This document shows, piece after piece, positions 1 through 64,000 of a stretch of DNA of 64,000 bases. Every line of letters begins with the position of its first letter. Position 1 is the stretch's first letter. The notes beneath the pieces are model-generated. The model did no database searches, was not told where the DNA came from, and saw only the letters and a list, made by a program, of their open reading frames with translations. Source of the DNA: Rhodospirillales bacterium. Its GTDB lineage: Bacteria; Pseudomonadota; Alphaproteobacteria; TMED109. Where the stretch lies: contig JAPPED010000015.1 in the NCBI GenBank assembly GCA_028824295.1, forward strand, positions 62,001 through 126,000, written 5' to 3'. The position numbers and the translations under genes were made by a program.

Positions 1-26
1 CTGCCGGTGCCGGACAGTGCCTCGGG

Positions 27-1178
27 TCACTGGAGTCGAGCGATCTCCTTCCATTGACCGCCCTCGACCACTGACAAGATGACCTCGTCCGAGCCCTGAT
101 GGTCGTCGGCCGAGTAGTCGACGTGGTTGTCAAGGATCGGGTCGTAGTAGTCCAGGCTCTCGATCGCCTCAAGGAAGGTGTCGACAGTGAGGTTGCGCCC
201 TGCCTTCTCCAGCGCCCGGGTCAGGCCGGTGGCAGCGGAGTAGCCGAGCAGGGCGCCGGTTCCCGGAAACTCACCGTGTGCTTCCGTGTAGGCCGCGATG
301 AAGGCTGCCGGCTCGGGCTGGTCGGCCCGGGCCGCCAGGTCGGCCCAGCCGGCCGCGGCGAACAGGCCTTCGGTCAGGCCACCGGGTACTTTCGCGAGGA
401 GGGTATGGAAGCTCCCCGAGGACCCGACGAACTTGATGTCGTCGAAACCGAGCTTCTTCGCGGTTCCGAGCACCGTAATCGTTTGGCGGATTCCCAGCGC
501 GAGTCCGACCATCTCGCAGCCCTCGGACCGGAGCTTCTGCAGGGAACCTGCGAAGTCCGTCTCGTCGGGCTTGTGGGCGGTTTCCGCGGCGTACGTCACC
601 GCCGCGTTTGCGGCGGCTTCGTCGCTGAGGGCCTCTTGGACTTCAATCCCGAAATCGGACGGGATGTACATGGTGCAGACCGTGGTGACCTCGTGGTGCT
701 CCACCATGTACCGCGCGGCCAGACGCAGCTGGTCGTAGTACGTGCTGGACCCCAGGAAGCGCAGGCGGATCGGTTCCTCCACCATCTGGCGGGCGGCGGA
801 AAGTGGCGAGATGTTCGGAATGTTGTTCGGGGTCGTGAGCTTGAAGCCGGCGATGTTCATGGGGGTTCCCAGCGACAGGAACATCGCGAACACCTGATCG
901 CGGTTGACGAGCTTGTTGTACCCCTGCATCGCCTTCTGCATCTGGTAGCTGCTGTCCTCGACGACGAACCGGATGGTCCTGCCGTGAATGCCGCCGGCGC
1001 CGTTGACCACGTCGAAATGCATCTGTGCGGCAGTGACCGCGGGTGCGCCGAACGCCGCAAAGATTCCGGACAGGTCGTTCACGGAACCGATGACAATCTC
1101 GTCATCGCTGACACCCTGCTCGGCGAAGGCGGGTGTCGCGACGATCAGTGTTGCCGCCAGAAATTTCAGGAATCTCAT
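27..1178 (-). CDS. ABC transporter substrate-binding protein, branched-chain amino acid (LivK-like) family
   Basis: This 383-aa exported protein is the likely solute receptor for the livHMGF transporter just upstream in the operon. Residues 1-19 (MRFLKFLAATLIVATPAFA) form a typical Sec signal peptide, followed by the type I periplasmic-binding fold (IVIGSVNDLSG near the start of the mature protein, then GRTIRFVVEDSSY). The length is normal for the family. The ATG has a strong Shine-Dalgarno (AAGGAGG) 6-7 nt upstream and lies 20 nt after the acyl-CoA ligase stop, so it is the last gene of the operon. The ligand cannot be read from sequence. The embedded ligase suggests a carboxylic or aromatic acid as readily as an amino acid, but that is inference. 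Confidence 0.9.
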   Translation of the reverse strand: MRFLKFLAATLIVATPAFAEQGVSDDEIVIGSVNDLSGIFAAFGAPAVTAAQMHFDVVNGAGGIHGRTIRFVVEDSSYQMQKAMQGYNKLVNRDQVFAMFLSLGTPMNIAGFKLTTPNNIPNISPLSAARQMVEEPIRLRFLGSSTYYDQLRLAARYMVEHHEVTTVCTMYIPSDFGIEVQEALSDEAAANAAVTYAAETAHKPDETDFAGSLQKLRSEGCEMVGLALGIRQTITVLGTAKKLGFDDIKFVGSSGSFHTLLAKVPGGLTEGLFAAAGWADLAARADQPEPAAFIAAYTEAHGEFPGTGALLGYSAATGLTRALEKAGRNLTVDTFLEAIESLDYYDPILDNHVDYSADDHQGSDEVILSVVEGGQWKEIARLQ

Positions 1179-1198
1179 GTTCGCCCTCCTTGACGAAG

Positions 1199-3082
1199 TC
1201 AGTACATTTCCGCGATCAACGCCTCGTGCTTGCGCTGCACGAAGTCGCGGCGAAGCTTCATGGTGGGTGTCAGCTCATCGTCTTCAGCCGTGAGCAGGCA
1301 GTCGATCAGGCGGAAGTCCTTCACCTGCTCGACCCGCGCGAACTGGTTATTGACGGTTTCGACTTCCGTACGGATCAATGTCTGCACGGGTTCCGCAGCG
1401 CACAGTGAAGCGAAATCCGAGAACGGCACGCGGCGCTCCTGCGCGAAGCGTTCCACATTTTCCTGATCAATCATGATCAGCGCCGTGAGGTACTTCCGGC
1501 GATCGCCGACCACGACAGCATCAGCGATGTACGGAGAGAATTTCATCTGGTTCTCCATCGTCGCTGGCGTGATGTTCTTCCCCCCGGCCGTGATGATGAT
1601 GTCCTTGATGCGCCCGGTGATCCAGAAGAATCCCCGGTTGTCGACCCGCCCCACGTCGCCCGTGTGCAACCATCCGTCACGAATGGTCTCCGCGGTCTTC
1701 TCCGGGTTGTTCCAGTACCCCTGAAACACGAGGGGCCCCTTGGCCACGATCTCGCCGTCTTCCGCGATCCGCATTTCCACGCCCGGGACCGCAACGCCGA
1801 TCGAGCCGGTCTCGTTGCGGTCCGGCAGGTTGACCGAGAGCACGCCCGAGCTCTCGGTCTGCCCGTAGCCCTCGAGCATGACCAGCCCGATCGCCCAGTA
1901 CCACTTCACCAGGTCCGGCGAGATGGGGGCGGCTCCCGTCGCGACGCGACGCGCGCGGTCAAGTCCGATCATCCGGCGCAGGTTGGCCAGCACCAGCCAA
2001 TCCCAGAGCCGGTAGCGCGCCTCAAGCCAGTCCGGCACCCGGCGGCCCGTCATCCGGAATTCGGCCCGCTGCATGCCGCAGGCAACCGCCCGACCGAACG
2101 CCCACCGGCCGAGCGGCGTTGCCTCTTCGTTCAGCAGCATGACGCGCGAATAGATCTTTTCCCAGAGCCGCGGCACCGCGGTGAAGAACGATGGCGAGAT
2201 CTCGCGCAGGTTGTCGAAGACGGTGTCGGGACTCTCGGCGAAGTTGACCACCGATTTCGCGGCCAGCGGCACGAAGGCGGACAGCAGACGTTCGAGCACG
2301 TGGCAGAGCGGCAGAAAGCACAACTGCTCGTCCCCATCCTCGACGGGGAGCATGCGGAGGCCCGACTGCACGGAAAAGACGATGTTCTCGTGGGAGATCA
2401 TCGCTCCCTTCGGCTGTCCGGTCGTTCCAGAGGTGTAAATCAGAATGGCGGTGTCATCGGGACGCGACGCGGCGATTTCGCGTTCGAAGCGCCCTGGGTC
2501 CGCGGAGTGGGCGCGGGCGCCCAGCTCGTACAGCTCGTCGAGAAACATCACGGATTCGTCAACGAAGCCGCGCAATCCGTCCCGCTCGACCACGATGCAC
2601 GTGAGCACGTTCGGGACGCGGTCGCGGATCTCGAGAAACTTGTCGAGCTGCTCGTCGTTCTCGACGATCAGGAACCGGCTCTTCGAATCGGCGAGCAGGA
2701 ACGCCACCTGCTCGGCGCTGTCCGTCGGATAGATGCCGTTCGTGATCCCGCCCATGCACTGGACCCCGAGATCGGCATACAGCCATTCCTTGTTGTCTTC
2801 GGAGAGAACGGAGACCACGTCGCCTCGCTTGAGGCCCAGCGACGCGAGCCCCATGCCGATTGCCCGAGCGGCGTCGAGGAACCGCGCCCAGGTATGGCTC
2901 CGCCAGATTCCCAGCGTCTTTTCCCGGTGGGCGATCCGTTCCTCCAAGGTCCGGCAGCGGTGCAGGAACACCTTTGGCACCGTGTCGCACCCGTCGATCA
3001 GGTACGGGGCACAGGGCGCGGCGTGATCGGCGTGGACCGCCTGGCCGGCTTCCGGTGGCAGGGTTAACACGGGGGATCTCAC
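1199..3082 (-). CDS. AMP-dependent synthetase / long-chain acyl-CoA ligase
   Basis: This 627-aa adenylate-forming enzyme should activate a carboxylic acid with ATP and CoA to give an acyl-CoA. The P-loop motif YTSGTTGQPKG lies at about residues 216-226. GYGQTESSG and the TGD motif (LHTGDVGRVDNRGFFWITGR) follow, with GKNITP towards the C-terminus. Length and motifs fit the FadD15-like long-chain ligases found beside liv-type transporters. The GTG start overlaps the livF stop (GTGA); a second GTG at 3070 sits behind GGAGG and is an alternative. It lies between the ATPase and the binding-protein gene of the transporter, which implies that the imported substrate is CoA-activated, though this is not proven. 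Confidence 0.9.
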   Translation of the reverse strand: MRSPVLTLPPEAGQAVHADHAAPCAPYLIDGCDTVPKVFLHRCRTLEERIAHREKTLGIWRSHTWARFLDAARAIGMGLASLGLKRGDVVSVLSEDNKEWLYADLGVQCMGGITNGIYPTDSAEQVAFLLADSKSRFLIVENDEQLDKFLEIRDRVPNVLTCIVVERDGLRGFVDESVMFLDELYELGARAHSADPGRFEREIAASRPDDTAILIYTSGTTGQPKGAMISHENIVFSVQSGLRMLPVEDGDEQLCFLPLCHVLERLLSAFVPLAAKSVVNFAESPDTVFDNLREISPSFFTAVPRLWEKIYSRVMLLNEEATPLGRWAFGRAVACGMQRAEFRMTGRRVPDWLEARYRLWDWLVLANLRRMIGLDRARRVATGAAPISPDLVKWYWAIGLVMLEGYGQTESSGVLSVNLPDRNETGSIGVAVPGVEMRIAEDGEIVAKGPLVFQGYWNNPEKTAETIRDGWLHTGDVGRVDNRGFFWITGRIKDIIITAGGKNITPATMENQMKFSPYIADAVVVGDRRKYLTALIMIDQENVERFAQERRVPFSDFASLCAAEPVQTLIRTEVETVNNQFARVEQVKDFRLIDCLLTAEDDELTPTMKLRRDFVQRKHEALIAEMY

Positions 3083-3849
3083 CTCCAGGACTTCCGGCGT
3101 TTCCAGCGTCGGTCGCCACGCACGCTGTTCTGGTGGCCGCCAAGGTAGAACTCCTGGATGTCCCGACTTTCCTTGAGGGCCTCCGTGGGGCCATCCAGCA
3201 CGATGCGGCCGGTCTCCATCACGTAGCCGAAATCCGCGACTTCGAGCGCCAGCTTGGCGTTTTGCTCCACGAGCAGCACGCTGATTCCGCGTTCCTGGTT
3301 GAGGCGTCGGATGACGGTGAAGATGCCGCGCACGAGTAGGGGCGAAAGACCCAGGGACGGCTCGTCGAGGAGCATCAGCTTCGGGCGCGCCATCAGCCCG
3401 CGCGCGACGGCGAGCATCTGCTGCTGGCCGCCCGACAGCGTGCCGGCAGGCTGCGCCAACCGTTCCTGAAGGATCGGAAAATAGTCGAGGACCCTGCTGA
3501 TATCCGCGGCGATGCCGCTGTCCGCGCGGGAGTACGCGCCCATCTCGAGATTTTGGGCCACGGTCAGCAACGGAAAGATCTCGCGCCCTTCAGGTACGTG
3601 CACGATACCGCGCCGCACGATCGCGTCGGGCTCCTTGTGAGCGATGGCTTCACCGGCAAATTGCACTGCTCCTTTTTCCGGGTTCAGCACGCCCGAAATC
3701 GTTTTCAGAAGGGTGGTCTTGCCGGCGCCGTTGGCGCCGAGCACGGTCACAATGGTCCCCTCCCGCACGTCGAGACTGATGCCGCGGATGGCCAGCACGG
3801 GCCCGTAGTAGCTCTCCAGGTTGCGGACCTGGAGGAGGGCGCCGCTCAT
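3079..3849 (-). CDS. livF: branched-chain amino acid type ABC transporter ATP-binding protein LivF
   Basis: This 256-aa cytoplasmic ATPase is the LivF half of the Liv heterodimer. Walker A is GANGAGKT at about 38-45, the ABC signature LSGGQ at 138-142 and Walker B LMLLDEPS at about 158-165. The VRRGIVHVPEGREIFP stretch is characteristic of LivF. The ATG overlaps the livG stop by 4 nt and the stop overlaps the GTG of the acyl-CoA ligase. It works with LivG, LivH and LivM. The C-terminal tail after FYLGG is a few residues longer than usual and arginine-rich. Confidence 0.95.
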   Translation of the reverse strand: MSGALLQVRNLESYYGPVLAIRGISLDVREGTIVTVLGANGAGKTTLLKTISGVLNPEKGAVQFAGEAIAHKEPDAIVRRGIVHVPEGREIFPLLTVAQNLEMGAYSRADSGIAADISRVLDYFPILQERLAQPAGTLSGGQQQMLAVARGLMARPKLMLLDEPSLGLSPLLVRGIFTVIRRLNQERGISVLLVEQNAKLALEVADFGYVMETGRIVLDGPTEALKESRDIQEFYLGGHQNSVRGDRRWKRRKSWR

Positions 3850-4622
3850 GTCGCGGGGCTCCGGTCGAGCCCCAGGAACGCATGCAGGACTTCCGGATGC
3901 GACTGCACCTCCGCAGGGGTACCAAGTGCGATCACCCGGCCTTCGGCCAGCACCAGCACCCGGTCTGACACTGCGGAAACCAGCCCCATGTCATGCTCGA
4001 CCATGAGGATGGTGATGCCGAGCTCCGCACGGATATCACTGATCCAGAACTGCATGTCCCGCGATTCTTCCGCGGACAGCCCGGATGCCGGCTCGTCCAG
4101 CAGGACGATCCGGGGCTCCATGGCGAGTGCCCGGCCGACTTCCACCACCTTGCGGGTGCCGTACGGGAGGCCGGCGATTCGCTGTTCGCGGGAAGCGTGC
4201 AGATCCAGGAAATCGATGACCCGCTCGACCGCTTCGCGATGCGCGATTTCCTCCCGCCGGGCTGCCGGGCTGAAAATCGCTTGCGACACGAACGAAGCCC
4301 GGCGGTGGGTATGGCGGCCGATCAGCAGGTTCTGCAACACGGTCGACGTTTCGAACAGGTCGATGTTCTGAAATGTGCGGGCAATGCCAAGCGGGGCGAT
4401 GTCAGCCGGGCGCCGGTTCAGAAGGCTGGCTCCGTCTAGCCGCACATCCCCGGAGTCCGGCTCGCAAAAGCGGGAGATCAGGTTGAAGAGCGTCGACTTG
4501 CCCGCTCCGTTCGGCCCCACGATGGCGAAGATCTCGCCGGGCTCGACGCTGAACGAGACGTTGGTGAGCGCCGTGACACCCCCGAAACGGATGGTAACGT
4601 CGCGCACGTCGAGCAGGCTCAC
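3846..4622 (-). CDS. livG: branched-chain amino acid type ABC transporter ATP-binding protein LivG
   Basis: This 258-aa ATPase has Walker A GPNGAGKST at about 36-44, then LIGRHTH and the LivG-type PYGTRKVVEVGRALA signature region in place of a strict LSGGQ, with Walker B RIVLLDEPASGL. These are the usual LivG variants. The start is GTG and overlaps the livM stop as GTGA; the stop overlaps the livF ATG. It powers the transporter together with LivF. Confidence 0.95.
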   Translation of the reverse strand: MSLLDVRDVTIRFGGVTALTNVSFSVEPGEIFAIVGPNGAGKSTLFNLISRFCEPDSGDVRLDGASLLNRRPADIAPLGIARTFQNIDLFETSTVLQNLLIGRHTHRRASFVSQAIFSPAARREEIAHREAVERVIDFLDLHASREQRIAGLPYGTRKVVEVGRALAMEPRIVLLDEPASGLSAEESRDMQFWISDIRAELGITILMVEHDMGLVSAVSDRVLVLAEGRVIALGTPAEVQSHPEVLHAFLGLDRSPAT

Positions 4623-5719
4623 CGGACGCGCTCCGTTTTCAGATACGACCGCTGGCGACGGAACAGGTCACGGCGGTAGAACGGAAACAGCTCGAAGTAG
4701 ATCCGCCACTTGGTGATCCTGCCGTGGACACCCTGCGGCTCGAAGAGGATGAAGAGGACCAGGATCAGGCCGAACACCCCGGTCTCGAGCCCGGGAATCG
4801 CGACCCCGCCGGTACCGATGGCCTCCGTGATCCAGTCCCGACCGATATTGATGGCCTGGGGGATCACCCCCACCACGAGAGCTCCGTAGAAGGCGCCATG
4901 AAGCGAACCGATCCCGCCAATGACGATCATGAGCAGCAGCTGGATCGAGACCACCACCGTGAAGACCTCGTGGTTGAAGGTGTAGAAGAAATGCCCGAGG
5001 AGGGCTCCGGCCCAGCCAGTGATCAGGCAGGACAGCCCGAACGCAGCCGCTTTCGTCCATGCCAGTCGGACTCCCATCGCTTGGGCAGACACCTCTGAAT
5101 CGCGGATCGCGAGAAAAGCTCTGCCGAGCGGCGCGCGGAGGATGTTGCGGTATCCAAGCGTGATCATGAGCACGATCGAAAGGCACAGCCAGTAGAATCG
5201 GTCCGGGGAACTGAACCGGTCCACGTCTATCCCGGCGATAGTGATGGTCGGCGCGGTCAGGCCAATCACCCCTCCCGTCCACGGCTCGGCCAGGACAATG
5301 AAGTCCTCGACCAGCATCGATAGGGCAAGCGTCGCGATGGCGAGGTAGATGCCGTGAAGCCGGAACACGGGAATGGCGATCAGCACGCCGACAATCCCGG
5401 TGAGGACACCGGCCAGCGCGAACGAGGCCAGAAACGGAAGTCCGAAGCGGTCCATCAGGATGGCATGGGCGTAACAGCCGACGGCGAGAAATGCGGCGTG
5501 GCCGAGGCTCACCTGCCCGGCGTGCCCCGTCAGCAGCATGAGGCCCATGCCGGCGACGGCCCAGATGAGGACGCCCGTGACCTCCCCGATGAGGAAGTCG
5601 TCCAGCACGAACGGCAGCCCGACGGCGAGCGCGACGAGAGCGGCATAGCGACAGGCCTGATAGCCGTCGGCGAACAGCCGGATGTCGTGGTTGTAGCTGG
5701 TCTTGAAGGGAACGCGCAT
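4619..5719 (-). CDS. livM: branched-chain amino acid type ABC transporter permease LivM
   Basis: This 366-aa multi-spanning membrane protein carries the LivM signature LLTGHAGQVSLGHAAF and the coupling region around FLAIRDSEVSAQAMGV. About 8-10 hydrophobic segments can be counted. I chose the ATG at 5719 (MRVPFKTS) because the reading frame upstream runs back into livH; the livH stop lies 4 nt before this ATG. It pairs with LivH to form the channel. The C-terminus ends in a basic tail after LFILFEPQGVHG, as in many LivM proteins. Confidence 0.92.
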   Translation of the reverse strand: MRVPFKTSYNHDIRLFADGYQACRYAALVALAVGLPFVLDDFLIGEVTGVLIWAVAGMGLMLLTGHAGQVSLGHAAFLAVGCYAHAILMDRFGLPFLASFALAGVLTGIVGVLIAIPVFRLHGIYLAIATLALSMLVEDFIVLAEPWTGGVIGLTAPTITIAGIDVDRFSSPDRFYWLCLSIVLMITLGYRNILRAPLGRAFLAIRDSEVSAQAMGVRLAWTKAAAFGLSCLITGWAGALLGHFFYTFNHEVFTVVVSIQLLLMIVIGGIGSLHGAFYGALVVGVIPQAINIGRDWITEAIGTGGVAIPGLETGVFGLILVLFILFEPQGVHGRITKWRIYFELFPFYRRDLFRRQRSYLKTERVR

Positions 5720-5723
5720 CGCT

Positions 5724-6599
5724 TCAGAGCTTCTTGCCTCTGACCTGAGCAAACAGACCGTGCGGACGGAAGATCAGCACGAGGAGGAGGACGGCATAGG
5801 GCGCGATCTGCGCATAACCGGCCGCGACGTATCGAGCGGCGAAGGGTTCCACGAGGCCGATGATCAGGCCGCCCAGCAATGCTCCTGGCAGCGACCCGAA
5901 CCCTCCGATGACCGCCGCGGCAAACGCCTTGATGCCAAGCAGTCCGGCGCTCGGGTCCACCGAACCCTTGGCGGCAAACAGGATTCCTGCGACGGCGGCG
6001 GTCGCGCCGGCCAGCATCCAGGTCAATCCATGGACCCGCTTGACGGGGATGCCCATGTAATAGGCGGCCAGCTGGTTCTGGCTTGCCGCCTGCATGGCAA
6101 CGCCAAGTTTGGTGCGGCTGAAGAACAGGTACAACAGGCCGGTCAGCAGAACGGTGACAGCGATCACCGCGATTTCGTCGGCACTCAGGACGACTTCACC
6201 AAACGCAACGTGGGTGCCTGCGACCGGATGGTCCATGACCAGTGGATCGTGGCCCCAGATGGCGCCAGCGACGAACCGCAGCACGAAACCGAACGCAATC
6301 GTGAGGATGACGACGGCGATCTGTGACTGGCCGAACAGGGGGCGAAGAAGGGTCCGCTCGACCGCCATGCCGAACGCGGCCATGATCAGGATGGCACCGA
6401 CGCAGGCCAGCCAGAACGGCAGGCCGCCGTGGGATTCGTTGCCCAGTCCGATGGCAATGAAGGCGCCGAGCATCATCATGTCGCCCTGCGCAAAATTGAC
6501 CTGCTCGGTGGCTTTGTAGATCAGCACGAAGCCAAGGGCGATCAGGCCATAGACGCAGCCGTTGGCAAGACCGCCTACCATGAGCTGAAGATCTTCCAA
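5724..6599 (-). CDS. livH: branched-chain amino acid type ABC transporter permease LivH
   Basis: This 291-aa integral membrane permease is the first gene of the operon livH-livM-livG-livF-ligase-binding protein. The N-terminal LANGCVYGLIALGFVLIYKA and VNFAQGDMMMLGAF stretches are diagnostic for LivH. The start is TTG at 6599, with GGAG 7 nt upstream in the right place. The next in-frame ATG is six codons further in and has no better ribosome site. An FGxLPGALLGGL stretch near the C-terminus matches the family. Confidence 0.93.
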   Translation of the reverse strand: MEDLQLMVGGLANGCVYGLIALGFVLIYKATEQVNFAQGDMMMLGAFIAIGLGNESHGGLPFWLACVGAILIMAAFGMAVERTLLRPLFGQSQIAVVILTIAFGFVLRFVAGAIWGHDPLVMDHPVAGTHVAFGEVVLSADEIAVIAVTVLLTGLLYLFFSRTKLGVAMQAASQNQLAAYYMGIPVKRVHGLTWMLAGATAAVAGILFAAKGSVDPSAGLLGIKAFAAAVIGGFGSLPGALLGGLIIGLVEPFAARYVAAGYAQIAPYAVLLLVLIFRPHGLFAQVRGKKL

Positions 6600-6893
6600 G
6601 CGCCCGCTCCGATAGCACGTCGGCCGATTGACATGAGTGCGCCCCTGACAGTTTCACTGGCAGCAGTGTGTGGTCAACTGCGGGCCTGGTCGGGTGGCCA
6701 GGGTCGAAGCGCCGGCGCGGCTGTCGAGGTCACGTATCGCCGGTGTCGGCGGTGATCCGTACAACTTGGCGCGGTCCCCGGCCGATGCTGCGTCCGTCGG
6801 GCGCCATGCGCCCCGAGGGCCGGTGCCGCGTATCAAGGTCCCGGTGCGGGATAGTTTCCGGGGTATCCGAAGGCGGATATTGTCGGGGGTGTT
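6600..6893. other. intergenic region upstream of the liv operon
   Basis: These 294 bp separate the livH start from the end of the DUF2244 gene, which is read in the same direction. They should contain the liv operon promoter and possibly a terminator for the upstream gene. I see no clear sigma70 consensus, strong hairpin or convincing small ORF. Confidence 0.5.
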
Positions 6894-7412
6894 CTAAGAC
6901 GGGGAGACGACACTCGGCGGCAGTGCCCGCCAACGCCGGATACCATCGCGGAGGAGTTCTGCGCACTTGGCACGCTCCTCGGGGGCTAGGAATGCGCCGA
7001 TCACGAGGCTGCGGCCGTGCGAGGAGAGCCGAAGCTGGTCGGCGCGGTCGCCGGTATCGTCGAAGTCGATCCGAAGCCAATGCGGCTGAAACGTCCAGGA
7101 CCGGGCCCGGCCGTCCGCGCGCGTTTGCACGATCTGGAGTGCCTCCGTGTCAAGTCGTATCCGCTCACGTTCGCGCGCGCTCCGGTAACTCCACCGGAAT
7201 GCCATGTAGACAAGGAGCATGTCGAGCCCGAGAAACGCGAAGACGGGCCACGCCCCCAGCGAGGCGAAGACGATTCCAATGGTGAGGCAGGACGCTGCGA
7301 CAGTGCCCATGAGCAGACGGAAGCCGGTCGGTCCGAGCGATCGGTGCGGCAGGAGCACGGTGTCGAGGAGGACCGTTCGCTCGCAGGCGGCAAGTGTTTG
7401 GACCGGTGCCAT
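6894..7412 (-). CDS. DUF2244 family membrane protein
   Basis: This 172-aa protein has two adjacent hydrophobic helices early on (LMGTVAASCLTIGIVFASLG and WPVFAFLGLDMLLVYMAF), followed by a soluble C-terminal half with the ARSWTFQPHWLRIDF and SHGRSLVIGAFLAPEER stretches seen in DUF2244 proteins of alphaproteobacteria. The function is unknown; family members are inner-membrane proteins often found near respiratory genes. I start at the ATG at 7412 (MAPVQTL). The open frame continues about 100 codons upstream, but that extension is arginine-rich, lacks similarity and overlaps the divergent promoter region of waaA. No good Shine-Dalgarno precedes this ATG. Confidence 0.72.
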   Translation of the reverse strand: MAPVQTLAACERTVLLDTVLLPHRSLGPTGFRLLMGTVAASCLTIGIVFASLGAWPVFAFLGLDMLLVYMAFRWSYRSARERERIRLDTEALQIVQTRADGRARSWTFQPHWLRIDFDDTGDRADQLRLSSHGRSLVIGAFLAPEERAKCAELLRDGIRRWRALPPSVVSPS

Positions 7413-7698
7413 GACAGAAGAATAGGAGAGTTTTCGTGCTGGGGCAGCGACTTGCCGGAACTTCCGGTCGGGACCGCTGCGGAAAGGCGGAGGCGCGTGC
7501 GGTTGTCCTCCGCCATGTCGTCGAGAGCCGGTGCGTACCGCGCAGCTGTACGATGGCTGCCGGTCGATCCGGCAGCTGGCGGGTCGGGGCCGAGGCCATT
7601 CGGGGCAGCGGACCCGGTCACTTTTCGCCCTGGGCTTCCGTACTGTCCTGCGGTTTCGCTGGTTGATCCTTCCCGTTTCCCCTTGTAGGTCCTCGCAA

Positions 7699-9003
7699 AT
7701 GGTGACATTCACCGGCGCATCGGCGGTCCTGCTTGCCAGCCGGATGGCTTGGGCGGCCGCGACTCCCGTGTTGGGGCCGGTTTTACGCGCGCGCGTCCGG
7801 CGCGGGCGCGAAGATCCCGACCGCCTCGGCGAGCGGCTCGGCTACCCGTCCGTGCCGCGCCCACAGGGCCCGCTGTGCTGGGTGCACGCGGCAAGCCTGG
7901 GCGAGGCGCGATCGGTGGAACCGATCATCCGCCGCCTGGTGGAAGAGCACGGGATGGACGTGCTGCTGACCACGGTGACCGTGACGTCCGCCCGTGCCAT
8001 GGCGCAGGCGCTCCCGCCCCGGGCCTGCCACCAGTTTGCTCCCCTAGACCGACGTGCGGCCATGGGCCGATTCCTTAACCATTGGCGACCGGACTGCGCG
8101 CTACGCGTGGAATCGGAGATCTGGCCGGAAACGCTCAGTGCGCTCATCCAACGGCGCATCCCCCGGGCGATCGTGCAGGCACGCCTGTCCGCTCGTTCTG
8201 CGACACGATGGCGTTGGCTGGGCGGAGCGCTCCGACAGCTGCTGGACGGGTTTGATCCCGTGATCGCCCAGACAACGGTCGACCGGAAGCGCCTCGCGGA
8301 CCTTGGTGTGGCCCACGTTCAGGGCCCTTTCAATCTGAAGGCCGACGCGGGCGTCCCGGATTCGGATCCGGCGTCGCTGGCGGCCCTGCAGAACGATCTG
8401 GGGCAGCGCCCGCTCTGGCTGGCGGCCAGCACGCATCCTGGCGAGGAGACCATTGCCCTGGCCGCGCACGCCCGGCTTTCGTCGCGCTGGCCGGACCTGC
8501 TGACCATCTTGTTGCCGCGCCATCCCGACCGGGGCAGTACGATCGAGGCCGACGTGCGGAAACGTGGACTGACGGTCCGCCGCCGGAGTCTTGGGGTGCT
8601 GCCGGGTGATGCGAACGTCTACGTTGCCGACACGCTGGGAGAGACCGGGCTCTTCTATCGGCTGGTGCCCGTCGCGCTGGTCGGCGGCACGCTCGCGTCC
8701 AGGGGAGGTCACAACCTGCTCGAGCCCGCGCAACTGGATTGCGCCATCTTGCACGGGCCTGACATCGCGAACGTTGTCGATGTTGCCGCGGAACTCAAGC
8801 AGGCGGGCGCAGCGACAGAGGTGCTGGATGCCGACACGCTGGCCGCCGCGCTATCGCACCTTCTCGAACAACCGGCGGCGGCCAAGCACATGGCCGCCGC
8901 GGCGAGACAGGTAGCGGCCCGGGCGCGCGGCGTCACCACACAGGTGACCGAGCTGCTCGGACCCATGATTGCGGCGGCCAAGGTGGCGCATGCGCGCACC
9001 TGA
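7699..9003 (+). CDS. waaA: 3-deoxy-D-manno-octulosonic acid (Kdo) transferase
   Basis: This 434-aa inner-membrane-associated glycosyltransferase adds Kdo to lipid IVA in lipopolysaccharide synthesis. An N-terminal hydrophobic stretch is followed by the family motif VHAASLGEA at about 62-70, whose Glu is the catalytic base in the family. RVESEIWPE and the C-terminal GGTLASRGGHNLLEPA nucleotide-sugar site follow. The frame is open further upstream, but the ATG at 7699 gives the family length. The gene overlaps lpxK by 14 nt and starts a waaA-lpxK-lpxL operon. Confidence 0.92.
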   Translation: MVTFTGASAVLLASRMAWAAATPVLGPVLRARVRRGREDPDRLGERLGYPSVPRPQGPLCWVHAASLGEARSVEPIIRRLVEEHGMDVLLTTVTVTSARAMAQALPPRACHQFAPLDRRAAMGRFLNHWRPDCALRVESEIWPETLSALIQRRIPRAIVQARLSARSATRWRWLGGALRQLLDGFDPVIAQTTVDRKRLADLGVAHVQGPFNLKADAGVPDSDPASLAALQNDLGQRPLWLAASTHPGEETIALAAHARLSSRWPDLLTILLPRHPDRGSTIEADVRKRGLTVRRRSLGVLPGDANVYVADTLGETGLFYRLVPVALVGGTLASRGGHNLLEPAQLDCAILHGPDIANVVDVAAELKQAGAATEVLDADTLAAALSHLLEQPAAAKHMAAAARQVAARARGVTTQVTELLGPMIAAAKVAHART

Positions 9004-9976
9004 TTTCTGGGCCCGCCGGGACAGTGTCGCGGTGCGTGCCCTCACGCCCCTGGCAGCCTTCTGGACATGGGGAGCACGGCGGCGCCAGCGCCGCGGGCGA
9101 CCGCGGTCCTGTGGGGTGCCGGTCCTCTGCGTCGGCAACCTGGTGCTTGGCGGAAGCGGCAAGACACCGGTCGTGCTGGCGTTGGCCGAGCGACTTCGAA
9201 ACTCAGGCATCGAGGTCCACATCCTGTCCCACGGATACCGCGGCCGCCTCAAGGGCCCGATTCGGGTGGATCCGCACCAGCACACCGTCAGCGACGTCGG
9301 CGACGAGGCTTTGGTGGCCGCGCGCACCGCACCGACCTGGGTGGCTCGGGATCGGGCGGCCGGCGGCGCGGCGATCGCTGCGGCCGGCGCCGACTGCTTG
9401 GTCTTGGACGACGGCTTTCAGGACCCGTCGCTGGCCAAGGACTTGGCCCTCCTGGTATTCGACGGCGGGCTCGGTGTCGGGAACGGCCGCACCCTGCCGG
9501 CCGGCCCTCTGCGGGAGTCGCCCGACGACGGCTTTCGGCGCGCCCACGCTGCCGTCGTGATCGGCGAGGATACGGTGAACGTGAGCGCGGCCCTGCCCGC
9601 CACGTTGCCCTGTATCCGGGCTTCCATGCGGCCCGCGCCGGGCCTCGACGCCCTGCGGCGGCGGCGTGTCTTCGCGTTCGCCGGAATCGGGCGTCCCGAG
9701 AAGTTCTTCCGGTCGCTGCGGGAGCTCGGTGCCGACGTCGTCGGGACCCGGCCGTTTCCCGATCACCATCGATACCGCACGCGCGATCTGGAGCGGGTGC
9801 TGGCAGCGGCCAGGGAGTCAGCCGCGGTGCCGGTGACGACAACGAAGGATGAGGTGCGCCTGCCCGCGGAGTTCGCAGCACGGGTGATGGTGGCGGAAGT
9901 GCGCTTGCGCTTCGACGACGGCGGCGCGCTGGATGAACTCCTGGCGCGGGTGGTCGGCACCAGGGAGCCGGGATGA
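8990..9976 (+). CDS. lpxK: tetraacyldisaccharide 4'-kinase
   Basis: This 328-aa membrane-associated kinase phosphorylates the 4' position of the lipid A disaccharide. The P-loop GGSGKTP lies at about residues 54-60 after VLCVGNLVLG, and the LpxK motif LDDGFQDPSLAKDL follows. SHGYRGR and FPDHHRY also match the family. I use the ATG at 8990, inside the end of waaA and preceded by AAGGTGG. The stop overlaps the next ATG by 4 nt (ATGA), so it is coupled to the acyltransferase gene. Confidence 0.93.
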   Translation: MRAPDFWARRDSVAVRALTPLAAFWTWGARRRQRRGRPRSCGVPVLCVGNLVLGGSGKTPVVLALAERLRNSGIEVHILSHGYRGRLKGPIRVDPHQHTVSDVGDEALVAARTAPTWVARDRAAGGAAIAAAGADCLVLDDGFQDPSLAKDLALLVFDGGLGVGNGRTLPAGPLRESPDDGFRRAHAAVVIGEDTVNVSAALPATLPCIRASMRPAPGLDALRRRRVFAFAGIGRPEKFFRSLRELGADVVGTRPFPDHHRYRTRDLERVLAAARESAAVPVTTTKDEVRLPAEFAARVMVAEVRLRFDDGGALDELLARVVGTREPG

Positions 9977-10884
9977 GGCGCCGCTCCCCGCTCCGGCGAA
10001 TCCGCCACGCCGCGGAGGCGATCGGTCTGCATTCCGCAATGGCGGCATCCCGCGCCCTCGACATCGACCGGGCCTCCGCCCTGGGAAGCCGAGTGCTCCG
10101 GGCGCTGGGACCGCGTATTCCGCTGCACGCAACGGCGGAGGGCAATCTTCGTCGTATCCTGCCGGAACTGGATGCGGCGGGACGCGACCGCGTGCTGTCT
10201 GGCATGTGGGACAACTTGGGTCGGCTGGTATTCGAGTTTCCCCATCTGCACCGGCTGGACCCGTTCCGCCCCCAAATTGCGCCCCTTCCAGATGGAACTC
10301 CGCGGTTTCAACTGGAGGGTCTGGAGGTGATCGAGGGGCTCCGCGCACGTGGCCAATGCGCGGTATTTGCGAGCGCCCATCTCGCGAACTGGGAAATTGG
10401 GGCGCTGGTGCTCACCCGGGCAGGGATGCCGATGACCTACGTCTATCGACAGGCGGACAATCCCTGGGCGGACGACGTCATCCAGAGCTACCGGCTGGAA
10501 GACGCTGAGTTTGTCCGCAAACGCCACGCAGGTAGGGCCCTGCTCGATGCGCTGCGTCGGGGCCGCTCGGTCGGTGTCGTCAACGACCAGAAGCTCACCG
10601 AGGGGCCGTTGGTCGACTTTCTCGGAGTCCCGGCTGGGACGGCGCCGGTGGCCGCATCGCTGGCCCTGCGGGCCGGTCTTCCAGTCTTCCCGCTACGCGT
10701 TCAGCGGACTGGCGGCGCGGCTTTCCGGGTGACCATCGAGCCGGCCCTCCCGACGCCTGCTGAGCGCGGGACGCGTCGGGAACGCAGGCTGGCCCTGCTC
10801 CGGTCGCTCAACGAGCGGTACAGCAATTGGATCCGCGACTGCCCCGAACAATGGCTCTGGATTCACCGGCGCTGGCCAGCCTGA
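9973..10884 (+). CDS. lpxL: lipid A biosynthesis (lauroyl/myristoyl) acyltransferase, LpxL/HtrB family
   Basis: This 303-aa protein should transfer a secondary acyl chain onto Kdo2-lipid IVA. The H(x4)E catalytic motif is HLANWE at about 136-141. A VNDQKLTEGPLVDFLGVPAGT stretch follows, and the C-terminal EQWLWIHRRW is a strong family hallmark. It is translationally coupled to lpxK. With waaA and lpxK it forms the late lipid A steps in one operon. Whether it adds laurate, myristate or a longer chain cannot be told. Confidence 0.9.
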   Translation: MRRRSPLRRIRHAAEAIGLHSAMAASRALDIDRASALGSRVLRALGPRIPLHATAEGNLRRILPELDAAGRDRVLSGMWDNLGRLVFEFPHLHRLDPFRPQIAPLPDGTPRFQLEGLEVIEGLRARGQCAVFASAHLANWEIGALVLTRAGMPMTYVYRQADNPWADDVIQSYRLEDAEFVRKRHAGRALLDALRRGRSVGVVNDQKLTEGPLVDFLGVPAGTAPVAASLALRAGLPVFPLRVQRTGGAAFRVTIEPALPTPAERGTRRERRLALLRSLNERYSNWIRDCPEQWLWIHRRWPA

Positions 10885-10886
10885 TT

Positions 10887-11432
10887 CTAACCCTGGGTCA
10901 GGTCGACGCGGTCAAACGGGCCGAATGCGGCAGCTGCTGTTCCCGTGGTACGCCCATGTCTCCAGTCCTCGAGAGCCCATCGGACGGACGGGAAGGCGAG
11001 ATCGTCCCACGGCACTTCGCTCCAGGAAAACAGTCGGACCTCGAGGCTCTCGGCTCCCGGCGCAATATTGGGATCCATGAGCTGAGCGGCAAAGATGAGC
11101 TGGATGAGCGAGATGCGGGGTAGCGAATAGATGCCCAACGGCCGTTCGATCGCGATGACCGCTCCGGCTTCCTCCTCGGCCTCCCGCCTGGCGCCCGCCG
11201 CCGCGGTTTCGCCGGTTTCCAAGTAGCCCGCCGGCATGGTCCAGAAACCCGTACGGGGTGGAATGGCGCGTCGGCACAACAGCACCTGCTCGTCGTATTG
11301 AACGACCGCTCCCACCACGATCCGCGGATTCATATAGTGGATGAATCCGCAGTCGGTACAGACGTTTCGTTCGCGGTTGTCACCCTCCGGCACCATGCGG
11401 ACGACAGGACCACGAAGCGGTGCGTCGCTCAC
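10887..11432 (-). CDS. NUDIX hydrolase
   Basis: This 181-aa pyrophosphohydrolase carries a complete Nudix box (GYLETGETAAAGARREAEEE, followed by AGA). Upstream is a CTDCGFIHYMNPR segment typical of the NUDIX subfamily that begins with a short CxxC element. The substrate is probably a nucleoside-diphosphate derivative and is not identifiable. I chose the GTG at 11432 because it overlaps the stop of the sterol-desaturase-like gene as GTGA. An ATG at 11396 is the alternative, and neither has a strong Shine-Dalgarno. It converges with lpxL, with only 2 nt between the two stops. Confidence 0.85.
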   Translation of the reverse strand: MSDAPLRGPVVRMVPEGDNRERNVCTDCGFIHYMNPRIVVGAVVQYDEQVLLCRRAIPPRTGFWTMPAGYLETGETAAAGARREAEEEAGAVIAIERPLGIYSLPRISLIQLIFAAQLMDPNIAPGAESLEVRLFSWSEVPWDDLAFPSVRWALEDWRHGRTTGTAAAAFGPFDRVDLTQG

Positions 11433-12247
11433 CGGCCGGCCGGAGGAGGATTCTGATAGGCCGGAAGAGCGCACACCCACAGGAGCCCCTGTTGCGCCGG
11501 CACGCGATACTCCGCAAGCCCGATTTCCATGCCGGTGTGACCGGCGATGGGTTCGGCGCGGAACGTGCCGAACAACCGGTCCCACCAGGTGACGCTGAAC
11601 CCGAAATTCGAATCGGTTTCGGCCCGGATCGTCGAGTGGTGCACCCTATGCACGTCGGGGGTCACGATCACCAGTCGGAGTACCCGGTCGACGGCCTGGG
11701 GCAGAGCCAGGTTCGCATGGTGGAAGAGGGAAGTGGCGTTCAGCAGCACCTCGAAGGCCACGACGGCCGCTGGCGGCACGCCAAGCAAGGCAATGGTGGC
11801 GAACTTGATCAACATGGACAACACGATTTCACCGGGATGAAACCGGACTCCGGTGGTCACATCGACCTCGAGATCGGCATGATGGACTCGGTGAAAGCGC
11901 CACAGAAACGGGACGTGGTGGAAGGCTGCGTGCTGGGCGTAGATGACCAGGTCCAGCAGAGCAATGCCGACCAGGCACGCGGCCCAGTAGGGAACGCCGA
12001 GGATCGGTGCGAGGCCGATCTCGTGGGTGGTCATCATGGCTGCCCACTCGACCGCGAGCAGCGGAAAGAGCAGGCGGAGTGTCACTGTGTTGATGGCGGT
12101 CAGCGCCAGGTTCACCCCCCACCTCTTGGCCGTCGGTGCACGGCGCTGCCGCCGCGGAAACAGTTTCTCCAGAAGCGCCATGACGGCAAGTACGCCGGCG
12201 AAGGAAAAGAGGCGCACCTGATCTTCGTACAGGATCAGAAATTCCAA
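11429..12247 (-). CDS. sterol desaturase / fatty acid hydroxylase family membrane protein
   Basis: This 272-aa di-iron membrane oxygenase has the expected histidine boxes: HAAFHH, HRVHH, a later FHHAN and VHRVHHS. Several transmembrane segments surround them. The family hydroxylates or desaturates lipid substrates such as sterols, carotenoids, fatty acids or ornithine lipids; the substrate here is unknown. It is divergent from the quinone oxidoreductase gene and coupled to the NUDIX gene. Confidence 0.88.
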   Translation of the reverse strand: MEFLILYEDQVRLFSFAGVLAVMALLEKLFPRRQRRAPTAKRWGVNLALTAINTVTLRLLFPLLAVEWAAMMTTHEIGLAPILGVPYWAACLVGIALLDLVIYAQHAAFHHVPFLWRFHRVHHADLEVDVTTGVRFHPGEIVLSMLIKFATIALLGVPPAAVVAFEVLLNATSLFHHANLALPQAVDRVLRLVIVTPDVHRVHHSTIRAETDSNFGFSVTWWDRLFGTFRAEPIAGHTGMEIGLAEYRVPAQQGLLWVCALPAYQNPPPAGR

Positions 12248-12310
12248 CGCGGTATGTCCCCGGTCATGCGCATTCCAGTATAAGGGGCTGTCCGTTTCCG
12301 GGAATTAGCG

Positions 12311-13288
12311 ATGCGAAGCATGGTGGTCTCAGCACTGGGCGGCCCCGAGGTCCTGTGCCTCGAGGAGGGGCCAAGTCCGGCGCTCGAGCCGGAGTCCGTC
12401 CGGATCGACGTGTACGCGGCTGGAGTCAATTTCGCGGACTCCTTGTTGCTGCGCGGCCGATACCAGGTGCGCCCGCGGCCACCCTTCGCCCCCGGCCTCG
12501 AGATCGCTGGCGTTGTGCGGGAGATAGGTGCCGGAGTCCGGGCTCGCACCGTTGGAGAGCGCGTACTCGGCGTCATGCGTTACGGGGGTTTTGCCGACGA
12601 GGTGGTGATGCCCGAGGAAAACACGTACCCGCTGCCGGTGGGAATGGATTTCACGACGGGCGCCGCGTTCCCGGTCGCCTACGGAACCGCGCACGGCGCG
12701 CTTTCCTGGAAGGCGGCGCTGGCGGCCGGCGAAACGTGCCTGGTGCTCGGGGCGGCCGGCGGTGTGGGGCTGGCGGGCGTGGAAATTGCCGCGGCGATGG
12801 GTGCGCAGGTCATCGCGGCCGCCGGCAATGATGAGAAGCTGGCAATCTGCCGCGAACACGGCGCGACGGCAGGCATCAATTACCGGACCGACCGGGTGCG
12901 GACACGGTTGCCGGACCTGGCGCCCGGCGGCGTCGATGTGGTGCTGGACACCGTGGGAGGAGATGCCGGCGACGATGCCCTACGGCGACTTGCGTGGGAC
13001 GGCAGGATGGTGACCGTGGGGTTTACCGCCGGCCGAATTCCGACATTTCCCGCCAACCGATTGCTCCTGCAGAACGCCGCGGTTCACGGTCTCTACTGGG
13101 GTGAAGTTGCTGCACGCGAGCCGCAGCGGGTGGGAAAATCGTTCGCGCGCCTCGGCGAGTGGTATGGCGAGGGACGCCTGCGCCCCAGGGTGGCGACCGT
13201 GTTGCCCCTCGACAAAGCGGCGCATGCGATCGAACTGCTCTTGTCGCGGGCTGTCAGCGGCAAGGTCGTGCTTGATTGTCGGCGTTGA
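12311..13288 (+). CDS. NADPH:quinone oxidoreductase (zinc-independent MDR family)
   Basis: This 325-aa medium-chain dehydrogenase/reductase has an N-terminal GroES-like domain (VYAAGVNFADSLLLRGRYQ) and a Rossmann domain with GAAGGVGLAGVEIA. GGVDVVLDTVGGD and an LDKAAHAIELL tail match the QOR family. Structural-zinc cysteines are absent, as expected. It probably reduces quinones or alpha,beta-unsaturated carbonyls with NADPH. It is a single gene with a divergent neighbour, and the ATG gives the standard N-terminus. Confidence 0.88.
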   Translation: MRSMVVSALGGPEVLCLEEGPSPALEPESVRIDVYAAGVNFADSLLLRGRYQVRPRPPFAPGLEIAGVVREIGAGVRARTVGERVLGVMRYGGFADEVVMPEENTYPLPVGMDFTTGAAFPVAYGTAHGALSWKAALAAGETCLVLGAAGGVGLAGVEIAAAMGAQVIAAAGNDEKLAICREHGATAGINYRTDRVRTRLPDLAPGGVDVVLDTVGGDAGDDALRRLAWDGRMVTVGFTAGRIPTFPANRLLLQNAAVHGLYWGEVAAREPQRVGKSFARLGEWYGEGRLRPRVATVLPLDKAAHAIELLLSRAVSGKVVLDCRR

Positions 13289-13386
13289 GCCGCACTCGCT
13301 GCAGCCCGGCGGCTCGGCCCGGGGATCAGATAATCGATCCCGACAGCCATGGTGCGTAGGGCACGGACGTGTTTGAACCACGATTA

Positions 13387-13406
13387 CTGACCGAGACGTC
13401 GGTCAG
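13387..13406. promoter_or_regulatory. perfect inverted repeat upstream of the MATE gene (possible repressor operator)
   Basis: CTGACCGA and TCGGTCAG form perfect 8-bp arms around a GACG spacer, ending 15 nt before the MATE start codon. The position and form resemble a TetR-family operator that would block transcription of a drug exporter. No TetR gene lies next to it in this window, so the regulator is unknown. Confidence 0.5.
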
Positions 13407-13421
13407 CGGGGTCGCGCCTCG

Positions 13422-14738
13422 ATGACGTCGCGGCCGTTGCCGCGGGACCTGCCGATGTGGCGGCTGGCCGTGCCGATGATTCTGTCCAATCTCACGGTGC
13501 CATTGGTTGGCATGGTGGACACCGCTGTCGTGGGCCGTATCAGCGTTGCGGACATTGGCGCGGTGGCCGTGGGCGCCACGGTGTTCTCGTTCCTGTTCTG
13601 GACATTTGCATTTGTCCGCATGGGAACGACGGGTTTTGCGGCTCAGGCGCACGGGGCCGGCGACTTTCAGGGATTGGCCGGCGCCGGCGTTCGCGCCTAC
13701 GCGATGGCCGTGGTGATCGGCTGCGGGATGCTGATCCTGTCGATGCCCATCCGCTGGCTCGGGCTGCTGGTCGTTGGGCCTTCGGAGGCAGTCGCCCCGC
13801 TGGCCGACACGTACATAGGCATCCGTATCTGGTCGGCTCCCGCGACGTTGGTGAACTTTGTGGCCGCCGGCTGGCTCCTCGGGGTGCAGCGGGCAGACCT
13901 CGTCTTGGCCCTCCAGGTATTTATCAATCTGCTCAACGTGGCGCTCGACCTGTTGCTGGGAGTCGTCTTGGGATGGGGGCTGGTCGGCGTCGCATGGGCG
14001 ACGGTGATCGCTGAGCTGAGCGGCTCCGGGATCAGCATCGCGCTGACCGCCCGCCTTGCGGCCAAGCGAGGGGCTCCGTTTCGACTGGCGGCCGTTCGGG
14101 ATCTGCAGGCCTTTCGACGGATTGCTTCGGTCAACACTGACATTTTCCTGCGGACACTGATCGCGGTTTGCACGATCACGTCGTTCACGGCCGTGGGCGC
14201 CCGCATGGGCGAGCTGGTCTTGGCTGCGAACGGCATCCTGATGCTGCTCCAGACCTTTGTCGCCTACGGGCTCGACGGTTTCGCACATGCCGCCGAAGCT
14301 CTGGTGGGCGGCGCCGTCGGACGGCGCGACCGGCGAGCGTTTCGGGCGGCAGTGGCCGCGACCAGCCGATGGGCAGTGTTGGTCTCGGGGTGCTATGTGG
14401 CCGGGTACGCGCTGTTCGGAAATCAGATCGTAGGCATGATCTCGAACCTCCCGGAAGTACGCCAAATGGCGAGCACCTATCTGCCTTGGTCAATCGTGCT
14501 GCCGATCGTTTCGGTCTGGAGTTTCCAGCTGGACGGCATCTTCATCGGGGCGACCCGAACGCGGGCCATGCTCGTGGGCATGGCAATCAGCGGTGCCACG
14601 TTCTTCGTGGCGATGGCAGTTCTTGTGCCGCTGTACGCCAATCACGGGCTTTGGGCCGCTTACCTGGTGTTCATGGTGGCTCGGGCAGTGACGCTTGGCG
14701 CAGCGTACCCGGCGCTGGAGCGGACGCTACGCAACTGA
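13422..14738 (+). CDS. MATE family multidrug/cation efflux transporter (DinF-like)
   Basis: This 438-aa polytopic membrane protein has about twelve hydrophobic helices and the MATE opening PMILSNLTVPLVGMVDTAVVG. It includes NGILMLLQTFVAYGLDGFAHAAEALVGG, characteristic of the DinF subgroup. It should export organic cations or antibiotics using an ion gradient. A palindrome just upstream suggests repression by an unlinked regulator. The ATG gives the family N-terminus, although its ribosome site is weak. Confidence 0.9.
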   Translation: MTSRPLPRDLPMWRLAVPMILSNLTVPLVGMVDTAVVGRISVADIGAVAVGATVFSFLFWTFAFVRMGTTGFAAQAHGAGDFQGLAGAGVRAYAMAVVIGCGMLILSMPIRWLGLLVVGPSEAVAPLADTYIGIRIWSAPATLVNFVAAGWLLGVQRADLVLALQVFINLLNVALDLLLGVVLGWGLVGVAWATVIAELSGSGISIALTARLAAKRGAPFRLAAVRDLQAFRRIASVNTDIFLRTLIAVCTITSFTAVGARMGELVLAANGILMLLQTFVAYGLDGFAHAAEALVGGAVGRRDRRAFRAAVAATSRWAVLVSGCYVAGYALFGNQIVGMISNLPEVRQMASTYLPWSIVLPIVSVWSFQLDGIFIGATRTRAMLVGMAISGATFFVAMAVLVPLYANHGLWAAYLVFMVARAVTLGAAYPALERTLRN

Positions 14739-15100
14739 CAATCGCGGGCCCGCGAACCCGGGGCCAGGCCGTAGCGCCGAATGCGATGGAGACCGTAAAG
14801 ACCTGTTAGGACATTCAGAAGCGTACGTCGGCGGCGGCGATCTGGAGCAGCGAGTGTCCGTCTGTTCCCCCGGCGGGGGACACGATCCCGTTAAGGAGGC
14901 GACGGGGGCTTAGGTGTGCGAGGAGGCGCTTGGCCGCATGCGCGCAGCACAAGACCGGGTGGCGGCAACCTTGTGGACAGTGATTTCGGCACTCGAGAGC
15001 AGTGCCGTACGTTGCTGAATGCGTGGCGAAGACATGAAAGACAAGCTCGGCGGGCCCGAGCGTCTAGTTGCATGGTGTGTCCGGTGAACGGCGGCTCCGA
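14739..15100. other. 362-bp intergenic region, no gene recognised
   Basis: This lies between convergent genes. Several short open frames exist on both strands, but none has a convincing start or familiar motif. A GC-rich inverted repeat (TCCCCC/GGGGGA) lies around 14870-14882 and could end MATE transcription, but no T-run follows. A decayed gene cannot be excluded. Confidence 0.4.
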
Positions 15101-15766
15101 TCACGTAGTCTCTTGGGACAGGCCGTCGTCGGAAGTCGAACGCCGCCGTCGCTTGGAGGCCCACGCTTCGACGTCGGCACGCAGATAGCGCACCCGGTTG
15201 CCAAACTTGTGAAACTCTGGGCCGTCTCCACTCACGCGGTAACGGTCCAGCGTGCGCGGGGAAAGGCCCAGTAGAGCCGCCACCTCGCGCGTGCTCATAT
15301 ACTGGTGGGGGTTGTCCGTCATGCCGTGACCTCCATTGGCTGCACCTTGCGGCTTCGACTCCTGTCCGGACGATGCAGCGCGAACCGCCCGACGTTCCGC
15401 GTCATTTGAGTGCTTTCTCATCCACGCGCGTGCCTTGTCTACCGTTGCGAGACGGGGCGACGCACCGTGGCGAAGCTGTGTGACGAAGGAAGGACTACCG
15501 GTTACGCCTCGACCAAACTCCGATGACTTGACCCGGGTGACTGACAGAAAAGCCTCGACCTCGCGTCGAAACGTAGGGCCCATGGGCTCAAGACCCATGT
15601 ATTCCAACACTCTGTCGGCGGTGTTGAGCTGCGGTGACCGCCCGAGTTCCAAGTCAGCGACGAACGACGGATCGCCCACTGCTGCCTCGCCGAACGCCGT
15701 GCGCGTCATGCCGCGTCGTCGGATGAATGCGTTGATAGCGAAACGGAGTGTCTTCTCCCAATTCAT
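15101..15766 (-). CDS. DNA-binding protein with two tandem HTH-like repeats and a C-terminal excisionase/AlpA-type HTH
   Basis: This 221-aa protein (start MNWEKTL) has three apparent DNA-binding segments. Residues about 9-57 and 68-116 are an internal duplication with a 59-residue period, sharing FGxxxxGxPSFVxxLxxGxSPxLxT. A linker of about 35 residues follows. Residues about 157-205 (YMSTREVAALLGLSPRTLDRY, then NRVRYLRADVEAW) form an HTH_17/excisionase domain. An in-frame ATG at 15322 (residue 149) sits behind GGAGGT and would yield the last domain alone as a 73-aa protein. A start 22 codons upstream of 15766 is also possible. The AT-rich palindrome upstream could be its operator. I do not know a described protein with this exact layout. 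A role in controlling a mobile element is inferred from the domain type only. Confidence 0.7.
   Translation of the reverse strand: MNWEKTLRFAINAFIRRRGMTRTAFGEAAVGDPSFVADLELGRSPQLNTADRVLEYMGLEPMGPTFRREVEAFLSVTRVKSSEFGRGVTGSPSFVTQLRHGASPRLATVDKARAWMRKHSNDAERRAVRAASSGQESKPQGAANGGHGMTDNPHQYMSTREVAALLGLSPRTLDRYRVSGDGPEFHKFGNRVRYLRADVEAWASKRRRRSTSDDGLSQETT
15320..15334 (-). promoter_or_regulatory. strong internal ribosome binding site and ATG inside the three-domain HTH gene
   Basis: On the minus strand GGAGGT lies 6 nt before an in-frame ATG (15322). This is a better ribosome site than the one at the proposed gene start. It would start a free-standing 73-aa excisionase/AlpA-type protein. Either the gene makes two products or two formerly separate genes have been joined. 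Confidence 0.6.
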
Positions 15767-16679
15767 TGTTGCCACAAGTAGTTGGATTAACCTCGTTTGA
15801 CAATAACTTTTGTTATTTAATTGACTAGTCATGACGACAAAAACGCGAGAACATGCGAGAAAGCGCGACTAGATATGAGAAAAAAGCCCGGAATTTTCCG
15901 GATGTTAGGTGATGCCTGTCGGTGACTGGGTAGGACCGCGCTGACCAGCGGGGTACTGGGGCGTAGGAGGCGGCGGTGAACCGGACCGGACCGCTTCAAA
16001 GCGATACATACATTCGTACCATAAAACAAATTGTTTCGTAATGAGTGTTCACTTCCGGTTCAACTTGATAACGGATGCGTAATCGTTCAATTCATGGCTG
16101 CGCACCAATCGAGCTGGATTTATTCTTAACTTGCTTGCGATCTTATAGGCTTTCTAAATTAGATCGCGTTCAATTCTGATTTCTGTTTGCACCGTGCCGA
16201 CCTGTAGCTCCTTTTGAGTCGGCGGCACCGGTTGCGCACCCAGCGGGTTGGGTGCTGGGTCATCGTGCTTCCTGACCCGTCGACGTAGCAGAACCCCACC
16301 AACCGCCCCCGATGCGACCAACCCGGGAACTGGGCGCGCCCCTTTACTCGTGTACGCACAGACGACGTGTGCGGTTTCAGGAGTGAGATCGGCGGACGCC
16401 GGTGACCGGATGGCGCGTCAGTCGGTTCCGGGGCCGCAAGGAGCTGCATGACAACCCTGCGGAGGGAACGCAAACGGGACCGTCGTGCCGTCGCGACTCG
16501 TCTACCCGTTTGCTGATCGGAGGAGCGGAGCGAGTCCGGCCACACCGCATGACGGCCGCAGCGGCAATTCTGAATCCCGCGCAGGCGTCACGGGCCATCA
16601 ATGCCGCCCCGGGTCTCTTGGTCGGCGTTTGACCGGGCTACCGACCGCCTGTCCGTCCCCGCGCTCCGGCGCGTCTCGG
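15767..16679. other. 913-bp AT-enriched region without a recognised gene
   Basis: Parts of this stretch (about 15780-15900 and 16020-16200) are far richer in A+T than the rest of the window and contain runs such as TTATTCTTAACTTGC. A second short palindrome, AAACAA-A-TTGTTT, lies at 16024-16036. The right half returns to high GC. Open frames such as 16159-16545 on the minus strand are arginine-rich and unrecognisable. Base composition and the neighbouring excisionase-like gene suggest acquired DNA that has lost its genes. Confidence 0.5.
15802..15817. promoter_or_regulatory. AT-rich perfect palindrome upstream of the HTH gene
   Basis: AATAAC and GTTATT form perfect arms around TTTT, about 36-51 bp upstream of the start codon at 15766. 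In this GC-rich genome such a sequence stands out, and its position suits an autoregulatory operator. A TTGACA at 15797-15802 on the plus strand overlaps it, but I found no good matching -10 box. Confidence 0.45.
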
Positions 16680-17975
16680 TTAGGCGGACGATGCGCCGCG
16701 CGAAGGGTCCGGTACCCGCAGCAACAGAAGCGCGCCGACGATCAGGAACGGTATCACCGTGGCCAAGCCCCACCGCTCGCTGTCCGTGGCGAGTGTGACG
16801 ACACCGACCAGCCAAGGCCCCACGAATGCGGTGACCTTGCCCGACAGCGCGTACAGACCAAAGGCCTCGGCTTCTTCTCCGACCGGTACCAGGCGAGCCA
16901 TCAGGGACCGGCTCGCCGACTGGACAGGACCGAAGAAGATCCCCAGAACCGCCCCGACGGCAAAGAACAGGAGTTGGGTGCTGATGAACAGCATGCATGT
17001 ACTGAGGACGACGATTGCCGCAAGTCCGATCAGAATCGTCGGTTTCGCGCCCAGTCGATCGTCCACCCGACCGAACACAAAGGCGCCGATACCCGCAGTG
17101 ATGTTGATCAGGATCGCAAATTGGACGACTTCGCTGACGGTCATCCCGATGACAGCGGCAGCGTAGATGCCGCCGAAGGCGAACACGGTATTGATTCCGT
17201 CGGTGTAGACCATGCGGGCCACGAGGTAACGGCCGACCACCCGCCGTTCCGGATCCACCAACATGCCCGAGAGATCTCGGTAGAGCTTCCCGAGCCCCGT
17301 CCGGATGGCCGCCGGTACCGCCATGCGACCTGCAGGGACATCTCGTGTCCAGAGAAACAGGGGCAAGCAGAAGAGTCCCATCCAGATGGCAACGAGTGGT
17401 CCCGTAATGCGGACGTGCTCACCCTGTTGCGGATCGAGGCCGAGCGGTGGAGGGTCTGCAAGGACAATTCCGAAAAGTGCCAGCGCCAGGCAAGCCATGC
17501 CGCCCATGTAGCCGGTTGCCCAGGCGGTACCCGAGATCCGACCAAGGCGATCGCGGGGCCCCAGGCCAGGCAGCAGAGCGTTGTAGAACACCAGCCCGAG
17601 TTCGAAGGCCACCAAGCCGACGCCGGACCACCACAGGATCCAGGCTGCCGATTCGGGCCCCGGCTTGCCCCACCACAGGAGTCCGGTCGCAACGATCATG
17701 ACGGCGGCGCAGAAGGCGATCCAGGCTTTCCGTCGTCCTGTCCGATCGGCGACAGCGCCAAGAACGGGGCTCAGCACTGCCACCACGAAAGACGCAGTTC
17801 CGACCATGAAGCCCCATTCGGCTTGCGCAGCGGCGTCGTCGGAGAGGATTGCACTCGCGAAGTAGGCCGGGATGACGAACGTCAGAATGATCGCGGCGAA
17901 CGGCGAATTCGCCCAATCGTACAGGCACCAGCCAGCGATGCTTGCCCGTGTGGTGGCGGGTGAGGTCTGTGGCAC
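16680..17975 (-). CDS. MFS transporter of the Atg22/UMF1 family
   Basis: This 431-aa, roughly twelve-helix transporter begins with the family signature WCLYDWANSPFAAIILTFVIPAYF. It continues with GAVADRTGRRKAWI (the MFS loop 2-3 motif) and FGRVDDRLGAKPTI in the second half. Fungal Atg22 exports amino acids from the vacuole, but the substrate of bacterial members is unknown. It is divergent from irr across a 125-bp gap, so iron-linked regulation is conceivable but unproven. Confidence 0.88.
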   Translation of the reverse strand: MPQTSPATTRASIAGWCLYDWANSPFAAIILTFVIPAYFASAILSDDAAAQAEWGFMVGTASFVVAVLSPVLGAVADRTGRRKAWIAFCAAVMIVATGLLWWGKPGPESAAWILWWSGVGLVAFELGLVFYNALLPGLGPRDRLGRISGTAWATGYMGGMACLALALFGIVLADPPPLGLDPQQGEHVRITGPLVAIWMGLFCLPLFLWTRDVPAGRMAVPAAIRTGLGKLYRDLSGMLVDPERRVVGRYLVARMVYTDGINTVFAFGGIYAAAVIGMTVSEVVQFAILINITAGIGAFVFGRVDDRLGAKPTILIGLAAIVVLSTCMLFISTQLLFFAVGAVLGIFFGPVQSASRSLMARLVPVGEEAEAFGLYALSGKVTAFVGPWLVGVVTLATDSERWGLATVIPFLIVGALLLLRVPDPSRGASSA

Positions 17976-18100
17976 GTACTGGAATCCAGAAGCTCGAGAG
18001 CGGTGTTCAATCCGGTATCACACTAGCTGGTATTCTTGGAGCAAGTGCTGGCTTGCGGAGGCCGAGCGACGCCGACTACGAGAGCAATGAGGAGTCTGCC

Positions 18101-18529
18101 ATGTCGAGATCGCAGATGGATCTGGACCTGCGACATCGGTTGCGTGCGGCCGGTGTCCGCCTGACGCGACAGCGTCTGCAACTGGCGCGAATATTGTTCT
18201 CAGGCGGGAACCGACACGTTACCGCCGAGGTCCTGCGTCACGAAGCCGAGCAGGCCGGAACACCGGTCGCAACCGGCACGGTCTACAACACCCTGCATTG
18301 CTTTGCCCGAGCCGGACTGCTGCGCGAAATAACCGTCGATTCAGCATGCAACTGGTTTGATACCAACACCGATTCTCATCATCATTTCCTGCACCAGAGA
18401 AGCGGCGAACTCGAGGACATTCCGGAGGAGGACATTTGCGTCGCCGGGGTGCCGGAGCCACCCGCCGGAATGCGGGTGGCTGGAGTCCACGTGCTGGTGC
18501 GGCTGGAGGAGGATCGCAGCATCCGTTGA
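18101..18529 (+). CDS. irr: Fur-family iron response regulator (Irr type)
   Basis: This 142-aa winged-helix regulator is of the Irr subgroup, which in alphaproteobacteria senses iron through haem. VRLTRQRLQLARILF, HVTAEVLRHEAEQAG and ATGTVYNTLHCFARAGLLRE form the DNA-binding half. SHHHFLH contains the HHH haem-linked motif of Irr, and the classic Fur metal-site cysteine pair is missing. The ATG at 18101 follows GAGGAG at a suitable distance; the frame is open upstream but that part is not conserved. It is likely to repress or activate iron and haem genes globally. Confidence 0.88.
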   Translation: MSRSQMDLDLRHRLRAAGVRLTRQRLQLARILFSGGNRHVTAEVLRHEAEQAGTPVATGTVYNTLHCFARAGLLREITVDSACNWFDTNTDSHHHFLHQRSGELEDIPEEDICVAGVPEPPAGMRVAGVHVLVRLEEDRSIR

Positions 18530-18938
18530 AGCGCAGCCCGTACTCGGTCTTCGTGACACCACCGACACCCGTACAGGCGGTTTCCATATCCCCGCCAGTC
18601 CGACGCCGCCACACCGCACGGTTCCAGGCTACGTTGGACACGCTCGGCAGCTGAATTGCGGCGTCCGCCGGAGGACCTGTGGCGACCGCTCTCCGGTGCA
18701 GCAATGGGGGTATGAGGATGGAAGGCGGCCTCCGGCGGGCCAGTTCGGGACCCGCTTGGGCTCGACGGTCCGACATACAGGGCCGATTCGGCGTTGGAGG
18801 CCGAAGTGCGGCGCCACAGGATCCGCAATTGTCTAGGTGGATTCGATGAAACCGTGAGGATGGAAATCGGCGGGCGCCCCGAGTATCGGCACTTGGCGCT
18901 AATGTCGAAAGCCACCCGGGCAGCCCGCAGCGGGGACG
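18530..18938. other. 409-bp intergenic region between irr and the SH3 protein gene
   Basis: The two flanking genes converge here. Overlapping open frames on both strands give low-complexity, arginine/proline-rich products without recognisable domains or good start sites. I see no tRNA or clear terminator. It may hold a degraded gene. Confidence 0.4.
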
Positions 18939-19418
18939 TCACTCGGGATCCGTAGGTCCCCACAGGGCGGTCCGCGCGATGTAGCCCTTCCATTCTCCGG
19001 CGGTGACCCGGCACCAGGTGGCTCCACAGGTGTCAAGGAGGTCGACGACGGCGCCGACCCTGACCTCGGCAAGCACTGCGCTGTTTTCGCTCGGACGTCG
19101 CCGCAGCACCGTATTTTTCTCGACTTGGGCAGTTCGCCGCCGTGACAGCAGGCTGTGATGCATCCAGCCGGAATCCCCGTTGGGCAGGGTGACCGCACGC
19201 CAGTTCCCGTGTCGATCCGTGATCAAGACCGGCAGGCTTGGCGCGGTGAACACCCATTCGATCGGGAAACGCTTACCGGGTCCGGCCCGCAGGTGTGCGC
19301 GGCTGGCGGCGATGCTGCCCCAGGTCGGAACGACTTCCTGAGCGTGAGCGATTGGTGCCGTGGGGACAAGATGCAGGAGCATTGCACCCACGAGCAGAGG
19401 AATGGCCGCGCGGCTCAC
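18939..19418 (-). CDS. exported bacterial SH3-domain protein
   Basis: This 159-aa protein has a signal peptide at residues 1-26 (cut after PIAHA or nearby). Two SH3b-like segments follow: SRAHLRAGPGKRFPIEWVF...GDSGWMHHSLL and TVLRRRPSENSAVLAEV...WCRVTAGEWKGYIARTALWG. Such proteins bind cell-wall or protein ligands in the periplasm, and the family is common in alphaproteobacteria. The enzyme partner is unknown. It ends converging on irr. Confidence 0.82.
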   Translation of the reverse strand: MSRAAIPLLVGAMLLHLVPTAPIAHAQEVVPTWGSIAASRAHLRAGPGKRFPIEWVFTAPSLPVLITDRHGNWRAVTLPNGDSGWMHHSLLSRRRTAQVEKNTVLRRRPSENSAVLAEVRVGAVVDLLDTCGATWCRVTAGEWKGYIARTALWGPTDPE

Positions 19419-19831
19419 GGGTCCATTCCGGGGCGGCGGGCCCAGACATCATGTTCCGCCGCCTGCCTCGGTCCGAAATTGGGCGAAGCAGGGCAGCCCG
19501 CAACCAAAGATGTCGCCGCCGGGAAGTCGCCGGCCTGATCATTCGTGATCGGGTTCGTCGGACGATTCTCCATGAATTCCATTTACATGAATTCAGAGGT
19601 CTTGTGGCCGCCCATCCGGCATCGTTCTTCGATGTTCTGCTCGGTGTGGCACGTTGCGGAACCGAATTCACGGCGGGAGTCTACGGGCAACTCAGGACAA
19701 GCAGGAGAAAACCTGAGCGTCGGTCCCGGACACCGATTGTAGGCGCGGTCAGTCTCTCCGCGTCTTCTCTGTTTGTGACGAGAACGGCACGCGAGGCGCA
19801 ATGCATGCAGGCCGTCGCCGCCGGAGGAGAA
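19419..19831. other. 413-bp intergenic region
   Basis: No gene is recognised. A short direct repeat, CATGAATTC, occurs twice near 19572-19595 and includes AT-rich sequence that could be part of a promoter or operator for the SH3 gene, which is read leftward from 19418. Nothing else stands out. Confidence 0.4.
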
Positions 19832-21457
19832 TCAAGGCTCCACTTTCTCGATGTTCCAGAAAAACTGGACCGGGGACTTGATGAGCCCGCGCAACGAATC
19901 GCGGTACGCGACCGGGTTTGACCACTGTCCGTACAGCCCATGTGTGACAACCTCGAAGGCCCGAGCCTGGATCGCCTGGGCCAGTGTCTTCCGGCTGTCG
20001 GGGTCGGACGTGCGGGCAAACGTGTCGCGCAGGCGTTCGATCTCCCCGTCGCACGGCCATCCGAACCAGGCCCGTTCGCGGCAGCCTCCGGAAATCGCGA
20101 TGTTGGCGACCGGGTTGGCGACGTCCACGGCGAGCGCCCAGGTATGGAACAGGTTCCAGCCACCCTGCGACGGCGGATCGGCGATGGGGCGACGGGAAGT
20201 CAACGTACTCCAGTCCATGGCCTGGAGATCGACCACGAAGCCGGCATCACGCAGCGCCTGCGCCGTGACCAGGGACGCGCTGTTGAGAATGGCTATATCG
20301 GTGGGCTGCAGGATCGTCACCGCCGCACCGTCATAGCCGGCGGCGGCAATCAGCTCCCTAGCCTTGTCGATATCGTGACCCACAAGCGCGTCGCTACCTA
20401 CAGTCGACTCGAAGGGCGTGCCGCACGCCAGCATCGCCGGGCAGGTTTGGTAGTAGGCCGGGTTTCCGACCGCCGCGCGCATGTAGTGTTCCTGGTCGAT
20501 GAGCCACAGGACGGCTTCACGAACGCGCGGGTCGTCGAACGGCGGATGCAGATGGTTCATCCGCAGCCAGCCCTGGACCCCAAGTGGGTCCAGGTTCTCG
20601 ACGACAACCCCCGCCGCCGCCTCCAGGATCGGCAGCAAGTCGTGCGGCGGCAGTTCGAAATAGTCGACCTCACCCGCCATCAGCGCATTCATTGCCGTGG
20701 CTGAATCCGGGATGTAGTGCCACTCGACCCGATCGACCCTGGCGCGCTTGGCGCCCGCTGCGAAGCTCGAAGGCTCGGCGCGGGGCACGTAGTCCGGATT
20801 ACGGACATAGACCACCCTGGCTCCCGGGATCCATTCGTCCTTCACGAAAATGAACGGCCCGGAGCCCAGCGTGTCCGGAATCTGCTCAAACGGATCCGTC
20901 AAGGCGTGGCGCTCAGGCATCATGAACGGCACGTTGGAGCTGATCTTGCCAAGTGATTCGAGCACGAGGCCATACGGTGCGCTCAGCTCCAGCTCAAAGG
21001 TCTCGGCATCGACAACCCGAAGCTCCCGCGTCGCGTCGGCGAGCTTCTGGCCCATGCCGTCGCGTGCGCTCCAGCGCTGGATCGACGCGACGCAGTCGGC
21101 TGCGGTCACCGGCGTACCGTCATGCCACCGAAGCCCGGCGCGAAGCACGAACCGCCAGATCAGGCCGTCTTCGCTGACGGACCAGCGATCTACCATCTGC
21201 GGCTGGACTTCGAGGTTCTCATCCAGAGCGAACAGGGTGTCGTAGACCATGTAGCCGTGGTTGCGCGTGATGTACGCGGTTGTCCAGATCGGATCGATGT
21301 TCTTCAGGTCGGCATGCGGGACGATCCGCAGGATCGACTCTGATTGTGCGGGTGACGCCGGCGACATGCCGAGCAGCAGCAGGCCGGAGACGATGCCAGC
21401 GAAAGCGGCCCGTACGATCAGGCGTGGCGCCATCGGGCTGTCGTTCGCCGTGGCCAT
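19832..21457 (-). CDS. ABC transporter substrate-binding protein, peptide/dipeptide family 5
   Basis: This 541-aa exported protein of the DppA/OppA superfamily has a signal sequence around residues 10-37 (LIVRAAFAGIVSGLLLLGMSP). LRIVPHADLKNIDPIWTTAYITRNHGYMVYDTLF and LRAGLRWHDGTPVTAADCV are family hallmarks. It is the last gene of a three-gene operon behind a D-aminoacylase, separated by 3 nt. No permease or ATPase genes for it lie in the window, so it must share components encoded elsewhere. The likely ligand is a peptide or N-acyl amino acid, inferred from the neighbour. Confidence 0.9.
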   Translation of the reverse strand: MATANDSPMAPRLIVRAAFAGIVSGLLLLGMSPASPAQSESILRIVPHADLKNIDPIWTTAYITRNHGYMVYDTLFALDENLEVQPQMVDRWSVSEDGLIWRFVLRAGLRWHDGTPVTAADCVASIQRWSARDGMGQKLADATRELRVVDAETFELELSAPYGLVLESLGKISSNVPFMMPERHALTDPFEQIPDTLGSGPFIFVKDEWIPGARVVYVRNPDYVPRAEPSSFAAGAKRARVDRVEWHYIPDSATAMNALMAGEVDYFELPPHDLLPILEAAAGVVVENLDPLGVQGWLRMNHLHPPFDDPRVREAVLWLIDQEHYMRAAVGNPAYYQTCPAMLACGTPFESTVGSDALVGHDIDKARELIAAAGYDGAAVTILQPTDIAILNSASLVTAQALRDAGFVVDLQAMDWSTLTSRRPIADPPSQGGWNLFHTWALAVDVANPVANIAISGGCRERAWFGWPCDGEIERLRDTFARTSDPDSRKTLAQAIQARAFEVVTHGLYGQWSNPVAYRDSLRGLIKSPVQFFWNIEKVEP

Positions 21458-21460
21458 CCT

Positions 21461-22945
21461 CTAGACCGGTATCTCCCGGTCGCGTCCCTTGGGGCCCAGT
21501 TCCTGAAGCCGAAGCGCCCGACCGGGCCGCGCCCCGGTGCCGGCGCCCGCCTGCCAGACCGCCCGGCCGTTCACCATGACCAGCTCGATGCCGGCAGCGG
21601 GCCGGGTGGGTTCCTCCCACGTGGAGCAGTCGGCCACGGTTCGCGGGTCGAACACGACGAGGTCGGCATACGCTCCCGCCCGCAGGACCCCGCGGTCGGT
21701 CAGACCGAACTGGGCGGCGGACAGGCCCGTCATGCGGCGCACGGCCTCTTCCAGGGGGAAGAGGCCCACGTCACGCGCGTAGTGGCCAAGCACACGAGGA
21801 AACGTGCCCCACAGGCGCGGATGCGGATGCTGGTCGTGCGGCAATCCGTCTGACCCGATCATGGCGTGCGGGTAGGTCAGCACGCGCTGGACGTCCGCCT
21901 CGTCCATGATGAAGTAGATTGCGCCGGCTGGCTGAAGCCTCTCGGCAGCGGCGGTCTCGGTGCACCCCCAGGCGGCGGCAATCTCCGACAGGTCGCGCCC
22001 GGCTGCCTCCGGGACCGACTTCGACCAGGTCACGATCACCCGGCTGGCGTTCATCATTCGGTGCGGGTTCAGCACGGTCGAGCCCGCCACGTACGGGTAG
22101 ACATCGAGGGCAACCGGCTGCGATTCCCGGGCCGCGTCGATTTTGGGAAGGCTTTCGAGCGTCCGCCCATGGTTGGGTGTACCGGCGCACTTGTGGTGGG
22201 AAATTACCACCGGGACTTCTGCTCGCCGACCGATTTCAAAGGTCTCATCGAGCGATTCGAGAACGTGGGCGGTTTCGTCCCGCATGTGCGTGGAATGGAT
22301 GGCCCCCGCCGGAGCCAGCGCCGCTGCGAGCTCCACGACCTCTTCCGTTGGCGCCGCGTTTGCCGGTGGATAGAACAGCCCTGTGCTCATGCCGACGGCG
22401 CCGGCCGCCAGCGAGTCCTCCAGCCGCCCCCGCATCCGTGCGATCTCGCTTGGAGTGGCCGCGCGATCGAGCCCGTCCATCGCGCCAATCCGCAGCGTCG
22501 AGTGGCCGACCTGGGCAACGACGTTGACGGCCGGCGGATCGCGATCCAGTGCTGACAGGTAGTCGCCGAAGTCAGCGAAATAGTGTTCGGGCCGGTCGCC
22601 GATCAGGTCTGATGGCGGAGGTGGGGGGGCGGCGGGCGCGAGGGGCGCCAGACTGATCCCGCAGTTCCCGGTGACGACGGTGGTGACACCCTGGCTCACC
22701 TTGCAGGTCATGTTCGGGTCGCTCAGGACCGCACGGTCGTCGTGCGTGTGCACGTCGATGAAACCCGGCGCCACGGCTCGCCCGCCGACGTCCAGTTCCG
22801 ATGCGCCCGACAGATGGGCAAGGGCCCCGATTGCCGACACCCGGTCACCCGTGATCGCGATGTCGCCGGAGCGAGCCGCCGCTCCCGAGCCGTCGATGAT
22901 GCTGGCGTTGCGGATCACCAGGTCCGGTTTCGGTACCGTGGTCAT
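21461..22945 (-). CDS. N-acyl-D-amino-acid deacylase (D-aminoacylase), amidohydrolase superfamily
   Basis: This 494-aa metal-dependent hydrolase removes acyl groups from N-acyl-D-amino acids. The N-terminal VIRNASIIDGSG and the metal-site motif GFIDVHTHDD are present. GNCGIS, the SHHKCAG region and the GSDGLPHDQHPHPR metal/substrate loop also match the D-aminoacylase subgroup. It lies between an NHL-repeat protein gene (9 nt upstream) and a peptide-binding protein gene. The context suggests scavenging of D-amino-acid-containing peptides or related amides. Confidence 0.9.
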   Translation of the reverse strand: MTTVPKPDLVIRNASIIDGSGAAARSGDIAITGDRVSAIGALAHLSGASELDVGGRAVAPGFIDVHTHDDRAVLSDPNMTCKVSQGVTTVVTGNCGISLAPLAPAAPPPPPSDLIGDRPEHYFADFGDYLSALDRDPPAVNVVAQVGHSTLRIGAMDGLDRAATPSEIARMRGRLEDSLAAGAVGMSTGLFYPPANAAPTEEVVELAAALAPAGAIHSTHMRDETAHVLESLDETFEIGRRAEVPVVISHHKCAGTPNHGRTLESLPKIDAARESQPVALDVYPYVAGSTVLNPHRMMNASRVIVTWSKSVPEAAGRDLSEIAAAWGCTETAAAERLQPAGAIYFIMDEADVQRVLTYPHAMIGSDGLPHDQHPHPRLWGTFPRVLGHYARDVGLFPLEEAVRRMTGLSAAQFGLTDRGVLRAGAYADLVVFDPRTVADCSTWEEPTRPAAGIELVMVNGRAVWQAGAGTGARPGRALRLQELGPKGRDREIPV

Positions 22946-22954
22946 GGTCCCCGA

Positions 22955-23953
22955 CTAGCCAGCCCGGACAAATTTCTGGAATGCATGGCAGGTGAGCGGT
23001 GCGAAGTGCTCGATCGCCCCGGATGCCTTGACGACCTCGCCGACGTACATGTCCCCGCGTGAATCGGCCCAGATACCGTGCGGGACGATGAAGTTGCCGG
23101 GCAGTAGCGCGTCCGGGCCGCCGAGCTGGGCCTGAATGTTGCCGTCAAGATCGCAGACCGTAACCCTCGCGATTGGCGAATGGCCGGTCGGTGGATGCTG
23201 CATGAAGGGGAAGTGGGGTTGGGTGGGCACTGGCATGGCCCAGCCCAGTTCGGCGATGTAAAGGTTTTCCTGTTCATCCAGAAACAGGTCGTCGGGCCGG
23301 TTCACCCAGTTCCAGCTGTCCAGGTAGTCGCCGGTCGGAGAAAAGATCTGGATTCGTGAGTTTTCGCGATCGGCAACAAACACACGTCCTGACCGGTCTA
23401 CTGCGATTCCGTGCGGGAGGTTGAATTGGCCTTCGGCGCTGCCGGGCCCGCCCCAGGATGCCACGAGATCACCGTCGCCGGTAAAGTGATGTACTCGCGC
23501 GTTGCCGTAACCGTCGGCGATGAATAGGTCGCCCGAGCGCGTGACCGCCACGTTGGTCACCATGTTAAAGGGGCCGCCGGCGTGCTGGACCGGCGTTTCG
23601 CCGAGCACAAACCCGGTGTCCGCGGGCCGGTTCACCTCGCCCAGCGTCATCAGCAGCGCTCCGTCCGTAGTGAACTTTCGCACCGTGTGGTCGAAGTTGT
23701 CGGCGCACCAGACGTGATCATTGTGGTCGATGAAGATCCCGTGGGCGCTCGAGAACACGCCCTCTCCCCAGGCGTTCAGGAACTTGCCTTCCTTGTCGAA
23801 GACGATGACCGGATGCGCGCCGCGGTTGAATACGTACACACGGTCCCGCGAGTCGACGGCGACGCCAGCGACCTCGACAAAGGACCAGTTTTCAGGCAGC
23901 TGTTCCCAGCCTTCAAGCACCTCGTATTCGAGTTTGTGTGGGCCAATGGCCAT
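22955..23953 (-). CDS. NHL-repeat beta-propeller protein (peptidyl-alpha-hydroxyglycine lyase-like)
   Basis: This 332-aa protein is built of NHL repeats: VAVDSRDRVYVFNRG, HGIFIDHNDHVWCADN, PHGIAVDRSGRVFVADRENSRIQ and PHGIWADSRGDMYVGE. This is the six-bladed propeller of the peptidylglycine alpha-amidating lyase family. No signal peptide is visible, so it is probably cytoplasmic. I start at the ATG at 23953, which follows GGGAG; upstream sequence in frame is arginine-rich and not conserved. It heads the operon with the D-aminoacylase and peptide-binding protein. Lyase activity is uncertain because NHL proteins vary in function. Confidence 0.8.
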   Translation of the reverse strand: MAIGPHKLEYEVLEGWEQLPENWSFVEVAGVAVDSRDRVYVFNRGAHPVIVFDKEGKFLNAWGEGVFSSAHGIFIDHNDHVWCADNFDHTVRKFTTDGALLMTLGEVNRPADTGFVLGETPVQHAGGPFNMVTNVAVTRSGDLFIADGYGNARVHHFTGDGDLVASWGGPGSAEGQFNLPHGIAVDRSGRVFVADRENSRIQIFSPTGDYLDSWNWVNRPDDLFLDEQENLYIAELGWAMPVPTQPHFPFMQHPPTGHSPIARVTVCDLDGNIQAQLGGPDALLPGNFIVPHGIWADSRGDMYVGEVVKASGAIEHFAPLTCHAFQKFVRAG

Positions 23954-24083
23954 GTCGGCTCCCGCTTCCCCGTGCAGCTGATTGGGCGAGCATAACGAAG
24001 GCTTCCGCGACAGGGCATGCGCGCATTCGCGACGGCCGCAAGCCCGCCGGCGCGCCATGAACGGCCGCCGGCCGCGAGTGGGA

Positions 24084-25073
24084 TCAGCTCACCGTCAGGT
24101 GGTCCCGGCCGTGCGGCGCGTCGAAGCGGATGTCCGGGCCCGCTGGTACGATCCCGTGCGGGTTAATCGACTCGTGACTGGCGTGGTAGTGGCGCCGGAT
24201 GTGGTCCATGTCCACCGTGGCGGCTACTCCTGGCCACTGATGGAGTTCGCGCGTGTAGGCCCACAACGTGGGATAGTCGACCAGGCGCCGGATGTTGCAC
24301 TTGAAGTGTCCGACGTAGACCGGGTCGAAACGAACAAGCGAGGGGAACAGCCTCCAGTCGGCTTCGGTGACGGTGTCGCCGGTCAGGTAACGCTGCCCCG
24401 ACAGGCGGTTCTCCAGCCGATCGAGTTCCGCGAACACGTTTCGGACAGCGGTGTCGTACGCTGCCTGCGTGGTCGCAAAGCCCGCCTTGTACACGCCGTT
24501 GTTGACGTTGTCGTACACCGAGGCGTTGACGGCATCGACCTCCGGGCGCAGCTCGGCCGGGTAGAAGTCCCGTCGGTCACCGGTGATCGCATTGAAGGCG
24601 CTGTTGAACATCCGGATGATTTCCGAGCTTTCGTTGGAGACGATCGTTTCCCGTTCCCTGTCCCATAGCACCGGCACCGTCGCATGCGCGGTCACACCGG
24701 GCGCGGCCGCCATGTAGACCTGGTGCAGAAACTGCTTGCCGAGGACGGTGTCGCCGGTTGCCCCCGGGTAGCCATCCGACAGGACCCAGCCATGCTCCTT
24801 CATCAGCGGATGCACGACGTCGACCGAGACGTGCTCCTCCAGGCCTTTCAGCTTCCGGAAGATCAATGTCCGGTGCGCCCAGGGACAGGCGAGCGAAACG
24901 TACAGGTGATACCGTCCGCTCTCGGCCTGGAAGCCGCCCTCACCGGTGGGCCCCGGCGCCCCGTCGGCGGTGATCCAGTTCCGGAAGCCTGCGTCCTGAC
25001 GTTGGAAGCTGCCGTCCGTTGCTGTCGAATCGGGCGGCTGGTTCCGCCAGACGCCGTTTGCCAGATATCCCAT
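24084..25073 (-). CDS. yqjG: glutathionyl-hydroquinone reductase (YqjG/ECM4 family GST)
   Basis: This 329-aa Xi-class glutathione transferase removes glutathione from glutathionyl-hydroquinones. The catalytic motif CPWAHRTLIFRKLKG lies near residues 63-77, with the nucleophilic Cys first. NESSEIIRMFNSAFN and the C-terminal VDYPTLWAYTRELHQ also match the family. The ATG follows GGGAG at a good distance. It is monocistronic, with its own promoter in the gap to 25217. Confidence 0.9.
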   Translation of the reverse strand: MGYLANGVWRNQPPDSTATDGSFQRQDAGFRNWITADGAPGPTGEGGFQAESGRYHLYVSLACPWAHRTLIFRKLKGLEEHVSVDVVHPLMKEHGWVLSDGYPGATGDTVLGKQFLHQVYMAAAPGVTAHATVPVLWDRERETIVSNESSEIIRMFNSAFNAITGDRRDFYPAELRPEVDAVNASVYDNVNNGVYKAGFATTQAAYDTAVRNVFAELDRLENRLSGQRYLTGDTVTEADWRLFPSLVRFDPVYVGHFKCNIRRLVDYPTLWAYTRELHQWPGVAATVDMDHIRRHYHASHESINPHGIVPAGPDIRFDAPHGRDHLTVS

Positions 25074-25216
25074 TCCCGCTCCCTATCCGATGGCTTCCCC
25101 CGACCTGGCGGTGTCCCCTGGGCAGCCATCGTCCCACGGCGCGTCGCCGGGACCCCGGGGCTGGGCGAAACATGTTGGCGTCCTGGTGATCGGAACTTGA
25201 CCGGGCAGCGGAATCC

Positions 25217-25633
25217 CTAGGCGAACAGCAGTTGCGCGTCCGCACCGTCGCCGGACAACAGTGAGAAGAGGCCACCGATCTCAATGTCGAGGTCCGGGTC
25301 CAGCCGGTCCCTCGAAAGGTCGCTCGCACGCAGACCCATCTCGCAGGCGATCAATCTGACCCCCAGTTCCCGGCATGCGCCCAGCAGTTCGGTGAATCCG
25401 CCGACGCCCCTGTCCCGCAGCTTCGTGTCGGCGTCAAGCGCGCTGCCGCCGGCCGACTGCAGGCCCTGCCAGCCGCTGTCCCGCTGCAGCGCCACGCACG
25501 CATCCATCGTAAAGAACAGCGTGACGTCGCGGTCCGCGGCGGCGGCCGCGGCGGCCGTCGCGAGGACGAACCGGACGCGTTCGTAGTCGCCAGAGTGCAC
25601 GATGCAGATCAGGGAACGCTCAGGCCGTTGCAT
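25217..25633 (-). CDS. DsrE/DsrF-like family protein
   Basis: This 138-aa small cytoplasmic protein has the DsrE-like fold: SLICIVHSGDYERVRFVLATAAAAAA, DVTLFFTMDAC and a C-terminal GVRLIACEMGLRA with a cysteine at the usual active position. DsrE-like proteins handle persulfide sulfur or act as redox partners. I start at the ATG at 25633, which overlaps the end of moeB by 14 nt; the longer open frame is moeB read in another frame. Coupling to moeB suggests a link with sulfur activation, though this is inferred. Confidence 0.8.
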   Translation of the reverse strand: MQRPERSLICIVHSGDYERVRFVLATAAAAAAADRDVTLFFTMDACVALQRDSGWQGLQSAGGSALDADTKLRDRGVGGFTELLGACRELGVRLIACEMGLRASDLSRDRLDPDLDIEIGGLFSLLSGDGADAQLLFA

Positions 25634-26420
25634 GGACCGCGAGATCGGTGATCGTGGGTCTGGTGCCGCATACGGGGCAGTCCGGGTCCGGCCGGACCCG
25701 GACCTTTCGGGACTCGCCGTCCAGGGCGTCGATGAGAACCAGCCAGCCGGCAAGGCTGGTGCCAATCCCCAGAATTTCCTTGATGACCTCGATGGCCTGA
25801 AAGGATCCGGCCTGCCCGGCGAGAGCGCCGAACACGCCACCCTGTGCGCAGGTCGGCACCGTTCCCGCCGGGGGCGGCTCCGGAAAGAGGCAGCGGTAGC
25901 ACGGATGCTCTGCTGCGTAGCCTTTCCAGGTGGCGAGCTGGGCCTCGAACCGCAATAACGCGGCCGACACCAGCGGTTTCGAGGCCAGCACGCAGGCGTC
26001 GTTCACCAGAAAACGGGTGGCGAAGTTGTCGCTGCCGTCGGCGATCACGTCGTAGGCGGCGACGAGATCGGCGGCATTGCCCGGCGCAAAACGCTCGGCG
26101 TGCGGCTCGACGGCGATCGTGGGGTTAATTCTGCGCGCTGCTTCCGCGGCGCTCGCGGCCTTCGGGGTGCCTAGGTCTTCGGTTCGGTGGGCGATCTGGC
26201 GCTGCAGGTTCGATAGGTCGACCGCGTCATCGTCCACGATCCCGATGCGCCCGACGCCAGCCGCCGCGAGGTACAGCACAAGCGGCGATCCAAGCCCCCC
26301 GGCGCCGACCACGAGGACGCTGGCCGCCAGCAACTGCTGCTGTCCGGTACTACCCACTTGCGGCAAGACGATGTGGCGGGCATAGCGCTGAATCTGTTCT
26401 TCGGTGAACTCGGCGGTCAT
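25620..26420 (-). CDS. moeB: ThiF/MoeB/HesA family adenylyltransferase
   Basis: This 266-aa E1-like enzyme adenylates the C-terminus of a ubiquitin-like sulfur carrier such as MoaD or ThiS. VVGAGGLGSPLVLYLAAAGVG is the nucleotide site, SNLQRQI the conserved Arg element and DGSDNFATRFLVNDA the Asp motif. Two CxxC pairs (CYRC and CPVC) bind structural zinc. The family catalytic cysteine region TCAQGGVFG is present. No C-terminal rhodanese domain is fused. The ATG overlaps the dut stop by 4 nt. MoeB versus ThiF cannot be separated with certainty. Confidence 0.88.
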   Translation of the reverse strand: MTAEFTEEQIQRYARHIVLPQVGSTGQQQLLAASVLVVGAGGLGSPLVLYLAAAGVGRIGIVDDDAVDLSNLQRQIAHRTEDLGTPKAASAAEAARRINPTIAVEPHAERFAPGNAADLVAAYDVIADGSDNFATRFLVNDACVLASKPLVSAALLRFEAQLATWKGYAAEHPCYRCLFPEPPPAGTVPTCAQGGVFGALAGQAGSFQAIEVIKEILGIGTSLAGWLVLIDALDGESRKVRVRPDPDCPVCGTRPTITDLAVHATA

Positions 26421-26896
26421 GCGGCCGGCTGTCCGTGGCCGGTCCCGGTCGACCCGAAGCCGCCCGAGCCCCGGTGGGTCGCCGACAGTTGCTGAACTTC
26501 CTCGAAGCGGATTGCGGTCAATCGCTGGATCACGAGCTGCGCAACCCGTGCGCCGCGCTCGATGACGTGCGGTTCGTGCCCGTGGTTGACCAGGATGACC
26601 GCAACTTCGCCCCGGTAATCGGCGTCGATTGTCCCGGGGCCGTTGAGCACCGTGATCCCGTGCCGGAGTGCCAGTCCCGACCGCGGCCGTACCTGCCCCT
26701 CATACCCCTCGGGGATCTCGAGGGTCAGCCCGGTCGGGACCACGATGGTCGCGCCGGGAGCGAGCGTCATGGCTTCCGGGATCGCGGCGGGGAGATCGAA
26801 GCCGGAACTCCCTTCGGTCATCCTGGCCGGCAGCTCATTGAGTGCGTGCGGAAGTCGGCGGATTCGGACTGTCAGGGAAGTCTCGCTGGCCGTCAT
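26417..26896 (-). CDS. dut: deoxyuridine 5'-triphosphate nucleotidohydrolase (dUTPase)
   Basis: This 159-aa enzyme hydrolyses dUTP to dUMP, protecting DNA from uracil. All five trimeric dUTPase motifs are visible: GFDLPAA, VRPRSGLALRHGI, GTIDADYRGEV, ERGARVAQLVI and RGSGGFGSTG. The ATG at 26896 overlaps the coaBC stop (ATGA) and its stop overlaps the moeB ATG, so coaBC-dut-moeB is one coupled unit. Confidence 0.95.
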   Translation of the reverse strand: MTASETSLTVRIRRLPHALNELPARMTEGSSGFDLPAAIPEAMTLAPGATIVVPTGLTLEIPEGYEGQVRPRSGLALRHGITVLNGPGTIDADYRGEVAVILVNHGHEPHVIERGARVAQLVIQRLTAIRFEEVQQLSATHRGSGGFGSTGTGHGQPAA

Positions 26897-28107
26897 GGAC
26901 GGGCTGCCGGTTCGACCAGAGCGTCCGCGATGCGTTCGGCGAGCCGGTCCGCCACCTCCTCCTTGCTGAGGCGGGGCCACGTTTCGGTTGCCTGGGACGT
27001 GATGAGGTGGACGGTGTTGCTGTCGCCCCCGAACACGTTGCTGTCGTCCGAGACATCGTTGGCGACGATCCAGTCGCACTGCTTGCGTTCACGCTTGGCG
27101 CGGGCGCGGGCGACGACGTCCTCGGTTTCCGCGGCAAACCCGACGACCAGCCGGGGACGATCGTTTGACGTCTGGGAGAGCTGCGCGAGGATGTCCGGAT
27201 TTTCCTCCATCTCGTAGCGTGGCGGCTCCCCATCGCGGCGCGACAGCTTCTGTTTCTGCACAGCCTTGACCCGCCAGTCGGCGACAGCGGCCACGCAAAC
27301 CGCGATGTCCGCAGGCAGCGCCTCCCGGCATGCGGCGAGCATTTCCGCTGCGGTTTCCACCTCCGTCAGGCAGGCCACCGGAGGCGGCGGCTGGACGCTG
27401 GGGCCCGTCACCAACGTCACCTCCGCGCCGCGCCGGGCGAGGGCGCCGGCGACGGCGTGGCCTTGTTTGCCGGATGATCGGTTGCCGAAGTAGCGGACCG
27501 GATCGATGGGTTCGATGGTGGGACCGCTGGTCACCAAGGCCCGGATGTTGTGGAGCGGCTTCGGCTGCGCTAGCAGCGTTTCGATGGCGCCAACGATGTC
27601 GGCCGGTTCGGCCAGGCGGCCTGGCCCTTCCTCGCCGCAGGCGAGATCGCCGGAACCCGGATCGATGAAGTGAATGCCGTCTCGGCGCAGCCGGTCGACG
27701 TTCCGCTGCGTCGCGGGATGCGCCCACATCTGCACGTTCATCGCCGGCGCCACCAGTACCGGGGCGGTGGTGGCGAGGAGGACCGTGGTCGCGAGGTCGT
27801 CAGCAAGACCGGTCGCCATCCTTGCTAGGAAGTCGGCGGTCGCCGGCGCGACGACCACCAGGTCGGCATCGCGGGCCAGCCGAATGTGCCCCATCTCGCT
27901 CTCGTCGGTGAGCGAGAACAGGTCCTGGTAGACCTTCTCGCCCGAGAGGGCTGCCAAAGCCAGCGGCGTGACCATCTCGCTCCCGCCAGGGGTGAGGATG
28001 GAACGCACGCTTGCGCCCCGTTCACGCAGCCGGCGGACGAGGTCGAGACTCTTGTAGGCGGCGATGCCGCCGGTCACGATCAGGAGGATGCGGGTCGGTT
28101 CAGTCAT
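26893..28107 (-). CDS. coaBC: bifunctional phosphopantothenoylcysteine decarboxylase / phosphopantothenate-cysteine ligase
   Basis: This 404-aa flavoenzyme performs two steps of coenzyme A synthesis. The N-terminal CoaC part has VTGGIAAYKSLDLVRRL, the PAMNVQMW motif and the active-site region GDLACGEEGPGRL. The C-terminal CoaB part has VTSGPTIEPIDPVRYFGNRSSGKQG and the VGFAAET motif. I use the ATG at 28107; the frame starts five codons earlier at a TTG. It begins the coaBC-dut-moeB-dsrE group, 164 nt after purF. Confidence 0.95.
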   Translation of the reverse strand: MTEPTRILLIVTGGIAAYKSLDLVRRLRERGASVRSILTPGGSEMVTPLALAALSGEKVYQDLFSLTDESEMGHIRLARDADLVVVAPATADFLARMATGLADDLATTVLLATTAPVLVAPAMNVQMWAHPATQRNVDRLRRDGIHFIDPGSGDLACGEEGPGRLAEPADIVGAIETLLAQPKPLHNIRALVTSGPTIEPIDPVRYFGNRSSGKQGHAVAGALARRGAEVTLVTGPSVQPPPPVACLTEVETAAEMLAACREALPADIAVCVAAVADWRVKAVQKQKLSRRDGEPPRYEMEENPDILAQLSQTSNDRPRLVVGFAAETEDVVARARAKRERKQCDWIVANDVSDDSNVFGGDSNTVHLITSQATETWPRLSKEEVADRLAERIADALVEPAARP

Positions 28108-28271
28108 GGGCACAACGGGCAAGCGTGGCGCGGCCCCGCCGAGCGCGCGGGTCAGGCTCCGACGCGCGGAACGATGACGGCGGGTCCGGTCGCAGTAACC
28201 GAAGCATAAGGGAACTCACCGGGGCCGTGCGTCCAGGCGCGGTCTGGCTGCCGCGGGGGACGGTATGGCGC

Positions 28272-29732
28272 TCAGGTCTCCTCCAGTAGCAACGGCAGCT
28301 CGACGTGCATGTCATCGATGAGTTCGATCGGGTAGTCGCCCGTGAAGCAGGCGGCGCAGTAGGGCATGCGTTTGCCGTTCGGCAGGCCCCCGTGCACCGC
28401 TTCAAACAGGCTCTCGAGCCTGACGAACCGGAGACTGTCGGCACCGATCTTGGCGGCGATCGCACTTTCGTCCATCTGCGCCGCAATGAGCTCCTTGCGT
28501 TCTGGCGTGTCGACGCCGTAGTAGCAGGGATGCGTGGTCGGCGGGCTCGCGATCCGCATGTGCACCTCGCGGGCCCCGTTCGTGCGGAGCATTTCCACGA
28601 TCTTGGTCGATGTGGTGCCGCGCACGATGCTGTCGTCCACCAGCACGATGCGCTTCCCGTCGATGGCGTCGGCATTCACGTTGTGCTTGAGGCGGACGCC
28701 GAGATGGCGAATCTCGTCGGTCGGTTCGATGAAGGTGCGCCCCACGTAGTGGTTGCGAATGATCCCGAGTTCGAAGGGCAGTCCGGCCTGGTCGGCGTAG
28801 CCAAGGCCGGCCGGGACGCCTGAGTCCGGGACCGGGACGACGATGTCGGCATCGGCGGGCGCATCCCGCGCGAGCAACCGCCCGATCTGCTGACGGACGG
28901 CGTACACGTTCTTGCCTTCGACCACGCTGTCGGGGCGGGCAAAGTAGATGTATTCGAAGATGCAGAACGTCCGTTGTGCCCGGCCCAGGGCGCCGGGGAG
29001 GGTCCGCACGCCGTCCCGACCGATGTGCACGATCTCGCCTGGCGCCACGGACCGCTTGAACTTGGCCCCGATGATGTCGAACGCGCAGGTCTCGGAAGCG
29101 AGAACGGCCTGGCCGTGCAATTCTCCCAGGACCAGGGGCCGGACGCCGTTGGGATCGCGCGCGCCGATCACGCCGGTCTCCGAGAGGGCAATCAGCGAAT
29201 AGGCACCCTCGACCTGGTGGAGTGCCTCGATCAGGCGGTCGAGAAACGTCGGCCCGCTGGCGGTCGCGATCAGGTGGACGATGACTTCGGTGTCCATGGT
29301 CGACTGGAAGATGCAACCCCGCTGAACGAGGTCCCGCTTGAGGGTGCGCGCATTGGTGAGGTTGCCGTTGTGGGCGATCGCGACGCCGCCCTGGGCGATC
29401 TCGGCGAAGATCGGCTGGATGTCCCGAAGCTGGGTCTTGGTGCCGCTGGTCGAGTACCGGTTGTGGCCGATCGCCGCATTGCCCGGCAGCATGCCGATCA
29501 CCTTTCCCGAACCGAACGAGTCGCCGACCCTTCCCTGCGCCCGGTGGGCAAAGAACTGGTTGCCGTCGAAACTGACGATCCCGGCCGCCTCTTGGCCGCG
29601 GTGCTGGAGGGCGTGCAGACCGAGCGCGGCGATGGCCGACGCATTCTCCGTTCCGAACACGCCGAAGATCCCGCACTCTTCACGGAAGCTGTCGATCGCT
29701 GGACGGGAGTCGTCACGGGCGGTGCGGATCAT
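28272..29732 (-). CDS. purF: amidophosphoribosyltransferase
   Basis: This 486-aa enzyme makes phosphoribosylamine from PRPP and glutamine, the first step of purine synthesis. ECGIFGVFG places the catalytic Cys at residue 20, so a propeptide of about 19 residues would be removed or tolerated. HNGNLTNA, GVRPLVLGEL and the PRPP-binding motif VLVDDSIVRGTTS are present. The ATG at 29732 overlaps the cvpA stop by 4 nt. The much longer open frame upstream is cvpA read in a different frame and is not a fusion. Confidence 0.95.
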   Translation of the reverse strand: MIRTARDDSRPAIDSFREECGIFGVFGTENASAIAALGLHALQHRGQEAAGIVSFDGNQFFAHRAQGRVGDSFGSGKVIGMLPGNAAIGHNRYSTSGTKTQLRDIQPIFAEIAQGGVAIAHNGNLTNARTLKRDLVQRGCIFQSTMDTEVIVHLIATASGPTFLDRLIEALHQVEGAYSLIALSETGVIGARDPNGVRPLVLGELHGQAVLASETCAFDIIGAKFKRSVAPGEIVHIGRDGVRTLPGALGRAQRTFCIFEYIYFARPDSVVEGKNVYAVRQQIGRLLARDAPADADIVVPVPDSGVPAGLGYADQAGLPFELGIIRNHYVGRTFIEPTDEIRHLGVRLKHNVNADAIDGKRIVLVDDSIVRGTTSTKIVEMLRTNGAREVHMRIASPPTTHPCYYGVDTPERKELIAAQMDESAIAAKIGADSLRFVRLESLFEAVHGGLPNGKRMPYCAACFTGDYPIELIDDMHVELPLLLEET

Positions 29733-30397
29733 GGATCGCTGCCTCCTTCGCCGCTGCCGGATTCGATCTGGATCAGGCGGTCGAATTCCTTGCGGTCCTG
29801 GCCCGGATAGCCAACCTCGGCCTGCGGCTCCGTCGTCTCGGGCGCCGGGGTCTCCATGCGCCGGAGGAGATCGGCCGCGTCGGTCGCGTCGCCGGTGGAG
29901 CAACTGTGGTTGACCATCAAGGCGGGCCCGGGGACCAGTACGGCGAGCATGTGGGCGCCATAGAGTACCACGGGCAGGGTCCGCGCCTCGCGCACGAATT
30001 GCGGGCAATCCGTGAAGACCAGGCCGGACGCGAACAGGCCGATGTACAGCGCGGAAATGATGACCAGGCCGCGCACCGCCCCGAAGATGAACCCCAGCGC
30101 CCGGTCCAGCGGCGCCAGCACGCTTGCGGCGATCGCGCTGGCGAGCGGGACGATGGCGAACGTGAGGATGACGATCGCCGCCACAAAGATGCCCAGGGCG
30201 CCGACCCCGCGTGCGATGACCGAATCGCCGACCAGCGGCATCACTAGATCGCCGGCCCAATCGAGCAGCCACAGCGACGCCATGCCTGACACGATCCAGG
30301 CGGCCAGCGAGAGCGCGCTCTGTACGAAGCCGCGCGCATACGCCAGCGCGCCGGAGAACAGCACCGTACCAACAACCACGAAGTCAGCGATGGTCAA
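29729..30397 (-). CDS. cvpA: CvpA family membrane protein
   Basis: This 222-aa inner-membrane protein has four hydrophobic segments in the first 150 residues (DFVVVGTVLFSGALAYARGF to VIISALYIGLFASG) and a charged C-terminal tail. CvpA is classically the gene before purF, as here. Its role in colicin V export or envelope homeostasis is not well defined. The TTG start overlaps the mlaF stop as TTGA and follows GGAG by 8 nt. Confidence 0.88.
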   Translation of the reverse strand: MTIADFVVVGTVLFSGALAYARGFVQSALSLAAWIVSGMASLWLLDWAGDLVMPLVGDSVIARGVGALGIFVAAIVILTFAIVPLASAIAASVLAPLDRALGFIFGAVRGLVIISALYIGLFASGLVFTDCPQFVREARTLPVVLYGAHMLAVLVPGPALMVNHSCSTGDATDAADLLRRMETPAPETTEPQAEVGYPGQDRKEFDRLIQIESGSGEGGSDP

Positions 30398-31176
30398 GTC
30401 GGCGGCTCCGCGGTCACCGGGCCGTCGGCGCGACCGTGAACGAACTGCTCGACATGGGTGGAACCGCTCCGGTCGAGTTCGGCGACCGGGCCTTCCCAGA
30501 CGATGCGCCCCCCGTGCAGCATGGCGACGCGGTTCGCGATCTGGCGCGCGCTGGCGAGGTCGTGGGTGATGGTGACGGTGGTGGCCCGCAGCCGCGTCAC
30601 GCAGTCCTCGATCAGCCGGTTGATCGTGGCGGCCGTGATTGGGTCGAGGCCTGATGTCGGTTCGTCGAAGAACAGGAACTCAGGGTCGGCAGCGATGGCG
30701 CGGGCGATCGCGGCGCGCTTCTGCATGCCGCCCGACAGTTCGGATGGGAACAGATTGGCCGCGCGCTCGTCCAGCCCGACCTCGGCGAGCTTGGTGCAGG
30801 CTACTTCATAGGCTTGGGCACGCCGCATCGACCCGGTGTGAAAGAGCGCGAACGCAACGTTTTCCCAGATGGGGAGGGAGTCGAAGAGCGCACTTCCCTG
30901 GAACAGCACTCCCGAGCGTCGCATGAGCGCCTGCGGCCCGCTGGACGGCAGTTCGTCCCGGGGGGTGCCGGCGAACCGCACGGTGCCCGCGTCCAGGGGC
31001 AGCAGCCCGAGTGCGCACTTGAAACTCACGGACTTTCCGGTGCCGGAGGTGCCGATGACCGCGAGCGAATCACCTGCCATCGCAGTCAGGTCCATGCCGT
31101 CAAGAACGGTCTTCCGGCCGAAGCGCTTGACCAGCCCGCGGAGCTCGATCGCTGGTACTTGGGCCGACCCGGTCAT
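30394..31176 (-). CDS. mlaF: phospholipid transport ABC ATPase MlaF
   Basis: This 260-aa ATPase belongs to the Mla/Ttg2 system that moves phospholipids between the inner and outer membranes. Walker A is GTSGTGKS, the signature is LSGGMQKRAAIARA and Walker B is FLFFDEPTSGLDP; the GTSGTGKSV and LSGGMQKR variants are typical of MlaF. The ATG overlaps the mlaE stop. MlaD and other partners are not in the window. Confidence 0.92.
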   Translation of the reverse strand: MTGSAQVPAIELRGLVKRFGRKTVLDGMDLTAMAGDSLAVIGTSGTGKSVSFKCALGLLPLDAGTVRFAGTPRDELPSSGPQALMRRSGVLFQGSALFDSLPIWENVAFALFHTGSMRRAQAYEVACTKLAEVGLDERAANLFPSELSGGMQKRAAIARAIAADPEFLFFDEPTSGLDPITAATINRLIEDCVTRLRATTVTITHDLASARQIANRVAMLHGGRIVWEGPVAELDRSGSTHVEQFVHGRADGPVTAEPPT

Positions 31177-31958
31177 CGCGAGAAGAAGGCTTCCGTGATG
31201 AGGTAGTTGGCGACCAGGATGAGGGCCGAGGCCGACATCACTGCATTGGTCGTGGCACGCCCGACTCCGCGCGCGCCGCCTTCGGAGTGAAAGCCGTGGT
31301 AGCTCCCCATCAGGACAATCAGGAAACCGAACACGGCCGCCTTTACGAGGCCCGACACGACGTCCAGCGTCTGAAGGCTTTCCAGGCAGCGGTTCAGAAA
31401 GATTCCGGGCTCGAAGCCCAGCTTGCCAACACTGATCAAGAACCCGCCCATCGTGCCGATGACATCGGCGATCAGCACCAGCGGGGGCAGCGCCAGCACA
31501 CCCGCCAGCAGGCGCGGGGCCACCAGGTACTGGAGCGGATTGGCTGACAGCGTGACCAGGGCATCAAGCTGCTCGGTCACGCGCATGGTGCCGGTTTCGG
31601 CGGCGATGGAGGCGCTGACCCGTCCCGCCACCATCAGGGCCGTGAGCACCGGGCCGAGCTCGCGCGTCAGGGACACCACCAGGACCGAGGGGATGGCGCT
31701 CTCCGCCGCAAATCTGCTGAAACCGGTGTAGCTCTGCAGCGCCAGCACCATCCCGGTGAAGATCGCCGTCAGTCCGACAATGGGGAGGGAGTAGTAGCCG
31801 ATTTCGAGGAACTGGCGGACGGCCAGCCGGAAGAAATACGGGGGTCGCACAGCCGCCAGGACCGATTCGGCGGTGAACAGGGCAACCCGCCCGGTGGCGG
31901 CGAGGAACTCGAGCACCACCCGACCGATCGGGGCCAGCGGATTGGGCCAGGCTCGCAC
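31173..31958 (-). CDS. mlaE: phospholipid transport permease MlaE
   Basis: This 261-aa permease has the MlaE-family sequences VGLTAIFTGMVLALQSYTGFSRF and RELGPVLTALMVAGRVSASIAAETGTM, then EQLDALVTLSANPLQYLVAPRL. It forms the membrane dimer with MlaF. The start is GTG, 5 nt after the alr stop. The mlaE-mlaF pair sits between alr and cvpA, inside an otherwise housekeeping operon. Confidence 0.92.
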   Translation of the reverse strand: MRAWPNPLAPIGRVVLEFLAATGRVALFTAESVLAAVRPPYFFRLAVRQFLEIGYYSLPIVGLTAIFTGMVLALQSYTGFSRFAAESAIPSVLVVSLTRELGPVLTALMVAGRVSASIAAETGTMRVTEQLDALVTLSANPLQYLVAPRLLAGVLALPPLVLIADVIGTMGGFLISVGKLGFEPGIFLNRCLESLQTLDVVSGLVKAAVFGFLIVLMGSYHGFHSEGGARGVGRATTNAVMSASALILVANYLITEAFFSR

Positions 31959-31963
31959 GCGTG

Positions 31964-33046
31964 TCAGTCCACGTACAGCCGGGGGACGCGGCTGCCGAGG
32001 CGGGCAAGAATCTCGTATCCGATCGTACCGCCCCGTGCGGCCACGTCATCCACCGGAATTAGATCGCCCAGCAGTTCCACGAGGGTACCGGGTCGGGCCA
32101 CTTGGTCCGGCACGCCGGAAACGTCAACGGTGACCAAATCCATGGAGATTCGCCCCACTACTGGCGCGACATGGCCACCGATCGCAACGCGGCCCGTATT
32201 CCCGAGGTGTCTCGGGTACCCATCGGCATAGCCCGCCGACACGGTTGCAATGCGTCGCGCATTCGGGGAAACCCAAGCGTGACCGTAGCCTACACCCTCT
32301 CCCCGGTCAACGGAGCGCACCTGCAGGATCCGCCCAATCAGGCGGGCAACGGCACCCATCGGATTGGGATGCGCGGGCGTGGGATTGATCCCGAACAGGG
32401 CCGCGCCGGCCCGGGCCAGATCGAACCGGAAGGCGGCGGGCAGCCAGATTCCAGATGAATTGGCCAGGCTCGCCCGGGCAACAAACGGCGCCAGTTTCCG
32501 TGCCGCTTTGAACCGCGCGAGCTGCGTGGCATTGAGCGGGTGGTCGGGCAGTTCCGCCGCGGCCAGGTGGCTCATCACGATCCCGATATCCAGTCCGGAC
32601 CGGAGGGCAGGTTCCGCACAGAACGCGCGCCAATCCGCCGCCTCGTAGCCCAGCCGGTTCATGCCTGTGTCCACGTGCACCGCCACGGCGAGCGTCCGGT
32701 CTGCGCGAAGTGCGGCTGCTTGGCGGGCTTCGGTCTCGCCAGGGTGGTTCAGGACCGGGATCAGGTCGCTGTCGGCGGACAGATCGGCGCCTCCGGCCAG
32801 GACATGGATGGGAGCGTCCGGGACGACAGAGCGGACGACGGCGCCTTCGTCCGGCGTAGCGACGAAGAAGGTGCCGCAACCCGCGTCCGCCAGCGCCGCG
32901 GCGACGCGGCGTGATCCCATCCCGTAGGCGTCCGCTTTCACGACTCCGGCAACGTCGCAGTTCGGACCGGCGCGCTGCCGGAGCGTGCGGAAGTTGGCGC
33001 GCACGGCCCCGAGGTCAACGACCAGAACGCAGCTGGCGCGAGCCAA
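31964..33046 (-). CDS. alr: alanine racemase
   Basis: This 360-aa PLP enzyme makes D-alanine for peptidoglycan. VVKADAYGMG carries the PLP lysine, VDTGMNRLG the substrate region, GYGHAWVSP the catalytic tyrosine and RISMDLVTVDVS the second substrate loop. The frame is open well into dnaB. I prefer the TTG at 33046 because GGAG lies 6 nt before it and the length becomes standard; a CTG at 33058 is an alternative. It follows dnaB by 37 nt. Confidence 0.92.
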   Translation of the reverse strand: MARASCVLVVDLGAVRANFRTLRQRAGPNCDVAGVVKADAYGMGSRRVAAALADAGCGTFFVATPDEGAVVRSVVPDAPIHVLAGGADLSADSDLIPVLNHPGETEARQAAALRADRTLAVAVHVDTGMNRLGYEAADWRAFCAEPALRSGLDIGIVMSHLAAAELPDHPLNATQLARFKAARKLAPFVARASLANSSGIWLPAAFRFDLARAGAALFGINPTPAHPNPMGAVARLIGRILQVRSVDRGEGVGYGHAWVSPNARRIATVSAGYADGYPRHLGNTGRVAIGGHVAPVVGRISMDLVTVDVSGVPDQVARPGTLVELLGDLIPVDDVAARGGTIGYEILARLGSRVPRLYVD

Positions 33047-33083
33047 CGCCTTCTCCAGCGCGCTGCCGCCCGGGAGCGGCCGA

Positions 33084-34583
33084 TTACTGGTTCGGTTCGT
33101 GGAGATCGCTGAAGCGGGTGAAGCGGGGGTCGAAACGAACGTTGGCGACACCTTGTCGGCCATGCCGCTGCTTGCTGACGTAGATCTGTGCAGCGTTTGC
33201 AATCTTCTCGAGGCGCGTCTTCCAGTCGGCGTACCGACGGCCGAAATCGGCGTCGGATTCATCGTTTTTCTGCTGCGGGTCTTGCTGCGCCTTGTAATAG
33301 TATTCCCGGTAGATGAACAGCACGACGTCCGCGTCCTGCTCGATCGACCCGGAGTCTCGGAGATCCTGCAGTTGCGGTCGCTTGTCGTCGCGGCCCTCCA
33401 CCTGACGGCTCAACTGCGATAGCGCGACCACCGGCACGTTGAGTTCCATCGCGATGGACTTGAGGCCTTGAGAGATCTCGCTGATTTCGTTGACTCGGGA
33501 ATTGTGGTTCCGCGTCGCGGTCATCAGCTGCAGGTAGTCGACGACGATCAGGCGCAGCCCCTGCTCGGTCCGCATCAGGCGCCGCGCCCGGGTCCGGAGT
33601 TGCGGAATGGAGATGGCGGGAGTGTCGTCGATAAAGAGACGCAGTTCCTCCAAGTCCTTCGAGACATCGATCAGCTTCGTAAGGTCCCGGTCATTGATCG
33701 CGCCGCGCCGGATCGATTCGGAGGAAATGCTGGTTTCGGCCGAAAGGATCCGGTTGGCCAGCTGGGTGGCGGCCATTTCCAGCGAAAACACCGCCACGAT
33801 CCCCTTTTGCTTGCCAGCGTCCTCCTCCCACGGGATGAAGGTCTCGGGCCGGCTCGCGACGCGCGCGAAGTCGGTCGCAAGGGCGGTCTTCCCCATGCCG
33901 GGCCTGCCGGCAAGGATGATGAGATCGGAGCGATGGAAGCCGCCGAGCAGGTCGTCAAGCTCGGTCAGGCCCGACGTGACGCCGGAGAGTTTGCCGCCCA
34001 GTTGGTAGGCCATTTCCGCGGCGTGGATGGCGTCGGTGAGCCCGCTGACGAACGGCTGTGGTCCGCCGGGCCCTTTGCCGTGCTCGGAAATCTCGAACAG
34101 CCGCTGCTCGGCGTCCTCGATTTGCGCCGCCGCAGAGCTTTCCACCCGCACGTCGGACGCGTTGTATCCGATGCGGGCGCCGATTTCCATGAGCGATCGG
34201 CGCTGGGCCAGATCCAGGATGATCTCGCCGTACTGACGGGCCGCTTCCGGCGGCATGGCGCCGTGGACCAGCCGCTCCAGGTAGTCATCGACCCCGGTGA
34301 GGGCCTGGTCCTTCGCAAACTGCGGCTTCAGCGTGACCGCGTCGGCCCGACGGCCCTGCTGGATGAGGCCGCGGGCGGCCTCGAAGATGCGGCCGTGGAC
34401 CGGTACGTAGAAATGCGACCCGCGCAGCTGTTCGACGTATTCGAACGCCCGGTCGTTATGGAGCAGCGTTCCGAGCAGCGCCTCTTCCGCCTCCAGGTTT
34501 CGTGGCGGCGACTGGTCGCCGGTCTCCGACTGGTCGGGCGGCGCGGGACCGGGCGGCGGGATCGGGTGGGGGTCGTCGGGCAT
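33084..34583 (-). CDS. dnaB: replicative DNA helicase DnaB
   Basis: This 499-aa hexameric 5'-3' helicase is the replisome motor. The N-terminal domain begins RNLEAEEALLGTLLHNDRAF. The C-terminal RecA-like core has Walker A GRPGMGKTAL, VFSLEM, DDTPAISIPQLRTRARRL, the Walker B region LIVVDYLQLM and SQLSRQVEGRDDKRP. There is no intein. I start at the ATG at 34583, which gives a proline-rich leader (PDDPHPIPPPGPAPP) before the conserved part. It heads the minus-strand run dnaB-alr-mlaE-mlaF-cvpA-purF. Confidence 0.95.
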   Translation of the reverse strand: MPDDPHPIPPPGPAPPDQSETGDQSPPRNLEAEEALLGTLLHNDRAFEYVEQLRGSHFYVPVHGRIFEAARGLIQQGRRADAVTLKPQFAKDQALTGVDDYLERLVHGAMPPEAARQYGEIILDLAQRRSLMEIGARIGYNASDVRVESSAAAQIEDAEQRLFEISEHGKGPGGPQPFVSGLTDAIHAAEMAYQLGGKLSGVTSGLTELDDLLGGFHRSDLIILAGRPGMGKTALATDFARVASRPETFIPWEEDAGKQKGIVAVFSLEMAATQLANRILSAETSISSESIRRGAINDRDLTKLIDVSKDLEELRLFIDDTPAISIPQLRTRARRLMRTEQGLRLIVVDYLQLMTATRNHNSRVNEISEISQGLKSIAMELNVPVVALSQLSRQVEGRDDKRPQLQDLRDSGSIEQDADVVLFIYREYYYKAQQDPQQKNDESDADFGRRYADWKTRLEKIANAAQIYVSKQRHGRQGVANVRFDPRFTRFSDLHEPNQ

Positions 34584-34959
34584 CCGGGACAGATTGGTGC
34601 ATGACCCGACTCCCTGCAAGCATGGCAGGCGGCAACCAACAGCCAAGCCGGTCGCCCCGCGCACACGGTCCGGAAAAGGGTGTCGGACCGGGTCTCCGAT
34701 CGCGCGTTTGCCGGCGTCGGGGACTGTCCGGTCGCCGGCCCCCCGGCGTGAAGCCCAGGCTGCGAGCGGGCTCCCGGCGATTGCGGGGTGCGGTGCCGCC
34801 CGCCCGCAAACGCGGGAAGCGTCGCGTGTTTGCTGTTCAATTGCCTGGCGGATACGGTCATTTGCAGGACCAGGTCAACCTCGTGGGCAACGCCGGCTGC
34901 GAGCCGGTACGCGATGCGGACGGGTTCCAACTTTCCAACGTATCCGGGATCACGAAGCC
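34584..34959. other. 376-bp divergent promoter region (dnaB / HbpS-like gene)
   Basis: This gap must hold promoters for both divergent genes. An inverted repeat, GCAAACGCG with CGCGTGTTTGC (34806-34814 and 34823-34833), is visible and could form a hairpin. No gene or clear promoter consensus was recognised. Confidence 0.45.
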
Positions 34960-35454
34960 ATGAAATCGATCGCCACGGTGCTAGTCGCCGCTCTTACCTT
35001 GACGTTGGGTGCCGCGGGCGCCCTGGCAGCCGAACAGCGGGCGATCCTCACGCTGGAGGCGGCAAAGGTGATCGCGGAAGCGTGTGAGGCCAAGGCAGCC
35101 GAGATGGGCTGGCGGCCCGTCATCATCGCCATCTACGACCAGGGTGCCGACCTCAAGTACTTCAGCCGTACCGATGACGCCCAACGGGGCAGCATTCAGG
35201 TCGCCATGCTGAAGGGGCAAACCTCGGCGAACTTCCCGCGTTCCACGCGTTCATTCGGGGAATTCATCTACAAGGGCGACCGTCCCCACGGGGCCCAGCA
35301 TGTTCCGGGACTCGTCATCTTCCCTGGAGGCCTCCCGATCATGACGGCCGATGGTCAACACGTCGGGGGTGTTGGCGTGTCGGGGGCCACGTCCGACCAG
35401 GATGAGGTCTGTGCCCAGGCGGGCATTGACGCCGCGGCAGAGTTGCTGAAGTAG
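34960..35454 (+). CDS. exported GlcG/HbpS family protein
   Basis: This 164-aa protein has a signal peptide at about residues 1-23 (ending GALAA) and a complete GlcG/HbpS domain: LTLEAAKVIAEACEAKAAEMGW, VIIAIYDQGADLKYF, then PGGLPIMTADGQHVGGVGVSG and the terminal CAQAGIDAA. Some members bind haem or cobalamin, but many have unknown roles. The ATG at 34960 is the first that gives a signal peptide. It is a single gene, divergent from dnaB. Confidence 0.82.
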   Translation: MKSIATVLVAALTLTLGAAGALAAEQRAILTLEAAKVIAEACEAKAAEMGWRPVIIAIYDQGADLKYFSRTDDAQRGSIQVAMLKGQTSANFPRSTRSFGEFIYKGDRPHGAQHVPGLVIFPGGLPIMTADGQHVGGVGVSGATSDQDEVCAQAGIDAAAELLK

Positions 35455-35808
35455 CAGGGCGCCGGCCGGCGGGCAGGGGCAGCGGACTCGACCGGGACAT
35501 TCACGATGGTCTCGCCCGGCCGGCGACGGGTCTCCAGTCCGTGCCGGTCGCTGTTGCAGGCTCGGTTCGGCGTCCAAGCCGGTCGCAGTGGCGGGGATAG
35601 CGGCGGCCCGAGGGCTTGCCTGTGGTGCCGCGGGCGCTACGTTTATGCGCCGGCCGGGGCCTGCGCAAAGGGCGTTCTTCCGGTGCCTGCGGTCCGATAC
35701 CGGTTGCCGCGGCCGGGTACCCCCTTTTTCAGCCCGACGACTGATCTCTAGCTCCTCTTGGAGCGTCCGGGCGAATGGTAACGCCTACGTGCATCAGGGA
35801 GCACGACT
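35455..35808. other. 354-bp intergenic region
   Basis: This GC-rich gap between the HbpS-like and GST genes holds no recognisable gene or RNA. Overlapping open frames are low-complexity. It probably carries only the terminator of the first gene and the promoter of the second. Confidence 0.4.
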
Positions 35809-36459
35809 ATGAAACTCTATTTCGACCCGATCACGGTGAACTGCCGCAAGGTGGTCGCCGGATTGGACCTGATCGGCGCCGGGTACGACGAGGAAGTTCT
35901 TGACTACTTCGGCGGTGACCACAAGAAGCCCGATTACAAGGAAATCAACCCGAACGCCGAGTTGCCGGCGCTGGTCGATGGTGACCTGGTGCTGTGGGAA
36001 TCAAACGCGATTCTCGTCTACGCCGCCGAAAAGGCTGGCAACCGGACGGCGTACCCCGCCGATCCCAAGATTCGCGCCGACATCACTCGCTGGCTGCTTT
36101 GGGAATCGAGCAAGTGGTTCGAGGGGTGTTACGTCTTCCTGGTGGAGAATGTCGTCAAGCCGATCCTCGACGACAAGCCGGATCAGTCGGTGCTGGAGAA
36201 CCACGCGCCCACCTTTCACGGGCTGGCCTCGATCCTCGAGTCACGTTTGAAGGGCCGCGAATGGATCAGCGACGACCACGCCACCATCGCTGACATTGCC
36301 GTGGCAGCGCCCATGCACCTGCACGGGGTACAGAAGCTGCCGCTGGACAACTATCCGGGCATCCGGGCCTGGATGAGCCGGGTGGAAGCACTGCCGTGCT
36401 GGCAGAAGTCGGACCCGGTGCCACACATTCCGCAGGAACTGCTCGCCAAGCTGGCGTAG
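35809..36459 (+). CDS. glutathione S-transferase family protein
   Basis: This 216-aa soluble enzyme has a thioredoxin-like N-terminal domain (MKLYFDPITVNCRKVVAGLDLIG). The glutathione-binding cis-Pro segment AELPALVDGDLVLWESNAILVYAAEKAG follows, with an all-helical C-terminal domain containing DHATIADIAVAAPMHLH. The ATG follows AGGGAG. Substrates are unknown; the family detoxifies electrophiles or assists ring cleavage pathways. Confidence 0.88.
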   Translation: MKLYFDPITVNCRKVVAGLDLIGAGYDEEVLDYFGGDHKKPDYKEINPNAELPALVDGDLVLWESNAILVYAAEKAGNRTAYPADPKIRADITRWLLWESSKWFEGCYVFLVENVVKPILDDKPDQSVLENHAPTFHGLASILESRLKGREWISDDHATIADIAVAAPMHLHGVQKLPLDNYPGIRAWMSRVEALPCWQKSDPVPHIPQELLAKLA

Positions 36460-36693
36460 GCCTCGGCGCACTGCGCCGATGACGGATTGCCCGGCTTCCG
36501 TCGCCACAACCGCGGGGCCGGTTCGGTTGACCGCATCGGCGCCCCGGGGCTGGCGACAACTGGGGGCGCAGGATTGCAGGGACCGCGCCGGGCGCGACCT
36601 GGGCGCCCTCACGCGGCGCCCGGCCAAGCTTCGTGCAGGCTGACCTCCGTGGACATGCGCAGTGGACACCGAGCACGCCGGTGTCCAGGAGCA

Positions 36694-37170
36694 TTACGGC
36701 GTAGCAGCGCTCCGCATTTCCTGCCCCGGAAACAGCGCCAGGAGCTTTGTCAGGCAGCCGCTCCAGCCACTCTCGTGCCGGTCGCGTGCCTCGCTGTCGG
36801 CAAACCGGGAATGGGTGACTGTCAGGTGCGTCGTGCTGGCCGATCCGGGTGCAAACTCGACGGTAACCAGTGATTCGATGTCACTGCCCTCCCATTGCCA
36901 GGTGTGCACGAGACGTCGATTTGGAATGACTTCGCGGTAGACGCCCCGGGTCAGGTGGCTCTCTCCGTCGGTGCCGTGCATCTCAACGAGAAACGTGCCC
37001 CCGACCTCGAGTTCGGCGATGGCCCGGGTGACCTTGAGTTCGCCAGGCGCGAACCACTTGCGCATCGATTCCGGGTCTGTCCAGGCGGAGTACACCTGGT
37101 CCACCGGCGCATCGATGGTGCGTTGTAGTGACAGAAAGATCTCTTGCTCCTGCGGCTGTGGCTCTGTCAT
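36694..37170 (-). CDS. AHSA1-like SRPBCC domain protein
   Basis: This 158-aa START-like protein has the pattern RTIDAPVDQVYSAWTDPESMRKWFAPG...VGGTFLVEMHG...RLVHTWQWEGSD typical of the Activator-of-Hsp90-ATPase C-terminal homologue family. Such proteins bind small hydrophobic ligands; the function is unknown. The ATG follows AGGAG by 8 nt. It lies 53 nt after an ArsR-type repressor gene, a pairing seen widely in bacteria, and is presumably controlled by it. Confidence 0.85.
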   Translation of the reverse strand: MTEPQPQEQEIFLSLQRTIDAPVDQVYSAWTDPESMRKWFAPGELKVTRAIAELEVGGTFLVEMHGTDGESHLTRGVYREVIPNRRLVHTWQWEGSDIESLVTVEFAPGSASTTHLTVTHSRFADSEARDRHESGWSGCLTKLLALFPGQEMRSAATP

Positions 37171-37223
37171 GTCGAGGGCTCCTGAACGGGTTCGTACGAG
37201 GGTTCGGAAAAGGTTGACCGCCG

Positions 37224-37568
37224 TCAGTCGGGTTTGCCGGACTTCTGTCCGACCATTGCATCAAGTGCGTCCAGACGTTCAGACCAGAAGCGCTGGTGGA
37301 AGCCAAGCCAGGCGCGGGCGTCGCCGAGTGCAGAAGGGTTAAGCCGGCACACGCGTTCACGGCCCCGTGCCTCGCGCGTTACCAGGCCGGCGCGTTCAAG
37401 CACGCCGAGATGTTTCGACACCGCGGCGAAAGAGATAGGAAAAGGTCTCGAGACACGCCCGACGGTCGCCTCCCCCTCGGCCAGCCGATCGAGGATGGCC
37501 CGGCGGGTAGGGTCGGAAAGCGCGTGGAAGACCCGGTCAAGGTGATGTTCAACCATATGGTTGAACAT
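37224..37568 (-). CDS. ArsR/SmtB-type HTH transcriptional regulator
   Basis: This is a 114-aa winged-helix repressor: LDRVFHALSDPTRRAILDRLAEGEATVGRV, SFAAVSKHLGVLERAGLVTREARGRERVCRL. Cysteine metal-binding motifs are absent, as in the subgroup paired with SRPBCC proteins. Three starts are possible: TTG 37592, ATG 37568 and ATG 37556. I list 37568. The start region coincides with a perfect palindrome (37545-37568), so the regulator probably binds over its own start codon. The downstream AHSA1 gene is the likely co-regulated partner. Confidence 0.87.
   Translation of the reverse strand: MFNHMVEHHLDRVFHALSDPTRRAILDRLAEGEATVGRVSRPFPISFAAVSKHLGVLERAGLVTREARGRERVCRLNPSALGDARAWLGFHQRFWSERLDALDAMVGQKSGKPD
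37545..37568. promoter_or_regulatory. ArsR operator 1, 24-bp perfect palindrome over the start codon
   Basis: The core TTCAACCATATGGTTGAA (37548-37565) extends to 12-bp perfect arms. A related imperfect copy lies 40 bp upstream, about four helical turns, so dimers could bind the same face of the helix. This is strong sequence evidence for autorepression of the ArsR gene. Confidence 0.75.
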
Positions 37569-37587
37569 AATGGTCTCGGGCTCGTTT

Positions 37588-37605
37588 TTCAACCGTCTGG
37601 TTAAA
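37588..37605. promoter_or_regulatory. ArsR operator 2, near-palindrome
   Basis: TTCAACCGTCTGGTTAAA matches operator 1 at 15 of 18 positions and keeps the TTCAACC/GGTT halves. It lies in the probable promoter region of the ArsR-AHSA1 unit and could also act on the SDR gene side, although that gene is read toward it. Confidence 0.65.
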
Positions 37606-37698
37606 CTTCTTTGGCCGAGCGGCGAATGGGGCGGATGCGCCGCCGCCCATCAGTGTGAAGTCGCACCCACCTCCCGGGTGTGGGGGTGCTCGACTGTG

Positions 37699-38466
37699 CT
37701 AAGGCAGGGTGACGAGACCGCCGGACGTCACATATGTCTGGCCGGTGACGAAGCTCGCGGCATCGCTCAACAGGAAGTAGGTGAGCTCCGAGACGTCCTC
37801 GGGTTTTCCGGTGCGCGCTGCGGGCGTTGACGCGACGATGCGTTCGCGCATCTCTTCGCTCATGTCCTTGGTCATGTCGGTATCGATCAACCCCGGTGCG
37901 ACACAGTTCACACGAATCGCCGGTCCGAACGCGACGGCACAACTGCGCGAGAACGAGATGACAGCGGACTTCGACGTGCCGTAAGCAATCAGGCGGTCGC
38001 GTCGGATGCGGCTCGGAGCGATACCGTTGATGGACGAGATGCATACGATTCGCCCGTAGTCCTGGGCCAGCATCCTCTCCTTGGCGCGCCACACGGAATG
38101 GAACGTGCCGTCCAGGTTTACCGACAGAATTCGCCGCCACACATCCGCGGTCATGTCGGCGTTGTCGTCAAAGGACGCGATCCCGGCGTTGGTCACCAGG
38201 AGATCGACGGTGCCGCGTTCGGCTTCGATTGCGTCGTACATGGCGTCCGTGGCCTCCAGCGAGGACACGTCGCCCTGAAAGAGGTCGCCGCTTCCGCCTG
38301 CCGCGGTGACCAGTTCGAGCGTTTCCGTCGCGGCGTCGGGGTTGGACGAATAGTTGATTGCTATCCAGGCGCCGGCCTGTGCCAGACGTACACAGATGGC
38401 GCGGCCAATCCCGCGCGAGCCGCCGGTTACGAGTGCCGTCCGTCCGGCAAATTCCTTATCGCCCAC
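37699..38466 (-). CDS. SDR family oxidoreductase (3-oxoacyl-ACP reductase-like)
   Basis: This 255-aa NAD(P)-dependent dehydrogenase has the TGGSRGIGRAIC cofactor motif, NAG at the usual place and the catalytic Ser-Tyr-Lys set (SSINGIAPS and YGTSKSAV). Its closest general resemblance is to FabG-type reductases. The substrate is unknown. The start is GTG at 38466, 8 nt after AAGGAG. It ends about 95 bp from the ArsR operators. Confidence 0.88.
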   Translation of the reverse strand: MGDKEFAGRTALVTGGSRGIGRAICVRLAQAGAWIAINYSSNPDAATETLELVTAAGGSGDLFQGDVSSLEATDAMYDAIEAERGTVDLLVTNAGIASFDDNADMTADVWRRILSVNLDGTFHSVWRAKERMLAQDYGRIVCISSINGIAPSRIRRDRLIAYGTSKSAVISFSRSCAVAFGPAIRVNCVAPGLIDTDMTKDMSEEMRERIVASTPAARTGKPEDVSELTYFLLSDAASFVTGQTYVTSGGLVTLP

Positions 38467-38601
38467 GAGTAATTCTCCTTGTCTCTTCGGCCGCCAACGC
38501 GTCAAGCGTTCTCGACCATCTGGCAACTCTCGCGTAGGACTGCGATGCCGGGCCTGTGCGGGGCTGCCGCCGCCGTGAGCGGTCCCGGGCGCGTGCCGAT
38601 G

Positions 38602-40563
38602 CTATTCGAAGGTGCCGGTTTTCCAAGGCCAGCCCATTTCCGGAGGGGTTTCCACCACCTCGAAGGACTTGGTCTCCGAGAATCTCCGCCCGTAGCGGTC
38701 AACGGTCACGATGTCCATCGTGTGGACACCGACCGGCAGCGACTGCGGGAGGTCGGCTCGCCAGAGATGACTGGATCTCCGGGTCAGCATCCACGACTGG
38801 AACGGGCCGGCAGCGCCTTGCCAGGCGACTCCGCGCCAGGTTGTGAACCCGGCCGTCGCCTCACCGCCTTCGGTACTATGGAAGGTGAGCCGGCCCTGGG
38901 TCGCCTGCAGTGCCAGGGCCTGGGGATCCGCGAACTCGAGCCCGACCCTCGCCGGTTCGCCGCTGCCGGATTGCGTCCGTGTCGCGTGGATGGGTTCGCC
39001 GTTGTCGATCGATACCGACACGCGGCTGTCCCGCGAACCGTTCCAGACGTTGATTGCCAGCCAGGTCCCGTCTCGCAGGTCTTCAACGGTCACCATGTTC
39101 CCGTCGCCGAGGTCGGAAACCGTGACCGGTGGCAACGTGTCCGAGGGGGCCGGGTGGCTGTCGACAAAGTCCAACAGCGCCTTCGCCCATGAGCGAAACC
39201 GCGGTGTGTTGAACGCGGCATGGAACTGCTCGTTTGGCCCGCGCCCGAATGCCTGGAAGGTGTCGACGTAGTTCGCGCCATCGAACGTCAGCACGTAGTA
39301 GCCCCGCGGCGCACCCTGGCGCTGGGTGGCATGCGGGATGTTGTCGTCGTCGAGGTCGCCGGCCCACCACGAACCCGAAACCGCCCCTGTCACGATCTGA
39401 TGAAACGGCGCCGGTCCCGTACCGGTCGCTTCCTTCCAGCCGGCAAAATGTTCGCCCGGCAAGATCTGTTCGATGGTGTGCGTGTGCCCGGACAGGCCGA
39501 GGGCCGGACGGTCGCCGATCAGGGCATGGAGCTCGGAGAGGTTGTCGATCTGGTGTTTTCGGGTCGTGGAGTCGGAAAAGCTGACAAACGGAATGTGCGT
39601 GTTGACCACGAGCAGCCGGTCTTCCGGCACATGGGCGAGGTCATTGCGGAGCCAAGCGAGCTGGCGGTCGTGGATCACGCCGTTGTAGGTGGGGCGGGCG
39701 TCCGGCGCACAGAAGGGATGATCGTCGATGCCGTTGCAGGGGTAGCGGACGTCGTCCAGCACGATGAAGTGAACCTTGCCGATGTCGAACGAGTAGTACT
39801 CGGGTCCCCATTCCCGCCGGAACGTATCGAATGAATGCGCGTCACTGGCGGCGTCGAAATCGAGGTCGTGGTTGCCGGCGACGTAGTACTGGGGCACGCG
39901 GCCCTGCGCGATGATGCGCTTGAACCGGCCGAAGAGCGAGAGGTCGTCGCCCATGACGTCGCCCTCGAAGATCAGGCATTCGGTGGCTGCGCTGTCGCGC
40001 CCGGCCAGCATGGCACCGACGGTGTCGCGGACGTACGAGACTTCCCGGTTCGTATAGGGCTGGGTATCACCAAAGATCAGGCACTCGAACTGATCTCCGA
40101 CCGGATCCCGGATGAGCGGGAAATTGACTGCCGCGGGCAGCGGCCCGGTTGGCTCGATGCCGCCGAACCGAAGGTCGGGTGAGCCTGCGACCTTGTGGAC
40201 GTAGTTGAACTGGGGGACCATGTCGTCGTCGAGCGGGACGGCGTAATCCGCCGGTTTCGTAATGAACACGTTCATGTCGTCGTAGGCTGGCAGAGCGTAG
40301 TCACCGGAACGGTCGGTGCGCACGACTTCCCGGCCGTTCGAGACCATCACGTCGGGAATGCCGGGTTCATCAGCATCCAGCATCGAATTGCGATTGCTGT
40401 CGAGAAATACCGTTCCGCGCACGACCGGCCCACCGCCGCCATCGTGAACCACCTCGACGGAGCCGAGGTAACTTGCGTCCTTACCTTGAGGGCTGACGGC
40501 CGGCGTGACGAGCAACGCCGCCAGCGTGAGCGTGCCGATTGCCGGCGCCTTCGATGGAGCCAT
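38602..40563 (-). CDS. exported calcineurin-like metallophosphoesterase with N- and C-terminal accessory domains
   Basis: This 653-aa protein has a hydrophobic signal near residues 8-28. An SdrD/carboxypeptidase-like beta domain follows (VVRGTVFLDSNRNSMLDADEPGIPDVMV). The metallophosphoesterase core has every metal motif: IFGDTQP, EGDVMGDD, VAGNHDLDF, VVNTHIPF and SGHTHTIEQ. The rest is a MetallophosC-like beta region. Such enzymes act outside the cytoplasm on phosphodiesters or sugar/lipid phosphates; the substrate is unknown. I use the ATG at 40563; the frame opens at a TTG 15 codons earlier. Confidence 0.88.
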   Translation of the reverse strand: MAPSKAPAIGTLTLAALLVTPAVSPQGKDASYLGSVEVVHDGGGGPVVRGTVFLDSNRNSMLDADEPGIPDVMVSNGREVVRTDRSGDYALPAYDDMNVFITKPADYAVPLDDDMVPQFNYVHKVAGSPDLRFGGIEPTGPLPAAVNFPLIRDPVGDQFECLIFGDTQPYTNREVSYVRDTVGAMLAGRDSAATECLIFEGDVMGDDLSLFGRFKRIIAQGRVPQYYVAGNHDLDFDAASDAHSFDTFRREWGPEYYSFDIGKVHFIVLDDVRYPCNGIDDHPFCAPDARPTYNGVIHDRQLAWLRNDLAHVPEDRLLVVNTHIPFVSFSDSTTRKHQIDNLSELHALIGDRPALGLSGHTHTIEQILPGEHFAGWKEATGTGPAPFHQIVTGAVSGSWWAGDLDDDNIPHATQRQGAPRGYYVLTFDGANYVDTFQAFGRGPNEQFHAAFNTPRFRSWAKALLDFVDSHPAPSDTLPPVTVSDLGDGNMVTVEDLRDGTWLAINVWNGSRDSRVSVSIDNGEPIHATRTQSGSGEPARVGLEFADPQALALQATQGRLTFHSTEGGEATAGFTTWRGVAWQGAAGPFQSWMLTRRSSHLWRADLPQSLPVGVHTMDIVTVDRYGRRFSETKSFEVVETPPEMGWPWKTGTFE

Positions 40564-40665
40564 GGTGATGGTGAACTCTCGCTCGGTTCCGGTCGCGGAC
40601 GGCTTCAATGCGGCAGGGGCTCCCGGGTGCGGGACGTTCCAGCCATGGCAGCTGAAGGGCTTCGC

Positions 40666-41214
40666 TTACTCAGCCGGCAGTTCGACGGGGCCCAGAAGGC
40701 CGGCCTCCAGCAGTTCGGGTATGAACCCGAACATTTGCTTCTTCTCGATCCGGTCCGGGTAAAGGACCCCGTCAAGATGGTCGCATTCATGCTGCACGAC
40801 GCGGGCGTGAAATCCGTCGGCCGTCCGGTCGATCAGCTGACCCGCCGCGTCGAGGCCGCGGTAGTGAATTCTCGAGAAGCGTGGCACGAGCCCGCGCATA
40901 CCCGGTACGCTCAGACAGCCCTCCCAGGCCTCGTCCGAATCTGCGCCCACCGGTGAAATGTCGGGGTTGATCAGGACCGTCATCGGCACGGGAGGTGCAT
41001 CGGGATATCGAGGGTTGCTCTCCACGCCAAATATCACGACCCGGAGCGGTACCCCGATTTGTGGCGCCGCAATTCCCGCGCCATCGCAGGCTCGCATGGT
41101 ATCGAGCATGTCGCCAATCAGGTCACCCAGAGCCGAGTCGCCGACGTCATCCACTGGATCGGACTTGCGCCGCAACCTCGGATCGCCCATCCGAAGGACA
41201 TTGCGTACTGCCAT
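40666..41214 (-). CDS. def: peptide deformylase (first copy)
   Basis: This 182-aa iron/zinc enzyme removes the formyl group from new proteins. All three motifs are intact: GIAAPQIG, EGCLSVPG and HECDHLDG. The ATG at 41214 follows AAAGGAG by 5 nt. Unlike the second copy (49553-50098) it is not next to fmt. It has a longer C-terminal tail ending in IPELLEAGLLGPVELPAE, and its second half diverges from the other copy, so it is probably a distinct subtype rather than a recent duplicate. Confidence 0.93.
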   Translation of the reverse strand: MAVRNVLRMGDPRLRRKSDPVDDVGDSALGDLIGDMLDTMRACDGAGIAAPQIGVPLRVVIFGVESNPRYPDAPPVPMTVLINPDISPVGADSDEAWEGCLSVPGMRGLVPRFSRIHYRGLDAAGQLIDRTADGFHARVVQHECDHLDGVLYPDRIEKKQMFGFIPELLEAGLLGPVELPAE

Positions 41215-41301
41215 CACCGCTCCTTTCGTGACGTCCAGACCCGGCGATTTGCCGGGGCGCCATGCCAGACCGCCAACAGAGTGTAGATACTGTAGGAACA
41301 T

Positions 41302-41517
41302 ATGAAATCAATCATCCGCGCGCCTACTGAACCTGGGCCTGCCAAGGCCGAGGCAGAGCCAGCGGAAATGCCCGGCCCGGACTTGCCCCGAGCGTCAATG
41401 GGAAACCCTGCCACCGCGAACGGGATCAGCCGCCCACTTCGAGAGTTCGCGTCGGGAACCGCGTCGCCGACGCAGGGTCCGAACGGCGCACCACCTCGAT
41501 GGAGAGCATCCATATGA
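41302..41517 (+). CDS. small Pro/Ala-rich ORF coupled to the Cys-repeat protein gene
   Basis: This is a 71-aa open frame with an ATG behind AGGA. Its TGA overlaps the ATG of the next gene as ATGA, the coupling arrangement used by real operons throughout this window. The product (starting MKSIIRAPTEPGPAKAEAEP) is rich in Pro, Ala and Gly and looks disordered. It has no recognisable domain or signal peptide. It could be a leader ORF that sets translation of the repeat protein, a small partner protein, or chance. Confidence 0.4.
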   Translation: MKSIIRAPTEPGPAKAEAEPAEMPGPDLPRASMGNPATANGISRPLREFASGTASPTQGPNGAPPRWRASI

Positions 41518-42269
41518 ATTCGAACGCAGCGCGGGTGGCCATTCGTGAAGGCGCGGCTGCATCCGGCCTGCGTGTCGACGGGAACCTCAATCTGGTCGGC
41601 TGCGCGGACGTAGCGTCACTGCCGGCCGATCTCCACGTCAGGGGAAGTTTGCACCTGAACAGCTGCACCGGTCTTGCGGAGTTGCCCGCTGGCTTGCGGG
41701 TTGGGGGCTACCTGGACGTGACGGGCTGCACCAGGTTGACGGGCCTGCCGACGGACCTCGACGTCGAGGGCAATATCAATCTGTCGTACTGCCTGGGACT
41801 GGTCGGACTGCCCGCCGGTTTCCACACCAAGGGCAGCCTAAGCATGGCTCACTGCACAGGGCTCTCCGAACTTCCGCCGGGATTGCAGACAGCTCGCCAC
41901 CTCATCCTGACCCGTTGCACCGGTTTGGAAACTGTCCCTGCGGACCTCGTGGTCGGCGGAAATCTCGAATTGACCTACTGCACGAGCCTGAAAATGCTGC
42001 CGGCCGCCCTCGCAGTGGGGGGCGGCCTTTACCTGAACAACTGCCGCGAACTGGCGGAACTTCCGGACGCTTTCCATGTGAAGCGCGGCCTCGATCTGAC
42101 CGGGTGCACGCGGCTCGAGGCGCTCCCCGACGATTTGCGCGTGGACGGGGATCTCGATCTGACCGGGTGCACGCGGCTGCAGGCGCTGCCCCCGGATCTT
42201 CAGGTGGGTGGAAGGCTGGTCGTCGACGGTTGCACGGGCCTTCGTCCCCGGCCTGAAACGTCAGGTTGA
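41514..42269 (+). CDS. leucine-rich-like repeat protein with eleven 21-residue Cys-containing repeats
   Basis: This 251-aa protein consists almost wholly of eleven exact 21-residue repeats (residues 18-248), consensus DL-x-V-x-G-x-L-x-L-x-x-C-T-x-L-x-x-L-P-x. A cysteine occupies repeat position 13 in all eleven (residues 30, 51, 72 and on to 240). This resembles short bacterial LRRs in which the Asn ladder position is Cys, so a solenoid with a buried cysteine ladder is expected. There is no signal peptide or membrane segment. The ATG at 41514 follows GGAGAG by 7 nt. The function is unknown; binding a protein, or a metal through the Cys column, is speculation. Confidence 0.75.
   Translation: MNSNAARVAIREGAAASGLRVDGNLNLVGCADVASLPADLHVRGSLHLNSCTGLAELPAGLRVGGYLDVTGCTRLTGLPTDLDVEGNINLSYCLGLVGLPAGFHTKGSLSMAHCTGLSELPPGLQTARHLILTRCTGLETVPADLVVGGNLELTYCTSLKMLPAALAVGGGLYLNNCRELAELPDAFHVKRGLDLTGCTRLEALPDDLRVDGDLDLTGCTRLQALPPDLQVGGRLVVDGCTGLRPRPETSG
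41565..42257 (+). repeat. eleven tandem 63-nt coding repeats
   Basis: The repeat units are exactly 63 nt each with no insertions, although the DNA has diverged so that only protein-level positions are constant. Two adjacent units (repeats 9 and 10) share GLDLTGCTRLEALPD and DLDLTGCTRLQALPP, suggesting more recent duplication there. Confidence 0.85.
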
Positions 42270-43503
42270 CACCGTGCCTGCCCACGCCGTGTGGTTGCGC
42301 CGCGGCCACACACGATGACCCGAGCCCACGCACGACAACGGCCTGCTCACATGACTGGAACCGCGTGACTACCAGGGCACGCTAGCCGGATGACGACAGG
42401 GCGCGGAGTCCTGCCGGCAGTATCCGTCGTGACCTTCCCCCTAGACTTGGATACCGCGCTCGAAGGTTGGGGATTTCCCGGCGTCAGCGCCAGCGCCGCG
42501 CGGTTGCCGGCCACCCACGTTTTCGCACTGCCACGAGCCAAGCCAGCACTGCGTGTTGGGCGGGCTTGGCCGAGGCCGACCGAACCCAGTCGGCGTGAAA
42601 GGGAAGGGCTGATGCCCGTCGCCGCAGGGTACCAACGCTCGCGGCGCCTGGCATCGCGAAGGTGCATGGGCGGACGACCCCTGGCAGCGGTTTCTGCTTC
42701 CGAAATCCTCGCCGCCGGCGCCGTCAGCAGGGGGGGGTGACTCGGCAAGAACAATAATGTTATAATGTAACATGTGCGGAGACGGTAGCTCCCTCTCCGT
42801 CTTCGCAAAACAACCGGGAACCCGGCGCGGACCACCCTTGGTGGGCAGCGTCGGGTTTCTTCGTTTCCGCCGGATCATCGTTGTGTCGGATAAAGCCTAC
42901 TGCCCGAAGGTTGCGGCGTCGATAACGGTCTGCTCGGTCCCGGAGACTAGCCGGACCGTTTCGGCCTGCCCGATAACGTACACCGTGCAGCCTGGTTCCG
43001 AGCGGGCCTGCCGCTATCACGCACCGGCATGATTGACGCGCCATCTCACGCGGTGGCCATTGCGTCTTGCATCTCTCCAATACCTAAGAGGTCTTCGCGT
43101 TGCGCCGCGAGGTCCTGGCGGTCGGTGGAGTTCCGTCGTGTAGCTGACCCTAGTGGCGCTGATGGCCCGATGCCTCTGGTGTCCGTTTAGATGACTCACA
43201 CCGAGAACTTTCTGGCGAACCACTTATGCGAACATATCCGGGCAGGGAAACTCCTGGGGCGCCCATCGGTTTCCAAGGCGTCCGCATAGCCATCCCCTAT
43301 CGGACGGTCTTCTGGTGCGCGCATCAGTAAGCCAGCCGCACAGACATGCAAGCCTTGCACGCATATGCGCGATCGTCAGCACAAACTTCTGGTCAACGGG
43401 GCTTCCAAAGACGAGCCGCGATCCGAATGACTCGCTAGCGCTACTAAACCATCCTGATGCTGGCTTGTATCAGTCATCCTTGACCGGCTGGTAAACTCCC
43501 CTG
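42270..43503. other. 1.2-kb region without a recognised gene
   Basis: Open frames exist on both strands (for example 42347-42835 minus and 42772-43032 plus), but they give arginine/proline-rich or otherwise unrecognisable products without good starts. The stretch from about 43080 to 43500 has frequent stops and lower GC than its surroundings. It lies between the repeat-protein gene and the hicBA remnant, so it is probably decayed accessory DNA. A non-coding RNA driven from the AT-rich promoter-like site at 42737-42773 is possible. Confidence 0.45.
42737..42773 (+). promoter_or_regulatory. promoter-like sequence with overlapping palindrome
   Basis: GTGACT (42737-42742) and a perfect TATAAT (42761-42766) are 18 bp apart. 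The -10 box lies within an inverted repeat, ATGTTA-TAATG-TAACAT (42757-42773), which could bind a repressor. Transcription would run into a stretch with no clear gene. Confidence 0.4.
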
Positions 43504-43710
43504 ATGGACACATACACGGCAGTCATCGAACGTTGCCGCGACACCGGCATGTATTTGGGCTACGTGCCCGGCTTCCCAGGCGCCGACAGCCAAGGCGAAA
43601 CGCTCGATGAACTCAACGCCAACATTCGTGAAGTCATTGCTTTGCTCCGCGAGGACGGGGCCCCCGAAAAAATCGGCGACTATATCGGCACGCAGACCGT
43701 CGTGCTGTAA
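43504..43710 (+). CDS. hicB: HicB family antitoxin
   Basis: This 68-aa protein has the HicB-like partial RNase H fold: YTAVIERCRDTGMYLGYVPGFPGADSQGETLDELNANIREVIALL. Short HicB proteins of this type bind and neutralise the mRNA-cleaving toxin HicA. The frame is intact. The gene lies 6 nt before the hicA remnant, in the antitoxin-first order. No strong ribosome site is visible before the ATG. Confidence 0.85.
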   Translation: MDTYTAVIERCRDTGMYLGYVPGFPGADSQGETLDELNANIREVIALLREDGAPEKIGDYIGTQTVVL

Positions 43711-43716
43711 CCGGCC

Positions 43717-43943
43717 GTGCCCGCCGTCCCGGACCTCAGGCCACGTGAAGTCATCGGCATTATAGAGACGCTCGGCTTCTCAGAGGTCCGCCAACGTGGC
43801 TCCCATAAACGGTTTCGCCACCCTGACGGCCGTACACAACCGTTCCCGTCCACCTTGGGCGTGATCTCTCGCCAATCCTGCTCCGTCAAATTGCTCCCGA
43901 TGTAGGTCTGACCGTTCACGACTTTGTCGCACATCGCCGATAG
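43717..43943 (+). pseudogene. hicA: HicA family toxin, frameshifted
   Basis: The GTG-started frame gives a normal HicA beginning (VIGIIETLGFSEVRQRGSHKRFRHPDGRT, with the catalytic GSH histidine) and then runs out of family sequence to a stop at 43905. From 43839 a second frame continues the HicA pattern as TVPVHLGRDLSPILLRQI and on to a stop at 43941-43943. An apparent 2-nt excess in the ACACA run at 43834-43838 explains the break. Repaired, the protein would be about 74 aa, the normal size. As it stands the toxin should be inactive while its antitoxin is intact; a sequencing or assembly error is the alternative. Confidence 0.82.
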
Positions 43944-44043
43944 CGATCCGCCACCGCCGGCACCCTGCATACGCGCTGGCGCCATTTTCGAAACTTCCGC
44001 TAGCAATGCAGACCAACGACACGGGATTCTGTGGCGATGCGAG

Positions 44044-44175
44044 CAAGGACGATGGCATCACGCCCAAGAGCCCAGCGTGATCGAGGACGTGGTGAAGAGA
44101 CGCTGGCTTCTTCTGCCACCCCTTGCCCAATGGACGCTTCTCGGTGTCAGCAAGTACGAAAAGGGTTCCGCGACC
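44044..44175 (-). pseudogene. possible fragment of a bifunctional DNA primase/polymerase
   Basis: About 44 residues in one minus-strand frame (GTLFVLADTEKRPLGKGWQKKPAS, then LDHAGLLGVMPSSL) resemble the start of primase-polymerase proteins of phages and integrated plasmids, where a PxGKGWQKxPA...GVxPxSL pattern precedes the catalytic aspartates. The similarity stops at PSSL before those aspartates, so only a scrap remains. The match rests on memory of the family pattern and is tentative. Confidence 0.35.
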
Positions 44176-44216
44176 ATGCACGCAAGCGCCTAGTGAGAGG
44201 ATTTCAGGCCGGGCTG

Positions 44217-44248
44217 GCCGGAAACTACGGCGCACCGCAGTTTCCGGC
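44217..44248. terminator. inverted repeat downstream of tRNA-Arg
   Basis: GCCGGAAACT and AGTTTCCGGC are perfect 10-bp arms around a 12-nt loop, 45 bp past the tRNA 3' end. It could terminate the leftward tRNA transcript. A short T-run (TTTT) lies on the plus-strand side only, so a rightward terminator or recombination site is also possible. Confidence 0.45.
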
Positions 44249-44292
44249 AGTTTTCGCCATCGGTGCTTTTCCGCTAAGCGGATGAATGTTTA

Positions 44293-44369
<77 letters not shown>

Positions 44370-44423
44370 GGGACTTGCCGGCGACCATACCAGCCATAAC
44401 GCCCCATTGGACTTGAGGCCGGC

Positions 44424-44864
44424 CTAGCCGCCTTCGGTCGGGCCACCGGTGTTGACCCAGGCCGAGTAACCGCCAACCAAATTCGACACGTTGGCGTACC
44501 CCATCTCCTGGAGCGTGGCCGCTGCCAGGGCCGAACGTCCGCCGGCCGCGCAGTAGATCACGAGTTCCGTGTCGGTGGCCAACTGGGAGGGGTGGCTCGA
44601 CGAGGCCGGGTCCGCAATGAACTCGAGATGGCCGCGCGGGACGTGCAGCGCACCCGGAATGTGACCCGCTGCCACTTCGTGGTGATCGCGCACGTCGACA
44701 AACACGGCGCGACCATGTCGCGCCCGTGCCTCGACGATATCGATTTGCGGGACCTTGGCTTGGGCTGCAGCCAGCATCGACTGCATGGTCTTGGCTGAAG
44801 ATTGCACGGATGTCGTCAGTGGTGGCGTGATCGGGAACCCATCACGGTAGGGTTGTCCGGCCAT
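44424..44864 (-). CDS. single-domain rhodanese-like protein
   Basis: This protein of up to 146 aa has a rhodanese fold: IDIVEARARHGRAVFVDVRDHHEVAAGHIPGALHVPRGHLEF, and the active-site loop VIYCAAGGRSALAA with its Cys. It likely moves sulfane sulfur in the cytoplasm. The start is uncertain; I give the ATG at 44864, but MQSMLAAAQ at 44786 would make a more usual 120-aa protein. No good ribosome site supports either. It lies between tRNA-Arg and pqqE. Confidence 0.85.
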   Translation of the reverse strand: MAGQPYRDGFPITPPLTTSVQSSAKTMQSMLAAAQAKVPQIDIVEARARHGRAVFVDVRDHHEVAAGHIPGALHVPRGHLEFIADPASSSHPSQLATDTELVIYCAAGGRSALAAATLQEMGYANVSNLVGGYSAWVNTGGPTEGG

Positions 44865-45032
44865 GCGGACAGGTGGGAGCAGGATAGCGAATCGCCGTGG
44901 GAGCGTAGCATCGGGCGCGGTGCCCGGCCGCGTTTCGCGCCCGCCCTACGAGCGCGTACGCAGGCTGCAGTACATGCGCCCCGGCTCCCACCGGTCAGGG
45001 CCCAAGCGTGCGCCAACCAGCTCAGCGAGCGG

Positions 45033-46187
45033 TCAGCCGTTGCCGATGCGCCGGTACACGAACTCCGGAATCTCGCCCCCGGCCTCGCCGATGGGCATTT
45101 CCAGCACGTGCCGCTGCGGAGCGAACTCGCAGGCCGGGTCGGTCGTATCGGGGTCCCCGGTCAGGGCGAACGCCTGGCACCGGCATCCCCCCCAGTCGAT
45201 CTCGCGCCGATCGCAACTGCGGCACGGCTCCGGCATCCAGTCGGTGCCGCGGAACCGGTTGAAGGCGCTCGAGTGTTCCCAGATCCAGGCCAGCGGACGC
45301 TCGGTCACGTTCTCGAACTCCAGGAAGTCCAGCGATTCCGCCGCGTGGCAGGGCAGCACCTTGCCGGCGGGCGTGATGTTCAGGAACTGGCGGCCCCAGC
45401 CGCCCATGCAGGACTTCGGTCGGCGCGCGTAGTAGTCGGGGACCACGTAGTCGATCGCCAGGATCCCCTTGAGGCGGATCCGGGCCTCCTCGACGATCCG
45501 GGTCGCCTCATCGAGCTGGTCCCGTGTCGGAAGGAACGCCTGCCGGTTCTTGAGCGCCCACCCGTAGTACTGCACCTGGGCCACCTCGAGCCGCTCCGCG
45601 TCGAGCTCCACGGCCATCGCGATCATGGCTTCCAGGTGATGCAGGTTCTGGCGGTGCATCACGGCGTTGACGGTGAGCGGCAAGTCCGCGGCCCGGACCA
45701 TGCGGGCAGCTTCCTGCTTCTTGGCGTGTCCGCGGAAGCCCGCGATGCGGTCCGCGTTCTCGGCCTCCGTGTCCTGGAAGGAGACCTGCACGTGATCGAG
45801 GCCCGCCTCCCGCAGCCGGTCGAGCCGGGCCGGAGTCAGCAACACCCCGGAGGTGATGAGATTGGTGTAGAGCCCCGCCTTGGAGGCGTGCTCGACCATC
45901 TCTTCCAGATCCTTCCGAACGGTCGGCTCGCCGCCCGAGAAGTGCGCCTGCAGGATCCCCATGTCCACGGCCTGCGAGAGGACGCTCTTCCAGGCGTCGG
46001 TATCGATCTCTCGCGATGCGCGCTCCAGTTCGACCGGGTTGGAGCAGTACGGGCACTGGAGCGGGCATCGATGGGTCAGCTCGCAAAGAACGGCATAGGG
46101 AATCAGACGATTGCGGGAATCCGAGGTTCCGGTCGCCGCGGCGCATTCGGTCTGCGCGTTCACGGGGGCTTCAGCTTGGTCAATCAT
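45033..46187 (-). CDS. pqqE: PQQ biosynthesis radical SAM protein PqqE
   Basis: This 384-aa radical SAM/SPASM enzyme links the Glu and Tyr side chains of PqqA. CPLQCPYC gives the CxxxCxxC cluster site, and HFSGGEPTVR is also conserved. The C-terminal SPASM cysteines include SCMGGWGRQ, VLPCHAAE, EPCRSCDRREIDWGGCRCQAF and the later DPACEF. The ATG overlaps the pqqD stop by 4 nt. It is the last gene of pqqABCDE. Confidence 0.96.
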   Translation of the reverse strand: MIDQAEAPVNAQTECAAATGTSDSRNRLIPYAVLCELTHRCPLQCPYCSNPVELERASREIDTDAWKSVLSQAVDMGILQAHFSGGEPTVRKDLEEMVEHASKAGLYTNLITSGVLLTPARLDRLREAGLDHVQVSFQDTEAENADRIAGFRGHAKKQEAARMVRAADLPLTVNAVMHRQNLHHLEAMIAMAVELDAERLEVAQVQYYGWALKNRQAFLPTRDQLDEATRIVEEARIRLKGILAIDYVVPDYYARRPKSCMGGWGRQFLNITPAGKVLPCHAAESLDFLEFENVTERPLAWIWEHSSAFNRFRGTDWMPEPCRSCDRREIDWGGCRCQAFALTGDPDTTDPACEFAPQRHVLEMPIGEAGGEIPEFVYRRIGNG

Positions 46188-46474
46188 GCGATCACAAATC
46201 CCTTGTCAGCCAGGTTCTGGAGCATGGTGGTGACATCGCGTTCGATGTCCGCACGGGGGGCCTGGTCATACTTCGTGGCGAGTTCGTCCACCAGGACCGC
46301 CAGGGTCCGCGTGCCGTCCACGAGCTGGATGACTTCGCCCGCAATGGCGTCCAGCTCGAACACGCGCTCCGGCGCATTGATGATCCAGCAGTCGCGGGCC
46401 CGGTCGAACCGGAGTTTTGCATGCCGCGGCAGCCGCGGCACCGAGTCCAGGTTCAGGAGGAGACGCTCGCTCAC
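46184..46474 (-). CDS. pqqD: PQQ biosynthesis peptide chaperone PqqD
   Basis: This 96-aa RRE-fold protein carries PqqA to PqqE. RLPRHAKLRFDRARDCWIINAPERVFELDAIAGEVIQLVDG and the DVTTMLQNLADKGFV end are typical. I use the GTG at 46474, which overlaps the pqqC stop as GTGA and follows AGGAG. The longer open frame is pqqC in another frame. Confidence 0.94.
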   Translation of the reverse strand: MSERLLLNLDSVPRLPRHAKLRFDRARDCWIINAPERVFELDAIAGEVIQLVDGTRTLAVLVDELATKYDQAPRADIERDVTTMLQNLADKGFVIA

Positions 46475-47268
46475 GCCGCGTGCTCCTGATCCTGAGGTTG
46501 GGGTACAAAGCAGCCAGGGGGAATTCGTTTCGGTTCCACGTAGGCTGAATGCAACGCATCGAGCTGGGCCCAGAGCACGTCGGTCTTGAACCGCACCGCG
46601 TCGAGCACCGCGTCCTGCTCGACGCGGGTCCGGGCATTGCGGAGCACCCACGCGCGGCCGAAGTCGACGTCTCGCCGCGCTTGGTTGATGCGCTTCTTGA
46701 AATACGCCAGGGCGTAGTCGTCGGCCCATGCGTAGTGGCGGGAGAGACCGGCAATCCGCTCCCGGTGGATGGCCGGCGCGTACAGCTCGGTCAACGAGGA
46801 CGCGATCGCCTCCAGCACCGAACGCTCACGCACAAACGCGATGTAGGCGTCGACGGCAAAACGGGTGCCGGGCAAAAGGCCGGCGCACGAGCGGACGTAG
46901 TCGAGGTCGAGACCGAGGCGTTCACAGAGCTGGAGATAGCGGGCCAGCCCACCCGATCCATCCATGTCGCCTTCATGGTCGATCACGCGAGATCGCCACT
47001 CCAGCCGCAGATCGACGTCGGCGATCCGCGCCATGAGGGTCAGATCCTTGCGGGGGATGGAGCATTGGTAGTAGTAGCGATTTAGGGCCCAGGCCTGCAC
47101 CTGTCCGTGGTCGAGTTCGCCGTCGTGCAGCAGCCGATGGAACGGATGCAGGCTGTGGTAACGCTCTTCGCCGATCCGGGACAGTGCCGCCAGCATTTCC
47201 GGTTCGGTACGCGGCGGCTCGGTCTCCGTGACGGGCGCTCCGGGCACCATCGGCGCCGGTGCGATCAC
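46471..47268 (-). CDS. pqqC: pyrroloquinoline-quinone synthase PqqC
   Basis: This 265-aa cofactorless oxidase does the final ring closure and oxidation to PQQ. YHSLHPFHRLLHDGELDHGQVQAWALNRYYYQ, HEGDMDGSGGLARYLQL and the conserved RHYAWADDYALAYFKKRINQARRDVDF are clear hallmarks. The start is GTG at 47268, overlapping the pqqB stop (GTGA), with GGAG upstream. Confidence 0.96.
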   Translation of the reverse strand: MIAPAPMVPGAPVTETEPPRTEPEMLAALSRIGEERYHSLHPFHRLLHDGELDHGQVQAWALNRYYYQCSIPRKDLTLMARIADVDLRLEWRSRVIDHEGDMDGSGGLARYLQLCERLGLDLDYVRSCAGLLPGTRFAVDAYIAFVRERSVLEAIASSLTELYAPAIHRERIAGLSRHYAWADDYALAYFKKRINQARRDVDFGRAWVLRNARTRVEQDAVLDAVRFKTDVLWAQLDALHSAYVEPKRIPPGCFVPQPQDQEHAA

Positions 47269-48200
47269 AGGTCGATCTCCATCCCGTCGTAGGACACTTC
47301 CCACCCGGCGTCCTCGACGGCCCGGCGTTCCCGAGTGTCGGCCGACAGCACCGGGTTGGTCGTGTTGAGGTGAATGAAGATCCGGCGTCCGATGTCGAGG
47401 CCATCCAGACCGTGGAGCGAGCCGCCCTCGCCCGAAATGCTGGTGTGCCCCATCCGTTTGCCGGTCTTCACGCCGACTCCGTCGCGGACCATCTCGTCGT
47501 CGACCCAGAGGGTACCGTCAAAAAAGAGCAGGGGGGTGCCGCGGACGCGCTCGCGCACGGCATCGGTGATGGCGGCGCAGGCCGGCATGTAGTGAAACGA
47601 GGCGCCGCTCGATGTGGAACGGACGTGCAGGGCGATGGTGTCCTCGTCGACCGAGCCGAAATCGGGCCCCTTGGCTTCGTCTTCAAGCCAGAGGGCGACT
47701 TTTCCGGGAACTGCGAAGGGCGTGATCTCCAGGCCGGCGTCGCCCCCGGCAGCGTCCACGAGCGCCACCGGCTCGTCGAGCGTCAGGGTGCGCCGCTCCA
47801 CGAACGCGGGGTTCAGGACGTTGAAGATGGTGTTGGCCTCGAGCACGCCGAGCACGCGGGGGGTCGCGTAGAGGCTGAGCGGCTGCGATTCGCGAAGGTT
47901 CAGCAGCCCGGCGACATGGTCCACATCGGCATTGGTCAGCACTGCGCCGGTAATCGGACTGTAGCGAAGCGGCGCCTGGGCCGAGGGCTGGAGGACCGGA
48001 TTCTCAGCTATCTGCTGGCGTAGATCGGGGGAGGCGTTAAACAGGAACCAACGCGCACCGTCGTCGCTGACGGCGATGGAAGACTGAGTTCTTGAGGGAG
48101 TATCGGGGTCGCCGGCACGCGCCCGGCGACTATTCGGATGATTACAATTCCACTGCGGAAACCCCCCGCCGGCGGCTGCTCCCAGAACACGGATTTGCAT
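47265..48200 (-). CDS. pqqB: PQQ biosynthesis metallo-hydrolase PqqB
   Basis: This 311-aa metallo-beta-lactamase-fold protein starts IRVLGAAAGGGFPQWNCNHPNS and has LTNADVDHVAGLLNLRE at the metal site, both family-specific. PqqB is thought to hydroxylate the Tyr-derived part of the intermediate or otherwise mature it. It follows pqqA by 62 nt. Confidence 0.95.
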   Translation of the reverse strand: MQIRVLGAAAGGGFPQWNCNHPNSRRARAGDPDTPSRTQSSIAVSDDGARWFLFNASPDLRQQIAENPVLQPSAQAPLRYSPITGAVLTNADVDHVAGLLNLRESQPLSLYATPRVLGVLEANTIFNVLNPAFVERRTLTLDEPVALVDAAGGDAGLEITPFAVPGKVALWLEDEAKGPDFGSVDEDTIALHVRSTSSGASFHYMPACAAITDAVRERVRGTPLLFFDGTLWVDDEMVRDGVGVKTGKRMGHTSISGEGGSLHGLDGLDIGRRIFIHLNTTNPVLSADTRERRAVEDAGWEVSYDGMEIDL

Positions 48201-48262
48201 ACGACATCACCGTTGCCCCAGGTTTCCGTTCGGCGGGGGTCAAAGTCAGATCCAGACTGGGA

Positions 48263-48337
48263 TCAGACCTCCGCGCAAGCGTAGCAGTTGATCTCAAGAC
48301 CGACCGCCACCTCGCGAACCACAGGAGCTTTCCACAT
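48263..48337 (-). CDS. pqqA: coenzyme PQQ precursor peptide PqqA
   Basis: This is a 24-aa peptide (start MWKAPVVREVAVG) with the required Glu15 and Tyr19 in the ExxxY motif (LEINCYACAEV), the two residues fused into PQQ. The ATG follows GGAGAG by 6 nt. It is the first gene of the operon. A second Cys after the Tyr is common in the family. Confidence 0.93.
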   Translation of the reverse strand: MWKAPVVREVAVGLEINCYACAEV

Positions 48338-48489
48338 AGGTAACTCTCCGATCAGGGTTCCAAGGTAGACGCAATTACGTGCGCCCGTCAGTGGGACGCA
48401 AGATAGGATGCGCGACCTGAGGGTCCATCTATACGTTGCATAGGAACTGCCTATTGGTATCTGCCGTCCGGGCCTATGCTCCGGCCAGC

Positions 48490-49407
48490 ATGGCACGGCG
48501 TTGGTTTTTCCTGCTCGCGACTTCGGTGTTCGCCGCACTGGCGCCGCCCGCAGCGGCGGCGACGCCGTTGGTCGACGTGGCCTGGCTGGCCGAGCGGACC
48601 TGTTCCGAGGGGCTCCTGGTGCTCGACGTGCGCCGGTCACGAGCCGACCACGAGACCGGGCACGTTCCCTGCGCCACCTTCACGAACTTCTACGAGGACG
48701 GCTGGCGGGAAACGCAGGCCGGAGTGCCGATGCGGCTCCCGGCGCCGAGCCGCACGGCCGAGTTGCTGGGGCGCCTCGGCATCAGCCCGGACGACCACGT
48801 CGTCATCGTGGCGCCGGGGTCCGGCCGCTACGACGCGGCGGAAGCCGCCGCGATCTTCGTCTCGCTGCGCAGTGTCGGTCATGCTGCGGTGTCGATCCTG
48901 GACGGCGGCCTCGCGGCCTGGACCGCGCGCTGGGACAACGACGTGGACACCGGTTACCAGCCCCCAGTACCGGGTGCCTACGCGCCGCGCCGGGCGCCTC
49001 CCATTCTCGCGGACCGTGCCGCCGTAGGAGGCGCGATCGCGTCGGGCCGCCCGCTCGTGGACCTTCGAACCAGCGACCAGTACCTGGGCCTGAACCGCAA
49101 TGAGACCGTGCTTCGCCATGGCACGCTGCCGGGCGCACGGAACGTGCCGCTTGCCTGGTTTCTCGTGGACGACACCCTCGTCTTTCACGCGCCCGCCACG
49201 GTGCGCGCGGCGCTCGAGCACGCCGGCGTGCCCGCCAATGCCGACCCGGTCGTGTTCTGCAACGCCGGACTGGAAAGCTCGTTGGGCTGGTTCGTCCTGC
49301 ATGAACTGCTCGGGCGCGCCGGAACCCGCCTGTACGACGGCTCTCTCGCGGAGTGGTCGCGCGACCCGGAGCTGCCGATGCAGGTGATTGTGGGGCCGCC
49401 CGGCTGA
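48490..49407 (+). CDS. exported two-domain sulfurtransferase (rhodanese family)
   Basis: This 305-aa protein begins with a signal peptide at residues 1-23 (MARRWFFLLATSVFAALAPPAAA) and has two rhodanese domains. The N-terminal one (LLVLDVRRSRADHETGHVPCATF) lacks the catalytic Cys loop. The C-terminal one has VVFCNAGLESS, with the expected active Cys. It should act in the periplasm. It is divergent from pqqA, with a 152-bp shared promoter region; exported rhodaneses are often found near quinoprotein dehydrogenase genes. I start at the ATG at 48490. Confidence 0.85.
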   Translation: MARRWFFLLATSVFAALAPPAAAATPLVDVAWLAERTCSEGLLVLDVRRSRADHETGHVPCATFTNFYEDGWRETQAGVPMRLPAPSRTAELLGRLGISPDDHVVIVAPGSGRYDAAEAAAIFVSLRSVGHAAVSILDGGLAAWTARWDNDVDTGYQPPVPGAYAPRRAPPILADRAAVGGAIASGRPLVDLRTSDQYLGLNRNETVLRHGTLPGARNVPLAWFLVDDTLVFHAPATVRAALEHAGVPANADPVVFCNAGLESSLGWFVLHELLGRAGTRLYDGSLAEWSRDPELPMQVIVGPPG

Positions 49408-49552
49408 GACGACCGCAACGACCGGCGCGCGCAGGTGCCCACGGTCGGGGTCGAGCCGGGAGACTCTGTCCGCCCGTACTTTTTTGCCATACTTGCGTGG
49501 CGCGCGTGCCGCGTGCGGGCGGACACGCAATTGGCAGCGGAGGCTGAATCCC

Positions 49553-50098
49553 TTGGCAATCCTACCCATCCTGAAGGCGCCCGACCCTCGGCTGACGAAA
49601 GTGAGCCGCCCGGTCGAACAGTTCGACCGGACGCTCGCGGAGTTGGCCCAGAACATGCTGGAGACCATGTACGCAGCCAACGGCATCGGGCTGGCGGCAC
49701 CGCAGGTGGACGTGCAGCAGCGGATGGTGGTGATGGATCTGCACGGCGAGGACGAGCCGCCCAATCCGCAGATTCTGGTCAACCCGGAAGTCCTCGATGC
49801 GAGCGAGGAGACCGCCACGATGAGCGAGGGCTGTCTCTCGGTACCGGAGGCCTACGAAGAGGTCGAGCGCCCGGCCCGGGTCACGGTGCGGTACCAGGAT
49901 CTCGACGGCGTGACCCACACCCGGGAATGCACGGGGCTGGAAGCCGTGTGCTGGCAGCACGAGATCGATCATCTGGACGGGGTGCTGTTCGTCGACCACC
50001 TGACCCGCCTGACGCGCGACCGGATCATCCAGCGGCTGGTCAAGGAGAAGCGGCTGGACCGGCGGGGACGCGATCGAACCATCCGTCCGGCGGCCTGA
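49553..50098 (+). CDS. def: peptide deformylase (second copy, next to fmt)
   Basis: This 181-aa enzyme has GIGLAAPQV, EGCLSVPE and HEIDHLDG intact. The start is TTG at 49553, giving AILPILKAPDPRL, the usual Def N-terminus, with GGAGG about 9 nt upstream. It lies directly before fmt, the classical def-fmt pair that handles formylation and deformylation of initiator methionine. It is one of two copies in the window. Confidence 0.94.
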   Translation: MAILPILKAPDPRLTKVSRPVEQFDRTLAELAQNMLETMYAANGIGLAAPQVDVQQRMVVMDLHGEDEPPNPQILVNPEVLDASEETATMSEGCLSVPEAYEEVERPARVTVRYQDLDGVTHTRECTGLEAVCWQHEIDHLDGVLFVDHLTRLTRDRIIQRLVKEKRLDRRGRDRTIRPAA

Positions 50099-50105
50099 GG
50101 CGGCC

Positions 50106-51068
50106 TTGAAAGGGACGCCGCTGCGGGCGGCGTTCTTCGGCACGCCGGAGTTCGCGCTGCCGGCGCTGGACGCGCTGCACGCCAGCGTCCATCGCATCGA
50201 GGTCGTGTACACGCAGCCGCCGCGCCGCGCCGGCCGTGGTCACCGGATGCGGGGGAGTCCCGTTGCCGACCGCGCCGGAGCCTTGGACCTTTCGGTGCGG
50301 ACGCCCCGCACCCTGCGGGATCCCGGGGAAACGGCGCGGCTGCGGTCGATGCGGCTCGATGTGGGGGTCGTGGTCGCGTACGGACTGCTCCTGCCGGGTC
50401 CCGTCCTGACGGCATTCCGGCTGGGGTGCGTGAATGTGCACGCGTCCCTGCTGCCCCGGTGGCGAGGCGCGGCGCCGGTCGAGCGCGCGATCATGGCCGG
50501 TGATGCGGCGACCGGGATCTCGCTGATGCTGATGGATGAGGGGCTGGATACCGGTCCGGTCCTGGATCGGTGCGAGGTGCCGATCGGTCCCGACATGACC
50601 GGCGGTATGCTGCGAGACGCTCTGGCTACGTGCGGCGCGGACCGGCTCCCGGAGGCACTGTGCGGTTTGGCCGCGGGCACGCTGGTCCCCGTGGCGCAGC
50701 CGGAGGGCGCGGTCTATGCGAGCAAGCTCGGTCCGGCTGACCGGGTCCTCAATTGGGAGTCCACGGCCGAGCAGCTGGAGCGGCAGGTCCGCGCCCTGCA
50801 CCCTGCGCCGGGCGCCCGGGCCCTGATTCCCTTGAAGGGGCGTTCCGAACCGGTCAAGGTATGGCGCGCTCGGCCCGTCAAGTCCTGTCCGGCGCCTGCG
50901 GGAACGGTGCTGGATGATCGCCTTACGGTCGCCTGTGGGGTGGACGGCCTGCGATTGCTGGAGGTACAGCGGCCAGGCGGCCGCAGGCTTGATGCCGCAG
51001 CGTTTCTGCGCGGCACTCCGGTTTCCGTCGGCACCGTGCTGCCGGCCCCGAATTCGAACGAAGGTTAG
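50106..51068 (+). CDS. fmt: methionyl-tRNA formyltransferase
   Basis: This 320-aa enzyme formylates Met-tRNA(fMet). FFGTPEFALPALDAL, the catalytic NVHASLLPRWRGAAPVERAI and MLMDEGLDTGPVL are conserved. The C-terminal domain is rather divergent. The start is TTG at 50106, 7 nt after the def stop and behind GAGG. It is followed after 5 nt by an ABC-2 permease gene. Confidence 0.94.
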   Translation: MKGTPLRAAFFGTPEFALPALDALHASVHRIEVVYTQPPRRAGRGHRMRGSPVADRAGALDLSVRTPRTLRDPGETARLRSMRLDVGVVVAYGLLLPGPVLTAFRLGCVNVHASLLPRWRGAAPVERAIMAGDAATGISLMLMDEGLDTGPVLDRCEVPIGPDMTGGMLRDALATCGADRLPEALCGLAAGTLVPVAQPEGAVYASKLGPADRVLNWESTAEQLERQVRALHPAPGARALIPLKGRSEPVKVWRARPVKSCPAPAGTVLDDRLTVACGVDGLRLLEVQRPGGRRLDAAAFLRGTPVSVGTVLPAPNSNEG

Positions 51069-51073
51069 TCCAA

Positions 51074-51895
51074 ATGGTCCAGCGTAATTCGCGCAGCCCG
51101 GCCGCGCCCATGCCCATGCCCACCATGGGTCGGATCAATTGGGGAGGACTGTGGGTTCTGTGCGGGCGGGAGACGCTGCGGTTCCTGAAGATCGGGCAGC
51201 AGACCATCGCCGGCCCGATGGTCACCACGCTGCTGTTCCTCGCGGTGTTTGCGCTGGCGCTGGGCGGGACGTTCCGGGAAGTAGGGGGCCGGCCGTTCCT
51301 CGAGTTCCTGGCGCCCGGCCTGATCGTGATGGCGGTGATGCAGAACGCGTTTGCGAACGCTTCGAGTTCGCTGCTCAGCGCCAAGATGACCGGCAACATC
51401 GTGGACCTCCTGATGCCGCCGCTTGCGCCGGGGGAACTGCTGACCGGGTTCCTCGTGGGCGGGCTGGCCCGCGGACTCTGCGTCGGGCTGGCGGTTGGTC
51501 TCGCCATGTGGGTCTTCGTGCCGATCCGCCTCCAGGACTACCTGGTGCTGGGGTACTACGTGGTTGCGGCTGCGCTGCTGATGTCGCTCCTCGGCGTGCT
51601 GACCGGGGTCTGGGCCGAGAAGTTCGACCACATGTCCACGATCACCAACTTCGTCGTGACGCCGCTATCGTTCCTGTCCGGCACCTTCTACTCGATCGAG
51701 CGACTGCCGGAACCGTTCTACACCATCATTCAGTTCAACCCGTTCTTCTATGTCATCGACGGGTTCCGTTCCAGCTTCATCGGCCACTCAGATGCGAACC
51801 TCGGCCTCGGCATGGCGTTGCTGGCGGTCATCAACCTCGGGTTGTTGCTCTGGGCGCTCTGGATGTTCCAGACCGGATACCGGCTCAAGGACTGA
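51074..51895 (+). CDS. ABC-2 type transporter permease
   Basis: This 273-aa membrane protein has six hydrophobic segments and the ABC-2 pattern, including GQQTIAGPMVTTLLFLAVFALALG, SPLLSAKMTGN-like SSSLLSAKMTGNIVDLLMPPL and PLSFLSGTFYSIERLP. It belongs to the NodJ/YadH-like group that exports lipids, polysaccharides or drugs. No ATPase gene is adjacent. A matching ATPase is encoded 7 kb away on the other strand (58641-59630) and is the best partner candidate. Confidence 0.87.
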   Translation: MVQRNSRSPAAPMPMPTMGRINWGGLWVLCGRETLRFLKIGQQTIAGPMVTTLLFLAVFALALGGTFREVGGRPFLEFLAPGLIVMAVMQNAFANASSSLLSAKMTGNIVDLLMPPLAPGELLTGFLVGGLARGLCVGLAVGLAMWVFVPIRLQDYLVLGYYVVAAALLMSLLGVLTGVWAEKFDHMSTITNFVVTPLSFLSGTFYSIERLPEPFYTIIQFNPFFYVIDGFRSSFIGHSDANLGLGMALLAVINLGLLLWALWMFQTGYRLKD

Positions 51896-51976
51896 TCCCG
51901 CCTCATCGCCGGCGGTTCTGCGCTACATTGCGTGGTCTTCCTTCTCAATCCTGCCCCTGTTTCGGATCTGTCATTC

Positions 51977-53143
51977 ATGGACGCGCTGATGCCCACTTAC
52001 GCCCGGCTCGATCTGGCCTTCGAGCGGGGCGAGGGTCCGTATCTCTTCACGACCGACGGTACGCGTTACCTGGACTTTGGTACCGGCATCGCCGTGACTG
52101 CCCTCGGCCACGCCCACCCGAAGCTGGTTGCGGTCCTGGCGGAGCAGGCGGGCCGGCTGTGGCACACCTCGAACCTCTATCGGATCGGCCCGCAGGAGCG
52201 TCTCGCCACGCGACTGGTCGAGCACTCGTTTGCCGATCGGGTGTTCTTCTGCAACTCGGGTGCCGAGGCCTCGGAAGGCGTGATCAAGACCGTGCGGCGG
52301 TTCCACTACCACCACGGCAATTCCGAGCGTGCCGAGGTGATCGTGACGGACGGGGCATTCCACGGGCGCACGCTGGCGGGCCTGGCGGCGGGCGGCAACG
52401 AGGCCCACCGCGCGGGGTTCACGCCGCTCGCGGCAGGGTTCGTGCGGGTTCCCTACGGCGATCTCGAAGCCACCCGGGCCGCTGTCACCGATCGGACCGC
52501 AGCAGTGTTTGTCGAGCCCCTGCAGGGCGAGTCCGGCATTGTGACCGCGCCGCAGGGCTATCTCGCCGGACTGCGCAGCCTGTGCGACGAGCACGGCATC
52601 CTGCTGGCCCTGGACGAGGTCCAGACCGGGGTCGGGCGGACCGGCCGGTTCCTGGCCTGCGAATGGGAGGAGGTCGCGCCCGATGTCGCCGGTCTCGCCA
52701 AGGGCCTCGGCAGCGGTTTCCCGATTGGAGCCGTCCTGGCGACGGAGCGGGCAGCGGTCGGCATGGTGCCCGGCACGCACGGGTCCACGTTCGGCGGGAA
52801 CTTCCTCGCGAGTGCGGTCGCGGATGCCGTGGTTGAGGAGATCCTGGCACCGGGATTTCTTGCCGGTGTCGAGCAGGCGGGCGTCCGCCTGCGTGATGGA
52901 TTGGAGCAGCTGCGGAATCAGCACCCGGGGGTGATCTCGGAAGTACGGGGCCGTGGCCTGATGCTTGGCATGACGGCAGCGGTACCAGCGGCGGATCTCT
53001 ATTCCCGCTTCCGCGAGCACCGGTTGCTGACGGTTCCGGCGGGCGGGGACACCGTGCGGATGTTGCCGCCGCTCAACATCGAGAACGCCCATGTGGACGA
53101 GGCGTTGACCGTAACGGAAGCCGTATTTCGCACGTTCCGGTGA
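51977..53143 (+). CDS. argD: acetylornithine/succinyldiaminopimelate-type aminotransferase
   Basis: This 388-aa PLP enzyme has YLDFGTGIAVTALGHAHP, FCNSGAEASEG and DGAFHGRTLAGLAA. LALDEVQTGVGRTG supplies the PLP Asp region and GLAKGLGSGFPIGA the Schiff-base Lys. Directly before argF, it fits ArgD in arginine synthesis. I use the ATG at 51977. The gap to argF is 19 nt. Confidence 0.93.
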   Translation: MDALMPTYARLDLAFERGEGPYLFTTDGTRYLDFGTGIAVTALGHAHPKLVAVLAEQAGRLWHTSNLYRIGPQERLATRLVEHSFADRVFFCNSGAEASEGVIKTVRRFHYHHGNSERAEVIVTDGAFHGRTLAGLAAGGNEAHRAGFTPLAAGFVRVPYGDLEATRAAVTDRTAAVFVEPLQGESGIVTAPQGYLAGLRSLCDEHGILLALDEVQTGVGRTGRFLACEWEEVAPDVAGLAKGLGSGFPIGAVLATERAAVGMVPGTHGSTFGGNFLASAVADAVVEEILAPGFLAGVEQAGVRLRDGLEQLRNQHPGVISEVRGRGLMLGMTAAVPAADLYSRFREHRLLTVPAGGDTVRMLPPLNIENAHVDEALTVTEAVFRTFR

Positions 53144-53162
53144 GCGGCGGCGGGCCGGCACG

Positions 53163-54092
53163 ATGAACCAACCTCGACACTTCCTTGACCTCGACCGTCT
53201 GAATGGTGCCCTGCTGGGACGGCTGCTCGATCGGGCCAGCGCCTACAAGCGGAACCGCGCCGCCCTGCGGGCGGAGCCCGGCGCGGGTCGCGGGCGGACG
53301 CTGGCCATGCTGTTCGAGAAACCGTCCACGCGGACACGGGTGTCATTCGAGGTGGCGATGAACGAGCTGGGCGGCCGGGCGCTCACCCTCGACCGGCAGG
53401 GGACCCAGATCGGCCGGGGCGAGAGCCTTGCTGACACTGCTCGCGTGCTGTCGCGTTACGCGGACGTGGCGCTGCTGCGAACCGGTTCGCACGACCAGCT
53501 GGAAGAGTTTGCCCGACATGCCGAGATTCCGGTGATCAACGGCCTGACCGACCGGAGCCACCCATGCCAGGTCATGGCTGATCTGCTGACCCTCAGGGAT
53601 CGGTTCGGCTCGCTGGAAGGCCGGCACGTGGCCTGGATCGGCGACGGCAACAACGTGGCCAACTCGTGGATTCACGCGGCGATACAGCTTGGCGTGCGGC
53701 TGCGGGTTGCGTGTCCCCCCTCCCGGCAGCCGCCGGCCGATCTGGTGAGTCGGGCGGTCGAGTCGGGATACGTGGACCTGTTGGACGAGCCGGCCGCGGC
53801 AGCGCGAGGGGCCTCGGCATTGGTGACCGACACCTGGAAATCCATGGCCGCGGACCCGTCGGTGGACGGTTTGGCGGACCAGCAGGCAGTGTTCCGCCCC
53901 TTCCAGGTGAACCAGTCGCTGATGGATGCCGCGGCGCCGGGAGCCGTGTTCATGCATTGCCTGCCGGCCTATCGCGGCGAGGAGGTCACCGCGGAAGTGA
54001 TTGACGGTCCGGATTCGGCGGTCTGGGACGAAGCGGAGAATCGCCTGCACGTGCAGAAGGCCATCCTCGAGTGGTGCCTTGCCGAGAGCTGA
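53163..54092 (+). CDS. argF: ornithine carbamoyltransferase
   Basis: This 309-aa enzyme makes citrulline from ornithine and carbamoyl phosphate. FEKPSTRTRVSFE and DRSHPCQVMADLLTL bind carbamoyl phosphate, and FMHCLPAYRGEEV carries the ornithine-side HCLP motif. It forms an argD-argF operon. In many alphaproteobacteria hslO follows here; instead a convergent nitroreductase gene is found. Confidence 0.95.
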   Translation: MNQPRHFLDLDRLNGALLGRLLDRASAYKRNRAALRAEPGAGRGRTLAMLFEKPSTRTRVSFEVAMNELGGRALTLDRQGTQIGRGESLADTARVLSRYADVALLRTGSHDQLEEFARHAEIPVINGLTDRSHPCQVMADLLTLRDRFGSLEGRHVAWIGDGNNVANSWIHAAIQLGVRLRVACPPSRQPPADLVSRAVESGYVDLLDEPAAAARGASALVTDTWKSMAADPSVDGLADQQAVFRPFQVNQSLMDAAAPGAVFMHCLPAYRGEEVTAEVIDGPDSAVWDEAENRLHVQKAILEWCLAES

Positions 54093-54131
54093 TTTCGGGA
54101 CCCGACCCCGAGCGCCTAGCCGTTCGCGCTT

Positions 54132-54815
54132 TCAGACGTAGGTCACCACTTCGGCAAGCGGCTTTCGACCGATGGCGGGTACCGTCGCGTTCCGGTCGGG
54201 GTAACCCACCACCAGCAACAGGAACGGGCGTTCGGATGACTTCGGGCGGCCCAGAATATCGTTCAGGAACTTCATGGGACTCGGCGTGTGGGTCAGCGTC
54301 GCCAATCCGGCGACGTGCAGTGCCGCGATCAGCATCCCGGTCGCCAGCCCGACCGATTCCAGCGGGTAGTAGTGCTTCACTCTTCGGCCGTCGGCCAGAC
54401 GGCCGTACTTCTGGGCGAAGATCGCGATCAGATAGGGTGCACGCTCAAGGAACGGCTTGTGTTCGTCGGTGCCGAGCGGGGCCAGGGCGTCCAGCCATTC
54501 CTGCGGTGCCCGATGCCGGTAGAAGTGGCGCTCCTCCTCCTCGGCCGCCTGCCTGATCCGGCGCTTCGTTTCCGGATCGCTGACGACGACGAAGTGCCAC
54601 GGCTGGAGGTTGGCGCCGCTCGGCGCCGTCGTCGCCGTGCGCAGGCAGTTCTCGATCACCTCCCTCGGGACGGGGCGGTTCGAGAAATGCCGAACCGTGC
54701 GCCGTTTCTTCAGCTCCAGATGGAACTGGTGCGCCCGTTGCATCATCTCGGCTTCGGGATACTCCCGATAGTCGAGGAGCGGAACAAAGGGATTCTTGTC
54801 CATCTCGTCACGCAT
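54132..54815 (-). CDS. nitroreductase family flavoprotein (IYD/BluB-like)
   Basis: This 227-aa FMN enzyme has [43 protein letters not shown], which carries the FMN-binding residues, and a long [20 protein letters not shown] lid. The combination resembles iodotyrosine deiodinase and BluB homologues more than classical nitroreductases. The substrate is unknown; a halo-phenol or similar aromatic is possible. Starts at 54815 and 54803 (MDKNPFVPL) are both plausible; AGGA precedes the first. Confidence 0.85.
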
Positions 54816-54992
54816 CCGTCCTGAAACCAGTCTCGCGCGCACATCCAGGCCGGTTCAGCCGGCAGGGGGTCACGCCAGTCCGCGCCGGCGGGTCACCGGT
54901 CTCCGAGGCACGAATTCTCCTTGTGGGGCTTCCTTGTAGGCCCGCGGCCTGGTGCGGCGCCCGGTCGGGCCACCTGATGAGCGCTGCAGCCG

Positions 54993-55907
54993 CTACACGG
55001 GGTCCCAACTGAACACGTCAGCGGTGCGATCGAGCGGATAGAAGTCGGGCTGCAGCGCGGGGAAGGCATGCTCGACCACGGCTTCCGGAGACCAGCCCGA
55101 GCCCTCGTGGATGCCTCGGAGCGGGCGGGACTGGCCGAGCAGGAAGATCTCGTTGCTGCGGACGCCGAAGATCTGGCCGGTCACGTGCGCGGCGCGATCC
55201 GAGCAGAGCGCGACCGCGACCGGCGCGATCTTGTCGGGGGTCATCTGCTTGAGCTTCTCGATACGGGCGCGTGCGGCGTCGTCTGCTGCCGGGATGGTCC
55301 CGATCATCCGGCTCCACGCGAAGGGAGCGATGCAGTTGGACCGCACGTTGAACCGCGTCATGTCGAGCGCAAGGGACTTCGAGAGACCGACGATTCCAAG
55401 CTTGGCTGCAGCGTAGTTCGCCTGTCCGACGTTGCCGACCAGGCCCGACGTTGAGGTCATGTGCACGAAGCACCCTGATTCCTGAGCCCGGAACCGGGTC
55501 GCGGCTGCCCTCGCCACGTTGAAGCTCCCCTTGAGGTGGACGTCGATCACCGCGTCCCAGTCGTCCTCGGTCATCTTGTGGAAGATGGCGTCCCGAAGGA
55601 TCCCGGCGTTGTTCACGACGATGTCGATCCGTCCGTACCGATCGATCGCCTGCGTGACCATGCCTTCCGCGGCGGCAAACTCGGTCACGCTGTCAAAATT
55701 GGCTTCCGCGGCGCCTCCCGCCGAGCGGATCGTCTCCACCGTCGCGAGAGCGTGCGCCTGGTCCTGGCCTTCGCCCGATGTTGCGCCGCCCGGATCGTTC
55801 ACGACGACGCTCGCGCCATGCGCGGCCATCAGCTTGGCGATTTCGGCACCGATTCCGCGCCCCGCCCCCGTCACCAGGGCCACTTTTCCAGCAAGAAGTT
55901 CAGTCAT
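54993..55907 (-). CDS. SDR family dehydrogenase (3-hydroxyacyl-CoA dehydrogenase-like)
   Basis: This 304-aa SDR has LVTGAGRGIGAEIAKLMAAHGASVVVNDPGG, NNAGILRD and NYAAAKLGIVGLSKSLA, with the Tyr-Lys pair. The insert and C-terminal extension (SNEIFLLGQSRPLRGIHEG) match the peroxisomal multifunctional type 2-like subgroup that oxidises 3-hydroxyacyl-CoA or steroid-like alcohols. The ATG at 55907 gives the family N-terminus. It stands alone. Confidence 0.87.
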   Translation of the reverse strand: MTELLAGKVALVTGAGRGIGAEIAKLMAAHGASVVVNDPGGATSGEGQDQAHALATVETIRSAGGAAEANFDSVTEFAAAEGMVTQAIDRYGRIDIVVNNAGILRDAIFHKMTEDDWDAVIDVHLKGSFNVARAAATRFRAQESGCFVHMTSTSGLVGNVGQANYAAAKLGIVGLSKSLALDMTRFNVRSNCIAPFAWSRMIGTIPAADDAARARIEKLKQMTPDKIAPVAVALCSDRAAHVTGQIFGVRSNEIFLLGQSRPLRGIHEGSGWSPEAVVEHAFPALQPDFYPLDRTADVFSWDPV

Positions 55908-56197
55908 GGTGCCGTTTCCGATATGCGTCGTAGGCGTCAACTGCGGAAGCCCGGAAGATCAACGATTGTGCAGCCTTCCGCCGCGAAGGGAATCCCCTCG
56001 CAGCATGCCGGAGTACCGGCCCCGAGCATGCGCACGCCGCAATGCCCGGTCGTGTTCACGGAATCCGGTCCGGCAAATGTGGGGACCGGCGCCAGCAATA
56101 CCGGACGCGGGCACGAATGGAACAGGCGCGGTCAATGCTCACGCGGGTGCGCAGGCGACCCTCCTGTCAACGCAGCATTGGGCCAGGGTGTGCCCTG

Positions 56198-56611
56198 CTA
56201 GCGGTCGGCGGGCGTGTCCAGTCCCGCGGCACGGGCGGCCGTACCAAGGGCTTGGTCCAGCGTGGCGAGAGGCAACTGTCGGCGTAGCGCCAGTTCAAGG
56301 TAGATCGCGTCATAGACGGTCAGGTCGTAGGAGTGGGCAAGGCGAAGTGCACCCCCCCACACACGCGAAACCGAGAAAGTGTCGACCTCGATGGGCAGGG
56401 CTTCAAGGTGGGCGCATAGCTCCTCCCAACTCTCAACGCCGATGCGCCTCCTCTTGGTTGCGGCGAGTAGGACACTTCCCACCTCTATCGCCCATAGCGA
56501 CGGGACGACTGCCCGGTCGTCCTCCAGCAGGTCTCGTAGTCGGGCCGTGGCTTCGGTGGCTTCGTCAGGGAATACCCACGCCATGGTGACCGAACAGTCG
56601 GGGACGAACAC
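56198..56611 (-). CDS. vapC: PIN domain ribonuclease toxin (VapC family)
   Basis: This 137-aa protein is a PIN-fold endoribonuclease. The acidic residues of the active site are visible in VPDCSVTMAWVF, WAIEVGSVLL, YDAIYLELAL and LATLDQAL. I use the GTG at 56611, 4 nt after the antitoxin stop; the frame is open upstream through the antitoxin gene. It forms a toxin-antitoxin pair with the Phd-like gene. Confidence 0.87.
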   Translation of the reverse strand: MFVPDCSVTMAWVFPDEATEATARLRDLLEDDRAVVPSLWAIEVGSVLLAATKRRRIGVESWEELCAHLEALPIEVDTFSVSRVWGGALRLAHSYDLTVYDAIYLELALRRQLPLATLDQALGTAARAAGLDTPADR

Positions 56612-56615
56612 GGGA

Positions 56616-56858
56616 TCAGTACCTGCGGCCTTCTTCGAGTAGCGCGCGAACGGATAGGCCACCAAGACTGTGCGTGTCCTGAAACGCCTTCAGACCGGCA
56701 ATTGCCGCCCGCACCTTGCCGGAATCATGAGGCTGGAACGGGATCAGTTCGGCGACAGCGCGATTGTGTCTCGTGATGACGAACCGTTCGCCGTTTGCCA
56801 CGCGGCGCAACAGCTTGGGAAGGTGGGTCTTGGCCTCGAACGCGCCAATCGTGGGCAT
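56616..56858 (-). CDS. Phd/YefM family antitoxin
   Basis: This 80-aa protein begins MPTIGAFEAKTHLPKLLRRVANGERFVITRHNRAVAELIP, the Phd/YefM N-terminal DNA-binding and dimer fold. The C-terminal part (HSLGGLSVRALLEEGRRY) should wrap the VapC toxin. The ATG follows GGAG by 9 nt. Repeated AACTAGTCTA sequences just upstream are the likely operator for autoregulation. Confidence 0.88.
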   Translation of the reverse strand: MPTIGAFEAKTHLPKLLRRVANGERFVITRHNRAVAELIPFQPHDSGKVRAAIAGLKAFQDTHSLGGLSVRALLEEGRRY

Positions 56859-56885
56859 CGTGTGAACTCCGGGCAGGCTCTGTTC

Positions 56886-56906
56886 AACTAGTCTATAACT
56901 AGTCTA
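56886..56906. promoter_or_regulatory. operator-like direct repeat upstream of phd-vapC
   Basis: AACTAGTCTA occurs twice with an 11-bp period, and each copy contains the palindrome ACTAGT. On the minus strand the junction gives TTATAG, a possible -10 box. The position, 28-48 bp before the antitoxin start, suits binding of Phd or the Phd-VapC complex. Confidence 0.6.
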
Positions 56907-57024
56907 ATTCACTGTCTGGTTCAACGTTGCGTTGTGTTCGTCCTGGGCCGACAACCGGTTGCCGTCAGCGGTGCTGCCGTTAATCGATCCAAGGGGGCCG
57001 GTCCCCAAGCGGCAGCAGCCGGGG

Positions 57025-58644
57025 CTAGGAAGCGGGTGTTGCGGCTGCGTCGGACGGACGCCTGCCGGTGGTGACCGCTTCGATCAGCGTAACCGTCTCG
57101 GCAATGCCGTAGAGCGCGATGAAGGAACCCATCCTCGGGCCGCGACTCTGGCCGAGCAGGGTCTCGTAGAGCGCCTTGAACCAAATCTTCGGCTCGTCGA
57201 ACCCGTTGGCCCGCCCGACCTTGAAGATGGTGCCCTGGAGCGTCTCGCCGTCGACGTCCGGAGGGAGGGCGCGGAGGGCCTCGGCCAGTGCCAGCAGGGC
57301 GGTGCGTTCTGGCGCGGTGGCTGGCCGGTACCGCTTTTGGGGACGCACCCGGTCCTGGTAGTAGCGGACGGCGAGGGCGACCAGCTGGTCAAGCGCAGGT
57401 TCCGTCGCGGGCGTCGCGGCCGGGAGATAACGCTCGATGAATCCCCAGAGGACCGAGGCGTCCTCGGCATTGCAGGCGCTGGCGAGATTGAGCAGCATCC
57501 CGAACGCCAGCGGCACGGTCCGGGTGCGCGCCGGCCGGCCGCCGTGGATGTGCCACACTGGATTTTCCAGCAGTTCTGCAGAATCGCCTTCCTGACCCCG
57601 TTCGGCGAACTGCTTGAGGTGGCGTTCGTAGTCATCGACATGCCGGGGGATCACGTCGAAGTGAAGCCGCTTGGCCCGGCCGGGCTGGTGATACATGAAG
57701 AGCGAGAGACTGTCCTCGGTGCCGTACGTCAGCCATTCCTCGAGCGTCAGACCGTTGCCGATCTTCTTCGAGATTTTCTCCCCGCGCTCGTCGAGGAAGA
57801 GCTCGTACGTCATGTTCGCCGGCGGCCGGGCGCCAAGCACGCGGGCGATCTGCGCCCCGAGTTCGTACGACGAGATCAGGTCCTTGCCGTTCATCTCGTA
57901 GTCCACGTCGAGCGCCACCCAGCGCATCGCCCAGTCCGGCTTCCACTGCAGCTTGCAGCGTCCCCCCGTCACGGGCGTCTCGACTTCCGTCCCGTCGTCG
58001 CCCCGGTAGGTGATCGTGCCGGCATCGGGATTTCGGGCGAGTACGGGGGCCTGGAGGACCCGGCCGGTCGTCGGGCAGACCGGCAGGAACGGGCTGTAGG
58101 TCGCGCGCCGCTCGCGCCCCAGCGTGGGGAGGATGATCTCGGTGATTTCGTCGTAGTGCCGAAGCACCATGAGCAGCGTCTCGTCGAAGACGCCGCTGCG
58201 GTAGCAGTGCGTGGAGCTTCGAAACTCGTAGTCGAACCCGAACCGGTCGAGGAAGGTGCAGAGCTGGGTGTTGTTGTGTTCGGCGAAGCTCTTGTGCTGG
58301 CCGAACGGGTCCGGAATGTCGCTCAGGGGGCGGCCGAGGTGCTCGGCGAGCATGGCCTGCTCGGGCACGTTGCTCGGCACGCTGCGCAGGCCGTCCATGT
58401 CGTCGGAGAATGCGATCAGCCGGGTCGGCATTTCGGTCAGGGTCTCGAAGGCGCGACGGACCATGGTCGTGCGGGCTACCTCGCCGAAGGTCCCGATGTG
58501 GGGCAGGCCCGAGGGTCCGAATCCCGTCTCGAACAGCACGTAGCCCTTCTCGGGCTGGCGGCCGCCGAGGCGCTTCGCCAATCGGCGCGCTTCGGCAAAC
58601 GGCCAGGCGCGGGCCTGTTCGGCGGCGGCGCGAAGCGTGGTCAC
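57025..58644 (-). CDS. lysK: lysyl-tRNA synthetase, class I
   Basis: This 539-aa class I enzyme has the HIGH-like GPSGLPHIGTFGEVART, the KMSKS-like GEKISKKIGNGLT and an alpha-helical C-terminal tRNA-binding part. Class I LysRS is found in archaea and many alphaproteobacteria in place of the usual class II LysS. The start is GTG at 58644, overlapping the stop of the ABC ATPase gene as GTGA. Confidence 0.94.
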   Translation of the reverse strand: MTTLRAAAEQARAWPFAEARRLAKRLGGRQPEKGYVLFETGFGPSGLPHIGTFGEVARTTMVRRAFETLTEMPTRLIAFSDDMDGLRSVPSNVPEQAMLAEHLGRPLSDIPDPFGQHKSFAEHNNTQLCTFLDRFGFDYEFRSSTHCYRSGVFDETLLMVLRHYDEITEIILPTLGRERRATYSPFLPVCPTTGRVLQAPVLARNPDAGTITYRGDDGTEVETPVTGGRCKLQWKPDWAMRWVALDVDYEMNGKDLISSYELGAQIARVLGARPPANMTYELFLDERGEKISKKIGNGLTLEEWLTYGTEDSLSLFMYHQPGRAKRLHFDVIPRHVDDYERHLKQFAERGQEGDSAELLENPVWHIHGGRPARTRTVPLAFGMLLNLASACNAEDASVLWGFIERYLPAATPATEPALDQLVALAVRYYQDRVRPQKRYRPATAPERTALLALAEALRALPPDVDGETLQGTIFKVGRANGFDEPKIWFKALYETLLGQSRGPRMGSFIALYGIAETVTLIEAVTTGRRPSDAAATPAS

Positions 58645-59630
58645 GGGTGGACTGCGTCGGGTCCGGGCTCGCGCGTCAAGGTCCGGAAGAGGTCTTCCAG
58701 GTTGGGCTCGCGAGTCGACAGGTCCTCGACCTGCAGTTCCGAATTGCGGATACGGCCCAGGAGGTCGACCGTCCGGGTTCGGGTCGGCTGATATCCGATC
58801 ACCACCGTGCGGTCGCCCTGGAGATAGGCGTCGAGATCGCTGAAGGCCGTCGGCACCTCGCTGCACGGCTCCGCCAGGTGGACCACCAGCTCCTTGCGGT
58901 CCAGCTCGGCCAGCATCTCGTCCATCGGTCCGTTCAGGATCACGGATCCCCGATTGATGATGGCGATCCGATCGCAGATGGCCTCGACTTCCTCGAAGTG
59001 GTGCGTCGTCAGCAGGATGGTCGCTCCGGCTTCGTTGATGTACCGAACCTCTTTCCACAGGAGCTCGCGCAATTCGACGTCGACCCCCGCAGTCGGCTCG
59101 TCAAGGATCACGATCGGTGGTCGATGCACCAGCGCTTTCGCCATCATCAGGCGGCGGCGCATGCCGCCCGACAGCGTACGCGAGTAGACGTCGGCCTTGT
59201 CGGCCAGCCCCACCATCTCCAGCAGCGCCTCGGTCTGACGCCGGCTTGGCGGGACCCCGTAGAGGCCGGCCTGCAACTCCAGCGTCTGCCGGGGCGAGAA
59301 GAACGGATCGAGGACGAGCTCCTGCGGCATGACGCCGATGGAGAGCCGGGCCTGTCGCCAGTCCGCGTCGAGGTCGTATCCGTTGATTTCAACCTGGCCG
59401 CCGCTCTTCACGACCAGCCCGGCCAAAATATTGATCAGCGTTGACTTTCCGGCGCCATTCGGACCCAACAGCCCGAAGATCGATCCCCTCGGGATTTCCA
59501 GACTGACGCCCCGGAGCGCCCGCATGGGCGGCTGGCCGGACCGGGCGCGGTACACTTTCTCTAGGCCGCTAATGCGGATAGCCGCCGCCGACGCGCCGGG
59601 CACGGAATCAGGACCGGGATCGTCTAGCAT
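58641..59630 (-). CDS. ABC-2 type transporter ATP-binding protein
   Basis: This 329-aa ATPase has Walker A GPNGAGKSTL, the Q-loop region IGVMPQELVLDPFFSP, signature LSGGMRRRLMMAKAL and Walker B VILDEPTAGVDVELR. The C-terminal REPNLEDLFRTLTRE is typical of drug/lipid exporters of the YadG type. I use the ATG at 59630, which follows AAGGGGA. No permease gene is adjacent; the permease gene at 51074-51895 may be its partner. Confidence 0.9.
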   Translation of the reverse strand: MLDDPGPDSVPGASAAAIRISGLEKVYRARSGQPPMRALRGVSLEIPRGSIFGLLGPNGAGKSTLINILAGLVVKSGGQVEINGYDLDADWRQARLSIGVMPQELVLDPFFSPRQTLELQAGLYGVPPSRRQTEALLEMVGLADKADVYSRTLSGGMRRRLMMAKALVHRPPIVILDEPTAGVDVELRELLWKEVRYINEAGATILLTTHHFEEVEAICDRIAIINRGSVILNGPMDEMLAELDRKELVVHLAEPCSEVPTAFSDLDAYLQGDRTVVIGYQPTRTRTVDLLGRIRNSELQVEDLSTREPNLEDLFRTLTREPGPDAVHP

Positions 59631-59708
59631 GGCCGTTCCCCTTTCCTTATCATCTAGCCCCGCGCGTGGCAACGACCTGGGCCGCACCGCGCTCAGGGGC
59701 CGCGTCCC

Positions 59709-59864
59709 ATGGCGTCTCCCGATACGGTCGAAGTTGATGAGGATCGGGTCGCCTGTGACGGCGGCGGCGCGGATGGTCATCCCCGCGTGTTCCTGTCGCT
59801 CCGGGCAGGGGAAGCGGTCGTGTGTCCGTACTGCGGACGACGCTTCGTGCGGCGCGCTGACTGA
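59709..59864 (+). CDS. small CHCC zinc-finger protein
   Basis: This 51-aa protein starts MASPDTVEVDEDRVACDGGG and has the CHCC pattern: Cys16, His24 (GHPRVFLSL), Cys38 and Cys41 (VVCPYCGRRFV). It matches the zinc-finger family related to the NDUFS6 C-terminal domain, common as short genes in alphaproteobacteria and implicated in respiratory complex I or iron-sulfur assembly. It is read in the same direction as polA, 15 nt ahead of it. Confidence 0.85.
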   Translation: MASPDTVEVDEDRVACDGGGADGHPRVFLSLRAGEAVVCPYCGRRFVRRAD

Positions 59865-59879
59865 CCTTCCCGTGCTGCC

Positions 59880-62672
59880 GTGGCTGACCCCGCGCCCGTG
59901 ACGGAATCACCCTTGGCGCGACCGCGGCTGATCCTGGTCGATGGCTCCGGGTACCTCTTCCGTGCGTTTCATGCGATGCGGGAGCTCACGCGAGCCGACG
60001 GCACGCCGGTGAACGCCGTGTACGGTTTCTGCAGCATGCTGTGGAAGCTGTACCAGCAGGAGGCCAGCGACGGACTCGCGGTGATCTTCGACGCCGGCGC
60101 GAAGTCCTTCCGAAACGACATTTTTCCCGCCTACAAGGCTCATCGGCCACCGCCGCCGGAGGCATTGATCCCGCAGTTTCCACTGGTGCGCGAGGCGACT
60201 CGTGCGTTCGGGCTGCCGTCGATCGAGCTCGCCGGATACGAAGCCGACGACCTGATCGCAACCTTCGCCGAGCAGGCGAGCAACTCGGGATGGGACGTCG
60301 ACATCGTCTCGTCCGACAAGGATCTGATGCAGTTGGTGGGCCCCCATGTCAGGATGCTGGGGCCGCGCGACCTGGAACCCATCGGTCCGCCGGAAGTGGC
60401 CGAGAAGTTTGGCGTCCCACCCGAGCGGGTCGTCGATGTGCAGGCTCTGGCCGGCGACGCGACCGACAATGTCCCCGGCGTGCCGGGAATCGGCGTCAAG
60501 ACGGCGGCCGAGCTGGTGGCGCGGTTCGGTTCGCTCGAGGACGTGCTGGCGGGGGCTTCCTTGGTGAAGCAGCCCAAGCGTCGCGAGCGGCTGCTCCAGC
60601 ATGCCGACGACGCGCGCATCAGCATGCGGCTCGTCACGCTCAAGCGCGACGTCCCGGTGGACGTTGGTATCGAGGACATGCGTCGCGCCCCGCCCGACCC
60701 GGACTTGCTGCTGGGATTTCTCCGGGCGCAGGGGTTTGCGAGCTTGGTACAGCGAATTGCGGGGCAGCTGGACGGTGCCGGCACGACGGCGGCATCGACC
60801 GAGGCCGCTCCGGTCGAGCGAGACTACGAGCTGGTCACCGATCTTCGCCGCCTGGACGCCTGGGTCGCCGCGGCGAACGCAGCCGGCATCGTGGCCGTCG
60901 ACACCGAAACCACGGGCCTCGAAATCGAAACGCTCGAACTGGTGGGAATCTCGCTGGCCACGGCCCCCGGCCGAGCCTGCTACATCCCGCTTGCGCACGT
61001 GGGCGCCGCCGACAGCCCGGGGGAGGACGGCCTGTTTACGCCGCCCGCGCCTGCCCAGGCGCCGAAGGATGAGGTGCTGGCGCGGCTGCAGCCGCTGTTC
61101 GAAGACGCCACGGTCCTCAAGGTAGGCCAGAACATCAAGTACGATGCCAACGTGCTGCACCGGGCGGCCGGCATCGAGGTGGCGCCGATCGACGACACGA
61201 TGCTCCTGTCGTACGTGGTCGATGCGGGCCGCGCGAAGCACGGCCTCGATTCGCTGAGCGAACGCCACCTGGGCATCGAGCCGATTCCGTTTTCGGCGGT
61301 GTGCGGATCCGGCCGCAACCAGATTCTGTTTTCGCAGGTACCGCTCGACAAGGCCTGCGAGTACGCCGCCGAGGATGCCGACCTCACGCTGCAGCTGCAC
61401 CAGCGCCTCCGGCCGCGCGTGCTCAAGGAGCGCATGGTGACGGTGTACGAGACGCTGGAGCGACCGCTGGTTCCCGTCCTGGCGGCCATGGAACGGGCCG
61501 GCATCGCCGTGGATCGCGGCACGCTGGAAGAACTCCGCGCCGACTTCGAGGCGCGGATGGCGGCCCTGGAGACACGGATCCACGGACTCGCGGGACGGGC
61601 ATTCAACCTGTCGTCCCCCGCGCAGCTCGGCGCCATCCTGTTCGAGGAACTCGGGCTCACGCCTGGCGGCAAGACCCGTGTGAAGAAGAGCGCATCGACG
61701 TCCCACGCGGTTCTGGAGGAGCTCGCGGGACAGGGCCACGAGATCGCGAGCAGCATGATCGCGTGGCGGCAGGTCCAGAAACTGCTGTCGACGTACATCG
61801 AGGCGCTGCTCGAGCGCAGCCGGGCGACGGGGCGCGTACACACGTCCTACCACATGACCGGGGCCGCCACGGGCAGGCTGTCGTCGAGCGATCCGAACCT
61901 GCAGAACATCCCGATCCGGACGGAGGAAGGCCGGCGCATCCGGCGCGCCTTCGTGGCCCCGCCCGGCAGGGTCCTGCTGGCTGCCGACTACTCGCAGATC
62001 GAGCTCCGCCTGCTGGCCGAGGTGGCGGAGATCGAACCGTTGCGGGAAGCGTTCCGCGACGGCGCGGACATTCACACGCTCACGGCCGCCAGCGTCTTCG
62101 CGGTTGCCGTCTCGGAGGTGGACGCGGAAATGCGGCGCCGGGCCAAGACGGTCAACTTCGGGCTGATCTACGGACAGAGCGCATTCGGGCTGGCCCGGCA
62201 GTTGGGCATCCCCAAGGGTGAGGCCCAGGGGATTATCGACGCCTACTTCAAACAGTACCCCGGCATCGAACGGTACATGGAGACCACCAAGCAGTTCGCC
62301 AGGGACCACGGCTACATCGAGACCATGTTCGGGCGCCGTTGTCACCTGCCGAACATTCGCGCCCGGAACTTCTCGGCTCGGGCTGGGTCCGAGCGGGCGG
62401 CCATCAATGCGCCGCTGCAGGGGGCGGCCGCCGACATCATCAAGCGCGCCATGGTTCGCATGCCGGATGCGCTGCGCGGGGCGGGGCTCCAGGCCGACAT
62501 GCTGCTGCAGGTCCACGATGAACTGGTCTTCGAGGTTCCCGAGGCGGAGGTCGAGGCGACTTCCGCGGTGGTCAAGCGGACCATGGAGACGGCGCCGTTG
62601 CCGGCGTGCGCCATGTCGGTGCCACTGGTGGTGGACGTCGGTGTGGGTGCCAGCTGGGAGGCGGCCCACTGA
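59880..62672 (+). CDS. polA: DNA polymerase I
   Basis: This 930-aa repair and replication polymerase has three parts. A 5'-3' exonuclease/FEN domain occupies about 1-290 (LVDGSGYLFRAFHAM, GYEADDLIATFA). A 3'-5' exonuclease domain covers about 310-520, with the catalytic VDTETTGLEIETLEL intact, so proofreading is expected. The polymerase domain fills the rest, with ADYSQIELRLLAE, RRRAKTVNFGLIYGQSAFGLA and VHDELVFE. The start is GTG at 59880. The long antisense open frame on the minus strand is a codon-bias artefact. Confidence 0.96.
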   Translation: MADPAPVTESPLARPRLILVDGSGYLFRAFHAMRELTRADGTPVNAVYGFCSMLWKLYQQEASDGLAVIFDAGAKSFRNDIFPAYKAHRPPPPEALIPQFPLVREATRAFGLPSIELAGYEADDLIATFAEQASNSGWDVDIVSSDKDLMQLVGPHVRMLGPRDLEPIGPPEVAEKFGVPPERVVDVQALAGDATDNVPGVPGIGVKTAAELVARFGSLEDVLAGASLVKQPKRRERLLQHADDARISMRLVTLKRDVPVDVGIEDMRRAPPDPDLLLGFLRAQGFASLVQRIAGQLDGAGTTAASTEAAPVERDYELVTDLRRLDAWVAAANAAGIVAVDTETTGLEIETLELVGISLATAPGRACYIPLAHVGAADSPGEDGLFTPPAPAQAPKDEVLARLQPLFEDATVLKVGQNIKYDANVLHRAAGIEVAPIDDTMLLSYVVDAGRAKHGLDSLSERHLGIEPIPFSAVCGSGRNQILFSQVPLDKACEYAAEDADLTLQLHQRLRPRVLKERMVTVYETLERPLVPVLAAMERAGIAVDRGTLEELRADFEARMAALETRIHGLAGRAFNLSSPAQLGAILFEELGLTPGGKTRVKKSASTSHAVLEELAGQGHEIASSMIAWRQVQKLLSTYIEALLERSRATGRVHTSYHMTGAATGRLSSSDPNLQNIPIRTEEGRRIRRAFVAPPGRVLLAADYSQIELRLLAEVAEIEPLREAFRDGADIHTLTAASVFAVAVSEVDAEMRRRAKTVNFGLIYGQSAFGLARQLGIPKGEAQGIIDAYFKQYPGIERYMETTKQFARDHGYIETMFGRRCHLPNIRARNFSARAGSERAAINAPLQGAAADIIKRAMVRMPDALRGAGLQADMLLQVHDELVFEVPEAEVEATSAVVKRTMETAPLPACAMSVPLVVDVGVGASWEAAH

Positions 62673-62971
62673 AACACGGATGGTCGGACGCGGGCCTCCC
62701 GCCGGTGTCGGTACGAGGACGGGGCTGACACCCGGAACTTGGCCGGGCGGCCATGCGGCGCGGCCGACGCGGTCTCGGCGTCGACGAAATCCGTCCGTCC
62801 GGCGCTCCGCGGGCGACCCCGGGACAGCCGCGCACCCGGCGGCGCCCTACGCACCGATTTCCACGCGGCCGTCGGCGGCCCTAATTCAAGCCGCGCCCAC
62901 GCGCATGTTTCGATGTGCACTTGACCTGGGGCGGTCCTACCGGTCAGGCTGAGGGCAAGGCGGAGGTCTCG

Positions 62972-63958
62972 ATGGCGGTATCGCTCACTCACATGCGCGC
63001 CTTCTGGGCAGTGGCCAAAGCGCGGTCATTTACGCGGGCCAGCAAACAGCTGGGCGTGGCGCAGGCCACGATCTCGCAGCACATCTCCAAGCTCGAGGAC
63101 GAGTTGGGCGCACAGGTGCTGCGGCGCCACGGCGGAACCATCGACCTCACCGACGCCGGCCGGTACCTCCTGCGACGGGTGGAACGAATCCTCAGCGACT
63201 ACGACGAGGCCATGGACGGGATCGGGCAGTTCACCGCCGGCACGCGGGGCATGCTCAAGCTGGGAATCCTGAGTTCCGTCGCCCGAAACCTGCTGCCGGA
63301 GGCGATGCGCAGTTTCGCAGTGTCCTTTCCGAACGTCGAAATTGACGTCCAGGAAGTGCCGCCGGCCGAGACGATCGATCTCCTCTACGCGCGCCGCATT
63401 TCGATTGGCGTGGTGGCGTCGGACTCGATCGCGTCAAGCAATCTTCCGTTTGCCCAGACCGAACTCTTCGTGGATCCCTATGTCCTCGCGGTCCCAGAGG
63501 GATTGGCGCTCGAAGCGGTCGAGGATCCGACGGAGGACGTCAAGCCGGCCGTCGCCAACGTGCTGAACAGCACGATCCGGTTCGAGTACGGCAACCAGCA
63601 CAAGCGTCGGATCGATGAGTGGTACAAAGGCGTGCTGCCGAAAGCGCGGGTCGAGGCGACCACCCGGACCTACGAAGTGGCGCTGTCGATGGTCCAGGCC
63701 GGACTGGGTGTAGCGGTCGTACCGGCGCTTGCCGCCGAAATCGGGCCGGGCCATGGCTTCCGGGTCGACCTGTACCGGACGCAACTGGAGGACCGACGGA
63801 TGGCGGCCATGGTGCCCGACCAATACCTGAGGATCGATCCGCACCGGACGTTTATCGGGGCGCTGGCAGAGGCGGGGCAGGCGCTCGAACTGCCGGCAAT
63901 ACTGGAAGCACCGTTTCTCGGCAGACCAACGGCTCGCCAGCGCCAGTCTGCAGCCTGA
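62972..63958 (+). CDS. LysR family transcriptional regulator
   Basis: This 328-aa regulator has an N-terminal winged HTH (MRAFWAVAKARSFTRASKQLGVAQATISQHISKLEDELG) and a C-terminal periplasmic-binding-like effector domain starting about LKLGILSSVARNLLP. The ATG at 62972 follows GGAGG by 5 nt. The target and effector are unknown, because the neighbouring genes that could be controlled lie beyond the window edge. The 299-bp gap before it holds no gene. Confidence 0.9.
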   Translation: MAVSLTHMRAFWAVAKARSFTRASKQLGVAQATISQHISKLEDELGAQVLRRHGGTIDLTDAGRYLLRRVERILSDYDEAMDGIGQFTAGTRGMLKLGILSSVARNLLPEAMRSFAVSFPNVEIDVQEVPPAETIDLLYARRISIGVVASDSIASSNLPFAQTELFVDPYVLAVPEGLALEAVEDPTEDVKPAVANVLNSTIRFEYGNQHKRRIDEWYKGVLPKARVEATTRTYEVALSMVQAGLGVAVVPALAAEIGPGHGFRVDLYRTQLEDRRMAAMVPDQYLRIDPHRTFIGALAEAGQALELPAILEAPFLGRPTARQRQSAA

Positions 63959-64000
63959 CCGTCGTCCCGGTCGGGGCGCCCGGCAAATTCAGCATCTTCG

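Follow-up and report, generated by a model that had tools for sequence, protein, structure and literature searches.

Within the window, a 64,000-nucleotide stretch of a Rhodospirillales genome, a gene for a small leucine-rich repeat (LRR) protein stands divergent from a peptide deformylase-like gene, def (Table 1). Its frame can be opened at 41499 (41499-42269, 256 aa) or at a second ATG 15 nucleotides on. The earlier ATG is present only in the window genome and one relative, and the second, at 41514, is common to all seven orthologues, which bears out the start of the 251-aa protein in the original prediction. The ribosome-binding motif of the window copy has its equivalent in relatives, where GGAG or GGAAGAG is found at the corresponding spot ahead of the LRR gene. 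Orthologues with 69-92% identity occur in all six other genomes of the genus that were examined, at the same place beside def, and def itself is 83-98% identical and adjoins the LRR gene in every relative, with a calcineurin-like phosphoesterase gene (named by eye) past it. Against the window copy the LRR gene has a dN/dS of 0.19-0.28, indicating purifying selection. One of the seven orthologues ends at a contig end, and the conservation counts given here use the six that are full-length.

Table 1. Features of the LRR gene locus, in window coordinates
Feature	Position	Strand	Remark
Peptide deformylase-like gene (def)	40666..41220	-	Divergent conserved neighbour; named by eye from sequence
71-aa Pro/Ala-rich frame	41302..41517	+	Spurious ORF, judging by sequence comparison, in upstream intergenic/leader region
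Shine-Dalgarno-like GGAGAG	41501..41506	+	About 7 nt ahead of the 41514 start
LRR protein, 251 aa	41514..42269	+	Start at conserved second ATG; orthologue in 7/7 genus genomes
Eleven 21-residue leucine-rich repeats	41568..42260	+	Each repeat with Cys at the N/C position

The protein is unusually regular. It has eleven cysteines, at residues 35, 56 and so on to 245 of the 256-aa frame, with none elsewhere, and all ten spacings from one cysteine to the next are exactly 21 residues, so the eleven repeats with one cysteine at a fixed position in each, as originally described, are there to the letter. The pattern of each repeat is L-x-V-x-G-x-L-x-L-x-x-C-x-x-L-x-x-L-P and, counting from the cysteine, a proline recurs at +7 and a hydrophobic residue at -11, -5, -3 and +3. 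As DNA, adjacent repeats are 48-57% identical, apart from repeats 9 and 10 at 76%, and such low identity between neighbors means that recent DNA duplication is not their source; the 21-residue regularity is maintained by selection at the protein level and not by recent copying.

What such a protein might be was left as a layout matching no characterized system, and for the protein itself this was wrong, as it is an ordinary LRR solenoid, a known fold, with its cysteine at the position where the family usually has asparagine or cysteine. The LRR HCS consensus is LxxLxLxx(N/C)(x/-)L, with Asn or Cys at position 9 (PMC5976695, PMC9525666). Four of the five positions compared fit in the 12-residue form LxxLxLxxCxxL, the strand leucines at -5 and -3, the cysteine at 0 and the leucine at +3 all being in place; against the LRR reading, the first HCS leucine is displaced by one, with Val at -9 instead of a hydrophobic residue at -8. 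Pfam LRR scores are slightly under the curated cut-offs (25.1 versus 27.9 bits for LRR_EndoS, 17.8 versus 20.6 for LRR_1), and weak scores are common with models of short repeats. An AlphaFold2 model from single-sequence input (pLDDT 88.4, pTM 0.86) is an LRR solenoid with one short strand per 21 residues in repeats 1 to 10, each ending about two residues ahead of the cysteine, which supports the solenoid with a regular column of cysteines proposed from the letters alone. The best sequence match in the PDB is the plant NLR RPP1 (7crb, 1.4e-15), followed by the LRR protein of 8z5u (5.9e-11), with further matches to the LRR domains of Roq1, TpLRR and SspH1. In fold comparison (VIA-align) matches to solved LRR domains span Z 15-19, the top ones all being LRR solenoids, with 19.1 for SlrP, 18.9 for 8z5u and 18.6 for RPP1.

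In this confident prediction each 21-residue repeat contributes a short parallel β-strand (LxLxx), after which come the cysteine, at position 9 of the consensus, and a short return, LPxxL. By analogy with other members of the family, the cysteine side chains would be packed in the solenoid interior beside the strand ends, forming an Asn/Cys-type ladder that ties adjacent turns together. LRR precedent makes a structural role for the thiol column the probable one. A bacterial LRR protein with a described cysteine ladder is InlJ of Listeria (Bublitz 2008, via PMC7291126 and PMC9525666), and by that description its repeats, like those of the window protein, carry a stacked cysteine column. InlJ as described there is, however, a surface internalin that also has a MucBP domain, whereas in the window protein neither a signal sequence nor a surface anchor can be seen; it stops about 11 residues past its last cysteine and has no MucBP domain, so that an InlJ-type internalin was rejected. 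RPP1 has the same fold and a CxxLxxLP repeat with cysteine at the ladder position. In contrast to RPP1, the window protein has uniform 21-residue repeats, V-x-G before the strand, and no NB-ARC, TIR or other domain, being one small bacterial protein.

A metal- or redox-linked scaffold exploiting the thiol column had also been thought conceivable, and the cysteines of repeats 1 to 10 are indeed invariant across the six full-length orthologues and are the sole residue type so placed. However, they occupy the structural N/C position, which is buried in LRR proteins and is also cysteine in RPP1 and in an Acetobacter plasmid protein; no His, Asp or Glu companions stand at fixed positions; and the cysteine of the last repeat is replaced in three relatives, by Val, Arg and Arg. 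A metal or redox role thus finds no support and is very improbable. Equally far-fetched is a genus-specific LRR adaptor whose conserved concave face recognizes one important partner and whose cysteine ladder switches that face in response to redox state.

The second component of the original prediction was a coupled gene, the 71-aa frame overlapping the LRR gene by ATGA. It is readable at 41302-41517, but an alignment of the seven loci rules out a coupled two-gene system: the ATG at 41302 is absent in 6/6 relatives, which have TTA or CTA there, and the pattern of substitution is non-coding. Frame-breaking length changes are present in four relatives and stops in most; in G1 and G6 some 44 bases are missing from the middle of the region, and in G4 the frame is open by chance, yet without a start codon at that site. 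Its dN/dS is 0.59-1.41, versus 0.19-0.28 for the LRR gene, and among close relatives substitutions fall evenly over the three codon positions. The ATGA overlap arises because the LRR gene itself starts ATG-AAT (Met-Asn); in one relative the start is ATG-GAT and hence there is no TGA. When random sequences of the same composition were simulated with the TGA of the ATGA kept in place, about 11% had an open frame of 71 aa or longer ending there by chance, and the window contains 360 ORFs of that length or more. An upstream ORF with an ATGA overlap in GC-rich DNA can thus be due to pure chance, and on this comparison of sequences the 71-aa frame is leader DNA, a chance reading frame and not a gene. 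A search for homologues that keep both repeat and upstream ORF had been suggested; the repeats and cysteines 1 to 10 are kept, the upstream ORF is not. A structured leader RNA was also considered, and an Rfam search matched nothing but a tRNA-Arg at 44296-44369.

A point new here is the conservation of the predicted concave face, as assigned from the LRR pattern and DSSP. Of the 40 sites at its exposed positions (-6, -4, -2 and -1), 35 are invariant, versus 22 of 80 at other variable positions (Fisher p 3e-10, with sites in related genomes counted as independent). As the residues concerned vary from repeat to repeat, the constraint is more than mere repeat consensus, and near-invariance across the genus suggests that the partner is probably the same genus-wide. 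The conserved face thus points to one conserved binding partner, and the protein-binding role originally offered as one possibility is strengthened. The N-terminus has no visible hydrophobic signal sequence, for which reason a cytoplasmic location is predicted. The LRR protein is most likely a cytoplasmic protein-binding scaffold: we put at roughly 85% the probability that it is a stand-alone protein of about 251 aa whose concave strand face has a cytoplasmic binding partner, most likely a protein. Its gene would be a stand-alone unit divergent from def, with no need for an upstream peptide. So regular a Cys-type LRR, with its set of orthologues intact and a conserved candidate binding face mapped, makes a partner search practical, though the importance is modest.

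The partner could instead belong to an animal host, for instance a sponge, with a eukaryotic-like LRR protein being delivered or exposed to it and the concave face binding a host protein. The repeats resemble LRR domains of plant NLRs and of type III effectors, part of the sponge-symbiont literature discusses LRR and ankyrin proteins as eukaryotic-like, and some members of the genus have large LRR or ankyrin proteins. Yet the window genome is without an ankyrin (PF12796) match, the protein lacks a visible signal sequence, and the gene for the FlhA/SctV export gate (PF00771) is absent in 7/7 genus genomes, leaving no type III route; host delivery is unlikely. Effectors of the XopL, XopAC and XopAE type are rejected on the same absence and because their models, matched over the repeats only, reach 28-53 bits against NCBIfam cut-offs of 450-600. 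In YopM/IpaH/SspH-type effectors the variable segment contains the LP pair twice (xxLPxLPxx or xxLPxxLPxx; PMC5976695), whereas each repeat here has one LP and then xxL without a second proline, which sets the protein apart from that class. Lack of FlhA/SctV also removes a flagellar role like that of 8z5u. Chain 0 of that structure, an LRR protein of the polar flagellar motor, shares the repeat V-x-G-x-L ... L-x-x-LP and superposes on the window model with an rmsd of 2.0 over 175 residues (31% identity), but the cysteine column is missing in the aligned part.

The orthologue is absent from 21 genomes of the family's other genera and from nearly all of the class sample; past the genus, the search for a wider distribution in the class turned up nothing but one family with a weak match to the repeats. 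A phage or plasmid origin was rejected, with weak repeat-level matches only and no DNA match in plasmids, as was a role in anti-phage defence (PADLOC, no match). A hypothetical protein of an Acetobacter pasteurianus plasmid, WP_160256037.1, is 35.5% identical over 90% coverage and has a cysteine in nearly every repeat, but its repeats are less regular and its gene is divergent from a DNA methyltransferase gene, with no annotated coupled ORF upstream. A Deinococcus plasmid protein (L027:1441-2442) combines Cys-type LRRs with a DUF6745 domain and is encoded beside STM4011/STM4012 radical SAM genes. Genomes G006 and G005 have frames of 1172-1268 aa with many LRR_8 repeats (L019, L020 and L021) that the window genome does not have. 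Elsewhere in the window, an HicB-like antitoxin frame followed by an HicA toxin frame (HicA_toxin, 3.6e-10) occupies 43504-43905 on the forward strand, upstream of the tRNA-Arg, and on the reverse strand at 45033-48200 PqqB-, PqqC-, PqqD- and PqqE-like frames for PQQ biosynthesis lie in a row (by eye, from the ORF list).
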